Shown here: positions 1 to 64,000 of the stretch, in pieces
Position numbering within the stretch: the first letter of the stretch is position 1
Layout of the letters: every line of letters begins with the position of its first letter
DNA from: Amaurobius ferox
Lineage: Eukaryota; Arthropoda; Arachnida; Araneae; Amaurobiidae
DNA length: 64,000 bases
Reading direction: 5' to 3'
NCBI GenBank assembly: GCA_951213105.1
Contig: OX578144.1
Coordinates: forward strand, 80,058,801 to 80,122,800
The notes under the pieces: generated by a model
Databases searched by the model: none
What the model was told of the DNA's origin: nothing
Seen by the model: only the letters and a program-made list of their open reading frames with translations
Made by a program: the position numbers and the translations under genes

Positions 1-985
1 CTTCTATTCCAAACACAGCTGAGGGCATTTATTTTATTCTCCTCCTGTGTAATCCATTACTTCTTCAGAAGACTCCTCTCCCTCTAAGGCGGGACAAACG
101 GAGCGTCTTGGCAAAAACCAAGACGCGGAACACGTGCGGTGATGTGGGGCCTTTCAGGGGACAAAACACAAACGTGAGTGGGGGGATTGGCTGTTCCCTC
201 CCAAACACAACTGTTGTCTGGTCTGCCCCCGCGTGGAGCAAAAAGATTTTGAGGAAATTTGTGAAAAGGTAGAAGAGTTCACTGGAGTAGAACGTTCGAT
301 TGTAATTTTTTTTTTAGAGAATTTTCGTTAAATAAATTCTTCGAAGATAAGGATGGACTTGCACAGTTTGAGATGTTCTAGCACTTGTGACTGCGGAAGG
401 TTTGGATGATTGATAATTTAAATAGTTGTTACTGTGCAATTCACAGGCCTAGGAAAAGTCTCGCAAATACTATCCTAAAACAAAATTAAAATTTTATATT
501 TCGTTTGCAGTGTCGCCGACAGACTTTTCCGGTCCCTAAGCAGCAAATGCTCGGTACTACCGTCTGTTTTATAAGCTACTGACTTTTTCTTATACTGTTT
601 ATGCGGCTAGGGTCCCCAAGCCCCCCTAGCACATATGCAATGCACCATGTTGCCACTCCTGTCGTCGATCCAGTTTGTTAGGAAATTATATGTGTAAAGT
701 AGCACAATTTCAAAAGAAATGGGGAAGTATTTGCGAAATCAATAACAAAATTTTTGTATTAGAAAAACAAACATAGAATTTTATAACTTTTAAATCTGTA
801 ACTTCTTCTCTAACATAAAAATAAAACAAATATACGCACTTCCTTCGTAATAAAATTTTAACTCTTATTTTAACTTTAAACACAAAGTAGCTTTTTCCTC
901 AAAGGTCTTCAAATTACAAACGACAGCGTATTGTTACAGTCTGAGAAAATTCATCTATAGGACCACCATACCACTTACCATGGAC
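1..985. other. No gene seen; AT-rich spacer
   Basis: The first 300 bases are somewhat GC-richer than the rest. No open frame of interest, RNA gene or clear repeat border was found. A short G/C-rich patch at about 600-640 recalls the repeats at 22.8 kb but is too short to assign. Confidence 0.5.
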
Positions 986-1137
986 CATGGGTGTCCATAG
1001 GGGAGGTCAAGGGGGAACTTGTCCCCTCCCGGACATTCAAGGTCACAAAGGATGGTATCAAGCTAGTCGATATTGTACGTCATAGTCTTGAGTTCGTCCC
1101 CACCCCCCACCTGGAAAAAGTTCTATGGGCACTCATG
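986..1137 (+). repeat. Short TIR element, family F (copy 1)
   Basis: A 152-bp unit with near-matching inverted ends: CATGGGTGTCCATAG at 986-1000 and CTATGGGCACTCATG at 1123-1137. Its body, including the string AGTCGATATTGTAC, recurs in inverted orientation at 52315-52452 and in two tandem copies at 53142-53395. I infer a small non-autonomous DNA element (MITE). No target duplication is visible, so the superfamily is unknown. The 62-codon open frame across it is not conserved in the other copies and I do not regard it as a gene. Confidence 0.6.
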
Positions 1138-1194
1138 CCAGGGACCCTATGCAAAATTAAATTTTGGGGCACTACATAAAACTTTTACAGTAAA

Positions 1195-2497
1195 AAACAA
1201 GAAAGATCAATCATGCTTAAAGCATTGATTATGAAACACTTTCCAACTTCAAGGCAATTTTATTTAAACAAGTCTAAAATGCAATACATTCCTCGGTAAT
1301 ATTTTAAAACTTATCACAATACTACATTAATTTATTATATTTGAAAACTTGAACCTTCATTGAAAAAAATGAACTTCATTCAAATGACGGCATTGAAATA
1401 TAAATTGCCTGGTTTAAACATCTCTAAAATGCGATACATTCCTCGGTAATATTTTTAAAACTATCATAATACTACGATAATTTATTATATTTGAAACTTC
1501 ATTGAAAACAACTGAAATTCATTCAAATGACGTCATAGAAAAAATAACACGCCTGGATCCCTCTATAAAAACAGCATTTCATTCAAAACTTTTTCCCATT
1601 CATTTCATTCATCACAATACTATAATAATTTATTTTATTTAAAAATTAAGACCATGGAGCTACAAGTAATTAAACTCTATGCTTAAAACTTCATCGAAAA
1701 AAAATCGTCCTTCTCTTTGTAAAATCAATGAATATTTCATTCATATCAGCTATGCAGACTCCATGGGCTAAATAATTTTGTGTTAAAGAAATACAGCAAT
1801 TCTAATACAACTCATTCTACATATTTTGCTGTTTACATTTTACATAAGTGAAAAATAGGCTTCGTTATAGAAGAGATAATCAAATTTGGATGATCATTTA
1901 AACTCATATATATTGTAATTGCGTTGTTTCAGTATGTAGATGCACAGAATTTAAGCAAAATTAAGTGGTTTTAGGGGGGATACAACACTCAATATGAATT
2001 AAAAAGAACTTAAAAAATCACGATTTTGAGACAAGATGGATGCCATACATCATTTTGAAGTGGGTCATGTGATCTTTTCATATTACGGTCACGTGATCGC
2101 TTCATATAAGAGGTGTGATTATTATTTTAATTTTTATTTAAAAAACTACTGAATATATTTCGCTGATTTTTTTTTATATTTTATGGAACAATTTGAATAT
2201 TACCTAAAAATTTTGAAGCAATTTGTGAATTTTAAATCCGCTTAAAAAATGTTTGAAAAATTAGGTCCCATAGGGCTCAATGTATTTCAATTTTTCAACC
2301 CGGGTTCAATCCAAAACTATTGGGTGATATTATTCATTTATATTCCCATAGGTTCTACAGACCGTCTGAACAACATACTAAACTTTAATTTTAATTAAGT
2401 CATTTTTACGGCAGTTATCGTGCTAACGGACAAACAGACAGACAGATAGAATGAACAAAGTCATAAACACTTTTCAACTTTGTTGTAAAGTGTTAAA
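1195..2497 (-). mobile_element. Helentron-like non-autonomous element, family D (copy 1)
   Basis: Read on the minus strand it starts at about 2497 with a hairpin (AACACTTTACAAC followed by an imperfect reverse copy), followed at once by a GTCTGTCTGT-type microsatellite. It ends near 1200 with AACACTTTCCAAC in inverse and a terminal stem-loop (AATCATGC / GCATTGAT). An internal segment of about 160 bp is tandemly duplicated (about 1255-1400 and 1415-1545). The same sequence recurs at 13000-14312, 19828-20660 and 57715-58190. Subterminal inverted repeats, a terminal hairpin, a GTCT microsatellite and tandem inner repeats are the hallmarks of DINE-1/HINE (Helentron-associated) elements. That class assignment is inference. 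Confidence 0.65.
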
Positions 2498-3237
2498 AAG
2501 GTACATTGGGCACGGTAAATGGGCCTCTTGATCCTACGGTCAAATACGGACCTATGCATGTACGGTAAGCGGCATTTAGTCCTAAATGCAAATTTATAGA
2601 GGATTAGTAAATTACACATGTTTATTTATATATCAATCCAGCGCGCTTATTAAAACCTAAAACTGGGCCGGGCCAAAGACCTGTAATATTCAAAATCAAC
2701 CCATTCAAGGACGGTTGAAAGCATCTGAATACTTCGAGAACTTCTGATGATAAAGCTCCTCTGTCAACAAGCCAACAGTGAAGCCTAGTATGGGGTGGTC
2801 TGAACTGTGAATGCTGTATAAGACGCAGCCACGAAGCAGAGCTAACCAAAGGTTCAAAGATACTTCCAAAGAGTAAAGACAGATACACAAATAAGAGTGA
2901 AACTAAACAATTCGGGTGATAAAGCTGGGCTTGGCCAGATAGTGGTGATAAATGAAAGCACTGATAATAATTTCAAATAAAGTATAACGGAATTCAAATG
3001 AAAGGTGCTGAAATGATCACAGAAAATATTTCTATCAAATTATTATTTCAATGAATGATGTTCATATTCGAATATATTACGGCCGGCTGATTATCAATAC
3101 AAGGGATTACATTTTTTTCTTTCTGTGCCGTATTTGCATATTCTTAAAAATCCAAATCTTGTAAATATATAAATTATTCAAATAACATACGTATATAAAG
3201 TAGAGAATCCGCTATAAAAATAACTCAAGAGCGAAAA
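2498..3237. other. No gene seen
   Basis: Only short overlapping open frames on the minus strand at about 2620-2890, with no recognisable domain or codon pattern. No repeat shared with the rest of the window was noticed. Confidence 0.45.
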
Positions 3238-3468
3238 CTTCATTAATAACATGGCATAAGACAATTAAGTAACTGGATCAAACGGTTTCGGAGTTTTCTT
3301 CTTCATAATAAGATTACAGGGAAGCCGCACCGACAAAAGCTCGCAGATGCTTTCTAGCTTTCATTGTTACGGCAGCTATGTCTTTATCCCGAAGAAGGAG
3401 GCTGTTTCTTGCTCCGAAACCGGTTGATACTCGGTTATTTATTTGTCTTATACTATGTTAATGAATCA
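3238..3468. repeat. Palindromic MITE with long TIRs (copy 1)
   Basis: The left arm (about 3238-3310) and right arm (about 3390-3468) are imperfect reverse complements: the left includes CGGTTTCGGAG and the right CTCCGAAACCG. Outer parts also match (ATAAGACAA / TTGTCTTAT). The spacer is about 80 bp. A related inverted structure lies at 4190-4345. This suggests a foldback or MITE family. No convincing target duplication was seen, so the superfamily is open. Confidence 0.6.
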
Positions 3469-4189
3469 AATAATCGCTTACAGATTGCTAATAGTAACAA
3501 CATAAATAAAAACATCGTAAATACAGCATAAATACAAAAATAAGCAAACCAGTTCTTTATGTTGTTTTGTTTAGGAAGTTTTGCTTTGCAGTTACCTAAT
3601 TAAGAAACGTCTTTAAATACTTTTGGGGTAACGTTTTCCCAAATGATGTATCCTTAATATATCTACTAAATTTTTATATAAATTCATATATTTTAACCAC
3701 ACAACAAAGTACATAGACAAAGTACTATCTGTAAATTGCAAAACTATTATTTTTGCCATAGTACATTATTTTTAACATAGAGGCTAGTATCAACTTCAGT
3801 AGTGTCAACTTCTGTAGTCTTCTTTTTTGTCAGGGCCAAAGAGATAGTACGGAGGAGATAGGTAAAAACGGAAGCGGCCTGAAAGTTGAACTCAATTTTA
3901 ATAGCCCCCCCCCCCCTTTCCAATATACAAATATATGGTACTGAGTACCGACAGATCACTGAATCCCCGAGCACTTATCTCTAGATCGAAGGCCGTGGGT
4001 TCGATTCATTTCTGTATCCGGGGTCAGATAACTTTTCTAGAAATATCTTCTTTCTTAAAAATTATATTTAAAAATATATATGCAAAATAATAAAGGTCAC
4101 GCCAAGGGACAATTCAACTATATATTTATGAAACCATAATGGAGCTTAGTACTCGTATGAACTGGGAAAAGTAAAATAGCAAATAGTTG
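3469..4189. other. No gene seen; poly-C tract
   Basis: AT-rich spacer with a poly-C run at about 3906-3917. A tRNA B-box-like string (GGGTTCGATTC) sits near 4007 without a convincing A box. It may be a SINE relic. Confidence 0.4.
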
Positions 4190-4345
4190 ATTAAAGATAT
4201 CAATCGGTTTTGGAAGCAAAAACTGAGGCATTCTTCAAAATAAAAAGACAGCGTAGCCACCTACACCAAAATGAGGTTTCTGTCTCTAGAAAGCTTTTAC
4301 CTCCGAAAATGGTTGATATCTTTAGTCAATAATTTGCTGAAATAA
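4190..4345. repeat. Palindromic MITE (copy 2)
   Basis: Left end AAGATATCAATCGGTTTTGG and right end, in reverse complement, AAGATATCAACCATTTTCGG form inverted repeats around about 90 bp. The CGGTTT(T/C)(C/G)G core is shared with the element at 3238-3468, so the two probably belong to one family or to related families. Confidence 0.55.
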
Positions 4346-4946
4346 TAAAGTTTTAATTTTTCGGTTTATTCAATTCCGCAGCTTGAATGGAAAATATTTA
4401 TAGCACTTTCTGTCTATTATTTTTATAGTACGCGAAAATATAATTTAAAATTATTAAATAAAAATCGATAGTATATACGGGGTTTGTTAATGTGAAGTAC
4501 AAAATCCAAAATTTTATAGCAAATATTCTGAGTTCTGGTTAAACTTTAAAACTGTCAACATTTGCAATAATTTTCGCAAAAGAAGCATTATACACTTTCC
4601 AATAACAAATTTTTAATATAGTTAATTTCTTACAAAATTCTAATTTTTTATAATAAGTAAAAATGTGAAGTATTTACACTTAATTTGGCTAACTGTCACG
4701 GGTAGAATCAAAGACATTAACTACGAAAAATACGATAAATATAAACTTTAAGTTTTAAACAGTTTGTTAATTTTTCATGGCGTGTATAAAAAGTATATAT
4801 AGAAATACTAAATCATATTTAAGTTGTTTTTTGTTTTCAAATGAAACGCAGGCATGTATTTCAAATATTACTTCATATTTTATAAGTTGCTAAAAATGCC
4901 TGGATAAATTCAAATATAAATGTATTTAAGAGCAGCAAAATAAATT
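4346..4946. other. No gene seen
   Basis: Strongly AT-rich sequence without long open frames or recognisable repeats. Confidence 0.5.
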
Positions 4947-5197
4947 GTGGACTTAAAACAAAACAGCATTCCAAATTATAATATAAAATCAATTAGCATG
5001 CGTGCTGTACTGGGTGCATTAACCAAGGAATTGTCAAAATTAATTTTCGTCCCGCGCAGCACGCATGTCAACAGGAGAGTAAAAGAGAATCACTCACCGA
5101 CGCAACTCACGCTCGAACTCCACTCGGATTTTGTTCGAATTCTGCAAAAAAATTTCCTCCGCCGTAGCAGTGAAAAATCCCAGATCTGCAAAAGTGT

Positions 5198-5470
5198 ATG
5201 CAACTGCAGATTTTAATCAAAAATCCAAGTAAAGGGTGTGAAACAACAATCGCGACACAAAATAAGACGACAATCTTCGCAATACGAGCACAACCCGGGT
5301 TTTTTTACGGAGTTCTAGTGTTTGTGTGTACGCTGGGTCTACTCATGGTTGCCATAACAACGCAGGCCAAAGTTAAGTCGCCAAAGAATCGCCAAGTGAA
5401 AGGTCTCGCCAGTTACGTGCTGCTTTTTAGAATGGAGATAAGAGTGGTATTTATTTTTTTTTTTAAGTAG
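5198..5470 (+). CDS. Weak candidate ORF with one predicted membrane segment
   Basis: A 90-codon open frame begins with ATG at 5198. Residues of about 35-57 (FFYGVLVFVCTLGLLMVAIT) form a hydrophobic stretch long enough for one membrane span, preceded by polar and basic residues. This is the layout of a type II membrane protein or a first coding exon. The surrounding 450 bases (about 5000-5440) are less AT-rich than the flanks. Against it: the frame runs into poly-T, I see no convincing downstream splice donor or homologous domain, and an overlapping frame at 4947-5216 is equally open. I do not recognise the protein and treat it as speculative. Confidence 0.2.
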   Translation: MQLQILIKNPSKGCETTIATQNKTTIFAIRAQPGFFYGVLVFVCTLGLLMVAITTQAKVKSPKNRQVKGLASYVLLFRMEIRVVFIFFFK

Positions 5471-5730
5471 TATTTATTCATTTTTAAGTGGCATCGTTTT
5501 TTGTGCATGTCTGTGGTTTTCAAGTTTTGAAAAAATGATTTCAAAGCAAGAATGTGGAATATGAATAAAGGAAAAACAAGTTCTTTTTTCGTAAATTTTT
5601 TAACTAACGTACAAGAAAGCAAATTTTTAAGCTTTATAAAACAAAAAAAATTGAGGTTAAATTTTGAATTTTAGGAATATAAAATATATCTTCATCTCAG
5701 ACGAATTTTATTTATTCTTGAAGACTCATT

Positions 5731-5840
5731 AATAAAATATTATGATTCTTCAACAGGTTTTTTTTTTACCACGTAATTATAATAAAATATTATGATTCTT
5801 CAACAGGTTTCTTTTTTTACCACGTATTTTAAAAATGAAT
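5731..5840. repeat. Two-copy tandem repeat (about 61 bp unit)
   Basis: The string AATATTATGATTCTTCAACA and its downstream T-rich/CCACGTA segment occur twice in tandem, differing by a few bases. It lies directly upstream of the A-family element at 5865. Confidence 0.75.
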
Positions 5841-5864
5841 ATACATATGGTTTATTTATATATT

Positions 5865-7129
5865 ACTTTCCCTGCAATACATGATAATGTATAGAGAAAG
5901 TATTGGCATCATGTCGAAAATCACATCTGGAGTTTTCGACAGATCTACATGTTCTGCGATCTTAGAACACTCTCTGTCAGTCTGTCTGTGCAATGTATGT
6001 ATCCATTCTAACTCAAAAACGAATCGGCCAAATTTTCCTAAAATTTGGTAAGACACTTGTGTGTGACCCTGGTGCTGATTAGTTTTTGGTACTATTTAAA
6101 ATAAAAGAACCCGCCTTTTTTTTTGCGAAATGGCCACAAAAATCGTATTTATCCACTCTAGCTAAAAAACTAATTGACCAAATTTCACAAAATTTGGTAG
6201 ATAAGTCACTTGTGGATTACCCTGGTGCTGGTTAGATTTTGGTACGATTCGAGAAAAGGAACCTGCCTTTTAGAAATGGCCCGCAAAAATCGCATGTAGC
6301 CACTCTAGTTGACAAACTAACTAACCAAATTACACATAATTTGGTAGATAAATCGCTTGTGGGATATTGTGGTGCTGATTAGATTTTGGTACGATTTGGA
6401 AAAAAAAGAATTTGCATTTTTTTGCGAAATGGTCCATAAATCTACAATATCCGATCTAAAATAAAATACTGCATATGCTCAAATGTATCAATTAAATGCT
6501 TGTTTTATACGTAATGTTGACGATAAAAGGAATAAGATCCACTCCATTGCTCTGAAATAGATCTTTTTCGAGATATTTAAATTTTTAATTTTGTGAAAAT
6601 GAAGACGATTTTTAGTGTAGTTAAAAAACTATTTAATATATATTTTTTAAATTTAATAGTTAAGTCCCCTGACTGTTATTCTGATGCTGATTAGATTTTG
6701 ATATGATTCAAAAAAGTATAACCGACTTTTTTCCTTCGAAATGGACCGTAGAGATTTTGAAAATCTAAAATAAATGAGAAAAATTGTTGAAATATATTAC
6801 GTACTTGTTCTTCAGGTAAATTTTGACAAGTAAGCGAATGAGACTGACACCATGCCTGTAGGATGAGCCGTTTTCCAGATATGTAAGTTTTTTGGAATTT
6901 TGAGGGTCTAAAGTATTTAAAGTGAATTAAGGAAAAAGTGACGGGTTCGTCACAGTTGCCAAATAAAACGAAGATGCAATAAAAAGGCAAATTGGATATA
7001 ATATCAGAAAAGTATCCATATTATTTTCTGCAATTGAAGTATATTTAATGCAGAATGAAATATGAAATTGCAAAATGAATTTAAATCTGCAGGAAAAGTC
7101 ATATGCTGCTCATATCAGATTTTTTTTTT
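5865..7129 (+). mobile_element. Helentron-like (HINE/DINE-1-type) element, family A (copy 1)
   Basis: Starts with ACTTTCCCTGCA in a hairpin whose other arm lies about 20 bases on. Next comes a GTCTGTCTGT tract (about 5975-5990), then about 145-150-bp tandem units (three clear, about 5998-6440, and a diverged fourth at 6600-6740), each beginning near a TATCCACTCTA string. It ends with a degraded form of the family end TGCAGGGAAAGTCATGTGCTG. The final ATGTG...CACAT stem-loop is followed by a T run. Sibling copies: 7509, 28360, 29167, 55777 and 60888 (inverted). The architecture matches Helentron-associated elements; no Rep/helicase gene is present. The open frames inside are shadows of the tandem units. 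Confidence 0.7.
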
Positions 7130-7508
7130 ATATATGTTATTATTATTTTTTGTTGTTGTTATTATTCCTAAAATATTAATTAAAAATGAAATTTTTAATC
7201 ATTAATTAAGAAAAATATACTTTTATTTTATTTATTTTGTTCCATAATCCATATTCAAACCAAATAGAATGTTTCTGACTGTAACTGTAACCCCTTTATG
7301 GCGTGTTTATTATTTATTAGAATAACAGAAGCTGATTCAATCGATTTGGCATATTGATTTTAGCATTCAGTTGAAAACACTGAATTTTCTAAAAATGTTT
7401 GAGTTATCAATAATTATTCAGGTGAAAGATTCGACAATAGTAAAAATATTATACAATTGACACCGTAAAATAGCGTTATTTTTAACTGTATATTTAAATG
7501 TCATTTTT
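7130..7508. other. No gene seen
   Basis: AT-rich spacer between two A-family elements, without open frames of interest. Confidence 0.5.
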
Positions 7509-8770
7509 ACTTTTCCCGTACAATACGTAGTGACGTATAGGGAAAGTATTGGAATCGTTTCGGAAATTAACTTTTTGACAGATTTACAAGTTTTGACACC
7601 TCTGGAACACGAAAATACCATTTCTAACATGACGTCTGTGTGTGTGTGTGTGTATGCTTGTGCAATGTATGTATCCATATTAACTCAAAAACTATTCGAC
7701 GAAATTTCACAAAAATTGGTAGATAAGTCCCTCGATGGTTACCCAGGCGCTGATTTGATTTCGGTATGGTTTGGAAAAAAGAACCTGCCTTTCTTTGCGA
7801 AATGGCCTGCAAAAATCGTACGCATCCACTCTAGCTGAAAAACTAATAGACTAAATCTTACAAAATGTGATGAATAAGCCGCTTGTAGAACACCCAAGTA
7901 CTGGTTAGATTTTGGTATTATTTGGAAAAGAACTGCCTTTTTTTGTTGTTGTTGAGACCCAGACCGTCCGACCTACTAGAAAGGTGTAAGGTAACTGTTT
8001 GAACGATCGGGAAGAGCCACCCAATTTAGACCGGAACCCAGTGGGGGAGACATCCTCAGGGACCGTACTCTCCTTCCTCTACCACCAACCTCTCAGAGGG
8101 ACTTACGGACCCACATGTTTAACGTGATCGTACTCCACGTGAACACGACGACAGTTTTGGCAGCGGAGGGAATCGATCCCGGGCCTACCGAGCGCAATTC
8201 CCGCGCGCTAACCACTGGGCTACCGCGCCCCCTTCCTTTTTTTTGTGAAATAGCCCACGAAAAAAGTATGTATCCACTCTAGCTGAAAACCAAATTTCAC
8301 AAAATTTGAGAGAGTGTGAGATACTCGGGTGCTGATTAGATTTTGGTACAATTCAAAAAGGAAAAAAAATATATTCTGCTTTTTTTTGTTGTTGTTTAAA
8401 TGGCCCACAAAAAAAAAATTTAAATTAAATACTGCGTATGCTGAAATGTATCAAATAAATGCTTGTTTTGAACGAAATTCTTCACGACAAAAAGAATAAG
8501 ACCAACCCTATAATTCTAGGACTAATCGTTCTTGAGATATTTTAGTTTCTCATATTTTTGCCACGTTGTCCTCAAAAATACTCCCAGTTGCCAAATGAAA
8601 GCGAAAATCGAAATAAAATTGCAAATTCAGTGTATAATATCAAATAATTATCCGTGCTATTTTGTATATTTTGTGCAATTAAACTCGATTTAATGAATTA
8701 TCAAACAAAGAAAGAGAAAAAGAATGTGAGTCTGTAGGGAAAGTCATGTGCTGCCCACATTAGACATTTT
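7509..8770 (+). mobile_element. Helentron-like element, family A (copy 2), interrupted by a SINE
   Basis: Begins with a diverged hairpin (ACTTTTCCCGTACAATACG) and has a short GTGTGTG tract at about 7640. The tandem TATCCA-type units are split by a SINE at 7944-8232. It ends with GGGAAAGTCATGTGCTGCCC near 8737-8756. It is more diverged than the copies at 28-30 kb, and the SINE must be younger than the host element. Confidence 0.7.
7944..8232 (-). mobile_element. tRNA-derived SINE (SINE1), nested in a Helentron-like element
   Basis: On the minus strand the 5' end has RNA polymerase III boxes: an A box (TAGCCCAGTGG, near 8212-8222) and a B box (GGATCGATTCC, near 8168-8180), spaced as in a tRNA. 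The body ends in the hairpin module ...GGTCGGACGGTCTGGGTCTC followed by (CAA)n. Flanking T-rich strings (CCTTTTTTT...) may be a target duplication. Further SINE1 copies are at 33270-33555, 40476-40757 and 52686-52944. It does not code for protein and would depend on a LINE for movement. Confidence 0.85.
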
Positions 8771-9154
8771 CTTGTATAAAAGACAGTCTTCTATAAAAGA
8801 CAGTCGACGGACAATAGTAATTTTTCCGAAATCAAATGAGACATTAAACAGATTTTAAGGATCCCATTGCTGCTTCTGAAAAAAAATTTTAATTTATCTC
8901 TTAAAAAGATATTAAAAAATATATTGACAAATGAGAATACCTTTTATTAAGACCGCGAAATGTTTTTCTTTGAAGATTCATGGTCTCATGGACTTGGTAT
9001 AGCAATGGCTACACCAGGAGATATACGCAACAACAATATTTTTTTTTTCTTTTCACAAATTCTTAACTTTTATTGTCACATTTTATGTTAATTTGAATTA
9101 TTATTTCATTAAGCGCAATTGCATAAATTTACTTTGTATACAATTGTAAAGAAC
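8771..9154. other. No gene seen
   Basis: AT-rich spacer without notable open frames. Confidence 0.5.
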
Positions 9155-9250
9155 CTTGCTGCCTCCAGACGGGACTTGAACCACAGATCTTCGTGCGAGC
9201 CAGCTCAATTGAGATATTGGGACAGATTTACAAGCTTTTGTTGTCGAAGA
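9155..9250 (-). repeat. tRNA-like SINE head, third family (copy 1)
   Basis: On the minus strand an A-box-like string (CCCAATATCTCAATTGAG) and a B box (GGTTCAAGTCCC, near 9171-9182) are spaced as in a tRNA. Both this tRNA-like part and the bases just before it (CTTCGAC...AAGCTTG) resemble the segment at 41231-41305. A shared 5' leader means this is a dispersed element and not a tRNA gene. I cannot trace a body or tail. Confidence 0.5.
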
Positions 9251-10169
9251 AAGATGCAGAAGAAAGTTTTAATGAAAGATGATTAAAACATCTGCAGAAG
9301 AAAGTATTTTATCATTTATTCTTGCTGAAAAATTGCTTTAAAACATCAAATGATGATACAATTTTTAAAGCGCTATGTGAAACTGTTTAGTTAAAATAGT
9401 TTGAATTTTCATTTTCTGGTAAATATCTCGTTCCGAATTTAAAATTATGTTAAAATATTTATTATATTTCAAATGAAATTATGATAAAATATTTATTAAT
9501 AGTTGATTTGAAATTATGATAAAATATTTATTATATTTCAATAACACTTGGTCTATTTTTTGTAGACGTTCAAGGTACCTAATATATTGCATAAATTTAA
9601 TTTTCTTAGGAACTTATAATTAGCAAAATTGAGAAATTTCTTTTAAGAGGACAGGATTTCTCCAGCCGCTTGTTTATTTTTATTCCGTGTAAACCTATGG
9701 AAAATAGTTTATAGATCGTTGAATTTTGAAAACTTTGTTCCAGTTGTTTTTTGCCGAGCATAGATACTAAAAATAAGAAAGCTTGTGTTTTTTTTTTTTT
9801 TTAAACGATAAAATAATTAGAAGTACTTCTCATATTTTTGTTAAATGCATGCATTACTTTTCGATAAATATAGAAAATACTTCTAACATCATCTCAGAAT
9901 TCGATACATTATGACTTCTAAACGTTTTATAACAAAGTGCAGCCATAATTTTTTTTTTTTTTACAAAATGAATGGATTTTTGAATGAAAATAGTATGACA
10001 TTTATATATAGAATCTGTTGAAAATATTAGCAACGATCACGTGACTGTGACGTCACGTGCATTTGCCCGTTGGACACTTTTAACAACTTATAAGCCAAAA
10101 TAGAATGATTTATTCATATACTCTCGAACGAAATCCACATCAAATGCCAATTGCCAATTAATATCCCGA
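9251..10169. other. No gene seen; short tandem repeats
   Basis: Contains a short AT-rich duplication (about 9440-9545, unit with AAATATTTATT), several T runs and no gene-like frames. Confidence 0.5.
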
Positions 10170-10989
10170 GAAATAAATGACTATTTGCAAATTCTCTGAC
10201 TTGAAAATACAAAAATATGAAAAAAAAACCATCTTCTCTTATGAATGGAAGGAACTAGATCCACGAGAATGATGGTAACAGATTTATTGCATAATGATAA
10301 CATATTTATTACATAATGATAACAGATTTATTGCATATGAAAAGGGATTCGATTATATTACTACTTTTTAATGTAATTTGCTTGATAAATTTATTTGAAA
10401 AACGTGCAGTATCGTGAAAAGGTTTAGGCTAGCGTTCTAAAGTCTGCTCTATTCGTTTTCTAATGAAAAATAAAATGATTATTCATTAAAAGTATTGAAG
10501 GTCCTGAAATTTTAAAGATATTTTCAAAAAGTCATTCAAGAAACATGCATCATTTCGAGATCGGTTCATGCTAGTTTTCTGACGTTTGTGTTATTTGCTT
10601 TCTAAAAATGAAAAATTGAGTCTGAAATGACTATTTATTTATCATTATTTGAGCTCTTGCTTTTGTAAGGACTTTTTTCTATTAATTCATTCGATCGAAA
10701 GGCATTCAATTGGTTTTAAAATTAATAAGGTTCAGTATTTACTGATTGCAATAATCTTACCAAATTATTTTTGAAAAGCGTTATTGCTTCGTGAGATATA
10801 TCAACCACAGACTCACACACACACCCTAACATACAGAGAGTTCACTTCAAAAACGTCCGATTTGAGTTTTGTTTAGAACGTGCTCTTCCGCCGTAAACTC
10901 GAATTTAAATGTTTGACTCCGCCACAATACATTACACTATGCATTATACAATACATACATTATACTATGTATGTAGGGAAAGTAAAAAA
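10170..10989 (-). mobile_element. Helentron-like element, family B (copy 1)
   Basis: On the minus strand it starts at about 10989 with ACTTTCCCTACATACATAG, the family B start hairpin. Then come the conserved GAGCACGTTCTAAAC and GGACGTTTTTGAAGT strings and a GTGTGTGTGAGTCTGT microsatellite. Its inner part matches 56985-57600, including ATGATGG/ATGATGT with three tandem 23-bp units at about 10270-10335. The far end is unclear, so the left border is approximate. Confidence 0.55.
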
Positions 10990-12280
10990 GGTACGGAAAC
11001 TTGCAATGTAACTGAAGCGTGTCGTTTATTTTTTGTAAGAAAATGTGATAAACGAAAAACTGTGGAAACAATTTTCAGAGATTCATAATCTAAAACACAA
11101 ATACAGGAAAAATAACAAGAACTCTCCAGGTTCAATTAAAAAGTGAGGGAGGTATTTATGTATTTGGTAGCGGGAAGAGGGGCAGAGAAAGTTAAGAAAA
11201 TAAAAAATATGTTTGGAATTAGATATTTCCAGTAGTTGCGTGAAATAAAAAATAAATATCTGTAAAATAAACGAAGGCAATCAATATTACTTATTCAATG
11301 GCCTCGTAGTGACAATTATGCAATAAAAAAAAATGTCCTCAAAACCAGAAAGAATAATTTTTGGGGAGAAATATACAGAAAGTTTAATTGGAAAACATAA
11401 AAAAGAAAAATCTACAATAAATCTGACAAGAAACGTTAAGAAAAAGAATCTACCCTTTATATCGCTTAAGAAAAACTTAAACATAAAACATGTATAAATT
11501 CCTGAAATTTGCCAAGCAATCGATAAATAGAATTTTCTGGCAAACCCTCCTGCTGCACTTCGCATTTGTTGATAATGCCGCGCTAGCATCTCCTCCAATC
11601 CGGTACTCCGTAGCACGTGTTTACGGGACCTTTTTTTTTTTTTTTTTTTTTTTGCTTTCACGATTTTATTATCTTTTTTCTAAGACCCCGGAGCGGAGGG
11701 GTAACGTCGCGTTTAGCCGGGGACCACGAAAAATAAAAAAATAAAAACGGGGATCTTTTGCTGTGGTCAACGCCAAGGCCATTGGAGCAGCAGGAGGGAT
11801 GGGGTGCGAAGGCATCTGGAAAACGACGTAGATATATATATATACATAGGATATCTATGGGAAACGACACAAGGGGGGTATCCAGTTCCAACTGTGAGGG
11901 TCAAGTAGGGTAGAAAGTGTAAAAGTTTTACGCCTTTTCACTTTGGAAATATTTTGCGGGTAGAAAAATTTATGTAATTGACGCCATTCAGCCTCCTAGA
12001 AACTGATTTATATGTATGTGCACTCAATAACAGGGCCGTCTTTGGTAGGGAACAGATAAATTGATTTGGGGGCGAACACAGGATTAGGCCTGGCCTGATT
12101 ACTCGGAGAGTCGCAGCCGTAGGGTGTTTACCTTAGAACTTACCTTAGAACTTGCCTTAGAACTTAGATCCTACACTTTTAGGAAACCTTCAAAATCTAC
12201 TACTTTAAAATCATTTTTATAATAAAGCGATATTTTTTATATATTTTAAAATTATATTTAATAGAAACCATTCAAATAAC

Positions 12281-12283
<3 letters not shown>
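10990..12283. other. No gene seen; poly-T and a GC-richer patch
   Basis: Holds a long T run (about 11630-11653), a GC-richer patch (11670-11890) and a threefold 14-bp repeat TACCTTAGAACT (about 12130-12166). Open frames here are low-complexity or run into homopolymers. Confidence 0.45.

Positions 12284-12324
<41 letters not shown>
12284..12324. repeat. (TA)n microsatellite
   Basis: About 40 bases of uninterrupted alternating T and A. Confidence 0.95.
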
Positions 12325-12325
<1 letters not shown>

Positions 12326-12630
12326 ATAAAAAGGTTTGAAGATCCATTGAAAGAAAAGTGAGAAGCTGTAACACGAAAATTCAACTATCTCACAGGCTTA
12401 CGAAATAAAAATATAAATCAACAAATCTTCAAGCAAATGGAAAAAAATAAAAACAAATAAATAAAATAAATATCGAATCAACAAGTCAATGAAAAGTATC
12501 TAAATACAAAGGTATGGAATAGCTGCATTTGCGCAATAAATTAAATGAATTTTGTTTTGTCATTCCTATTTACTCAATTTTTACATTTGCATTATTGCAA
12601 AGTTTTCATAATTTTTAAAGTTTGCTACGG

Positions 12631-12730
<100 letters not shown>

Positions 12731-12868
12731 TATTCTACTAAGTGGTAAGGGGGAATAAACAGTTTTATTAGAACCCCATAATCAAGCGTCACCAATCACA
12801 TCGTACCTAATCCTTTCACTGAAGGAGCCTATGATCGCAGGCAATTGTTTTAAAAACACACTAACACT

Positions 12869-12905
12869 TTTAAACACTTTTCAACTATGTTGTAAAGTGT
12901 TAAAA
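12869..12905 (-). repeat. Solitary family D end hairpin
   Basis: The string AACACTTTTCAAC...GTTGTAAAGTGTT matches the minus-strand start of family D elements, but no family D body follows to the left. It lies about 100 bases from, and in opposite orientation to, the start of the family D copy at 13000. Confidence 0.6.
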
Positions 12906-12999
12906 ATGGTTCCAATTAATCACAGGAGCTCTCGATTGCAAACATATACACGACAATTATATTCAAACGATTTTTAATGACATATACGAGTATATTTTT

Positions 13000-14312
13000 A
13001 ACACTTTACAACATAGTTGTAAAGTGTTTATGACTTTATTCATTCTGTCTGTCTGTCCGTTCGCACAATAATTGCCGTAAAAGTGACTTTATCAAAATTA
13101 AATTTTAGTATGTTGTTCAGACGGTCTGTAGGACCTATGGGAATATAAATGAATAATATCACCCAATTAGTTTTGGATTGAACCCTGGTTGAAAAAATGA
13201 AATACATTGAACCCATAAGGGACCTAATTTTTCAAACAGTTTTTAAACAAATTCAAAATTCACAAATTGCTTCGAAAGTTTTAGGAAATATTCAAATTAT
13301 CCCATAAAAAATAGTATAAAAAAATCATAGCAAAATATATTCGGTAGTTTTTTAAATAAAAATTAATTACACCCATATCATATGAAGAGATCACGTGACC
13401 CACTTCAAAATAAAATATGGCATCCATCTTCTGTCAAAATCGTGATTTTTATAGTTTTTTTTAATTTACATTTAGTGTTGTACCCGTCCTAAAACCACTT
13501 TATTTTTACTTAATTTCTGTGCATCCATATTCTGAAATTGCGCAATTACAATATATTTGAGTTTAAACGATCAATACCATCCATCTTGCGTAAAAATCGT
13601 GATTTTTAAAGTTCTTTCTAATTTATATTTAGTATTTTATCCGTCCTAAAACTGCTTTATTTTTGTTTAATTTCTGTGCATTTGTATTCTGAAACAACGC
13701 AATTAGAATATATTTGAGTTTAAATGATCATCAAACTTTGATTATTTCTACAACGAAGTTTAATTTTTACTTATGGAGAATGTAAACCCATGAAGCTGTA
13801 AGATGAGTTGTATAAGAATTGCTGAATTTCTTTAATGCAAAATTATTTAGGTCTGGAGTTGCAATATAGCTGATATGAATGAAACATTCATTGATTTTAC
13901 ATAGAGACGCAGACGATTTTATATCAAACTTTTTCGATGAAGTTTTAAGCATAGAGTTAAATTACTTTTAACCCCATGGTTTTAAGTTTTTAAGTAAAAT
14001 AAATTATTGCAGTATTGTGATGAATGAAAGGAATAGAAAAATGTGTATGAATGAAACATTTACTGCTTTTTCATAGAGAACCAAACGATTTATATTTCAA
14101 TGACTTCATTTGAATAAAGTTAATTTTTTTCTATGAAGTTTGAAGTTTTCAAATATAACAAATAATTGTAGTATTGTGTAATTTTAAAAATATTACCGCT
14201 GAATGTATCGCATTTTAGAAATGCTTAAATAAAATTGCATTGCAGTTGGAAAGTGTTTCATAATTAATTCTTTATGCATGATTGATCTTTCTGGTTTATT
14301 TTTAAGCGGGCC
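13000..14312 (+). mobile_element. Helentron-like element, family D (copy 2)
   Basis: Opens with the perfect palindrome AACACTTTACAAC-ATA-GTTGTAAAGTGTT at 13000-13028, then a GTCTGTCTGTCC tract near 13050. A segment of about 145 bp ending in AATATATTTGAGTTTAAA is tandemly duplicated (about 13430-13575 and 13580-13725). It closes with GTTGGAAAGTGTT near 14245, which mirrors the start, and a final region with a weak stem-loop. No coding capacity. Confidence 0.7.
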
Positions 14313-15551
14313 TATCAAAATGGCTGTCATTTTCGAAGCATAGCCAATTTGTTTTTTAATCTGGAAAGATGATATAAAATTGCCAGAACTCTATAAGGTA
14401 TAAAAAAATAAAATAAAAAACCAGGACCAGTTGCACACTCTAGGTGGCTTACAATAGCATTAAGATGTAACATCAGGGATTTGAAATTTTACACATGTTT
14501 GTTTGATCCACTGAGCTAACCTTTTTGACCTTGATCGATTTCGTAATCGAAAAAAAAAATTACGTATCCGAACAAAAAGAGGACTTTTTTTTGTTTGAAA
14601 TAGTGAATTTTTTTTACCCTGGTCGATTTAAAATTCGAAAAAAATTTTTTCGCTCTATCCTAATGCCCATATATCTAATAGTCACTACAAATTCCTAAAA
14701 AATAATAATTTTCTAAAAAACGGTTTAATTTAAAGGTTTGAAAATGATTTAATGTGATTTCTGGGGCAAAAATATGTATCAAATGGCTACTCGCTTAACA
14801 AATTTAAACATTTTAAACTTTTTTTTATTTTAAATTCAAAACTTTAAAAATGGCCGCCATTTTGTTTGTATAACTAGTTTTTCCTCCTCACTGGAAACTT
14901 TCTTCAAAATTTGTAGTACCCCCTCAGGTATAAAAAGAAATTTGGTCTCGTAAACTGCTTAATATGCTTTCAGAAATTGGTTATTTTCCTTCAACTTTTC
15001 TCACATTCTTAATTCTGAACTTTACAGTGGTTTGTTCTTTTGTTAGAGTTAGCTCATGTAGCTTTCAATACTGGCTGTTTCCCTATTTTTCATCTTCATA
15101 ATTCCTTTCTATGGTTCTGTTTCATTCCTCCTAGGTTTTTCTGTCATATTTTTTCCTAACTTTCGTTTGACAGCAATTGCCTTCCTGGGTCACGTAATAC
15201 AACTAATTTTTGACAGATGCGTAAATGCCTTTCTTGGTAGAGATGCTTTGTCTCATTTATGCTGAAAAAGGAGGTTCTTTTTTAAACCTGTTGATACCTT
15301 TACTTACCCTGCAAACGCGAAATTTTTTATATTAAAAGAGGTTTTTATACACAAATTAACTTGCATTTATAAATTACTTATAGTTATACTCGTCGCTCTT
15401 TATGTAAAATATACGCAAATTCCCGTAGTATTCTAAATAATATTGTTCTTCGAAAAATTCTATTGAAATATTTAATTTATTTCCCACAAAAAGATATATA
15501 GGAATTCTCACTATACATATATATATATAAAATTATCTTTACAGGCAGATC
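14313..15551. other. No gene seen
   Basis: AT-rich spacer. The segment at about 15180-15300 loosely recalls the palindromic MITEs at 3.2 and 4.2 kb (GATGCTTT, GTTGATACCTTTA) but cannot be delimited. Confidence 0.4.
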
Positions 15552-16000
15552 GAAAAAAATTTGGTGTGGGCAGTACATGACTTTCCCTACATAAGGCAAT
15601 GAATTTAGTTCTTTTACAATAAATTTAGTTCTTTTAAAAAATGATGTATAAGATCTACGGCAAAATGATTTTAGCTTTAAATTGTACATCTGACGTTTTT
15701 CTGGATGACAACATGTAATATTATTTCGAAATACCCAATAAACTCATATTTCGCGCAAATCTTTGACAATTGTCAATATTGATAGCAACCGCAATATGCA
15801 ATATAGTCCATATATTAAATTTTTTTAATAAATTACACATCCATTTGGCGTCATTTCCGTTAATTTAGCTTCATTTTTGCAAATTCGGCGGTATTTTTGT
15901 CAATTTGGCACCAATAAAAAAGTCGCCCCGGGCGATATTTCGTTAAATTAGCTGACAAGTTCGACAAATTAATCGCTAGTAGTTAGAGACATATCCACCA
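15552..16000 (-). mobile_element. Family B Helentron-like element, 3' part only
   Basis: Begins (as the minus-strand 3' end) with TGGTGTGGGCAGTACATGAC, followed by TTTCCCTACATA. It then has T-rich strings containing GGCGTCATTT and TTAATTTAGC, like those at 56780-56940 and 60190-60320. The start hairpin and microsatellite are absent, so the copy is truncated. Confidence 0.5.
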
Positions 16001-16399
16001 TAAAGCAGATAAAGCAAGCCCCGCTTCTCACAAAGGCCCTATTTTTCAATTAAATACATTTAAAAGAATTTAAAATTTAAATTTTCCGTTAGATCATCGA
16101 CAAATAAATACAAATATTTTCTGATCAAATGCAATTTATTATTGTAGAAATGAAAATAATTATTCCTAAACAATTTTTCTTCTTATGTAGATATTTATTT
16201 TATTATATATTTGGTGTAAACTTCTCTGATGCAACATAAAAGCTATAACTTTTATCTTCATTAGAACTTGACTATATTTAACGTGATTTAATATAAGAAG
16301 AAACAACTTAATCGAGAGCAGAGCTACAACGTGTTTCTCATTTATAATTTTTTTCCATAGAAAAAAAGTCACAATAGCTTTTAATCTATCATACAACTG

Positions 16400-16800
16400 A
16401 GAGACACTAGCTAACTTACCAATATATAAATTACACAGCGCAAACTGAAGACAGAAACTTAAAAATTTGCATACATGTGATATACTTGTTATAACCAACG
16501 AGTAATGAAAAAAATATAAAATCTTGCAATTTTGTTGGAAATATTTATAAATCTCGGAATTTTTTGTTCCAACATTCTTCCAACTATAACTCAAGAACTG
16601 TTAGATACACCAAGTTCGATTTTATATTACTCTGCGCAAAAAAAAAAATTCTAAATTTTCTTAATTAACTTTATTGGTGGCATTCCAACCGTTCTTGAGA
16701 TATTTTAATTCACAGTTATAACAGACGATATTTTTTTACATTTTATAATTTAATTTTTCATTTATATTTTGATTCCATTTGTAACCTTAGTAACAGAGCC
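16400..16800 (-). repeat. Dispersed repeat, family C (copy 1)
   Basis: On the minus strand the run with TCTTGAGTTATAGTTGGAAG and GGAACAAAAAATTCCGAGA corresponds to 31090-31375 on the plus strand. The 142-codon AT-rich open frame overlapping it (16166-16594) has no domain and is not kept open in the other copy, so I do not call a gene. Confidence 0.5.
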
Positions 16801-18284
16801 ATGCTTCAAATACCGAAATCGTCTGCTGACTATTATTCTGGTTAAACTACTGAAAATATTTTTATTAATAATTAATTTTTATATTAAAATGGCCGAGAAA
16901 CGTTGAAAATCAGACAATATTTTCAACGTCATACAGTAATCGGAGATGAAATATTGTTTTATGCATCGTGATTCCCATGTTAGCATAAAATATGCGTCAT
17001 TTTTATGCATTCGTGTGAAACGATTTATAACATCAATTGCTCAAAAGTGTGTATAGGTGTTACATTGAATAATCACTAGCTTGATCATTCAACGTGATAC
17101 TAAAGCCATCAGTGATATATACTAGTTACCAGTGCATCGCTGATGGCTAGTATATAATAACTTTAATGCACAAATTATATATAATTTATATCAACTAAAT
17201 GTTGGATTCCAACTATTTATTGTAAAATTATGCAATTAATTATTTGATTCTATAGAATGTATATAAATCGGCCAAGTATAAAATGAGACTGGAATAACAT
17301 AATGTTTTTTGATTCTCTATATGACGTATGTAAATTTTTTTAAATTTATAGCTATTAAAACAATATTCGCAGAGATATAATATTTCATTTCTGGAGCAAA
17401 ATTTGCATTTCATTATGTTTCTTCAAACCCGGGATCAGTTTTGCTATTCAAGCCTTCAAATGTCTAGATCCGGCCCTATGTGTTTGCTATTACAATATTT
17501 TCTTAGCGATGACTTAAATCCCTTAAACTATAAACTGAAATATGCCGTAAATACATAATAAATTAACCAACATGAAGCGTACCTTATTATACGCATTTAC
17601 TGTAAAGAAAATCGTCTGAAATCAAAATCACGAAGATTTATTTCATCATTACCAGAGTCACGCTTTAACGATTTAGGAGATGATTGAAAATACTGTTTCA
17701 CTTTGTATTACGATCTTCAACGCTGTACCTCCCGCTACTAGAGAAGTAGATGAATAATTATTTTAGCTTGAAAAACGTCTAAAATAATCTTAAAACATCT
17801 AACTCACGAGTGAGAACGACTGGGGAAGATTACAAGAAAGATCGAGTTGGGTTGCATTTGGAAACAATTCAACAAACGTGTAAAACAAATTTATGTAAAA
17901 TGAATCATTAGACATCCTGAAGGTCAATTGATTGAAAGTTTATATTTTTATTTATTTTTTCTGAATCCCCTTGGTAACTCAGAAAGTCCTTCACCTCACT
18001 CAGGTTTCGTTTGAAAACTGTGGACCTATGAAAATGGTATAAGTTTCATAAAAAACAACTTTCAATTTGATGAAATATCAAACTTTTATCATTCCGATTA
18101 CTATTCACATAAAGGTAGAGATCGTGATTTCTTCTTAGAGGATAACTCCCTCTAGGAGTTTATTAATGCTACCATTATATTTAAGCGGAACAAGTTTGTT
18201 TTGAGTGGCGGAACTTCAAATCCTACCTTCACCCCACCCCACCCCCACAGACCCACACACACATACCCGAGATTTTGACTTGGC
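16801..18284. other. No gene seen; small palindrome
   Basis: AT-rich spacer. A stem-loop of about 50 bases lies at 17099-17150 (GCCATCAG with CTGATGGC, and ATACTAG with CTAGTAT). Otherwise nothing recognised. Confidence 0.45.
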
Positions 18285-18452
18285 CAGTAGTGTCGCCAAA
18301 TTATTTTTATAATTTTGGGGGGGTGGAAGGGGGGTTAACCAAATATGTTGCATTCCATTTCTCCAAATATAATTTCTCCGATCTTCAATGAAATCCGATG
18401 GGCTGGCTCTTCGGAAGTGTCCATACACCCACCCCACTTTGGCGACGCCACT
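18285..18452. repeat. Short TIR element (MITE), hAT-like ends
   Basis: CAGTAGTGTCGCCAAA at 18285-18300 and TTTGGCGACGCCACTG at 18438-18452 are inverted repeats. CAGTGGCGxxGCCA-type ends are common in hAT MITEs. No 8-bp target duplication is evident, so this is less certain than the element at 22816. Confidence 0.5.
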
Positions 18453-18611
18453 GGCCCTGATCCCCTCTCTCCTAACAAGATGTAATTTCCTGAATATTTA
18501 TTTCACACTTTCCTCTTTGTCCCCCCCCCCCCTGTAAATCTGGACCCCTCTCTTCCTCGGCATTCGGGGTTTCGTAGCATGGTTGTTCTGCCCCTGGTTG
18601 TCTTGAAATAT

Positions 18612-18960
18612 ATATATATTTTTTTCCAATGGCCAGGCATTGACTCTTTCATCTTCGCCTATGCATCGGCCAGAACAGTGAACCTCTTAGCCGGCAAAGA
18701 AGTTGCCCCAGCGCACCAGTGGGTGTGGGAACACATTGCGCCCAACAACACAAACATCCATGTCTTACGAGGGACTCGAACCCACAACGTGGCGGCCGAT
18801 CAATCGCTGGACCGTTCGGCCACCACGTTGGCTGAAATGAGCCAACAGTACGCGGTGTTCCCAGGTGGTTACCCACCCAAGTACTAACCGCGCCCGATGC
18901 TGCTTAACTTCGGTGATCTAACGGGAACCGGTGTTTTCAGCACTGTACAGCCGTTGGCTC
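18612..18960 (-). mobile_element. 5S rRNA-tRNA chimeric SINE, intact insertion
   Basis: On the minus strand the element starts with a full-length 5S-like unit (18841-18958), followed by a tRNA-like unit: A box TGGCCGAACGG (18812-18822) and B box GGGTTCGAGTCCC (about 18771-18783). A body of about 150 bases follows, with an A-rich/(TA)n tail. The whole is flanked by a perfect 13-bp duplication TGTCTTGAAATAT (18599-18611 and 18961-18973). The duplication proves retroposition as one unit. The design parallels AmnSINE/SINE3-type elements known from vertebrates; that comparison is from family knowledge. Two complete Pol III promoters lie in tandem. Confidence 0.9.
18841..18958 (-). other. 5S rRNA-derived SINE head (full-length 5S-like)
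   Basis: 118 bases matching 5S rRNA from GCCAACG to CTGTTGGC. The internal control region is well preserved (ATCACCGAAGTTAAGCA and CGGGCGCGGTTAGTACTTGG). Differences from canonical 5S include GTTAGATC where most animals have GTCCGATC, and a changed stretch near positions 8-20. The target duplication of the enclosing SINE and the attached tRNA-like unit show that it is a SINE head and not a 5S gene. Confidence 0.85.
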
Positions 18961-19054
18961 TGTCTTGAAATATTGAAAAATAATTAATCTTCTTAACAGT
19001 TCAATGGATTCGTCTGGCCAGCTGAAAATCGGTAGGTCGATTTCAACGGTAAGG

Positions 19055-19265
19055 CTACGGTTTATCTGAGTTTTGAATAATGTCGCAACTGGAATTTTCT
19101 CGGAATGGACTTAATGAGACTTCAGAAACAATCGGTATAATTGGGATTCGAACCCGGACCTCTTGATTTGCGTATGAATATGTTGATAAGAGTCTTCTCC
19201 ACTTCTTCCAATTAAGAAATTGCCTGGACCAAGTGACAACTTCAACCCCATCCGGCCATAACCAC
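19055..19265 (-). repeat. tRNA-like dispersed element (possible SINE)
   Basis: On the minus strand a B box GGGTTCGAATCCC lies at 19143-19155 and an A-box-like TGGCCGGATGGGG at 19246-19258. They are about 90 bases apart, wider than in a tRNA, which suggests an insertion or a diverged SINE. The 70-codon frame across it is incidental. Confidence 0.45.
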
Positions 19266-19448
19266 ATTTAAACAATCTCTAGACTGTGCAACTCTAGTCC
19301 AAGTTATTTTAGGTCGACCGTCCATATTACGAGACTTTTGCAACTGTTTTACAACATACTTTTGCAACTCTTAATCAATACCCTAGGCCAGTGCTTCTAA
19401 AACATACAACACGATCGCATACCCCTTGAGATTAATCTCATCGACGTT

Positions 19449-19469
19449 AACCCCCCCCCCCCCCCCCCA
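19449..19469. repeat. Poly-C tract
   Basis: About 20 consecutive C residues, a possible site of assembly length error. Confidence 0.9.
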
Positions 19470-19827
19470 TCGAATAGTTGGAGGGAAATTTTAACAAAGC
19501 AATTCTTTCCTATTTGCACAAATTGTAGATTAGTACGTTGTTTTATTAATATGTCATACATTGTTTTATTAATTTTTAGATGAAATTCTTACAAACCATG
19601 TTTCCATGTGGCTATGGAGGTACAGCTCGCTTGTTTTAAAACTGATATTTGACCTAAAATCCAGCGATTCCTTATTTAAATGACAAGAATTCGAGAAGTT
19701 GCATGAAACTTTCGAAAAATTTGATGAAATTTCGCAAAAAGAAAAGAAAAATTAAAAAAAATCCTAACCAGTTTCCAAATCGACAGAACTCTACCTTCTC
19801 TAAACACTATCACTTCTGTTAGTTTTT

Positions 19828-20660
19828 AACAATTTACAACATAGTTGAAAAGTGTTTATGACTTTGTTCATTCTGTCTGTCTGTCTGTCTGTCCGTTAGC
19901 ACGATAACTGACGTAAAAATGACTTTATTAAAATGAAATTTTAGCATGTTGTTCAGACGGTCTGTGGGACCTATGGGAATATAAATGAATAATATCACCC
20001 AATTAGTTTTAGATTGAACCCGGGTTGAAAAAATGAATTACATTGAACCCTATGGGACCTAATTTTTCAAACATTTTTTAAGCGGAACACAAATTGCTTC
20101 GAAAGTTTTAGGAAATATTCAAATTATCCCATAAAATATATAAAAAAATTTCAGCAAAATATATTCAGTAGTTTTTTAAATAGAAATTAAAATAATAATT
20201 ACACCTTTTAGATGAAGAGATCACGTGACCATTATATGAAGAGATCACGTGACTCACTTCAAAATAAAATATGGCATTCATCTTCTGCCAAAATCATGAT
20301 TTTTAAAGTTCCTTTTAATTCATATTTAGTGTTGTATCCGTCCTAAAACCGCTTTATTTTTACATAAATTCTGTTCATCTACATACTGAAACAACGCAAT
20401 TACAATATATTTGAGTTTAAATCATCATCCAACTTTGATTATTTCTACAACGAAATCTAATTTTCACTTATGGAGAATGTAAATACCAAAAGATGTAGAA
20501 TGAGTTGTATAAGCATTGCTGCATTTCTTTAACTCAAAATTATTTAGCTCATGGAGTCTGCAATATATGAATGAAATATTCATTGATTTTACACAGAGAA
20601 GCAGACGATTTTTTCGATGAAGTTTTAAGCATAGAGTTTAATTACTTGTACCTCTATGGT
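19828..20660 (+). mobile_element. Helentron-like element, family D (copy 3, 3' truncated)
   Basis: Starts with AACAATTTACAAC...GTTGAAAAGTGTT and a (GTCT)n tract at about 19873-19893. It then follows copy 2 closely, including ATCACGTGAC-type strings (about 20220-20250, locally duplicated). It stops matching near 20660, so the 3' end is missing. Confidence 0.65.
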
Positions 20661-21109
20661 CCTAAATAAATATAAATGATATCACATAAATAGAAACTAG
20701 GTTAACATAAAATGTCTTCGGGGGAGGGGCTTCTATTCCCCTCTGGATGTATGCTTGAAAAAAACTGGACTGACTGGTTCGGGGGCCGGGGGGGGGGGCG
20801 TTCAAAACGTGGTAGAAAAAAAAAGAAAATCATTCACTTGAAGTGAAAAGGATCTTCGAACACGTGTACATGAAATATAACTGTTCGACGAAATATCCAA
20901 TTTGCCCGAATTCCCCGTCTATAAAAAAGAATCATTCCATCATAATTACCTAATATCCCAAATCACAACCTGCTCACACGCCGGGCAACTCATACTCTCA
21001 AAAAGTGGAAAAACCACTGTATTACAGGGGGGGAAAAAAAAAAAAACCCTTCATAAAGTAGAGAAGGCTTTATTTTAGTTCGAGCACCAATTACAGACAG
21101 CTCAAAACA
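20661..21109. other. No gene seen; poly-G tract
   Basis: Contains a G-rich stretch (about 20779-20801) and AT-rich spacer. Confidence 0.45.
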
Positions 21110-21190
21110 ATAATTCGCAGAAACTGGGGATTGAACCTGGGCGCTCAAGTGTATTACTAGATACACTACTCCAGTACAGTTACATAATAC
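21110..21190 (-). repeat. Possible tRNA-like relic
   Basis: On the minus strand a B box GGTTCAATCCC lies near 21129-21139, with plausible arms around it. The A box is poor. Probably a decayed SINE head. Confidence 0.3.
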
Positions 21191-21419
21191 TCCCTTGAAG
21201 CGACTAAAATATCACACACATCAAAATTAGAATCATAATACGTACCGATAAATTTAATTAGTATAATTTTTTTTTAGGTTATGTGGCACTAATGTACCCT
21301 CAAAAATATTTCAGAAATATCATCTGCTGCTTTTAATACGTCAGGTGTTCATTACAGACCTTTTAATTTTATCAATTGAAAAACATGGCGTTTCCCCAGA
21401 GTGATTTTTTTTAATTTTT

Positions 21420-21876
21420 TTATTTTATAGTAATCTTTCTCTAGTCAAAAAATATGTATCGTGGCTATTTTTCGCAACAATGATTCAAACTATTAAGTCC
21501 CGTGATCATTGAGCCATTAATAAACCCTTTTATGCACGATAATTTTGTCCTATACTGCCATGCTAAAAAAATATAAAATTTCGAATAAAATTCAAAGTTT
21601 TCTCTCGAATTAAAAAAAAATATTTTATCTAGTTCTAGATTGTTTGATAACGAAGTCGGATATAAAGTTTTGCGAAAATCCATATATTTGTGACTGCAGC
21701 TATTGCTTACACAAGAAATCGGCCGCCGAGATCAGACAGACAAATAGACAGACATTGTCCCCAAAATAGCCAAAACGTGTTCAGGAGGTCTTAAGATTTA
21801 TATTGACTTTTAAATTTCGAAATTGAAAATTTTCGTGAAAACAATACTTTCTCAGTACTACGTAGAGAAAGTAAAA
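21420..21876 (-). mobile_element. Helentron-like element, family E (copy 1)
   Basis: On the minus strand it starts at about 21876 with ACTTTCTCTACGTAGTACTGAGAAAGT, a hairpin. Strings GAAAATTTTC and GACCTCCTGAACACGT follow, then GTCTGTCTATTTGTCTGTC (near 21730-21750). The same opening occurs at 39664 on the plus strand. The other end is not recognised. Confidence 0.55.
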
Positions 21877-22815
21877 ATCCTTCACTCTGATGGAAAGACG
21901 TCATGTTCTTCTGTCAATTGATCTGGAATGATCGTTTGACGTATTAGAAACAGCAGACGATTTTACTAATATATTTTTGAAGCCACCTCCTAACTGAAAA
22001 AAAAAATCTACTATTTAAAATTTTCGGTACATTATAAGACTTTAATATTTGATGTGTTCGACTCTTCGATTACTCTGCACCTTACGAATAATGCATTATG
22101 CATAAATTACATCAATATGCAAAATGCAGAAAAAATAGCCATAAATTATGTGCTCTAAATCTGCGATGTATTCCAGATAAAGCACGAGAAGGTAACAGAT
22201 AAAATCTCGAAAACAGGCATCGTGCTGTCATGATCGAGAGATAAGCTAATCAACTTGAAATGTAAAAGAGCTTTATACAAGTAAAGAGTTTTAAAAACAT
22301 TATAATAAAAGAGATCTCTGACCCTGAATGCTATTGCACTCATTTTTCACATGAATATACAGCATATAGCGAAGTTACAAGGGACAGGTATAATCGATAG
22401 TATTCGTTATAACCGATATTTATAATAACTGATAGTATTCGTTATAACCGATATTTATAATAACCGATAAAAAGTTTAGGTATGAGATAAACATTAAGAA
22501 TGATTTATCTGACTCCATATTGTGATACAAGAAATCATTATAGTAATGTTGAAGTATATTGCTCTTTTATTCATGTTAAAAAATATCTGTGATTTTCTTT
22601 TGAACATTTTAATTTACAACATATTTGCATAGCATGTTTCTGGTGCTTCTGAATTGTCACTGCAATTAACGTTGTGCACTGCGAAAGAATCCGGCAAATT
22701 TTTGGAAGATTTTCACAGCAGTTTTTGATGCTATCCTTCCTCATTTTAAATCACTCCGTTTCTTTGGATTTATCAAACATATTATCAGCAACTGTAACAA
22801 TAATGGCCTTATTGG
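21877..22815. other. No gene seen; 34-bp tandem repeat
   Basis: At 22390-22465 a unit containing GATAGTATTCGTTATAACCG is repeated about two and a half times. The rest is AT-rich spacer. Confidence 0.5.
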
Positions 22816-23216
22816 GAGGGCCGTAGCCAGGCAGGGCTCAGAAGGGGCTAAGCCCCCCTAAGAGGTATACTCAGCCCCCCTCCCCCTCTGATAAAAATAT
22901 TACAGTTTTAGTAGGGATATGGAATTTTATGCAACATGACATCCAAATTTTGCGCCTCTAATTAACGCTTATATTAAAATCAATCGTAATTTTTATATAT
23001 TAATATTGATGCATAGCAACTATATAGATTTTCCTAATCAACTCTTAGCCTACAAATATAAATATGCAATTAATTTTTTGTTACTAATTTGCATGAATTG
23101 AAAATATAATAATAACTATTATGGTTTATGAATGCTATTGATTAACAGTGTTTTTAGTGAGCCCCCCTTGATATCAACCCAGCCCCTCTTGAATGTTGTT
23201 TCTGGCAACGGCCCTG
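22816..23216. mobile_element. hAT-type MITE with 8-bp target duplication
   Basis: Ends are inverted repeats: GAGGGCCGTAGCCAG at the left and CTGGCAACGGCCCTG at the right. The element (401 bp) lies between perfect 8-bp copies CTTATTGG (22808-22815 and 23217-23224). An 8-bp duplication with CAGGG(C)C-type ends is the hAT signature. The interior is AT-rich, with C-rich stretches (AGCCCCCCT) near both ends. It has no transposase. Confidence 0.85.
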
Positions 23217-24306
23217 CTTATTGGTCTCTTGTGTGTTTCAGCACAATCATTGATTGTAGCATAATTGTCAAAAGTAAGATCTCCTGGCAAAGCTCATTTT
23301 TCCTATAGCCTGTTCCACATTGAAGGATTGTTGGATTTCTTCTAAATACCCAGCGTGTTTCCAGCAGTTTTTCTATAAAACCAGCGCCTTGGCAACGCTA
23401 CTGAAAATACAAATCCTCTCTCTCTTATTCCATTTACACTCTTCCATTAAGCACCGCACAGGAAATAAAATCCATACTTTCTTTTCATTTTCGTATTTCT
23501 GAACATGTGCCTAGATCAGCTGCGACAAGGATTAGCCATATGGAATCATACGCAGAACCGGCCCGGTCGGCGCCTTCGAAATTGAGCTTAATTCCCTCAC
23601 GAGGTTTTGTGGGAGGGTGGACGGACGGACAGAGCTCCTCCACCCTCTCCCGTCGCCCCCGAGTGACGCCGAGATCTGGCAGACGATTGAAAATGTCGCA
23701 CAAATATTGATGTTTCTGTGTCTGCCGTTTTGAGGAATGGGTCGTAAAAGTGATGTTAACATGGTCTCTTTCGTCGAAGGGCAGGATTTTAGGGCGATAC
23801 ATGAGAGGAGGCTCGGCGGAGTTATTGCTCAGAGGCCCTAAGCTAAATTATATACTGAGACTCCCCATTGCTAAAAAATAAATGTTAAAAATTTAAAAAA
23901 TTTTTACAATTGGAGCTGTACAAATAAAGTCTTTAATCATAATCCACGTGAAATGTACGCATTAAAATACAAAATAATTCTAATACTACACAACATTCTA
24001 ATACTTTACTCCGGACCAACAATGGTATTAGATCTCTGGAATGTAGACGGTTGTATTTTCTCTTTTTGTTCTTTTATAAGTTAATACATAATAATATTGA
24101 CTGTCCGAACTTGCTAAGCGAAATTAATATCTATGTACCTGCTTATAGGACAAGCAATAGGTGAGTATTCTTTGATGGGATTCATGGTAAATTTTTTTTG
24201 AAAAATCAACTTATAGCGCAGTTCGTCAGAGCGGTCAATGGGTTATATTTTAGTCTTGGCATTTTTAGTGATCCGTCAAAGGTTTTTAGATCTTGTATGA
24301 TGTCAG
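23217..24306. other. GC-richer patch (23.50-23.83 kb) with open frames on both strands; no gene assigned
   Basis: The segment 23500-23830 is clearly GC-richer than its surroundings and open in several frames, the longest on the minus strand (23485-23802, 105 codons). None resembles a known domain. It could be a decayed exon, a CpG-rich promoter or an older transposon. The absence of a preferred frame argues against coding. Confidence 0.3.
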
Positions 24307-24318
24307 TTTTAATTGTGT

Positions 24319-24378
24319 GAAAAACCCAGACCACACGACTGACCCGAAGGCTTACAATAACTATTTGTGTGGCCGGAA
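24319..24378 (-). mobile_element. 60-bp SINE-tail mini-element with target duplication
   Basis: Exactly 60 bases, flanked by perfect copies of TTTTAATTGTGT (24307-24318 and 24379-24390). On the minus strand it runs from TTCCGGCCACAC to GTCGTGTGGTCTGGGTTTTTC. The 5' stem CCACAC pairs with the 3' stem GTGTGG. It corresponds to the hairpin 3' module of SINE1 but lacks the tRNA head and promoter. The duplication shows that it was inserted as this short unit. Confidence 0.85.
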
Positions 24379-24659
24379 TTTTAATTGTGTTTTAATGTAT
24401 AGGTTTTTTATTTGTGCACTTTTCATGTGTGTTTGTAGGTATATGTGTTGTTTTTACTCTTCTCTGTAATTGGGCTTGTTGTGCCTGTTGAGATGTAAAT
24501 AAATAAAATAAGTTAACATAAAATGTTTAATAAATTAACATAACTTACTATCAGGACCTGCCTGTAGGATGAGTTACTAAAGTAAAGATCACACTCCCAT
24601 CATAGATAACAGCATCCATAGACTAGTTTTAGACTTATATTTTGGGAAAGAAAAGCAGA

Positions 24660-25490
24660 GTTTTTACAGCAAAAATTGCCATAAAAATAACAGTTATTTT
24701 CTAACTCTTAGTATAAAGCGCTGTATATAAATAAACGCTGTATATAAATAGCTATATATAAATAAACGCTGTATATAAATAGTATAAAACGCTGTGAAAA
24801 ATACAGCAAAGAGTGTAATAGGATTTTATGGAAGAACTGTAAAATGTACAGCAAAGATGCCGCAAAATTACAGTATAAAACTGTGTAAAAAAATACATTA
24901 AAAAGTGTAGTAGATGTTTATAGAAGTATTGTAAAATGTACAGCAAAATTTGCTGTTAAAACTATTGCTTTTTGTAAAATTTACAGTTTAAAACGTTGTT
25001 AAAACTACAGCGAAAGTGTAGTAGAATTTTACAGGAGTACTGGGAAATATACAAAGCACTGTAAAAATGCAGCATATTTTGCCATAAAAATAACAACTCT
25101 TTTGTAACTTTTACAGTATAAAACGCTGTAAACATACAGCGACAAGTGTAGTAGAATTTTACGAAAGTACCGTAAAATGTACAGCGAAAATGCAGTAAAA
25201 TTACTTCATGAAACTGTAATAAATACAGCAAGATCTGTAGTAGAAGTTTACAGAAGGACTATAATATGAACAAAAACATATCCTTTTAAAACTGCTGATT
25301 TTTGTAAAATTTACACTATTGTCTTAAAAATTATAGTTTTTTTTGTGACATTTAAAGGATAAAACGTTATTAAAAATACAGCAAAAAGTGTTACGTACTG
25401 AAAATTTACAACAAAAATTCCTGGCGCCAGAATTGCCAGTAGTTTTAACTGCAAAATTAACAGTGCTATTTTTTATACAGTGTACACTCT
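24660..25490. repeat. Degenerate minisatellite of ACTGTAAA-type units
   Basis: About 830 bases built of diverged repeats of roughly 90-100 bp, with strings such as AAACGCTGTAAA, TACAGCAAAA and GTGTAGTAGAATTTTACAG. The right edge ends in GGCGCCAGAATTGCCAG...ACAGTG, which looks like a transposon terminus, so the block may be the inside of a DNA element. Open frames across it are by-products. Confidence 0.6.
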
Positions 25491-26097
25491 TCAGCATAGA
25501 CCATCTAAAACATGCATTAATAGCAATGGCAGCAAGATAATAGCAATGGCAGCGTGTTCCGTGATTATAAATTTTATGACAGTTTGAAAATTTTTTGGTA
25601 GGAATCTCTTATAGAAATTTGTTATTTTAAATCTGTCACCAGAAAAATTATGAAATTTTTGCTTTAAAGATATTTTGAGCACTTTTGTCAATTGACTGAC
25701 TACCCCTTTCTGGTCAATCAGAAAAATCGTGAAATAATGGTCCAAGGACGGTGAAGCGCTGATCATGTAAACACTTTCTTGCTTGGGAGCAACGCACTGT
25801 TACAACGCAGTAGTCGCTTCAATTCTACGCATTTTAAATGCTGCCCAATTTATTCAAATGAACAAATTGAACTCTTTATACTTTAACCCCAAGCGTGACA
25901 GACCTGTTTCAAACGTAATTTTTATTTTAATTTTTACAAAATTTTTAAAAACGTAACTTGAGAAAAAATTATAATAAAACTATTTTATTATTATTATTAT
26001 TATTATTTTCTGATGATGCTTATGAAAGTAATCCTGGAGTTCCGGAACAGTGCCCTCTGATTGTGATAAAAGCAGACCTGAACAATATGGAATATAT
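25491..26097. other. No gene seen
   Basis: AT-rich spacer with a (TTA)n run near 25985-26008. Confidence 0.5.
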
Positions 26098-26102
26098 ATA
26101 AT

Positions 26103-26137
<35 letters not shown>

Positions 26138-26155
26138 ATTATATATATATATATA

Positions 26156-26200
<45 letters not shown>
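26098..26200. repeat. Compound (AC)n/(TA)n microsatellite
   Basis: An ACACAC run followed by interrupted TA repeats. It lies on the 3' side of the Penelope-type fragment, as a second (TA)n tract lies on its 5' side. Confidence 0.95.
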
Positions 26201-26201
<1 letters not shown>

Positions 26202-26611
26202 CACAATAAGTAGAAATAGAAAAAAGAAGAATGACATTGCATCAAAATTTCGCCGGGGGGGGATTGTGACCCCCACTTCCCGGTTTAGCCAGCTTTATGT
26301 CATGACGACACTCCCGGAAGCGGATACAATGTCGCCAACCAAGTACATATACTGAAACTTTAAATGTAAAAAAGAAAAAAGTTGAAAAACCTATACTGTC
26401 CCTACACCTATACAATAACTACGAGCTTTACTACATCCAAACAGAAACACAAAATACTATAAAAATGACTTACATCCAATACTAATATATCAAGAAAAAC
26501 AAGCCACGCATACACCTCACCGAAAAGCAAAAGACTCTTACTGTGTACAAAATGATCTCCCTCAGACAGTCAACCATGACCACCACAATGCAGCCACTGT
26601 CCATTACCATC
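26201..26611. other. 3' flank of the Penelope-type fragment
   Basis: No open frame of note. The sequence after the reverse transcriptase stop may be 3' untranslated element sequence. I could not match it to the copy at 48-50 kb. Confidence 0.4.
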
Positions 26612-27486
26612 TCAGACTGAAAGTTCTCTTCCACTCAAATACAAGTCGTAACACTCAGTTACGGTTATGCCGTAAAATTTGCATAAAATGTCACAGAGAA
26701 AACGTAGAGGGTAACCTATTTCGAATGCTTCTTTTAGATAGCCCAGATCACTTATATAACGATTTTCAACACTGCTATTTAAACGTTTGCTTCTTGTTAA
26801 AAAATTTATAATAATGTTCCTAAAAGCATTTCTATGCAGACAAGAATGCCAATTAATAATGTAATTTATTTTAAAATTAAATGCTTTTCTTTTATCATAT
26901 AATTTAAAATCTACTTTACCATTAGAAAGTTTATATAATGTTAAATCTAAAAAATTAATACTATTATCAATGTTACGGGAAGTTTCTGTTAATGTCAAAT
27001 TTGAAGGAAAAAAAGTAAAATCTAAGTGATCCCGGTCATCGTGGCATGCATATAATATGTCATCCACATAACGTATGTATACAATCTCGTTTACAATATG
27101 AGTTCCCTCCTCGTATTTGTTCAAGTATATATCAGCCAGAATAGATGAATAAGCACCCCCCATCGGAATTCCATTACGCTGTCTGTAGAAATCAGTTCCA
27201 TCATAAAGCACAGTTTCAAACAAGACCATTTCGATTAGACATTTGTATAGAAGTTGTTTAATGAGGTTTTGCATCTCATACTTATCATACATCTCCATCA
27301 ATATGTGAAACAGATCATTTATATCTATATTGCAAAAAAGGTCATTGAAATCACAACTCCTATACTGTAAATCGTCAGATATGTCTTTAAGTTTTTTTAT
27401 TTTTTTTATTTGTGTTGTATAGAAATGTACTTGTTTGAGCAGCTTGGCGCCTTTGGGTATATTTTCAGTTGTTAGTTTTAGATGAG
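26612..27486 (-). pseudogene. Penelope-like element reverse transcriptase (5'-truncated copy)
   Basis: A continuous frame with the catalytic reverse transcriptase motifs: motif A in SCDFNDLFCNI, motif B in NGIPMGGAYSSILADIYL, motif C in YIRYVDDIL (catalytic YVDD intact), motif D/E region SINFLDLTL, then a thumb-like stretch WHSCLHRNAFRNI. RYVDD, PMGG, NFLDL and the histidine-containing thumb stretch are typical of Penelope-like elements. The frame is open upstream of the first ATG to about 27486, where it meets a (TA)n tract, so the N-terminal part is missing. No GIY-YIG nuclease follows the stop. It is homologous to 49228-50174 but clearly diverged from it. Confidence 0.85.
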
Positions 27487-27493
27487 ATAAATG

Positions 27494-27564
<71 letters not shown>

Positions 27565-27565
27565 A
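27487..27565. repeat. (TA)n microsatellite
   Basis: About 75 bases of TA repeat with one interruption, abutting the truncated end of the reverse transcriptase fragment. Confidence 0.95.
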
Positions 27566-28359
27566 TCTGATCCATTTTCTACATTGGGCCATGTGCATAA
27601 TTTCAGCAATACAATGTACAAGTATGCACACAGAAACATAGAGTTTCAGTATTACTGTACCAGGTATGGCCCATGAAAACGTACATGGTTTCGGAAATTA
27701 TTTTCAATTTTTACTAATTTATAATTCGTTTTCGAAATTGGAGTGGAGAGTCGCATTCTAGATATTTCCTATTTAGCGATAGCGCGAAAATGTTTGGCTA
27801 GAGAAGTTAAACTCGGTTAATTATTTAAGTTGGGTACAGTTGCCATGGGCTAACAAACATGGATGTTTTTCTGTCTCAATTAGTAATGGCCCCCGAAAAT
27901 GGATGGGTCACCACAACGAAGAAACTGGTAAACAACATGGTCCATTAACTTTTAGCGCCCCTCTTCCTCAAATTAGTGGAAATCCACTGAACTGAAACAA
28001 AACGAAGAGAGTCTCCTGTCATCAATAGAATTTAAAAAGATCTCTTCCAGGATTTATTAGGTGCGTGCGTACGAATGCAGGAATCAACGGAGTTCGCTAA
28101 AATATGTAATTATGAGTCTGGCAATATTGAAATACATGATTACTCCTCGAAATTACCTCCTATGAATAGTAAGGGAGCCATTTCTAGCCTCTTAAAAGCT
28201 CTACAAGGATGTGAAATTTGATTTTGAATCGGGTTGTTAGTTTCCGAAATAAAGTGACTGTAATTTCGATATTTCAATATTTTGAACTATTTGTATTTTA
28301 AGATATTATTCACGCAAAACCATTTTGGCTCCATCCGACAGAAACTAATGCCAATTGTT
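27566..28359. other. No gene seen
   Basis: Spacer without recognised repeats. GGGCCATG and GGCCCATGAA strings at about 27586 and 27667 are weakly inverted. Confidence 0.4.
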
Positions 28360-29118
28360 ACTTTCCCTGCAATACATGGTAATGTATAGGGAAAGTATTG
28401 GAATCATGCCGAAAATCACAACTCGAGTTTTCGACGGATCTACACGTTTCGAGACCTCTAGAATACGAAAAAACTATTTTTAGCGTGACGTCTGTGTGTG
28501 TGTCTGTGTGTCTGTCTGTCTGTGCAGATTTTGTATCCACTCTAACTAAAAAACTAATGGACCGAATTTCACAAAATTTGGTAGGTAAGTTACTTGTGAG
28601 CGAGTCTGGTGCTGATTAGTTTTGGGTACGATTCGGAATTAAAGAACCCGCCTTTTTTTGCGAAATGGCCCGCAAAAACTTGTATCCACTCTAACTGAAA
28701 AACTGATGGACCGAATTTCACAAAATTCGGTAGATGAGTCACTTGTGGGCTACCTTGGTGCTGATTAGATTTTGGTACGATTCGGAAAAAAATGACCTGC
28801 CTTTTTTTGCAAAATGGCCCGCAAAAATCGTCCAAATCTAAACTAATGAACTGGGTATACTCAAATATATCCATTAAATGCTGATTTAATACGTAATTTT
28901 TAACGAGGAAAAGAATAAGACCAACCCCATTACACTAGGACTAGCTGTTCTCGAGATATTTTAGTTTTTCGTACTTTCCCTACGCCACCTTTGAAAATAA
29001 GCCCGGTTACCGAATGAGAACGAAAATTGAATTAAAAGTGAAATAAATTTAGTTAAAATAAAGAGAACGTTAATATAAGTCTGCAGGGAAAGTCATGTGC
29101 TGCCCACATCAGACTTTT
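28360..29118 (+). mobile_element. Helentron-like element, family A (copy 3)
   Basis: The cleanest copy. Its start hairpin is ACTTTCCCTGCA / AGGGAAAGT, followed by CTCGAGTTTTCGACGG and a GTCTGTGTGTCTGTCTGTCTGTG tract (about 28490-28526). Two tandem units of 149 bp follow (TGTATCCACT at 28532 and 28681). The 3' end is CTGCAGGGAAAGTCATGTGCTGCCCACATC. The outer TTTCCCTGCA and TGCAGGGAAA are exact inverse copies. Confidence 0.8.
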
Positions 29119-29166
29119 TAATTGACAAGTGATTATTATACCATAAACAATAGCTTTTTTCTTATT

Positions 29167-29923
29167 ACTTTCCCTGCAATACTTGGTAATGTATAGGGAA
29201 AGTATTGGAATCATGTCGAAAATCGCAACTCGAGTTTTCGACGGATCTACACGTTTCGAGACCTCTAGAACACGAAAAAACTATTTTTAGCGTGACGTCT
29301 GTGTGTGTGTCTGTGTGTCTGTCTGTGCAGATTTTGTATCCACTCTAACTAAAGAACTAATTGACCAAATATCAGAAAATTTGGTAGGTAATTCACTTGT
29401 GAGAGAATCTGGTGCTGATTAGTTTTGGGTATGATTTGGGATAAAAGAACTCGCCTTTTTTTGCGAAATGTCCCGCAAAAGCTGGTATCCACTCTAGCTA
29501 AAAATCTAATGGACCGAATTTCACAAAATTTGATAGATAAGTTGCTTGTGGATCTCGCTGGTGCTGATTAGATTTTGGTATGATTTGGAAAAAAATAACG
29601 TGCCTTTTTTTGCAAAATGGCCCGCAAAAATCGCCAAAATCTAAAATAAAAAACTGCGTATGCTGAAATATATCCATTAAATGCTTGTTTAATACGTAAT
29701 GTTTAACGAAGAAAAGAATAAGACCAACCCCATTACACTAGCACTAGCCGTTCTCGAGATATTTTCGTTTTTTCATTTTTCTCTACGCCACCTTTGAAAA
29801 TGAGTCCAGTTACCAAATGAGAACGAAAATTGAATTAATAGTGAATTAAATTTAATTAAAATAAAGAGAATGCGTGTATAAGTCTGCAAGGAAAGTCATA
29901 TGCTGCCCACATCAGATTTTTTT
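29167..29923 (+). mobile_element. Helentron-like element, family A (copy 4), tandem to copy 3
   Basis: Same orientation, same two-unit structure and almost the same length as copy 3, starting only about 50 bases after it. It ends with CTGCAAGGAAAGTCATATGCTGCCC. High similarity suggests either two insertions or a local tandem duplication. Confidence 0.8.
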
Positions 29924-31089
29924 GCTGTTCGTTAATCCATTCAAGAAACAGTTTAACTTTAAATACATATTTCCACTTATGAAAATGCTGCTTCGATTAT
30001 TTTACATCTAATTTCAGAAGAGAAAACGTACGATGAAATATGAGAAATGGCTACAAACTGCCCTCTTCCTCTATCTTATCTGTTTAACTGATTGACACGG
30101 TGTCTTCCGATACGTCTGCATACTTCAGCCTTGTCTGGTGACCTCTTGGAGATCGTTCTTGAATGCTCGTTCATTAAAATGCCAAATTTCAGAAATAAGA
30201 CATGCGAATTTGGCCTCTTTTACTTTACTTGATTTGAGTAGCAGTCATATTTAAATTAGGACAGATAATACTGAGTCAAAACGTTTTAACAGGTTTTTTT
30301 GCATATTTTTATTTTAAAACCGATATACCAACAATGATATCCGCATTTCTAAATTTTTAAATATGAACACTTTGCTCACGATAAAAATTGGGGAAATTTA
30401 CGGGTTAACAATAAGGCTTATGTTGTAGCTTAAGTTTAAAGAGAACAAGTTTTATATCTCTTCTAATTAAACACACAAAGAGCAATGATAAAATGAAAAA
30501 TCTTTAAGTAGTATGATAACATTAAAATGCACCATAGAAAACAATAATGCACCTAAATTTCATGTTACTCTGATTAATGAAACTTTATTGGTTAGGACCT
30601 CAGAGAATTTAATCACACTCACAAACACCAGATCAAGTTAAATAAAAGGTTCTAAAAACAAATTGCAGACAAAAATCAGCAAAATGAAACGATAAAGTAT
30701 TATACAAAGCAAATTAATTGCATAAAATAGGTCCATTATATAAGGTAATGTAAAAAGCTGAAAAAATATAGGCTCTCTTCATGGTGAAACGCTCTCCATC
30801 AAGTAAAAGAAACACAAACTTTCCAAAAATGTTCTGAAATCTCTAATTGGTTTGCGCCAAGTCGCCAAAGGACCGAAGCCGTACCTTCAGGACTGCAATA
30901 TCGGTTGAAGGTCAGGATCCTTGCAGAAGATTTAAGTATTTGGAGAGCAAAAGTGTAATTATAGTTACTCGCTTAAATGAAGTCAAAAACTGTGTTAAAA
31001 ATATGAATTATAAAATATGAAAAAAAATCGTCTGCTATAAATATAAATTAAAATAACCTAAGAACGGTTGATTGTACACTATTAAAGTT
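29924..31089. other. No gene seen
   Basis: AT-rich spacer without open frames above background. Confidence 0.5.
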
Positions 31090-31374
31090 AATTAAGAAAG
31101 TTTGGGATATTTTTTTTTCTGCCCACAATGGAACGAATTCTGTGTATCTAGTTATTCTCGAGTTATAGCTGGAAGAGTGTAGGAACAAGAAATTCCGCGA
31201 ATTATAAATTTTTCGAATAAAATTTCAAGATTTTATTCTTTTGTCATTATTTACAGGTCAAGTCTCACGTGTATGCAAAGTTCCAAGTTCAAAACTTCAC
31301 AAATAAACCTTCAGCAGTTTGGACTGTAATTTATGTACATTTAGTCAGCATATATAAATTACACAGTACACTGT
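31090..31374 (+). repeat. Dispersed repeat, family C (copy 2)
   Basis: Contains TTCTCGAGTTATAGCTGGAAG and AACAAGAAATTCCGCGAATT, which match the minus strand of 16410-16650. Class unknown. Confidence 0.5.
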
Positions 31375-31423
31375 CGAAAACTCAGACCACCCGACTCGCC
31401 CTAGGGCACGAGCAGCAACTTGT
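31375..31423 (-). repeat. SINE-tail fragment, 5' part replaced
   Basis: On the minus strand it reads AAACAAGTTGCTGCTCG...GAGTCGGGTGGTCTGAGTTTTCGAC, the hairpin module without its 5' stem. The missing arm is exactly where the long palindrome begins. Confidence 0.6.
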
Positions 31424-31863
31424 TTACAATTTGGGGATTGGAGAGCGCCCGCTAGCAGAAAGTATAAAGAACAGTTATTATAAAGAACAGTTAGTATAAA
31501 GAAAATGAGAAAACAATTATGTTATTGAGAATCTATACCATACAGTTGAGTGAGACTGTTTGACTAAACGACATGAAATACACAGTGTACTGTGTACAGT
31601 GTACACATGTAATGTGTACATGTACACAGTACACTGTATGGTTTCATGTTACACATGAAATGTACAGTGTACAGTGTACACAGTACACTGTGTATTTCAT
31701 GTCGTTTAGTCAATCAGTCTCACTCAACTGTATGGTATAGATTCTCAATAACATAATTGTTTTCTCGTTTTCTTTACACTAGTTGTTCTTTATAATAGCT
31801 GTTCTTTATACTTTCTACTAGCGGGCACTTTCCAACCCCCCCCCCCCCCAAATCGTAAACAAT
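31424..31863. repeat. Long near-perfect inverted repeat (about 190-bp arms)
   Basis: The left arm (about 31424-31612) and right arm (about 31665-31863) are reverse complements with few differences. They include TATAAAGAACAG / CTGTTCTTTATA, GAGAATCTATACCATACAG and its inverse, and ACGACATGAAATACACAG and its inverse. The centre is made of GTACAC/GTGTACA runs. It could form a large cruciform or a foldback transcript. Right end: a poly-C run next to AAATCGTAAACAA mirrors the left TTGTTTACAATTTGGGG. Confidence 0.9.
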
Positions 31864-32799
31864 TTTAAATGATTTCAATTAAATAGTCAGTTAGCATGCT
31901 AAAAGTTCTAACAATAAGAACCAAGAAATTGTTCATGACAGCAGTAGTTTCGAAACGCCCTGTTTATAGGAATCAACAATAAGGCATATCATTGACCATA
32001 TTGTTCCAAATGCACTAATTAACGTTGTAGTCCAGTTTATAATTAAATATACTTTTCATGTTTTCCATGCTTCAATGAATTAGTCATCGGCCATATTTAT
32101 GACTTGTCTGCCAGTAACCAATCACAAAGAAGTTTGAAATCGGCTCGATCCATTAAATCTTGACTCCTATTGAAGGAAAATGTCCACTCCAAATTTGTAT
32201 ACAAGATATAATGACTCATAAACTAAATCAAAATTAAGAAAGGACTTCATGCAGAAATTGAATAAACTATGTACATACCTACTAAAACTCGTGGTCTTGC
32301 TATTGTTTATCTGTCCAGAACGCGAACTCTTAGCTCAAATATTCTTTCTTTGAATTTGACATTAAGTCAATTTTAAAGTCTAAATCAAAGTTTATATCAG
32401 CGTATTCCTCTAACATTTTCCTATAAATGTACCAAATTTCATATATTTGTATGCTATAGATTTTATCAGACGAGGCAGAGAAAAGCGAGAGACGCGTCAA
32501 CTATTATTATTATTATTTGTATTTAACTTTGTTATAGTAACTTTAATATAGAGATATAATAACTTTATTATGTTACCTTTATTGTGTTAACTTTGTTACG
32601 TTAACTTTATTATAGAGTTTATTAAAATAAGAGCGTGCTCACATAATTAAAAACAGGTAAAAGAATCATAAAAGGTTAGACAACCTCGTATTTCGAGAAA
32701 ATGTATAAAAGTAACAAAAAAAAAATCTTTCTTTGAAAAGTTTTTTTTTAAGAACCTTATATGCAAAGAACAACTTTTTTCGAAACGGATTTAACAACC
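31864..32799. other. No gene seen
   Basis: AT-rich spacer. A locally repetitive stretch (about 32500-32640) has TTAACTTTATTA-type strings. Confidence 0.5.
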
Positions 32800-32965
32800 T
32801 GTAAAGCTAATTTTGAATGGCGGTATAAGATAAAATAAAGACTGAAGGAAAACCTAATTACATGAGCAAGGCAAAACTGAGGAACTGAAAAAGTGTTGGT
32901 AATGGCTGCTTTATTAATCTTCTTTAAATGTATGTTTTTAGAAGAAAATAAAGTTTTTCTAACTT
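32800..32965 (+). repeat. Dispersed repeat, family H (copy 1, truncated)
   Basis: Shares AAAGCTAATTTTGAATGG and a GTAATGGCTGCTTTATTAATC-like string with 34600-34930, and more weakly with 39300-39600. All three are on the plus strand. Class unknown. Confidence 0.5.
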
Positions 32966-32969
32966 TCTT

Positions 32970-34300
32970 TTACATTCCGTACATAGGTAGTATAATATAT
33001 AGGGTAGTATAAGTACTGTGATGGGGTCGAAAATTCGAATTAGATTTTGCGATGGAAGAGCACGTTTTAAGCATTCCTAAACTCGAATCGAACGTTTTTG
33101 AAGTAGTGTGTGTGTGTGTGTGTGTGTGTGTTAGTGTGTGTGTGTGTGTGTTAGCGTTAGTGTGTGTGTGTTAGTGTGTGTGTGTTAGTGTTAGTGTGTG
33201 TGTGTTAGTGTTAGTGTGTGTGTGTTAGTGTTAGTGTGTGTGTGTTAGTGTGTTAGTGTTAGTGTGTGTTGTTGTTGTTGAGACCCAGACCGTCCGACCT
33301 ACCAGAAAGGTGTAAGGTAACTGTTTGGACGGCCGGGAAGTGCCACCCAATTTAGACCGGAACCCAGTGGGGGAGGCATCCACAGGGACCGTTCCCTCCT
33401 TCCCCTACCACCAACCTCTCGGAAGGACTTACGGACCCACATGTTTAACGTGATCGTACTCCGCGTGAACACAGCGGCAGTTTTGGCAGTGGCTGGAATC
33501 GAACCCGGGCCTACCGAGTGCAACTCCAGCGCGTAACCAATGGGCTACCGCGCCCAGTGTTAGTGTGTGTGTGAGTGTGAAAGCAATATCTCAAAAACGA
33601 ATGAAGCGTTTCGAAAATAATTTGGTATGATACTACAATCATTGAATTTTTGAACTATATTGATTTTATACTCAATTAAATGTTTAAAAGTCTCCTCAAT
33701 TTGTTAAAGAATTTTTTATCACGTCATAAACAATTCAGGACCTTTAATAGTGATACATAAATATTCATTTCAGACGTAATTTTTCTCGAAATGAATGACA
33801 CAAACTGTACAATGCTAGAATGTACCCTTCTCGAGATATTGCTCATTTAAAAAAAATTATACTTATTAAAAAATTGTATAAAATTACAAAGTTGTTAGTA
33901 TCATGAAATACGTTCACTTTTCAGATGCAATATCAAGCAAAAAATCTGTTAGCATCATTTTCGAGGATCTAGTTTGTTCCATTCACCAGATAGGATATTT
34001 TTTGTAATAGTTTTATGTTTTGACGCACAAGAATTCGCCAATAGTCATTTATTTCACGCGATATTAATTAAATGTGAATTGTATTGTGATGAGTCATCGC
34101 ACGAGATATTTGGTTGGCCCGAGAGTGATTCTATTTGGATTAAAAAGCTGCCAAAAGCGCCAAATTTAAATTTATGTGGAATTAAATCAATGCCAAAACG
34201 TCGAGCCGTGGATCTTGCGCCTCATAATTTCGCTGTGAAAGAAGTAAAGTAAGCATTATGTAGGGAATGTCATGTGCGGCTCACATCAGATTTTTTTTTA
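32970..34300 (+). mobile_element. Helentron-like element, family B (copy 2), with nested SINE
   Basis: Starts with ACATTCCGTACATAGG and contains GGGGTCGAAAATTCGAATT and GAGCACGTTTTAAGC. It then carries a long interrupted (GT)n/GTTAGT microsatellite (33100-33270). It ends with TATGTAGGGAATGTCATGTGC and the closing stem-loop near 34290. Start (ACATTCC) and end (GGAATGT) share the same unusual base, unlike ACTTTCC in the other copies. A SINE lies inside the microsatellite. The 92-codon frame at 33974-34252 is inside the element and has no recognised domain. Confidence 0.65.
33270..33555 (-). mobile_element. tRNA-derived SINE1 inserted in a microsatellite
   Basis: Full-length copy on the minus strand: A box TAGCCCATTGG, B box GGTTCGATTCC, body and 3' hairpin CCGTCC...GGACGG with CTGGGTCTC(AAC)n. 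It is flanked by AGTGTTAGTGTGTGT on both sides (33255-33269 and 33556-33570). The flank is itself a repeat, so this duplication is weaker proof than elsewhere. Confidence 0.88.
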
Positions 34301-34549
34301 TCACGCTGCCACTGGCAATGGGAGCAGGATTCTAATTTTGAGTACGCCCCCTATAGTTGGGTTCTATGAATGTGAGCTTGAATTCTTATTCACTATGCAT
34401 AACCACAATTCTCGATTATTGTTCTCTTTTTGCATGTAATTTATTCAGTGCTGAAATTTAAAATAGAATCGCATTCATGCAATTTACTTTAAAAGGGTGA
34501 AGAAGACGAAAAATGCATATTCTACTTCAAGAAATAATCATTCTAAAGT

Positions 34550-34960
34550 TAAAAAAAAATAGTTTCCCATTTCAAAAACCATTTTAAAGAATCCCATGCT
34601 GATAATCTCTTTCTCAGACGAATTCGCCAACTTCTAAAGCCAATTTTGAATGGACGTGACGTAAAAGAAGAAAACTAATTAAGCGTGCAAGGTACAACCA
34701 AGACACCGTAGACGAGCTGGTAATGACCGCTTTGTTAGTCTTCTTTCAAAGCTGGTAGTCTTGATGTCTTGCTCTAATTTTAGGGTAGAAGAAGATTGGT
34801 ATTAGAACGTTGGATTTAATACGGTGTTTTTCAGACAGAGGCAAAAAAAAAAAGGATGTGGCCCTGAACGAGAAGATGTGACCAAGACACGATTTTTGGT
34901 CTGGAATATCGGAGGGCGCGGGGTATATACGGAGTAAATGAAGAAAGAAGTGCAACGGGT
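34550..34960 (+). repeat. Dispersed repeat, family H (copy 2)
   Basis: Matches 39300-39600 over strings such as TAATTTTAGGGTAG, CGGTGTTTTTCAGA and GACACGATTTTTGG, and the 5' part matches 32800-32965. No inverted ends found. Confidence 0.55.
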
Positions 34961-35484
34961 ATGAAACATCATACCATGAAGTTAGAGAGGAGGAGATAAA
35001 ACTCCTATGGATGAAACGCCTGAAAATGCCATAATGCTTTGAGAATTATATCTAGGTGTCGCTAGTGTTTGTAAAGTAGTTGCTATTGTTAGTTGACACT
35101 ATAGAAAGGCGTAGTATTTAGTATATGTATATTTAATAATTTTTAAATTAAGGATTCCTTAATTATCAGTATAATTAACCAGTATTTTTTCATAATTGTA
35201 GGATAGAGTACAGAATATGTGGAGATAAAAATGAATTGGAAAGTAATATAATTTTGAATACGTAGGAATATTCTTTATTGTTTCAGTTATTCTTTGCGTT
35301 GTACTAATAATTAATTTTTACAAAATTGACAGTTTAAATAAATATTTTAGGTCTTTCGCCATAGAAATGCATACAATACAGGACTACTTATCTTATCCCA
35401 GTGCCACCTGAATTATTGTCTCACACGATATTGGCGTTTCCTTAATATGAAGATTTAACTCCTTACTATTACCCCCATGCATCA
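34961..35484. other. No gene seen
   Basis: AT-rich spacer before the Tc1-like element. Confidence 0.5.
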
Positions 35485-36725
35485 TACACTGGTTCTTAAA
35501 AGTTAAGCACGGACGGTAAAATCAACAAAAATGGAAAAGTAAAGCATTGATTAACTCAAAATTGTACATGACGGTAGCAAATGTGTTTATGCATTAAAGG
35601 AAACAAGAATTATGTACAAAGATGAAAAAAATATTTACTTTTCGTAAGTTATATGATGACGTCACATTTGGGTCATTAACAAAATTATGTTTAAAGGCAA
35701 ACAAAACAAACAAAACTTACATTAATATGATATGTGACCACCCCGGACCTTCACACAAACTTACAACGATTTTCCATGATTTCAATGAGGTGATCAACTA
35801 TCGCAGATGCGAGCAATGGTCATTTCTCCAATGGGGCAGTTTCCAACCCTCTGAGACTGGCTGGAGGAGGTAAATGTGCAGAGACAGCACGCCCGAGGGC
35901 ATCCCAAAGGTTTTCAATGGGTTAAGGTCGGAGGAATACGCCGGCCACTCCATACGAGAAATGCCTCCACTTCCCAGGTATAGTTCGATGGGGACGGGCA
36001 TTATCGTCCATAAAGAGGAAATCAGGACAAACTGCTGCAGCGTAGAGTTTCGCAATGGGGTCTATGACTTCATCCCGATACCGCGTAGCCGTCACAGACC
36101 CGCCTTTAAAGATGTGCAGCTCTGTGCGATATCCCATTAAAATTCCAGCCCACATCATGACGCTGCCACCTCTGAATACGTGATGTTCGATGCTGTCCTT
36201 GGCCTGATTGCGTGTGCCTCATTCTCTCCAGACCCTTACATGCTTAACATCTGATTCCAGAGCAAATCTGGACTTGTCCGTGAACAGGAAGTTGCACCAA
36301 TCTGAGACAGTCCAAGTGACATGTTGACAATACCACTTTAATCTTGCCCCTCTGGCTTGGACGGTTAGTGGAACACAAAAACGTGGTACTCGGGCTTACA
36401 GTCCCTTCATGTGGAGCCTTCGGCGCACAGTACTGGCAGATATTGTCGTACCAAGTGCCGCTGCAACCATGGATGTAACAGTTGTGGATGTTGCTCGTCG
36501 ATTCCGCTTGGCTACAACAGCAATATACCGATCATTAGAGGGGGTGGTAACCCTTGGACGACCGGGCATAGGTCTCCGAACAACTGTTTGACTTGTTTGG
36601 AATTGTTTCCATAATACAGAAATTACCGAATGATCAACGCCAAAGAAAATAGCGACTTCTTTGATTGGCTGTCCTGCTTCAATGAGTCCGGCAGCACGCC
36701 AGCGCTCACTCTCTGTCATTCGTCG
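35485..36725 (-). pseudogene. Tc1/mariner-family transposon, decayed transposase
   Basis: The coding region on the minus strand runs from ATG at 36719 to a stop at about 35751, about 320 codons, usual for Tc1 transposases. The N-terminal DNA-binding part has the first helix-turn-helix (RWRAAGLIEAGQPIKEVA) and GRPRVTT hinge. The catalytic part shows FTDKSRF (first D), then MMWAGILMG, then FMDDNARPHR (second D). The glutamate (IENLWDALG) is in another frame, so at least one frameshift separates it. In-frame stops occur near 36395 and 36213. A TIR-like end, TACACTGGTTCTTAAAAGTT, lies at about 35485. The matching right end is missing where the minisatellite begins. Inactive. Confidence 0.88.
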
Positions 36726-36732
36726 TCTTCTT

Positions 36733-39080
36733 CACACTGTAGAAAATGAATGCATGAATATATTATGGAGTAAGAATGGGTGAATACAGTACGGAATATG
36801 AATGTATGAATATATTATAAAATATGAATGCATGAATATACTATGGGATATGAATGCATGGAATATAAATGAATGTAATATAAATGCATGGAACATGAAT
36901 ATATGAATGCATGATTCCACTATGGAATATGAATGGATGAAATATAAATGCATAAATAAACTGTGGAATATAAACGTATAAATACACTGCGGAAAATTAA
37001 TGTAAGAATACACTAGGGAATATGAACGCATGAATGCATGAAATATGAATGCACGAATACACTATGGAATATTAATACATGGGATATGAATGCATAAATA
37101 CACTACAGAATATGAACGCATGAATGCATGAAATATGAATGCACGAATACACTATGGAATATTAATACATGGGATATGAATGCATAAATACACTACAAAA
37201 TATGAACGCATGAATGCATGAAATATGAATGCACGAATACACTATGGAATATTAATACATGGGATATGAATGCATAAATACACTACAGAATACGAACGCA
37301 TGAATGCATGAAATATGAATGCACGAATACACTATGGAATATTAATACATGGGATATGAATGCATAAATACACTACAGAATATGAACGCATGAATGCATG
37401 AAATATGAATGCACGAATACACTATGGAATATTAATACATGGGATATGAATGCATAAATACACTACAGAATATGAACGCATGAATGCATGAAATATGAAT
37501 GCACGAATACACTATGGAATATTAATACCTGGGATATGAATGCATAAATACACTACAGAATATGAACGCATGAATGCATGAAATATGAATGCACGAATAC
37601 ACTATGGAATATTAATATATGGGATATGAATGCATAAATACACTACAGAATATGAACGCATGAATGCATGAAATATGAATGCACGAATACACTATGGAAT
37701 ATTAATACATGGGATATGAATGCATAAATACACTACAGAATATGAACACATGAATGCATGAAATATGAATGCACGAATACACTATGGAATATTAATACAT
37801 GGGATATGAATGCATAAATACACTACAGAATATGAACGCATGAATGCATGAAATATGAATGCACGAATACACTATGGAATATTAATACATGGGATATGAA
37901 TGCATAAATACACTACAAAATATGAACGCATGAATGCATGAAATATGAATGCACGAATACACTATGGAATATTAATACATGGGATATGAATGCATAAATA
38001 CACTACAGAATACGAACGCATGAATGCATGAAATATGAATGCACGAATACACTATGGAATATTAATATATGGGATATGAATGCATAAATACACTACAGAA
38101 TATGAACGCATGAATGCATGAAATATGAATGCACGAATACACTATGGAATATTAATACATGGGATATGAATGCATAAATACACTACAGAATATGAACACA
38201 TGAATGCATGAAATATGAATGCACGAATACACTATGGAATATTAATATATGGGATATGAATGCATAAATACACTACAGAATATGAACGCATGAATGCATG
38301 AAATATGAATGCACGAATACACTATGGAATATTAATACATGGGATATGAATGCATAAATACACTACAGAATATGAACACATGAATGCATGAAATATGAAT
38401 GCACGAATACACTATGGAATATTAATACATGGGATATGAATGCATAAATACACTACAGAATATGAACGCATGAAATATGAATGCACGAATACACTATGGA
38501 ATATTAATACATGGGATATGAATGCATAAATATACTACAGAATATGAACGCATGAATGCATGAAATATGAATGCACGAATACACTATGGAATATTAATAC
38601 ATGGGATATGAATGCATAAATACACTACAGAATATGAACGCATGAATGCATGAAATATGAATGCACGAATACACTATGGAATATTAATACATGGGATATG
38701 AATGTATAAATACACTACAGAATATGAACGCATGAATGCATGAAATATGAATGCACGAATACACTATGGAATATTAATACATGGGATATGAATGCATAAA
38801 TACACTACAGAATATGAATGCATGAATACACTATGAAATAGGAATACATGAAATATGAATGCATGAATACACTATGGAATATGAATGCATGAATATACTA
38901 TGGAATATGAGTGCATGAATACACTATGGAATATGAAGGCAGGATTACACTAAGGAATATGAATGCATGGAATAGGAATACACAATGGAATGCACTATGC
39001 ATGAATACACTATGAAATACGAATACACGAGTACACTATGGAATACGAATGCATGAACTATGTAATATGAATGCATAAGA
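36733..39080. repeat. 90-bp minisatellite with homogenised core
   Basis: The core (about 37022-38818) holds about 20 head-to-tail units of 90 bp. Each contains three related 30-bp parts (starting GGGATATGAATGC, TATGAACGCATG and GCACGAATACAC). One unit near 38470 lacks 8 bp. The edges (36733-37021 and 38819-39080) are diverged shorter repeats of ATATGAATGCATGAATACAC. Unit variants recur at offsets of 720, 450 and 180 bp, all multiples of 90, which shows multi-unit duplication. Not a CRISPR array: there are no unique spacers. Confidence 0.95.
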
Positions 39081-39299
39081 AATTTGAGTGGAGATACCCA
39101 ACTATTTTAATGTTGTTATAAGCATAATATTTTGAAGTGCTGAAAAAAGGTAAACCGTCGAATCTGATGCATTTTAAAATTTACTTTAAAATGGAAAAGA
39201 ATGAACAAGTTTAATTCTTGTATTTCAATGTAAAACGCGACATTGGAAATATATTTCTCTTAATTAAAAAAAATGAAATAAACTAAAAAACAAATAAAG

Positions 39300-39600
39300 A
39301 ACTTTGTGTGGAGAATTCCTACTTTAACCGGATTTAACTGTTTGTAAAGACATTCGAACGAACTTAAGAAAAGAAGTAAACCCTGAAAAAACTAATTACA
39401 TGCAAAGGACACAACCGAGGCGCTCTTAAAGTACTGGTAATTACAGCTTTGTTGGTCTTCTTTGTAATTTGAGGCTCTTGTTCTAATTTTAGGGTAGGTA
39501 AGACTTCACAATCAAATGCAGGGTGTTTTGAGATGGAGGCAAAAAGTTATGAGTTCGGTTTTAATGGCAGACACGATCCTGTTTTATCACGGAAAGACAA
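39300..39600 (+). repeat. Dispersed repeat, family H (copy 3)
   Basis: Shares TTCTAATTTTAGGGTAGG, GGGTGTTTTGAGATGGAGGC and GACACGATCCTG with copy 2. Unknown class. Confidence 0.5.
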
Positions 39601-39663
39601 GTAAGGAGTGAAAAATATGATGTGGCCAGAACGTACGTTTCCCTACAGACTGAAGGTTTTAAT

Positions 39664-40165
39664 TTTTACTTTCTCATATATTGTATAGAGAAATAATTGT
39701 TTTTTTGCTGAAAATTTCGAATTCTTTAATTTGATGGATAAGCACGTTTTATGGCCTCCTGAAACCATTTCGAACACGTATGGAAAGATGCTAGTGTGTG
39801 TGTGTATGTGTGTGTGTGTGTTTATGTGTGTGTGTTTGTGTGTTTATGTGTGTGCGTTTGTGTGTTTATGTGTGTGAGTTTGTGTGTGTGTGTGTTTGTG
39901 TGTGTGTGTTTGTGTAGTGGTGTGTGTGTGTGTTTGTGTGGTGGTGTGTGTGTGAGTTTGTGTGGTGTGGTGTGTGTGTGTGTGTGTTTGTGTGGTGGTG
40001 TTTGTGTGTGTTTGTGTGGTGGTGTGTGTGTGTGTTTGTGTGGTGGTGTGTGTGTGTTTGTGTGGTGGTGTGTGTGTGTTTGTGTGGTGGTGAGTGTGTG
40101 TTTGTGTGGTGGTGTGTGTATGCGTGTGTGTGTTTGTGTGGTGGTGTGGTTGTGTGCAGGACCTG
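39664..40165 (+). mobile_element. Family E Helentron-like start with expanded (TG)n tract
   Basis: Begins with ACTTTCTCATATATTGTATAGAGAAAT, the family E hairpin, and has GCCTCCTGAAACC and CGAACACGT as in 21420-21876. After that, 39793-40160 is an interrupted TG-rich array (TGTGTGTTTGTGTGGTGG units). The end of the element beyond the array is not recognisable. Long open frames in the array on both strands are artefacts of its composition. Confidence 0.6.
39793..40160. repeat. TG-rich microsatellite/minisatellite
   Basis: About 370 bases of TG repeat interrupted by TTTG and GTGG in a roughly 18-20 bp higher periodicity. Confidence 0.95.
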
Positions 40166-40475
40166 CTCAAAAACATTTTTTACCCAGGGCCAAGCAAGAT
40201 TCTGGTACCCCTCCACCAAAGAAAGTTTGTGAACATGCTAACCTAACATAGCCAACCAATACGTTGAAGATTGGCCAATATAAATCGTAAATTAGGAATA
40301 CGCAAAACTCTCATCGTTTTTATTTATATTTGTTTTAATTATTTATAAATATTTATACCGATTTAGATGTTTAGTATGTGAGCGTTTTGTTATGAGGGTA
40401 CAGGGTATCGTAAAAAACTGCTTTTGTTCGGAGGTTGTTCAGTAATTCAGTACTTGTGTTGTTTACCGATCCCTG
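40166..40475. other. No gene seen
   Basis: AT-rich spacer between the TG array and SINE1. Confidence 0.5.
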
Positions 40476-40757
40476 TTGGTAGCGGTGGGACATGCCAGTG
40501 GTTAGCGTGCGAGAATTGCACATGGACGACCCGAGTTCGATTCCAGGCTCTACCCAAACTGTCCTCGTGTTCACGATGAGTACGGGCATGTTAAATATGT
40601 CGGTCCGTAAGTCCTTCCGAGAGGTTGGTGGTAGGGGAAGGATGGTACTGCCCCTGTGAATTCCGCCCTCACTGGGTTCCGGTCTGAATTGGGTGACACT
40701 GTCCCGGCCGTCCAAACAGATACCCTACACCTTCGAGTAGGTCGGACGGTCTGGGTC
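40476..40757 (+). mobile_element. tRNA-derived SINE1 (diverged copy)
   Basis: A box region CATGCCAGTGGTTAGCG and B box GAGTTCGATTCC are well spaced. The body matches SINE1 (GTAAGTCCTTCCGAGAGG), and it ends in CCGTCCAAACAG...GGTCGGACGGTCTGGGTC. No clear target duplication. Confidence 0.8.
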
Positions 40758-41230
40758 GAAAGAATGGCCACAGTTAGCGAACTTTAAAAAATACCACCAT
40801 TTCGGCTCGCTTTCTTTCTCTCGATTCGAACATTCATAGTTGCAAGAAGAACGTGATGAAACAAAATGCATATAGTAATAAAACACAAATTAATGGAGAT
40901 ACACGTTTAAATACATTAATTGGTATAACAAAAGTGGCTTATTTCAATAATGCAGTGCGTCCATGGGAAAAGTTTTATATTTCAAAGAAATTTTGTTTAC
41001 ACTTTCTTTATTAATATGTCAAAGTCATCTGTTTATTTTTTAGTAATTTGAATTTAAAAAATCCTTTATTTACTCTTTGTTGTTTTAAATTTCGAAAACA
41101 GTTTTTTTGTGGTATTAAATCTTCACTTACCTGTTGGCCGCTGTGAGGGAATACACATGACATTAAACAATACGTAATAAAGGTGTGAAGATCAATACAG
41201 CATGGTCTAATTATTTTTTTTGAATAAACA
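40758..41230. other. No gene seen
   Basis: AT-rich spacer. Confidence 0.5.
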
Positions 41231-41305
41231 TTTTCTTCGCACTGGCCAGCCGACTCTCTACTGCTGAGCTACTGGGACGAAATTGCAAGTTCTTATCGTC
41301 GAAGT
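41231..41305 (-). repeat. tRNA-like SINE head, third family (copy 2, truncated)
   Basis: On the minus strand CTTCGACGATAAGAACTTGC precedes GTCCCAGTAGCTCAGCAGTAG (A box) and GGCTGGCCAGTGCGAAGA, where similarity to 9155-9250 stops at about the anticodon loop. There is no B box. Confidence 0.5.
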
Positions 41306-41774
41306 GGACTCTATAACATATTTATTTACACTCATATTTGCAAGGGTTATTATTTAGATTTACATTATCCGTGATATTTAACATTTTATTGTTCTTTTGA
41401 CTTTAGTTCCAAAAGCCATTAACATCAATTTACACTTTATCAGTAATTATGTTCCTCTCGAGGGAATGACAGAGCAAGTTCAAAGCTTGCGGAGGAGATA
41501 AAAAAAAAATTGTTGGTGGCTCACCATAGAGAATGCTTGAATAATCAGAGCTGAGCACCATCAATGCTGGTAATGGTAATACATCTCTGGCGGGCAGTCG
41601 TAAAACAGCTTTGTTCGGGGATTTGTCTCGGCATCTCAACCCCTGGGCCAGTCATAAATCCCATTGTAAAAATTGTCTGCTGTAAAAGTTCTGGATTGCC
41701 TTTTTCCAGTCTTATTGCTGTCTCATTTTATGTAGCTGTCAATTCCCGCTAAGAAAATATTTGGATTTCATGTC
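41306..41774. other. No gene seen
   Basis: Spacer without recognised features. Confidence 0.5.
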
Positions 41775-42140
41775 ACATTCGTTTATTTTTCGATAATTAA
41801 AATTAAAAAAAAAAAGTGCTTACTCTTCGTTCATTTAAGCTTGAAAAAGTATTGTTTCTTTACAACAGTTTAAATTTATAAAAAAACCATTTCATTTACT
41901 TTCGATAATTAACATTTGAAATATTATGTTTAATTTCACTAATTTAAATTTTTAAAATCCTTTGTTTTATTTTTCGATAGTTTGAATTTTTAAAATGTGT
42001 TTATTTTTTTATAATTTAAATTTGGAAACTTCTCTTTAATTTTCAATAGCTTAAATTTAAGGGAAAACGGGTTTCATTTATTTTTGAATATTTAAATTTG
42101 AAAATCCTCTTGTTACTTTTAATAATTTAAATGTAAAAAC
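41775..42140. repeat. Degenerate minisatellite (about 50-55 bp unit)
   Basis: Repeats of TTTATTTTTCGATAATTTAAATTT-like strings with A-rich ends occur about seven times. A single related unit lies near 41030-41100. Confidence 0.6.
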
Positions 42141-42699
42141 TTTTGTTTACATTTCAAACCTTTATTATAAAGAAAGTAGCCGTCACGGAACTTCACGCAG
42201 CGTATGACGCATCACAAACTGAAAGTGCCACATACATCATAATTGGCTGGTCATATTTTCATTTGGTTGTAAATATTTTTGGGGTCGGTAAGCTACACAG
42301 ATACCATAATTGCGCTTTATTGGGATGGGGGGGGGGGGGAATATAATAGCTGACAAAAGTCGGGTTTTGTGTGGACTCGCACGTTTGAAGTATGCGAGCT
42401 GTGAAAGATTTCAAATTGAAACGTAGTTTTACAAATAAATCATGAAATTAGAAGTATAACAAAGCAATTTCAAGATTTCAGAATCCCAATAAAATACAGC
42501 ATAAGTTTTTAGAATTTTAATTGTAAGTTAAGCAAATTAAAATACAAAAAAACGATGGAATCAAACTAACTCATTTAAATCAACAAAACGTATTTCCATA
42601 GATTTGAGTTTTATTATTGTATGTATTATGGAGGTAAAGGGTAACTTTCTCACTCCATGGTATGTATTTTGTGTCGTCACGTTCTTTTAGGAATTATGC

Positions 42700-42995
42700 G
42701 CCGCCCAGGTGGTGAAGTGGATAGCGTCTCCGACTGCTGTCTAGTGGGCTTGGGTTCGAATCCCGAGTAAGGCATGGGCGTTTTCTTGAGGATGAAGTCA
42801 GTCTTCCGCCTTCTGGGTCCTCGCCAAATGTGAAGCTGCACCCCCCCCCCCCAGACCTTCGTCAGGGATGCTTGTTTGTGTTAATAAACTTTGTGATCTC
42901 GTCTTGTGTCATACTTTGTCCTTCTTCTTCTGGCATCACTGGTCCTGTTTGTGGTTCGACCGAAACAGGAGGTTATGAGCAACAACAACAACAAC
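42700..42995 (+). mobile_element. tRNA-derived SINE, second family, with 11-bp target duplication
   Basis: 296 bases from GCCGCCCAGG to (CAA)n. The A box is GGTGGTGAAGTGG and the B box GGTTCGAATCCC (42753-42764). Perfect target copies AGGAATTATGC flank it (42689-42699 and 42996-43006). The body differs from SINE1, including its 3' end, apart from the CAA tail. A poly-C run lies inside. Intact and apparently fairly young. Confidence 0.92.
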
Positions 42996-43006
42996 AGGAA
43001 TTATGC

Positions 43007-43519
43007 AAAAGAAAAAAATAAATAAATAAATACATAAGAAAGTTAGTGACGCTTAATATTGGATTTATTTTTAAATTTTGTACAAAAATATTTTCATACA
43101 CTCTATTTGTAGGAAGCGTAGTTAGCAATCGCAGTTTTAAAAGGGGCGTTTCGCACTATTATAGTTCGTTTTCATAATTGCAATTGCAATTCTGAAAATT
43201 AGCGTGCAATTTCACGTATGTATGCAAAATTTCATCTTCCTACCTATTGCAGATTTCGAGTAAAAGGGATAGCAAAATTCAACCAAATGTTGATTTCGCT
43301 TCGTTAGAAATGAAGGATGAATAATATTGATCGGCAGAGGAACGTGGTTCAAGTCTGTCGCGTGATTTTAGGAGCGGGAATGATATAAGCGGATGGGGGA
43401 AATTTTTTGCACACCTTTATGTACCTTGTCTTATAACGGGCTTATTACATCTAGTGTCACGTAATACTCTACAGCAAAGTTTATAGATTATAAACCTTGC
43501 CCTACAGTACCTTTGAACT
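43007..43519. other. No gene seen
   Basis: Spacer. A B-box-like GGTTCAAGTCTG at about 43349 has no partner. Confidence 0.45.
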
Positions 43520-43951
43520 TTAACGTGTCTTTAGAGGAACGCGAGATTCGTGGCCACACTTTGTTCCTCTCATTTGAGAAGAATGGAATGAATGAAGACA
43601 AAAGTCTTCTATTGTTTGTGCCAGTCTCAGATTGAAATATTTCAAAGAGAAAAGTGCCTTTGTGCTAGAAAAGCGTCGATTTTGAGACCTGGCTGCTGAT
43701 TTATCAGGACGATCTTTATATAGAAATGCAACGGGTCGCATTCTTGCCGCATCGTTTCCACAATGTGAGTGAAAATATTTCGGTTTGGGTTTCGCACCCC
43801 CTACGATGATTTTTAACTCACCTGTTACGAAGATGTTGCACCTGTGAAATAAATTATTCCACGAATTTAATATTTTATTCACAGTTCCCGCCATTAGAGA
43901 GCATTTCGAGAGACAGGATATAGCGCTACCATTGCAGATTGCGATACCCAT
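43520..43951 (-). CDS. Unrecognised 143-codon open frame
   Basis: The second-longest uninterrupted non-repeat frame here after the reverse transcriptases, of ordinary composition and with six cysteines. No signal peptide, membrane segment or known motif is apparent, and flanking splice signals were not convincing. It could be a decayed exon or chance. Reported because no repeat explains it. Confidence 0.2.
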   Translation of the reverse strand: MGIAICNGSAISCLSKCSLMAGTVNKILNSWNNLFHRCNIFVTGELKIIVGGAKPKPKYFHSHCGNDAARMRPVAFLYKDRPDKSAARSQNRRFSSTKALFSLKYFNLRLAQTIEDFCLHSFHSSQMRGTKCGHESRVPLKTR

Positions 43952-45017
43952 GGACCAGTTTCGTGCTTACTATTAACTCGTCAGTATGGAGTAGTAGATA
44001 TATGCAATGGCAGTAAAAACAAAGTTGCTATTTGCCACCATTTTGCGAATTTTTATGGAAACCTGGAAACCTTCTATTCAATTCTGACGAGTGCATAATA
44101 ATCACGAAACGGGTCAATGGATGCTATCAGATGAATGCAATAGAAAGATAAGATCAATGGAAGGTCAGTGGATGCAATAGAAGTGTGACCTTAAGTTTTG
44201 AAACATTCAGAAATAACGAAAACTCGGGCGAATTCTGACTTTGACTTCTGAGTCACAACTTTTAAACTAATTCGAATTAAAATAAATAAATAAATAAATA
44301 AACTTGACAACGTCTGTCGTCCCAAGAGTTCAGCTACCCCTGTACTGAAGTCCAAAGTTTCGATTTTCCTTTGCGGAAAAAGCATACATAGAAACATCTT
44401 CTTTTATTATGTAAGAAGGTTTTTATGTAGTTTGTTATAGTAAAAATCATATTAATTTCTTATTTTATCTTTGCCTATTCCACAATATATTCAATTTCCA
44501 ATTCTAAAGCGCAAGATATGTAAAATTTAACTATCTGGAGTCGGTCATTTTTATTTTGGCATGTCTATGTATGACTATGTATGTTGTCTTTCCATGTCTA
44601 TGTATATATATTGTCTATGTATTCTTATGTGCATTGTTATTTCTGCGTTTTTTCCTGGCCGTTCCTTGTAACTGCTCTACACACTTTGGGCGAACCGCAC
44701 GACCTGGGTAATAAATAATAATAAAAAAATTACCTACTTTGCCTATGATTAAAAATGGCCTTGAACATACGATGATTGGAAATTAAATATTGTTTTACAT
44801 ACCGCAGTTTCCATGTTAAAAAACTATAAAATGTGAGCCATTTTAATGATTATATTTGAAACGTCTTTTTTATATTCAGAACTTTTGTTTTAAGTGTGTA
44901 GACATTACTCAAAAATCTCCAAGAGTTGGTGATTGGGCATTTATTCAAAATTTTCACTTATTGCAGTAACAGTAATTTATGCAATCTTAAGTTTGAAAAA
45001 TTAAGGGGTGTATTTGC
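43952..45017. other. No gene seen; TGTCTATGTA-rich stretch
   Basis: At 44560-44640 short TGTCTATGTAT repeats are followed by CTGGCCGTTCC...GACCTGGGT and (AATAA)n. This vaguely resembles a SINE-tail module with a different tail, but I do not count it as a copy. Confidence 0.4.
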
Positions 45018-45033
45018 ACACACCCTACGCCAC

Positions 45034-45089
45034 TACAGTTACCTTACACCTTTCTGGTAGGTCGGACGGTCTGGGTCTCAACAACAACA
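45034..45089 (+). mobile_element. 5'-truncated SINE1 tail (56 bp) with 16-bp target duplication
   Basis: Holds only the last part of SINE1 (TACAGTTACC...GGTCGGACGGTCTGGGTCTC and CAA repeats). Perfect copies ACACACCCTACGCCAC flank it (45018-45033 and 45090-45105). The right flank overlaps the target site of the next insertion. Confidence 0.88.
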
Positions 45090-45109
45090 ACACACCCTAC
45101 GCCACGTCA

Positions 45110-45138
45110 GGGTGAGTTGAGTGGTCTGGGTTTTCGAC
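45110..45138 (+). mobile_element. 29-bp SINE-tail insertion with 11-bp target duplication
   Basis: GGGTGAGTTGAGTGGTCTGG and TTTTCGAC form a 29-base insert between perfect ACGCCACGTCA copies (45099-45109 and 45139-45149). It equals the final 3' part of the GAGTGG-type tail module. An extremely 5'-truncated retroposition event is the simplest reading. Confidence 0.75.
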
Positions 45139-45149
45139 ACGCCACGTCA

Positions 45150-46031
45150 CTGGATATGATACTATTCCCAACTGTTCTTGAAACAACGATAATTCTGCAA
45201 CAGGAACAGCCTGAACTTGTAAAATGCTTTGAAGTCTCTTCTCCCCACCCTTTCTCCCTTTTGTTTCTTTCGCAGACCAGACGGAGAAAATATCCGTACC
45301 AGCAATCTTTCCTATGACGTGAACCTAGAGTTACCAGATGCTGAAGTTCTGAAGAGGGTTACCAGATTTGACAATTTATTGCCAAACAATTTGGCAATTT
45401 GGAGCGAATTTTCGAAGATTCGAGAAACACCTCCAAATTACTAATATTCTACGTGAAATGAGAGATTTCCAGAAGTTTCTATAAAAGGAGTCATCACTCA
45501 GTTGGAGAACAGTTGACGTGATACGAGCTACATTGTAATGTAATTTTTTATCAATGTCTTGAGAAGAGTAGCGGCTGTTTTGTGGAACGAAATACGTCCA
45601 TGCTTTGAGAATAATGTCTGTTTTATTAAATTGGTGGAGCATTTAAGCACTGTTTAACTGTATATTGTTGATGTTCACTCTGTGCGGATAAACGTGTTAG
45701 TTATGCAGAAATTTGGATTCATTCCTCTATCCTGAGCACACACCCACGATTGCATGAGATACGCGGTAACAATATCCTCTCAAGCACACCCACTAGGAAC
45801 ATTCTCAGGTAAAGAAGCGTTTCCTTTCTGTCACTCTGCAATGCACTCCTCGTTACTCTGGGAAAGAGCAGACCCCCTGTACCCCAAGAAGTAGTGTAAA
45901 TATAGATCCCCATTTATCACATCCTGGTGTCCCAGGGATCACGATAGACGAGATAATTGTTTAGAAATTCTGTATTTCTTTTGTTTCTTGAGAAACAATG
46001 CATTGTTGTCTTTATCTCTGTCATTGCACGT
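45150..46031. other. No gene seen
   Basis: Several short open frames but no domain. A moderately GC-rich stretch at 45720-45930 is unassigned. Confidence 0.4.
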
Positions 46032-46035
46032 TTAA

Positions 46036-46173
46036 CCTTTTGCTTACGGGTGGGACATCGTCAATCCCCAAAGAAGAACTTCTCAAAAATACCTGTCAAA
46101 CCTCTGTCAAATACCTGTGTTTTTGAGAGGTTTTTCGTTGGGCAATGACGCTGTTCCATCCGTAAGCAAAAGT
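46036..46173. mobile_element. piggyBac-type MITE with TTAA sites (copy 1)
   Basis: Left end CCTTTTGCTTACGGGTGGGA and right end TCCATCCGTAAGCAAAAGT are inverted repeats. TTAA occurs at both borders (46032-46035 and 46174-46177), as expected of piggyBac insertion. A second copy lies at 54908-55002. No transposase. Confidence 0.8.
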
Positions 46174-46177
46174 TTAA

Positions 46178-46945
46178 GGGGATATCAGTTCAAATTGGAT
46201 GCGCTTATTTTCTCCGAATTGAATCACAAACGATGAAGTTATCGACGATAAAACATTTGGTTGTAACACTTGTAGTCATTCCACTAGGCGAGCGTGCGGT
46301 TGGCGCAAACAATAAACGCATACTGACGTATAGCGCATATGTCGATGCACAGATGTTTTAGGTACAAATTTCAAATTTTTTACACTCTTTTAACAGAATT
46401 GCTTTATAATACAACTTAAGGGAAAAAATAATCCGTAAAAATTTATATATTGAGTTCTGTATTGAGTTTGGCAGACACTTTTATTTATATCACGTCAACA
46501 ACCCAACTGAACTATTGTAAATTTATATACCATATCTTCTGTAGAATGTTCTGGGAAAAGCACATAGCTCGTAAAGTTCAAGCTAATCTATAAAGTAGCT
46601 AATCTAATAGCTAATCTATAAGTTTCTTAGAACACGCTAAATGTCTTGATAATATTTTGCCAAATTCGAAATATTTTGATAAATTATACGGTCATGCGAC
46701 CCAGACCTTCAAATTAGAAAAATGGTTTTCTGTCAGGTATTTGTAACAATATGTTGTCACTTCCGTTACATACTTCCGTTTCATTCCTGTCACATAGATT
46801 TAATCTACTCCGCGCACTAAGATGCTTCACTTCAAAAAAGTTTTATTATTCTCTTACACTACATTATATAGATAGCATATATTCGATAATATGCTTGCAA
46901 TTATAATTATAACCATGCAGTATGTCAATATAGGATAAATATACA
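46178..46945. other. No gene seen
   Basis: AT-rich spacer. Confidence 0.5.
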
Positions 46946-47068
46946 GTACGGTCAAACCTGCCTTGAACGAAATTTCAACTGACCGGAAGAATTTTCGGTT
47001 TTGAAAAGGTTTCCGTTTCGTGCAGGTTATTTCAGGAAAAGCGAAGTTTAAGGTTTAACTGGAAACAT
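46946..47068 (+). repeat. Possible pogo/Tigger-type transposon end
   Basis: ACAGTACGGTCAAACCTGCC, followed by strings such as GACCGGAAGAATTTTCGG and TTTCGTGCAGGTTA, resembles in inverse the segment at 55020-55176 ending CAGGTTTGACTGTATAG. CAGTCAAACCT-type ends occur in Tigger elements. Interrupted by the mini-element that follows. Confidence 0.4.
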
Positions 47069-47081
47069 AAATGGTCCGTGT

Positions 47082-47141
47082 TGAAGACCCAGACCGTCCG
47101 ACTCGTCCAGAGGACTTAGAGTAACTAGTTGGACGGCCGGC
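47082..47141 (-). mobile_element. 60-bp SINE-tail mini-element with 13-bp target duplication
   Basis: Exactly 60 bases between perfect AAATGGTCCGTGT copies (47069-47081 and 47142-47154). On the minus strand it begins GCCGGCCGTCC and ends GGACGGTCTGGGTCTTCA. The outer stem CCGTCC/GGACGG and inner stem ACTC..GTCC/GGACGAGT form a two-tier hairpin. No tRNA head. Confidence 0.9.
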
Positions 47142-47154
47142 AAATGGTCCGTGT

Positions 47155-47622
47155 GTAATTACTTACCTATACATCAGATTAAAAAAATTTTTGAAAAGTG
47201 TATTTAGATGTACATGATTAATACTATATTATATTCTATTAGCTAATTTAATTATTTTACATATATATATATATATATTTGAAATGTTATAATAAGAATT
47301 ATGTAAAAATAAAAAAAATAAAAATACAATTCAAGTAATATTAACATCACCATAGAAGCAAATTCACGGCCATAATGCCGATAAGAGAAAAGAACAGAAC
47401 CATCCCAAATTCGATGATTAATCAGAATTAAATTCATCTTCAGGTCTGAGTATTTAATTCTAATTAACCCAAACAAATGCCTGTTTCAGATTAAGCAATA
47501 GTACATTACTATAAATGCTTAAACTCAGACTACAGGCATCAAAAAATGAAAAAATGAAAATAGGATACAATAAGAAAATTTGTATTACCATGCGGCGTGA
47601 ACCCTTCTTCTTCCACCACGTG
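47155..47622. other. No gene seen; short (TA)n
   Basis: AT-rich spacer with a (TA)n run near 47260. Confidence 0.5.
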
Positions 47623-47682
47623 TTGAAGACCCAGACCGACCGACTCGTCAACAAGGACATGAGTAGCCATTTGGTCGGCCGG
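47623..47682 (-). mobile_element. 60-bp SINE-tail mini-element (no duplication visible)
   Basis: On the minus strand CCGGCCGACCAAATGGC...GAGTCGGTCGGTCTGGGTCTTCAA. The stem CCGACC/GGTCGG differs from the 47082 copy at two paired positions, so pairing is kept. Flanks do not show a target duplication. Confidence 0.75.
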
Positions 47683-48119
47683 AGTATACCTCAACAGCTT
47701 AATCTAGAAGCACCGGAATGAACAAGTCGAAATTCTACCAGGGAGGCAGTACGAACGTTCACGGTAATACTCCCAGACCCGTCCAGTGAGTCTAAGCTGG
47801 AAACCGGACAAGCAATTCAGAATATTAACTTCCCAAATATGCAATCCTGAATATGAATATGAATCAAAGACGAAAATTCCTACTAAACAAGTAATTCAGA
47901 GGAAAACTGGATAAACGAGAATGCCACTATACACCATTATAAGGGCGCTCAAAACGTAGTTTCAATACTGACAAAAGTTACATTTTTTTGCGGAAATAAA
48001 ATTCAAAACATTAATGTTAATGCATCTTATTTTCCGATTTTTGATTTTTCTAATGTTTTTGACTTAGTTTATTATTTTTCATTTTTATTTATTTATATAA
48101 TTAATAAATAATTATATAT

Positions 48120-48120
<1 letters not shown>
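47683..48120. other. No gene seen
   Basis: AT-rich spacer. CCCAGACCCGTCCAGTGAG at about 47770 may be another tail relic. Confidence 0.4.

Positions 48121-48121
<1 letters not shown>

Positions 48122-48157
<36 letters not shown>
48122..48157. repeat. Poly-T tract
   Basis: About 36 consecutive T residues. Confidence 0.95.
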
Positions 48158-48159
<2 letters not shown>

Positions 48160-48417
48160 TGTATGTTAGTCACTATAATTGGGAATGTTTTCTAGGATGT
48201 TATCGAGTGAAAGTTGATACACTGAGTTGATAATTTTAATAACAAACTTGGGGGGGATATGCATTATTAGTCGCTGTACTCAATAATTCCATAAAATGCG
48301 CTAATCTATAATATTCATCACAAATTTGATTGATTCTAAGAGCCTGGTTTATTATAATATTTCTAAATACAGATATATGCAAACATGAGTCAAATTGTTG
48401 AATTTTTGATGTATTAA

Positions 48418-48464
<47 letters not shown>
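48418..48464. repeat. (TA)n microsatellite bordering the Penelope-type element
   Basis: TA repeat directly followed by AAAGGGTTAATATG. The same junction occurs in inverse at 54510-54575. Confidence 0.95.
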
Positions 48465-48467
<3 letters not shown>

Positions 48468-48613
48468 GGTTAATATGTAAAAATAAAAATGGAAATAAAA
48501 ATGGAGAAGGAAGGCAACGCAAAGTGCTTACACAATGGCGGTAAGGGGTAGTGACCTTACTCCCCAGTTATCAGCATGCATGTCTTAAATACCGCGGCAC
48601 TGCACTCCTGGAC
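48465..48613 (-). repeat. Terminal module X of the Penelope-type element (copy 1)
   Basis: On the minus strand it runs TGCAGTGCCGCGG...GACATGCATGCTGATAACTG...CCCTTACCGCCATTGTG to CCCTTTATA and (TA)n. The same module, inverted relative to this one, lies at 54378-54530. It directly follows the 3' untranslated part of the inverted reverse transcriptase copy. Confidence 0.75.
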
Positions 48614-49231
48614 GCCAGCACTGACTGTAGCCAACCTCCGGAGTGATAATCAAAATTATCACAAGACCTTTTATAAAGGAAAGTGATATTAAAAAGTATT
48701 GGTCCAAGCCTCAGAGACAGCTAAGTTCATGCCTATGCTTCCTCTTTATAACATCAAAACAATCATATTCAGCAGTTTAGATGTTTGTGATGTCATTACT
48801 CTCAAAGACGTATAATCAATGTTCATAATGACCTCAAATATTCACACAAACTTAACCCATATTTTTCATTTTTTCCGTAGTAATTTTTGATGTAATGGAT
48901 CATAAATTGCATTGGATATTTTTGCCTGAATGCCTGTTGTAAGAATTTTTTGTTACTTTCCAATCTGGTGACGTCACTGCTCACAATTCTTTTTGTTCTC
49001 GCTAGACCACCAATAAATATATTCCTAAATATATTCAAGTGTAAATTAGATGACCAATGCATGATTCCTGTTGCAGGAATATTATAAGTTATTCTTTTAT
49101 CATACATATAGAATGACAATTTATTATGGCTGAAATCAATACTGAGATCTAGAAAATTTACGACATTATTCTGTGCTGGTGGATTTTCTTCCAATATTAA
49201 ATTTGAGTGATAAAATTCAAAATTCATTTGG
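48614..49231 (-). pseudogene. Penelope-type reverse transcriptase, C-terminal inverted copy
   Basis: On the minus strand it encodes the last 134 codons of the reverse transcriptase (NFEFYHSNLILEENPPAQN to CEYLRSL and stop), plus about 210 bases of 3' untranslated sequence. It is nearly identical to the corresponding part of the plus-strand copy (49810-50430). The junction with the plus copy is at about 49231, giving a head-to-head pair. Its frame ends in a natural stop with no GIY-YIG nuclease behind it. Confidence 0.85.
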
Positions 49232-50174
49232 AATTAAGTACACAGAAAGAATAAAATACCCATATTTAATAAATATACCCAAGCTTCATAAAACTCCAAA
49301 AAGCTTCAGACCAGTAACAGTTGGATTCAAAACTTATCTCACTAAAGCTAACAAATTGCTTCTTGCAATATTGAAACTTATATTAAAGAAAATTAAAGAT
49401 CGGGGATTTTATATTGTTGGGAACAGCTACGAGGTCATAGAGATCATGAGGAATCATCAAACAAAATTATTTTTCAGAACCTATGATTTTCAAGAGCTAT
49501 TTAACAATATTGAACTCAAGGTATTATACCGAATACTGAACTTGTTGTACGGGGAATTTGAAATGCAAAAATATATAGAAATCAACAAATATAGATCTCT
49601 GATTAAGATAATTATAGAAGAAAACTACCTATATAACGGTCTGAATTTCTATAAGCAAATCAAAGGCATCCCCATGGATGGGGGATGCTCGTCAATTTTA
49701 GCAGACATCTATCTTGATCATTTTGAAAAAATGTCCCATATTAACAATGAAATAATTTACATACGTTACGTTGATGATTTGTTAATAGGTTATAAAAACG
49801 AAAGTTTTCAAATGAATTTTGAATTTTATCACTCAAATTTAATATTGGAAGAAAATCCACCAACACAGAATAATGTCGTAAATTTTCTAGATCTCAGTAT
49901 TGATTTCAGCCATAATATACTGTCATTCTATATATATTATAAAAGAATAACTTATAATATTCCTACAACAAGAATCATGCATTGGACATCTAATTTACAC
50001 TTGAATATATTTAAGAATGTATTTATTGGTGGTCTAGCGAGAACAAAAAGAATTGTAAGCAGTGACGACACCAGATTGGAAAGTGACAAAAAATTCTTAC
50101 AACAGGCATTCAGGAAAAGATATCCAATGCAATTTATGATCTATTACATCAAAAATTACTACAGAAAAAAATGA
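49228..50174 (+). pseudogene. Penelope-like element reverse transcriptase (N-truncated)
   Basis: An open frame of about 315 codons with motifs in order: IPKLHKTPKSFRPVT (RT1), TYDFQELFNNIE (motif A), GIPMDGGCSSILADIYL (B), YIRYVDDLL (C), NNVVNFLDLSI (D/E region) and a thumb stretch. Catalytic YVDD is intact. Upstream of 49228 lies the inverted copy, so the N-terminal part is lost. The frame ends at 50174 in a variant end (YYRKK), about 11 codons before the stop of the inverted copy, so a small change altered the terminus. No nuclease follows. Related to but distinct from the 26.6-kb copy. Confidence 0.88.
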
Positions 50175-50530
50175 AAAATATGGATTAAGTTTGTGTGAAT
50201 ATTTGAGGTCATTATGAACATTGATTATACGTCTTTGAGAGTAATGACATCACAAACATCTAAACTGCTGAATATGATTATTTTGATGTTATAAAGAGGA
50301 AGCATAGGCATGAACTTAGCTGTCTCTGAGGCTTGAACCAATACTTTTTAATATCACTTTCCTTTATAAAAGGTCTTGTGATAATTTTGATTATCACTCC
50401 GGAGGTTGGCTACAGTCAGTGCTGGCGTCCAGGAGGCGATAAGCCCAAAGGTATACCAATTCAGAAAGCTTCTCTCACATCACACGCCAAACGTCGTTTT
50501 ATCGCCAGTTCTGGTACACTATTTTTGCAA
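50175..50530 (+). repeat. 3' untranslated region of the Penelope-type element
   Basis: Bases 50175-50432 mirror 48614-48870. After CTGGCGTCCAGGAG the two copies diverge. Here the sequence continues with GCGATAAGCCCAAAGGTATA and GCCAAACGTCGTTTTATCGCC, which recur in inverse at about 54285-54365. Confidence 0.75.
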
Positions 50531-51190
50531 CTCCTGCAAAAGCGGAGAGAAAGACGATTGTTTTTAATCCGCGATATTGTTCATGAAGACCGATTAGATA
50601 CATTTGTTTCCCATTATTTAAATCACGTTTTATGTGCATTTTGGTTTTAAAGTAATACTATGAAAATACATGTATTTAAGACCTTTTTGTACTGCACACA
50701 GATTGTTTGCAATGAGTGTAAGAAATGTTCCACCCACATATATAATTTATTATTTGAATAAAACCTTTAAATGCGAGATTTTGGAGTAAATATATGTGTA
50801 GGATCCGTATGTTGTCCAATACTTATATAGTACAAGAATCAGTGACGAAAATTGAAGATTATTTGAAAGGAAGAAATATTTGTCATTTTAAAAATGCAAA
50901 ATTTGTGACATTTTAAGGAAATTTGCTTGACATTTTCGGTTTGTTGGAGCAATAAATGTTACTTTTCTGACATACCTAGAATAATGCATCGTTTTTCAAG
51001 GTGGACTTTTCAAGGTTTTCGGAACCCTTGGGATTCGCGACGTGCTAGTTTCATGCAAATTGTCTTAAATTTAAAAACGTGTAAAATTTTGATGCATAAT
51101 TTGGACAAATGGGGATATTTCTTATTTTGGGGTTCTACCATCAAATTAAATTTCAAAAGGGTTTCGTGAGAAAATAAATTTGTAAAACAC
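50531..51190. other. No gene seen
   Basis: AT-rich spacer. The open frame at 50333-50650 lies mostly in element sequence and is not called. Confidence 0.45.
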
Positions 51191-52030
51191 TGATATAATG
51201 TATAGGGAAAATATTATGACGAGGTTGAAAACTCAAATTCTACTTAGTGTTTTCGAGTAGAGCTTGTTTCGGTAGAGCTTGTTTCAAACATTCCTGAAAT
51301 CGAATTGAATGTTTTTAAAGTGATATCTGTGTGTGTGTGTGTGTGTGTCTGTATATTAATGTATGTAGTATGTGCATGTATATTAATGTGTGTGTATGTA
51401 TATTAGTGTGTGTGTATGTATATTAGTGTGTGCGTCCTTGAGTCAGTGGATGCAATATCTAACGAACGGATGGAACGTTTCAAACAAACAAAATTCGATT
51501 ATTACAATCTGTGAATACTGGAAGTCTATTGATTTTATAAGCAATCGAATATTTGGAAACTAGCTCCAAACTTCCGAATGAAATTTTGAAAAAAAATCAT
51601 AAAAAATCAGAACCTTTAATATTGTTACATAAAATATCATTTTTTATTTAATTTTTTATTAGAAAATGAATAACATAAACTTTGGGATAATAGCATGAAC
51701 CGTTCTTGATATATTGTACGTTTTTCAAATAAATTTTAAAAAATACATGAAATTAAAACAGTGCTAACTACCGTAATATGTTTCCATTCCATGTACAATA
51801 TTATGTGACAACGGTGTTAGCATCATTCTGGTAGATTTTATTCACGAAACACTGTTTTACAATAGTTTTGTATTTTGACATCAAACAATTTGTCAAATGT
51901 AATTTATTAGTTTGTCTGTCTGTAATGCTTATCGATAAATTAACAAAATATCGTCAACTTGACATTTTATTTAAAATGTTTCCAAATTGACAAAAATGAC
52001 ACTAAAATTAATAAAAATGATGTCAAATTG
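51191..52030 (+). mobile_element. Helentron-like element, family B (copy 3)
   Basis: Opens with AATGTATAGGGAAAATATTATGACG (half of the hairpin) and the GAAAACTCAAATTC and AGAGCTTGTTTC strings, then a GTGTGT/GTATATTA(A/G)TG microsatellite (51330-51430). It closes with the GTCAAATTGA/AAAATGACAC-rich part as in other B copies. The 3' terminal hairpin is not found. Confidence 0.5.
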
Positions 52031-52314
52031 ATGAATAGTCAATATCTTGGAAAATGAAGTTTAATTTATTTGATAATTCCTGTCCCTTTGGGGAAATTAA
52101 TATTCTTGATTTAAGATATGTTGAGTTTCGCGGTTATAATCGTTTCAAATACAATATTTGCACAAAATAAAAGTTAATTCGGTTAAGCTGTGAAGGACTC
52201 AAAGTCATTGATTGATAAAGTCTTTTTGACACTCCCACCCATTTTATTCGCCCTCGAGTGAGAAACAAAAATATTAAGCTCCGTTAGATTTTGTCCTGTT
52301 GTTGATACTATAAG
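52031..52314. other. No gene seen
   Basis: AT-rich spacer. Confidence 0.5.
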
Positions 52315-52452
52315 CATGGGCGCCCATAGCACTTTTTAGAAGTTAAACGCAATGATATGTACAATATCGACTACCTTGATCCCCACATTTGGGAACCTGA
52401 ATGTCCAGGGAAGCGGAAGTGCCTCCTTTCCCTCCCCTATGGGCACTCATTG
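52315..52452 (-). repeat. Short TIR element, family F (copy 2)
   Basis: CATGGGCGCCCATAG at 52315-52329 and CTATGGGCACTCATT at 52438-52452 are inverted ends. The body on the minus strand matches 986-1137 (GTAGTCGATATTGTAC). Confidence 0.65.
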
Positions 52453-52597
52453 AAAAAACTCCCTGCTTATACTAGTTACCTCAGGACAGAACCTAACGGA
52501 GTTGAGTTTCGATTTCCCAAGAGGTGGAAAAGGGAGTCTTTCCAGACCCCACAAAAGTTTCCGTGAAGTCTAAAACTTTACACACTTAAACCACGCC

Positions 52598-52944
52598 ACG
52601 TCGTTAGATCACCGAAGTCAAGCAGCATCGGGCGCGGTTAGTACTTGGGTGGGTGACCATCTAGGAACACCGCGTGCTATTGGCAGCTTTCGGGCACGGT
52701 AGCCCGGTGGTTTGCGCGCTGGATTTGCACGCTGCCACAACTGCCGCCGTGTTCATGCGGAGTACGATCACGTTAAACATGTGGGTCCGTAAGTCCTTCC
52801 GAGAGGTTGGTGGTAGGGGAAGGAGGGTACGGTCCCTGTGGATGCCTCCCCCACTGGGTTCCGGTCTAAATTGGGTGGCATTTCCCGGCCGTCCAAACAT
52901 TTACCTTACACCTTTGTGGTAGGTCGGACGGTCTGGGTCTCAAC
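52598..52944 (+). mobile_element. 5S-tRNA chimeric SINE: truncated 5S head joined to SINE1
   Basis: A 5'-truncated 5S-like unit (GTTAGATCACCGAAGTC to GTGCTATTGGC, about 52600-52685) is followed after about nine bases by a SINE1 body. The body has an A box (GTAGCCCGGTGG), a deletion that removes the B box, and the 3' hairpin ending CTGGGTCTCAAC. An imperfect flank pair (ACACTTAAACCACGCC on the left, ACACTTATAGCCACGCC on the right) suggests that 5S and SINE1 were inserted together. The 5S part shares GTTAGATC and CATCGGGCG with the 18.6-kb chimera, although the tRNA-derived bodies differ. Confidence 0.8.
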
Positions 52945-52959
52945 AACACTTATAGCCAC

Positions 52960-53018
52960 GCCGGCCACTCAAACAGCTGCTGTAAGCCCTCTGGGTCAGT
53001 CGAGTGGTTTGGGTCTGA
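52960..53018 (+). mobile_element. 59-bp SINE-tail mini-element with 15-bp target duplication
   Basis: GCCGGCCACTC...GAGTGGTTTGGGTCTGA between perfect AACACTTATAGCCAC copies (52945-52959 and 53019-53033). The stem CCACTC/GAGTGG is intact. The left target copy is also the right flank of the preceding SINE. Confidence 0.9.
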
Positions 53019-53065
53019 AACACTTATAGCCACATAATACTATATTAGTCTGTACTTATAGCCAT

Positions 53066-53132
53066 CTCTTCCGGCCACTCAAACAGCTGCTGTAAGCCCT
53101 ATAGGGCTAGTCAAATGGTCTGGGTCTTCAAC
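53066..53132 (+). mobile_element. 67-bp SINE-tail mini-element with 12-bp target duplication
   Basis: Five extra bases, then CCGGCCACTC...TGGTCTGGGTCTTCAAC between perfect ACTTATAGCCAT copies (53054-53065 and 53133-53144). The outer stem is partly decayed on the 3' side (AAATGG against CCACTC). Confidence 0.85.
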
Positions 53133-53141
53133 ACTTATAGC

Positions 53142-53395
53142 CATGGGTGCCCATAGGGGTGTTCAAAGTCACAAATGTAGGTATCAAACTATAGGTATCA
53201 AACTATAATATATTGTACTTCTCATCCATGCGTTTACCCTCTGGAAAATGTTCTATGGGCACCCATAGGGGAGCACGAGGGGGCACTTTCGCTCCCTCGA
53301 ACGTTCAAGGTCAAAAATGTAGGTATTAAGTTAATAGGTATTTACCTCCCATCCTTGAGTTCGGCTATCTCAGGAATAAGTTTTATGGGCGCCTT
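53142..53395 (+). repeat. Short TIR element, family F (two tandem copies)
   Basis: Copy 3 starts CATGGGTGCCCATAG (53142-53156) and ends CTATGGGCACCCATAG (53253-53268), which also serves as the start of copy 4. Copy 4 ends with TTTTATGGGCGCC near 53393. The shared terminus makes the pair look like one insertion into the end of another. Confidence 0.65.
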
Positions 53396-53824
53396 TGAAG
53401 TCTACTCGTTCGAAACAAGGTCGACCTCTCCTGCAGTTATCACACTATATTTTGACCGTTCTATATTTTGACACATACACAACCACACTCTTTCTCTCCC
53501 GCTCTCTGTGTCTCCCTCCCTCCCTTTTACCCGTATTCTAATCACGTTAATTACATGATGATGTACCTAATTCTAATTTTTTCAGAATGTAGCTACATAC
53601 AGAATTTCGTGGCTGTACGTACTCTCTCTAATTTAAAATCTCTAATTTCGAATAATGTTTTAATCCCATTTATTATAAAATATTCCACCTGTTTCTAATT
53701 TTCTACAGAATGCATCTACATATAAATTGCCATAGTGATACGTGCATTCGGACCCTACAGATACACACACACTGGTGGAAATATTTCCCAAAATGTTCGA
53801 AATGTGTTCATGGTGTCTTTAAGT
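53396..53824. other. No gene seen
   Basis: Spacer with a CTCTCTCCCGCTCTC pyrimidine stretch. The 76-codon frame at 53468 is not convincing. Confidence 0.45.
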
Positions 53825-53874
53825 GGAAACCCCAGGCCGTCCGACTCGTCCAGAGGACTTGAGTAACAATTTGG
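53825..53874 (-). repeat. SINE-tail fragment
   Basis: On the minus strand CCAAATTGTTACTCAAGTCC...GAGTCGGACGGCCTGGGGTTTC: the tail module lacking its 5' stem. No target duplication found. Confidence 0.6.
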
Positions 53875-53944
53875 AGTGTATTTTTTCGTCTAAATGTCGT
53901 GATATTATCCGTGAACTTCCTCTATACAATAGCATTAGAAAATA

Positions 53945-54183
53945 TTAAAATGATTCTTTAATTGAGTCAATACTGAATTAATTTAATTCCAATCTAAGAG
54001 ATAATGCATTTAAAAAGTGTCTATATTGCTTAATTGTAAGTTATATATCGGCGATAAGCCCATATTGCTTAATGGTAAGTTATATATCGGCTTCTTTAAT
54101 CTAATCAGTATTGAATTAATTTAATTCCAATCTAAGAGACAATCCATTTAAAACGTGTCTCTATTGCTAAATTGTAAGTTATA
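53945..54183. repeat. Local duplication (about 90 bp, two copies)
   Basis: GAATTAATTTAATTCCAATC...GTAAGTTATA occurs at about 53970-54049 and 54111-54183. Part of it (CATATTGCTTAATGGTAAGT) is repeated again between them. Confidence 0.7.
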
Positions 54184-54199
54184 CATATATATATATATA

Positions 54200-54377
54200 T
54201 ATCCTATAAAAGATAAACCAAATTGCGAGAGTCCTTTCTCTTGATATGGCTGCTATAGTAACCTTGACAGAGAGAGAGAGCACTCCTTCCACGCTGGCGA
54301 TAAAACGAAGTTTGGCGTCTGATTTCAAAGAAGGCTTTCTGGCTTAGTATACTTTTGGGCCTTCCGCTCCCTTTAGT
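54200..54377 (-). repeat. Penelope-type element 3' segment, inverted copy
   Basis: On the minus strand GGCCCAAAAGTATACTAAGCC...CGCCAAACTTCGTTTTATCGCC resembles 50440-50530 on the plus strand, followed by GAGTGCTCTCTCTCTC. Confidence 0.6.
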
Positions 54378-54513
54378 GCAGTGCCGCGGTATTTAAGACA
54401 TGCATGCTGATAACTGGGAAGTAAGGTCACCACCCCTTACCGCCATTGTGTAAGCACTTTACGTTGCCTTCCTTTTTCATTTTTATTTCCATTTTTATTT
54501 TTACATATTAACC

Positions 54514-54573
<60 letters not shown>

Positions 54574-54590
54574 TTGCATACTGTGATCAC
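54378..54590 (+). repeat. Terminal module X (copy 2) with (TA)n
   Basis: TGCAGTGCCGCGG to CCCTTTATA, then (TA)n (54518-54575). Nearly identical, in inverse, to 48418-48613. Modules X therefore bracket about 6 kb as a large inverted pair. Confidence 0.8.
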
Positions 54591-54903
54591 AGTGGTATAT
54601 GTAAATAAAAACAATAAAAATAAAACACTGTACTTCTTATTGAGTTGAACTTTTAAAATAATCCAATATGGTTTCTTAGACATATGCCTTACTAATGATG
54701 CAACTTTCAATTAAAAATAGTTCATTGATTAACATTTCTAGCATTTCAGAATCTTCCTGATTAACTGAAAAACAGCTTTCAGAAAATCATCATATGATTT
54801 AAAATAGAAAATTCTGTGAAAAAAATGGTTCGCTTGGAAATAAATGGCAGAAATACTTGGATATTTTTTTCTGTTCCTTGCTCGTTATACAACAGGTGCT
54901 TTA
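54591..54903. other. No gene seen
   Basis: AT-rich spacer. Confidence 0.5.
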
Positions 54904-54907
54904 TTAA

Positions 54908-55002
54908 ACTTTTGCTTACGGGCGGGGCAGCGTCCATCCCAGACGAAGAACTTCTCAAAAACATCGTGTGGGATTGAGGCTGTCCCACCCGTAAGCAAAA
55001 GG
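54908..55002. mobile_element. piggyBac-type MITE with TTAA sites (copy 2)
   Basis: 95 bases. Left ACTTTTGCTTACGGGCGGGG and right CCCACCCGTAAGCAAAAGG are inverted ends. TTAA on both borders (54904-54907 and 55003-55006). A shorter relative of 46036-46173, sharing the inner GAAGAACTTCTCAAAAA. Confidence 0.82.
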
Positions 55003-55019
55003 TTAATAAAGAATTCTAA

Positions 55020-55176
55020 ATAGGCCGTCCGTTTCCGCGTTATGCAGGTTTCGTTTCACACAGGGGAAACAACATAAATGTTCTATATTTTTGTAACGGT
55101 GCTAAAAATATTCTCCACTTATTGCAGTATTCCGTTACCTGCAGGTTCCGTTCCAGACAGACAGGTTTGACTGTAT
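55020..55176 (-). repeat. Possible pogo/Tigger-type transposon end
   Basis: Ends with GACAGGTTTGACTGTATAG and contains GCAGGTTTCG and CCTGCAGGTTCCG, which mirror the segment at 46946. Truncated; the other end is not found. Confidence 0.4.
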
Positions 55177-55776
55177 AGACAATTTTATGACAGCGAAATC
55201 TGCAGAAAAAGTGACTTAAATACTGTCGTCACTTCCGGCGTGATGTTTTGTTACTTTCATAGCACAAATAGACGAGTTTACACAGTCTTAAAACTAAGCA
55301 GAGTACGCACAAATATATATCTATCTCATAGAAGAGATAATTATACAAGCTCCGTGTGATTTCACTAATGGTTTGAGAGAAACCCGATCTAACGAAGAGC
55401 CCCACTGCTGGTGAGAAAATTCTGGATACTTAAAAGTCTTAAATCGGATGAGGAAAATAAACACCTCACCGCAGTCGCCTGACCGCTGTGTTGAGTAGAA
55501 ATATCATGTTGTGATATATCCCCGGGATCTATGATGCATATTCAATGTAGGTCACAGACGGTCTCGTTAAAGAAACTTACTTTTGATGGGCAGATTCTGC
55601 CACGAAATTGCCAGAAAGTAGTGGAGAATTGGTGAGAATTCTTGGAGAATACAAAATAGCAATAAAGAGAAGTTGTTTGAATGGGATGTCACTTACATTA
55701 TTTTTATTAATACTACACACATCGTCTAATTCACCCTAGGAGTGTTTAGAGTAGTTGTATGAACATCCGATATATT
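55177..55776. other. No gene seen
   Basis: Spacer without recognised features. Confidence 0.5.
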
Positions 55777-56525
55777 ACATTCCCTGCAAATACATGGTAA
55801 TGTATAGGAAAAGTATTGCAATCAGGCCAAAAATCGCAACTCGAGTTTTCGACGGATCTACACGTTTCGAGACCTCTAGAATACGAAAAAACTTTTTTTA
55901 GCATGACGTCTGTTTGTGTGTCTGTCTGTCTATGCAGATTTTGTATCCTCTCTAACTAAAAAACTAATTGACCGAATTTCATAAAATTTGGTAAGTCACT
56001 TGTGGGCGAATCTGGTGCTGATTGGTTTTGGATACGATTCAGGATAAAAGAACCCACCTTTTTTTGCGAAAAGGCCTGCAAAAGCCTGTATCCACTCTAG
56101 TTGAAAAACTAATGGACCAAATTTCACAAATTTCGGTAGATAAGTCACTTGTGGGTCACCCTGGTGCTGATTAGATTTTGGTATGATTCGAAAAAAAATA
56201 ACCTGCCTTTTTTTGCGAAATGGCCTGCTATCGTCAAAATCTAAAATAAAAAAATTCGTGTGCTCAAATATATCCATTAAATACTTGTTTTACACGTAAT
56301 TTTTAATGAAGAAAAGAATAAAACTAACCCCATTACACTAGGGCTAGCCGTTCTCGAGATATTTTAGTTTTTTCGTTTTTTTTCTACGCCACCTTAGAAA
56401 ATAAGTCTAGTTACCAAATGAGAATGAAAATTGAATTACAAGTGCTTTAAATTTAATTAAAATAAAGAGAACGTGAATATAAGTCTGCAGAGAAAGTTAT
56501 GTGCGGCCCACATCAAATTTTTTTT
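55777..56525 (+). mobile_element. Helentron-like element, family A (copy 5)
   Basis: Starts ACATTCCCTGCAAATACATGG, has CTCGAGTTTTCGACGG, a GTGTGTCTGTCTGTC tract and two tandem units of about 145 bp (TGTATCC at about 55942 and 56087). It ends CTGCAGAGAAAGTTATGTGCGG and the terminal stem-loop before a T run. Confidence 0.75.
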
Positions 56526-56661
56526 ATTCAAATGCATGAAGAATAAATAAATATATCCGAAAAACATACAGTTTTACAAATATTTCATTTCCATGGAAAT
56601 CAAAAATAATTTTGACAAGTGCATGCGGCATCAAGAAAAGACATACAAATCACAAATCAAT

Positions 56662-57449
56662 AAAAAAAAATCTGATGTGGGCAACACATGACTTTCCTTA
56701 TATAATGCAGTGAATTTACTACTTTTACAGTAAAAAAATAGGTTTTTCTTATAGTAGATACTTATATTCTTTCTAAGATATAGAATTTTCGCCAATGAGT
56801 CGTCATTTTCATTGATTTTGCGCTAATTTCATCCATTTGGAGAGATTTTCGTTAATTTGGCAACATTTTAAAAGTCGCCAAATTGGCGACATTCCGCCAA
56901 AATCGTCGCCAAAATCTCGCCAAGTGTTATGGAAGGAGAAATAAGTTATTCTTACAGCAGATAAATGACTATTGGTGTTCAAATACAAAAGTAGTACTCA
57001 AAGTATTTTTTCTCATGAATGGAACGAGCTAGATCCACGAGAATGATGTCACCAAATTTATTGCATAATATTGCATATGAAAAGTGAACATGTTTCTCAA
57101 TAGGAAATATTTTTTTTTTATTTTATATGACTTTTTGATAATTTCTTTGAAAAATGTGCAATATCTCGAGAACGGTTCATGTTAGCGTTCTAAAATTTAT
57201 GCCAATCGTTTTCTAATGAAACATTACATAAGAAATGTCTATTTGCGTAACTTTATTAGCGGTTTTGATTTTTTTGACGATTTTTTCAAAATTTCACTCG
57301 AAAATTTAGGGGAGTTCTGAACATTCGATTGCGCATAAAAACAATAGGCTTCCAGTGTTTACAGATTGTGATTTTTGTACCAAATTTCGTTCGAATCGGT
57401 TCATTCGTTCGTCAGTTATCGTCTGCACAGACTCACTGACACACACATA

Positions 57450-57487
<38 letters not shown>

Positions 57488-57614
57488 TCACTTCAAAAAT
57501 GTTCGATTCGTGATCAGGGATGCTTGAAACGTGCTCTCCCGTCGAAAACTCGAATTCGAATTTTCGACCCCGTCACAATACTTTCCTTATACATTATGTA
57601 TATAAGGAAAGTAA
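56662..57614 (-). mobile_element. Helentron-like element, family B (copy 4, full length)
   Basis: On the minus strand the start is ACTTTCCTTATATACATAATGTATAAGGAAAGT (57614 downward), then GGGGTCGAAAATTCG and an (AC)n tract (57430-57485 as read on plus). The 3' end is TATATAAGGAAAGTCATGTG near 56680-56700, with a closing stem-loop and T run. The 14-base subterminal ends are exact inverse copies and differ from family A only after ACTTTCC. Confidence 0.75.
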
Positions 57615-57714
57615 AAATTATCCAATTTAAAGATTTAACAGATGAAGAAATTAGTGAGAATTTCTCAAAGTTTTAAAACGACATCACTCAACAAGGAAAC
57701 ATAATTAATTATTA

Positions 57715-58190
57715 AAAACAAGACGGATCGATCATGAATAAAGCCTTGATTATAAAACACTTTCTAACCAAAATGCAATTTTATTTACACACCTCTAAAA
57801 TGCGATACATTCAGCACTGATATTTTTTTAAATTATCACAGAACTACAATAACTTATTATACTTGGAAACTTAAAAGTTCATCAAAAATGGCAATGCTAT
57901 AAATCGTCTGTTTCTCTATGTAAAATCAATAAATGTTTCATTCATATTACTTATATTCCAGACTCCAGAGTTAAATAATTTTGTGTGGAAAAAATTCAGC
58001 AATTCTTATACAACTCATCTTACAATCGCTTTATTTGTTTACATTCTGCATGCTATAGAAATAAGTCTTCGTTGTAGAAATAATCAAAGTTTCGTGATCA
58101 TTTAAATCCGAAATATTGTAATTGCGTCGGCACAGAATTTAGATACTCAGATAATGCGCAAAAATTAAGTTGTTTTATGACGGAAGAGTC
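57715..58190 (-). mobile_element. Helentron-like element, family D (copy 4, 5' truncated)
   Basis: Has the 3' terminal region (GATCATGAATAAAGCCTTGATT and AACACTTTCTAAC) and the inner family D sequence, but stops before the start hairpin and microsatellite. Confidence 0.6.
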
Positions 58191-58250
58191 AACTAGAGAA
58201 GATTACTCGACGGAAGTCTTCAACTAGAGAAGATTACTCGAAAACTATAA
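58190..58250. repeat. 31-bp tandem duplication
   Basis: GTCAACTAGAGAAGATTACTCGA and GTCTTCAACTAGAGAAGATTACTCGA lie in tandem. Confidence 0.75.
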
Positions 58251-58255
58251 GGGCT

Positions 58256-59421
58256 TTTTTTTTTATAATAAATATACTAAATTTTGTAGTACACAGTTCT
58301 GTAGTTTACTATTAATACTTATCTTTTACAGTTTACTATACTATATCGAAATCTAAGAGCTCTCAATCAACATCTCACTTTTAAGGATACCTGCAGAGAG
58401 ACTGCATCGTTTCTTCCTTTGGGTCTTAATTAGGCGAATACATAAAAGTTCGGAAACGGCCAATTTCAAACCTCATAAAAGAATTAAAGCCTTCTATGTG
58501 GATTTTTGATTAGTAATAAAAGGAATGTAGGTCAAATGGTATTTGTATTTTGTTCAGGTTACACCAAGTTCAAAACAGCATAATTATCTTTATCTCAGTG
58601 TGTGTGTGTGTGTGTATGGGGGGGGGGGTCATAAGTTATAACTTTGCAGGAGGAGGAGTTGTGATTCATAACCCCTCTTTCTATGGACCATTCATTGTAT
58701 TACCGTTGAATTCCGATAATAACCCCCCACCTGGATATGATCCTCTAAAATATTGACGAGTTTTCCCATTTCATAAAATTTTAATTTCCATAATTAACAT
58801 AAAAATATCCACTTCTCATAATTTAGTAGTTTATAGAATGTGAATGTTTGAAAAAGATTGAAAATCAACCTTTTATCAGAAAATTTAAAGCTGTAATTCC
58901 CTCTTATTTATATCTGAAGATTCTTATTAAAACCCCTGCAAGTTCCACTGGTTTTAGATTATCAAATATGTGATTTTGATAATAAATTATAAAAAAATTT
59001 TATTTATTTTTAATTTCAAAAATTATCAAATAATTTATTTTTTAAACTAAAATAGAAAAAATGATTTTGATATTTCTTTCACGAAAAATTTAACAATAAC
59101 TCAAAATATTATAATTGAATGTATCAAAAATTATTTATAATTGATTAAATTAATAATGAATAAAAGTACTTTGAAATATTATTTTTTTCTAAATATTTTT
59201 AAAATATTCATAAAGCAAGATCGGCCGCAATCATCGGCCAAGTGAATTTTTCAGCTTGCGAAAGTCACCTATGAATTCCGGTGTTTACGACTCTGGGAAA
59301 TATGTTAAAACGTCTTGGCATAAGAACTTTTCTTTTCAAATACATAAATATTTTATTAATTTTATTATTATTTTATTAATTATCAATTTAAATATATAAA
59401 TGGTTTATTAATTAATATATA
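58256..59421. other. No gene seen; GT and G-rich runs
   Basis: A (GT)n and poly-G stretch lies at 58590-58630. The rest is very AT-rich and presumably downstream flank of the exon at 59.46 kb. Confidence 0.5.
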
Positions 59422-59457
59422 TATGGTTTATTAATTTTACACTGTACAATGAACATT
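59415..59457 (-). terminator. Putative poly(A) signal region
   Basis: On the minus strand AATAAAATG directly after the stop codon and ATTAATAAACC about 30 bases on are candidate polyadenylation signals for the terminal exon. Confidence 0.45.
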
Positions 59458-59731
59458 TTATTTTAACAAATTGAATTCTGCCTTCAGCTTTCCACCCTTT
59501 TCAGCATTCTCTTCAAATTCAATCAGAAGCACAATCTGGCAACTGTTGCGACCTTCTGAACTTGAAGCGAAAGATGGAACAGACAGGTAGATAGCGACGA
59601 TACGCTCAATGACGTATGATGGTTTTGCCAACGGAGGACATTTGCCCATGTTCTGGTTGTCTAAAAGGTATTTTTTCTCCAGATAAAAACCAAATACAGA
59701 GATTCCAAGACACCTGCTATCAGTTGTGTAT
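59458..59731 (-). CDS. 3'-terminal exon of an unidentified host gene (partial)
   Basis: On the minus strand a splice acceptor (pyrimidine-rich tract, TTTTACAG) ends at 59732. The next 91 codons or so are open, to TAA at 59458. The C-terminus reads GKLKAEFNLLK, with a preceding stretch CQIVLLIEFEENAEKGG. The exon is clearly GC-richer than its surroundings. AATAAA-type signals follow within 40 bases (overlapping the stop region and near 59424). Three cysteines; no signal or membrane segment. The exon enters with one base completing a codon, so the preceding exon must end after two bases of a codon. I do not recognise the family. Upstream exons should lie at higher coordinates. Confidence 0.55.
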
Positions 59732-59909
59732 CTGTAAAATTAGAATGAAAAAATTCCTCATTATATATTAATGAGAGGCATTCAGTAAATCAATATTTGT
59801 TTTATTACATGCATTGTAACCCTCTCCAAGTTCAATGTGGTTTTCTTTTTTTCAAAAGATCCGATTATAACCTCTTTTGTATTTTTTTGTAGATTTTTTT
59901 TCTTTGTTA

Positions 59910-60780
59910 AAAAAAATCTGATGGGGCAGCACATGATTTTTCTTACATACTGCAATGTACAACATACACGGCATAATATTTTTAACGTTGAAATATTTTT
60001 GCATGTTGTCATCCAGCGGTTCTCTGGATGGCAACAGAATTGCAAAAGTATTGGAAAAGTATTCTGAATTGCAAAAGTATTTCAAAGTATCAAATTAGTT
60101 TATATTTCACTCAAATCTAATTCGTCAATTTGAAATACTGTTAGCATCTGCTAAGAAATAGAATGCATATATTAAAATAAGTGAATAATAAGTCATGGGT
60201 TTGGTACCATTTTCGTAACTTTAGCGTCATTTTTGTAACATTTTCGTTAATTGGGCATTATTTACATAAAGTCGCAAAAGTTGGTAATATTTCGCCAAAT
60301 TATTTGTTAGGGTCTCTAAATTTAACGGTAAGTATTACAGACAGGGTTTTATGAAATTTTTTAGACACATTTATTTAAAAAACGTGTAATATCTCGAGAA
60401 CGGTACAAGTCAGAGTTCTAAAATTTGTGCATTCGTTTTTTAATAAAAAATACATGTAAAAGGTTTATTTGTTTAACATTTTTAAATGTTCTGATTTTTG
60501 TTTTTAAAGTTTATTCGTTCTTCTGAACGTTCGATCGTGTTTCAAATCAATAGGGTTCCAGTATTCACTCATTGCAATAATCGTACCATTTTTTTTTCAA
60601 AACATTTAGTTCGCAAATGGCATCCACATACACACACACATAAAAATCTCTTTAAAAATGTTCGATTCGAGTTCAGGAATGTTTGAAATATGCTATTCTG
60701 TCGCAAACTCGAATTCAAATTTGCGACCAAGTCACAATACTTTCCGTATACCTTATACTATGTATGTAGGGAAAGTAAAA
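59910..60780 (-). mobile_element. Helentron-like element, family B (copy 5)
   Basis: On the minus strand it starts ACTTTCCCTACATACATAGT...TACGGAAAGT (60780 downward), has GCGACAGAATAGCATA-like and CGAACATTTTTAAAG strings and a short (TG)n, and ends near GTATGTAAGAAAAATCATGTG. Lies within the inferred intron upstream of the terminal exon. Confidence 0.65.
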
Positions 60781-60887
60781 AAAGAAAAAAAAATGTGTGT
60801 TTATGTATGCGGGGATATTGTCGAAATTCTACAGAATTTAAAGGTGCAAGAAAATGAAAAGGTAACTGATGGAAACCAAAACTAACA

Positions 60888-61570
60888 AACTCTGATATGG
60901 GCGTCAGCATATGACTTTCCCTGCAGACTCATATTCAATTTATCTTTCTTTCTTTCACAATGCATTAAATTCAGTTTAATTATTTAAGATAACACAGAAG
61001 CTTATTTGAAATGACATCTAAATTGCAGTTTTAAATCAATTTTCATTTTCATTTGAGGAATGAACATATTTTTAAATGGCGGCTTTGGAAAGATGCCAAA
61101 AATTGAAATATGTAGGGAAAGGTTAGTGCTAGAGTAATTGGATTGATCTTATTAATTTCGTTGAGGAAAACTACATATAAAACAATCATTTAATAAATGC
61201 ATTTAAGAATATTTAGTCTTTTATTTAATATTTTAGCGAATTTTATAGCCAATTTTGCAGAAAAAAGAATGTTTTACTTATTTTTCTTTTAATCGCATCT
61301 AAATCTAATCAGCACCAGAGTAACATACACATGGCTTATCTGCGAAATTTTGTGAAATTTCGTCGAATAATTGTTGAATTAGAAGGGATATATACAGTGC
61401 GCAGACATACAGACAGATACATATGTACAGACCCACACACAGAGACGTCACGTTAAAATGGTGGATTCATGTTCTAGAATCTAGAGCATCCGAAATGTGA
61501 TCTGTCGAAAACTCCAGTGAAAATTTTCCCGCATGATTCCAACACCATATATTGTATAAAGATACTATTT
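60888..61570 (-). mobile_element. Helentron-like element, family A (copy 6, diverged)
   Basis: As read on plus it starts TCTGATATGGGCGTCAGCAT and ACTTTCCCTGCAGAC, the inverse 3' end of family A. It ends near 61570 with GATTCCAACACCATATA and a degraded hairpin. It contains an inverse GTCTGTATGTCTG tract near 61410. Confidence 0.65.
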
Positions 61571-61748
61571 TCAATGGGCTAGAAAAACTCTGGAACAGTT
61601 TAGTGTCCGGACATAAATTTTTGAAGCTCTGTGACTAAAATGTACAATTGATACATGTTCCGTAAATTTCTGACGTTTTGACACTGAGCACCGCATGGAT
61701 GTATATATACCTACCTATGAATTTCGAAAAATGGATGGAATTCCTTAC

Positions 61749-61888
61749 AAGTATAAAATTACAATTTTTTACAGCTTTGCTTCCGCAAATCTTAGATGAA
61801 AATACGCCAGACAGGTCTTTAAGACTTATTCTTAGTTCTAGAAAAAAAATTATTCCGTCTGTGTTGTCACGTTTCTTTATGAAAAGCT
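61749..61888 (-). CDS. Weak candidate internal exon
   Basis: On the minus strand an acceptor TTCATTTTCAG precedes 140 bases that are open (ending KAVKNCNFIL), followed by a donor GTAAGG. Its phase (two bases in, zero out) does not fit directly onto the 59.73-kb exon, so at least one more exon would be needed between. The plus strand is also open across the same bases. Treat as speculative. Confidence 0.2.
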
Positions 61889-62474
61889 CTGAAAATGAAC
61901 AGATATTCATAACATAACCACGTTCCATCGTTTGTCTTTTAGCAGTCGATGAGTGGCAACAACTGTGGGCGCAGACGATGGCCTAAAATAAAGCTTGTGA
62001 TTCGAGATGTCTGACATATTCGTTTCCTCGAAATGCCACTCAACGTCAGATGCCACCTTCTTTGAAGAGTTGTCATCGTAGTTTTCATTTTTTTAATCGT
62101 ATACACGGGAATGAAAATGGTAGCGAATTTGATAAAGATAATTTTCTATCAAACTAATCAAGTTTAACTCTTATATTGATTGGTGTAAAACCCACACAAA
62201 ATAAACCGACGGATTTCGTTATGAATCTAAATTGTTTGTTTAAGAATAAATCATGGTCGAAAAATAAATGTGGGCTTAGGTTTTATTATTTTAAATTCTA
62301 TTTGCACAGAAAAATATTTGTTTCGGAGTAAAACTAAGAAAATTATCTGTTGTGAGCAGAGCATGATTATTTCTACACACAGTGTAATGAGTTCTGCAGA
62401 TAAATTTAGAAACGGTATTATTTTCATTCTTTTATACCATAATAAAACATCTGTATAAACAAAATCTGCATAAA
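61889..62474. other. No gene seen
   Basis: Spacer, moderately AT-rich. Confidence 0.45.
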
Positions 62475-62970
62475 CAAAACATCTGTATTGTAAAAAAATT
62501 CCGCAAAATAATAAAAAACGGCAGCCTCTTCCCCCTAAAAAAACTGAAATCACATATTTTGGCGCTAAGTATGATTCCATCCAGGTGGGTATGTACCATC
62601 AACACTTTTATCTTACAAATAGAATAAACAAATTGACGAAAGAGAAAGGGAAATGGTTCCATATACCTTGGCGCCTTGCCCCGTTAATTAATGCAGTTTG
62701 CATAAGTTCCTCATGTGCAGCGCGACTACACTAATACTATTTCTCGTACAGTGAAAACCAAAATCCTATCACAACGTCAAGGTATATGGAAAAAGTTCTC
62801 CTTTCTTTTTGCATTTTGTTTATTCTAGTTATAAGTGAAAAGCATTGATGGTATATTGGATGAAATCGTCTTGGCGCCAAAATATGTGATTTCATTTTTT
62901 TTTTTTTTTTGGTTAACATTTTTCATTATTTAGCGGGATTTTTTTACAATGCAGTTGTGTTTGCTTAGAG
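62475..62970. repeat. Long inverted repeat (about 190-bp arms)
   Basis: The left arm (about 62480-62672) and right arm (about 62775-62965) are imperfect reverse complements. Shared strings: GAAATCACATATTTTGGCGC, ACTAGAATAAACAAA/ATAGAATAAACAAA, CCATATACCTTG and CATTGTAAAAAAAT(T/C)CCGC. The spacer is about 100 bases. Long TIRs of this kind occur in MULE-like and foldback elements. No target duplication was identified. Confidence 0.85.
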
Positions 62971-64000
62971 ATACATATTTCTGTAATGCATTTTATTTTT
63001 AACGAAAGTGAAATTTGTGTTTGGATTCTTTGTATTTAACTGCGGTTTACGTCTGGTTTGAATTTTTAAGAATGTAACATTTTTGTCTATGTATGCTTCA
63101 CACATGCATTGTACCTGTATCGATTATCAATCCTGAAATACCCAAGCCTGCTGTTAGGCACTTTTCTTTTTATAAAGCCTACCGCAGGCCTTATAATTTT
63201 GTTAGAGATTTAACATCTGTGTGCCTCTGTACTTCTGGCCTCTGTACTTCTTCTAATCCCATCTGTGTTGTATGCATTTCTTGTGTTGTATACATGCAGC
63301 AAGTTAATGTTACGACTTAACGGAAGGTATACCACGAAACTGTTTGGAAGCCCGTGAGTGACACATTTGTAATTTATCCTACGTAAATAAAAATGGTGAC
63401 AATAAAACATACCTTCTATTTAAGAATAGAGGTAAACAATTTCTCTAACTGCATGATTTTAAGATTGAATTTCATTGTTGAGTTATTTTCTGTCGCTAAA
63501 GCCAAATGACCTACAAAAATCCTATTTTATTTTTAATTCCTTACTTAATTTCTGCAGAAAAAAAAACCGAAATTCAAATTTATCTTCAGAAGGCACACCC
63601 TTGAATCACAAGGAAAAAATTAAATGAAAATATCATCAAAATATGTTAAACTGATTTGGCTTGTAGGCCCGTCAGTAGAAAAACACGACGACAAGAACAA
63701 GGAGAACGAAAAGCGCTACGTTCAAAAAGGCAGGTTTTAGCAGTATTTTTCTCTACATATATTCTGCAAATTTGAATATATATATATATTTTTTAATGTT
63801 CGTCTCTAGGCTTGCCCTATGACAGCTATGTAAAAATAATTCCTCTAATTTTAATTGCGGCCGAGATAAAGGGGGCTGAAACCATTTTGTGGCGTAATGT
63901 AAATATACTTACGCTTGGCAACGCTAGCACATTTTCATTCACCGTTTTCATCGCCGTTTCATTTTTATTACTTTTCATTACTTCATTACTTTTCATAACT
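62971..64000. other. No gene seen
   Basis: AT-rich sequence with a short (TA)n near 63776-63790. Small open frames only. Confidence 0.5.

Follow-up and report, generated by a model that had tools for sequence, protein, structure and literature searches.

A unit of about 60 bp is discrete in this genome and its copies are near identical, as follows from 1505 exact copies of its internal core, from 18 of 19 starts at a common border, and from 41 units in which the hairpin preceding it in longer relatives has no match. We narrowly favor the view that this unit represents the recognition hairpin at the end of stringent-type LINE-like elements (hereafter HP2, the unit's own hairpin), copied alone in trans and bordered at the junction between HP2 and the hairpin directly upstream in longer relatives (HP1). 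This reading is proposed because related units end 3′ regions of 700–800 nt as the last of two hairpins.

Start positions of the short inserts

In the 64-kb window (the whole stretch of DNA that was analysed), four short inserts had been predicted to lie between perfect target duplications, and all four do so, each flanked by exact copies of 12–15 bp. The 60-bp unit at 47082–47141 (minus strand; 52-nt core 47083–47134) belongs to family A, with stem arms GTCC/GGAC, and its 13-bp duplications at 47069–47081 and 47142–47154 read ACACGGACCATTT on the minus strand. Another 60-bp unit, of the family with arms ACAC/GTGT, occupies 24319–24378 (minus strand) between 12-bp duplications at 24307–24318 and 24379–24390. 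Two units of the ACTC/GAGT family lie close together on the plus strand, one of 59 bp at 52960–53018, directly behind a SINE (15-bp duplications at 52945–52959 and 53019–53033), and one of 67 bp at 53066–53132, with five additional nucleotides (CTCTT) ahead of CCGGCC (12-bp duplications at 53054–53065 and 53133–53144). Counted from the first C of CCGGCC, the four begin at −2, −1, −1, and −5, and the near-constant 5′ border originally claimed for them is thus present. For comparison, a comparable scan met an exact repeat of at least 12 bp at 0.16% of 5000 random places.

A profile search with nhmmer placed 13 tail-type copies above threshold in the window, four on headed SINEs and nine short. 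Exact duplications bound six of the nine short copies, and of these six, four start at the border and two inside the hairpin. Starts inside the hairpin are seen in a SINE-type tail fragment at 45034–45089 (plus strand; 16-bp duplications at 45018–45033 and 45090–45105) and in a 29-bp fragment at 45110–45138 (plus strand; 11-bp duplications at 45099–45109 and 45139–45149). The other three short copies have no duplication nearby: a 58-bp unit with stem arms GACC/GGTC at 47625–47682 (minus strand) and copies at ~31376–31430 and ~53826–53881. Long-range duplications were likewise absent for 47625–47682 and 53826–53881; the ~31.4-kb copy has a 15-nt match 241 and 295 nt upstream, within a palindromic repeat, and its duplication status is ambiguous.

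We searched the window's own genome (3.565 Gb, 276 contigs) with an 86-bp query, which returned 1231 candidates; scoring 40 of these gave 43 matches, 34 of them 97–100% identical. All 20 places examined from this search hold the unit at 98–100% identity between exact duplications of 13–17 bp, with starts 0–10 nt ahead of CCGGCC. Since the 86-bp query contained the border, this set is biased, and the internal 52-nt core of the 47082–47141 unit was therefore searched instead: it has 1505 exact copies in the genome, its reversed control none. We read the first 21 of these 1505 places (contig 1; 20 stretches, with ~124 nt upstream), which were not chosen by their 5′ end. Duplications were present in 19 of the 21 units, 17 of them recognized in register by script, one (L065) by a wider scan and by eye, and one (L050) by eye, this last being read again because of a microsatellite. 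No duplication was present at the first unit of L063 or at the unit of L062, in which CCGGCC is missing as well.

Among the 19 duplication-bounded units, eight start at −1 to +1, ten at −4 to −6, and one at −12, which places 18 within −6 to +1 of CCGGCC (chance 2e-16 under uniform starts over 70 nt). Two stretches, L052 and L056, share 98% of 124 upstream nucleotides; if they represent one event, the count becomes 17 of 18. The additional letters of the ten units starting at −4 to −6 all end in CTTC, and the SINE and long relatives carry similar letters at the same position. Upstream of the 41 units in stretches L029–L068, HP1 gave no match better than E 0.33 (over 10–17 nt), and sequence common to units occurs there only in SINE tails (L030, L041, L052, L056) or beside other units (L034, L063). 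The young family is, in the sample read, almost only 58–65 bp long. No long copy of family A was present among the 41 units, 20 of which had been chosen with the border-containing query, and its parent therefore stays putative.

With over a thousand exact cores and nearly all starts within −6 to +1, the original prediction of a discrete, tiny unit, apparently mobilized in trans, has held up, and starts scattered at random along the SINE, for which a genome-wide test had been proposed, are not the young family's pattern. An additional G before CCGGCC, seen in several of the first 20 matches, was considered as a cap mark and rejected: the G was already part of the query, and among the units not selected by their 5′ end the extra letters end in CTTC, consist of a single C, or are lacking. 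On contig C1 (64398056–64580561), fourteen exact cores form seven pairs, 82 bases apart within each pair, over ~180 kb, probably a duplicated block.

The one common start that had been predicted holds for the young family but not across families. In a mixed-family set of 344 kb (28 stretches of 10 kb, L001–L028, plus the window), a profile search gave 52 matches at E up to 0.05. We read 23 short copies with duplications by hand; 12 start at the border (−7 to +1), eight inside the hairpin, and three upstream, at about −19, −35, and −58. This count leaves aside SINE-type tails running into the SINE core, tails without duplication (window 47.6, 31.4, and 53.8 kb; L001:4988), 3′-shortened tails (L008, L021), and weak matches (L019:4677, L023:404, L009:392, and window matches below the inclusion threshold), and it retains copies whose duplications are imperfect, repetitive, or short (L009:342, L009:4876, L012:1548, L012:8262, L003:9637). 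For L001:4988, a 17-nt match 1800 nt away lies in a SINE tail and was rejected as a duplication.

The eleven mixed-family copies that start inside the hairpin or upstream of it would fit ordinary 5′ truncation of a SINE or LINE at random points, the constant border in the window then being small-sample luck. Against this, 12 of the 23 starts fall within a stretch of nine positions, and in the young family 18 of 19 lie at the border; for the latter we reject random truncation, and as a general account we consider it very improbable. Border starts make up 10 of 15 in the non-SINE families vs 2 of 8 in SINE-type short copies, a contrast that is not significant on its own (Fisher p 0.09) and that hints that more than HP2 alone is needed to set the border. 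The remaining SINE-type tails extend into the SINE core through all sequence inspected, ~90 nt.

Target site and hairpin fold

Across 39 duplications, the insertion site is TTAC/ACAC (the slash marks the insertion point), with C at +2 in all 39, at −1 in 29, and at +4 in 30, and A at both +1 and +3 in 36 each; three of the 39 rows are out of register in the alignment. Further upstream, positions −9, −8, and −6 are A in 25, 20, and 25 of the 39. The duplications vary in length, with 13–18 bp in most rows and up to 25 in a microsatellite, and the unit's 3′ end is TTCA. The hairpin of the SINEs contains CTTACACC, and units have inserted at that very spot in the SINE tails of L030, L052, and L056.

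In several places, different tail-bearing copies stand in a row with the same target duplication between them, as serial insertions at one site: L003:9243–9999 running into the contiguous L026:1–60 (about seven, by eye), window 52945–53144 and 45018–45149, L009:4731–4938, L034, L035, and L047. Each insertion seems to recreate its own target.

A stem of ten pairs can form in the unit; CCGGCC and GGTCTGG close it, and it encloses a small inner hairpin. When copies were folded singly, most but not all returned this stem; those at 52961 and 53071 fold otherwise. The families carry different but matching stem arms (GTCC/GGAC, ACTC/GAGT, ACAC/GTGT, and GACC/GGTC), and over 18 aligned copies 91.9% of cells pair. 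We counted 22 double-change cells in the outer stem vs 7.7 in shuffles (none of 500 reached 22), a control that ignores relatedness among the 18 copies, and vs 0–1 in slid controls; the covariation score was 0.331 against a maximum of 0.061 in the latter. Within the unit stem, neither the number of pairs in which both partners change (matched or exceeded in 65 of 500 shuffles) nor that of further pair types (434 of 500) was remarkable. The outer stem is thus shown to be kept by compensatory changes, and the unit has a conserved 3′ stem-loop, as expected of a stringent-type LINE tail.

With arms that pair over ten base pairs, the unit might also be taken for a DNA-level, MITE-like element moved by a transposase. 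The duplications, however, lack the fixed length expected of MITEs, and their starts keep in register with a nick motif. The unit's 3′ end lies on the TTCA/ACAC side and is shared by the long copies; we give this explanation practically no weight.

Longer relatives and the origin of the border

The unit had been predicted to be a SINE tail, and this part of the claim did not stand: in longer relatives it is the last hairpin of a LINE-like 3′ region and follows directly on another one. A 122-nt query with this upstream hairpin, taken from L022, gave 81 candidates, and scoring 40 of these yielded 41 matches, of which one is the query itself, five extend far into the upstream part, and 35 have their start at query positions 51–60, the foot of HP2; these alignment ends mark where similarity stops, not where insertions end. 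Comparison of these five long copies (L069–L073) among themselves or with L022 shows ~80–380 nt of shared 3′ sequence, which ends with HP1, a short spacer, and HP2. HP1 pairs in 83.1% of cells, with weak covariation (5 double-change cells, a number reached in 7 of 500 shuffles; the score was reached in 8 of 500). Two of eight sequences folded singly (L071, L001) have nucleotides ahead of HP1 paired with nucleotides that follow HP2, a pairing by which a three-way junction would be closed. With a 550-nt query from L070, we obtained 852 candidates and, from 40 that were scored, 40 matches: four start at query position 27 or earlier (the query itself included; one ends at 385), 26 at 254–451, and ten at 479–485, again the HP2 foot.

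The 3′ region of the longer relatives measures ~700–800 nt and lies behind decayed coding pieces. Such pieces were read upstream of two long copies, which share 155 nt at 86% identity, including the sequence ...LKKEIHKI shortly before 3′ regions of 789 and 704 nt; upstream of these two copies, no reverse transcriptase was seen. We take the coding pieces to be ORF1 without ORF2, by their resemblance to Gag-like ORF1 ends. One copy, L074, has a single zinc knuckle upstream of the shared part (zf-CCHC, E 0.0015, 18.9 bits; Pfam cut-off 20.8), a match confined to that copy, and this might possibly be, instead of ORF1, the C-terminal knuckle of a frame bearing a reverse transcriptase. The HP2-type hairpin is common to the local SINEs and the longer LINE-like 3′ ends; the genome searches made found no reverse-transcriptase partner carrying the HP1–HP2 3′ end, and the RT-bearing carrier of these ends is putative.

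Open RVT_1 frames are present at 26612–27493 (minus strand), 49146–50174 (plus strand), and L015:7064–8173 (minus strand; just below the cut-off), and we assume from their appearance that they are Penelope-like. As donors of the tail they were rejected: over the window and L001–L028, the long 3′ regions match nothing inside such frames. An unnamed repeat, with copies 88–92% identical, lies at 28869–29118, 29672–29921, and 56272–56528 and recurs upstream in L072 and in L015. At ~44657–44712, a diverged hairpin tail that scores weakly (E 0.44, short of the threshold) is followed by AAT rather than CAA repeats; perhaps it belongs to a further LINE family whose 3′ hairpin is of this kind.

The border of the unit lies at the position where HP1 would end in the long relatives, and it therefore marks either a stop of the enzyme or an end of the RNA. 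Under the explanation that we narrowly favor, a LINE reverse transcriptase would recognize HP2, prime on the GTGT end of the nicked target, copy HP2, and cease at the HP1/HP2 junction, the most likely obstacle being HP1 or a protein bound there. Nearly every product would be one hairpin long because copying ends at that junction, and the unit would need no promoter of its own because transcription would come from the longer parent. A copying stop is modestly favored because HP1-bearing longer forms exist and because CTTC lies near the expected remnant of a stop at the HP1 foot. The starts, however, split into two groups (0 and −5), which a single stop does not directly predict.

In an equally workable variant, the template is a decay fragment ending at the HP1/HP2 junction: decay or cleavage of the RNA would leave a stable HP2 RNA of ~60–65 nt, with ends at CCTTC or CCGGCC, that is retroposed in trans. 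Sharp ends and the lack of HP1 from all 41 units agree with such processing, two end positions are expected from trimming down to a hairpin, and HP2 alone may suffice for recognition, given that the SINEs share it. On the other hand, the unit's ends adjoin HP1, where a copying stop would equally be predicted to put them, and we regard a processed template as possible but doubtful. A broader proposition, that the unit is a free-standing retroposon of ~60 nt, a single hairpin without promoter, head, or body that is sufficient for TPRT and is supplied as a processed RNA of ~60–65 nt, is a serious candidate to which we would assign somewhat less than an even chance.

By inspection, no promoter is visible in the ~60-base hairpin, and neither Rfam nor ARAGORN gives a tRNA in the window. 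These observations, together with near-identical copies and fixed ends, would also suit a dedicated small-RNA gene, namely a master locus with an external promoter whose copies are dead on arrival, like small-nuclear-RNA pseudogenes. Yet an origin from LINE 3′ ends is indicated by the several families with different compensated stems and by the long relatives, which have HP1 and a 3′ region, and we judge such a gene unlikely.

Local SINEs and comparison with known systems

The prediction of a SINE tail without a head is better worded as a relative of the local SINE tail: in the one pair compared, the two are 79% identical, and the SINE tail forms a related hairpin with the same kind of compensated stem. 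Hairpin tails of headed SINEs lie at 52885–52939 (plus strand; a relative of the unit from a different family, with a 5S-like part from ~52610 and a tRNA-like stretch at 52692–52722, by eye) and at 33282–33336 (minus strand; followed by CAA repeats, with a tRNA-like stretch at 33526–33555, by eye). The SINE at 52610–52942 thus begins 5S-like and continues tRNA-like, while in the minus-strand copies whose ends lie at 33282 and 7956 the tRNA-like head comes first (by eye). A full-length 5S rRNA match stands at 18840–18958 (minus strand; Rfam, 102.8 bits, E 2.2e-21).

These tRNA- or 5S-headed SINEs of the same genome share the related hairpin tail with the unit, and several of their copies have target sites starting with ACA. 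They differ in having a head and a core, and many copies extend far beyond the hairpin, whereas the unit is without these. The 19 fixed-start units begin at most 12 nt before CCGGCC, and there is therefore no room for a head. The unit thus falls outside the definition of a SINE for want of a head, and we place it among non-autonomous TPRT passengers.

We recognized no description of such a ~60-nt unit in the literature with a limited set of search terms, and each of three pattern scans of viral contigs for the unit or the SINE, from which records of its own genome were possibly excluded, gave 0 matches. Should the free-standing retroposon hold, we know of no smaller natural TPRT substrate with copy-number success of its own. 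The minimal RNA for a stringent LINE would then be isolated as one hairpin plus a few tail bases, and the different paired stems, the single border, and the one sharp target site amount to a ready substrate and target for TPRT in vitro. It would also bear on whether RNA structure or RNA ends determine the 5′ boundaries of truncated LINE copies. It would show, too, that headless inserts of ~60 bp, which in our judgement repeat annotation easily misses, can be numerous.

The poly(A) tail and TT/AAAA target of L1-type retropseudogenes are not found here, the unit ending in TTCA and inserting at TTAC/ACAC. HAL1 and HeT-A are gag-only non-autonomous LINEs. One long relative, a single decayed copy, resembles them in having a zinc-knuckle piece just before its 3′ region with no reverse transcriptase between; HeT-A is termed non-autonomous in one report (PMC3414825). 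According to another, RTE/Bov-B insertions are marked by a T stretch situated ~10 nt before the point where the duplication begins (PMC13295347). CAA-type 3′ repeats (here in the SINEs) and duplications beginning with A are likenesses, whereas the upstream stretch is A-rich here and the site differs from the RTE/Bov-B signature.

R2 and R2/R1 SIDEs are described, in the same report that mentions HeT-A, as non-autonomous elements without pol III transcription that use TPRT via their 3′ end; they retain a ribozyme at the 5′ end, which releases them from a co-transcript, and a SIDE characterized there is 529 bp long (PMC3414825). The present unit has ~60 nt and no such 5′ ribozyme: no ribozyme family was reported in the window, where 5S rRNA was the only Rfam match at gathering thresholds.

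A close comparison is with stringent-type LINE/SINE pairs (UnaL2, ZfL2-1, and ZfL2-2), in which a common 3′ stem-loop is needed for retrotransposition and is bound by the LINE protein (PMC4176376). As in those pairs, a 3′ stem-loop is common to LINE-like and SINE sequences here. The stem-loop of UnaL2 and ZfL2 moves within a LINE or a SINE, whereas here the hairpin alone is the insert, in over a thousand copies.
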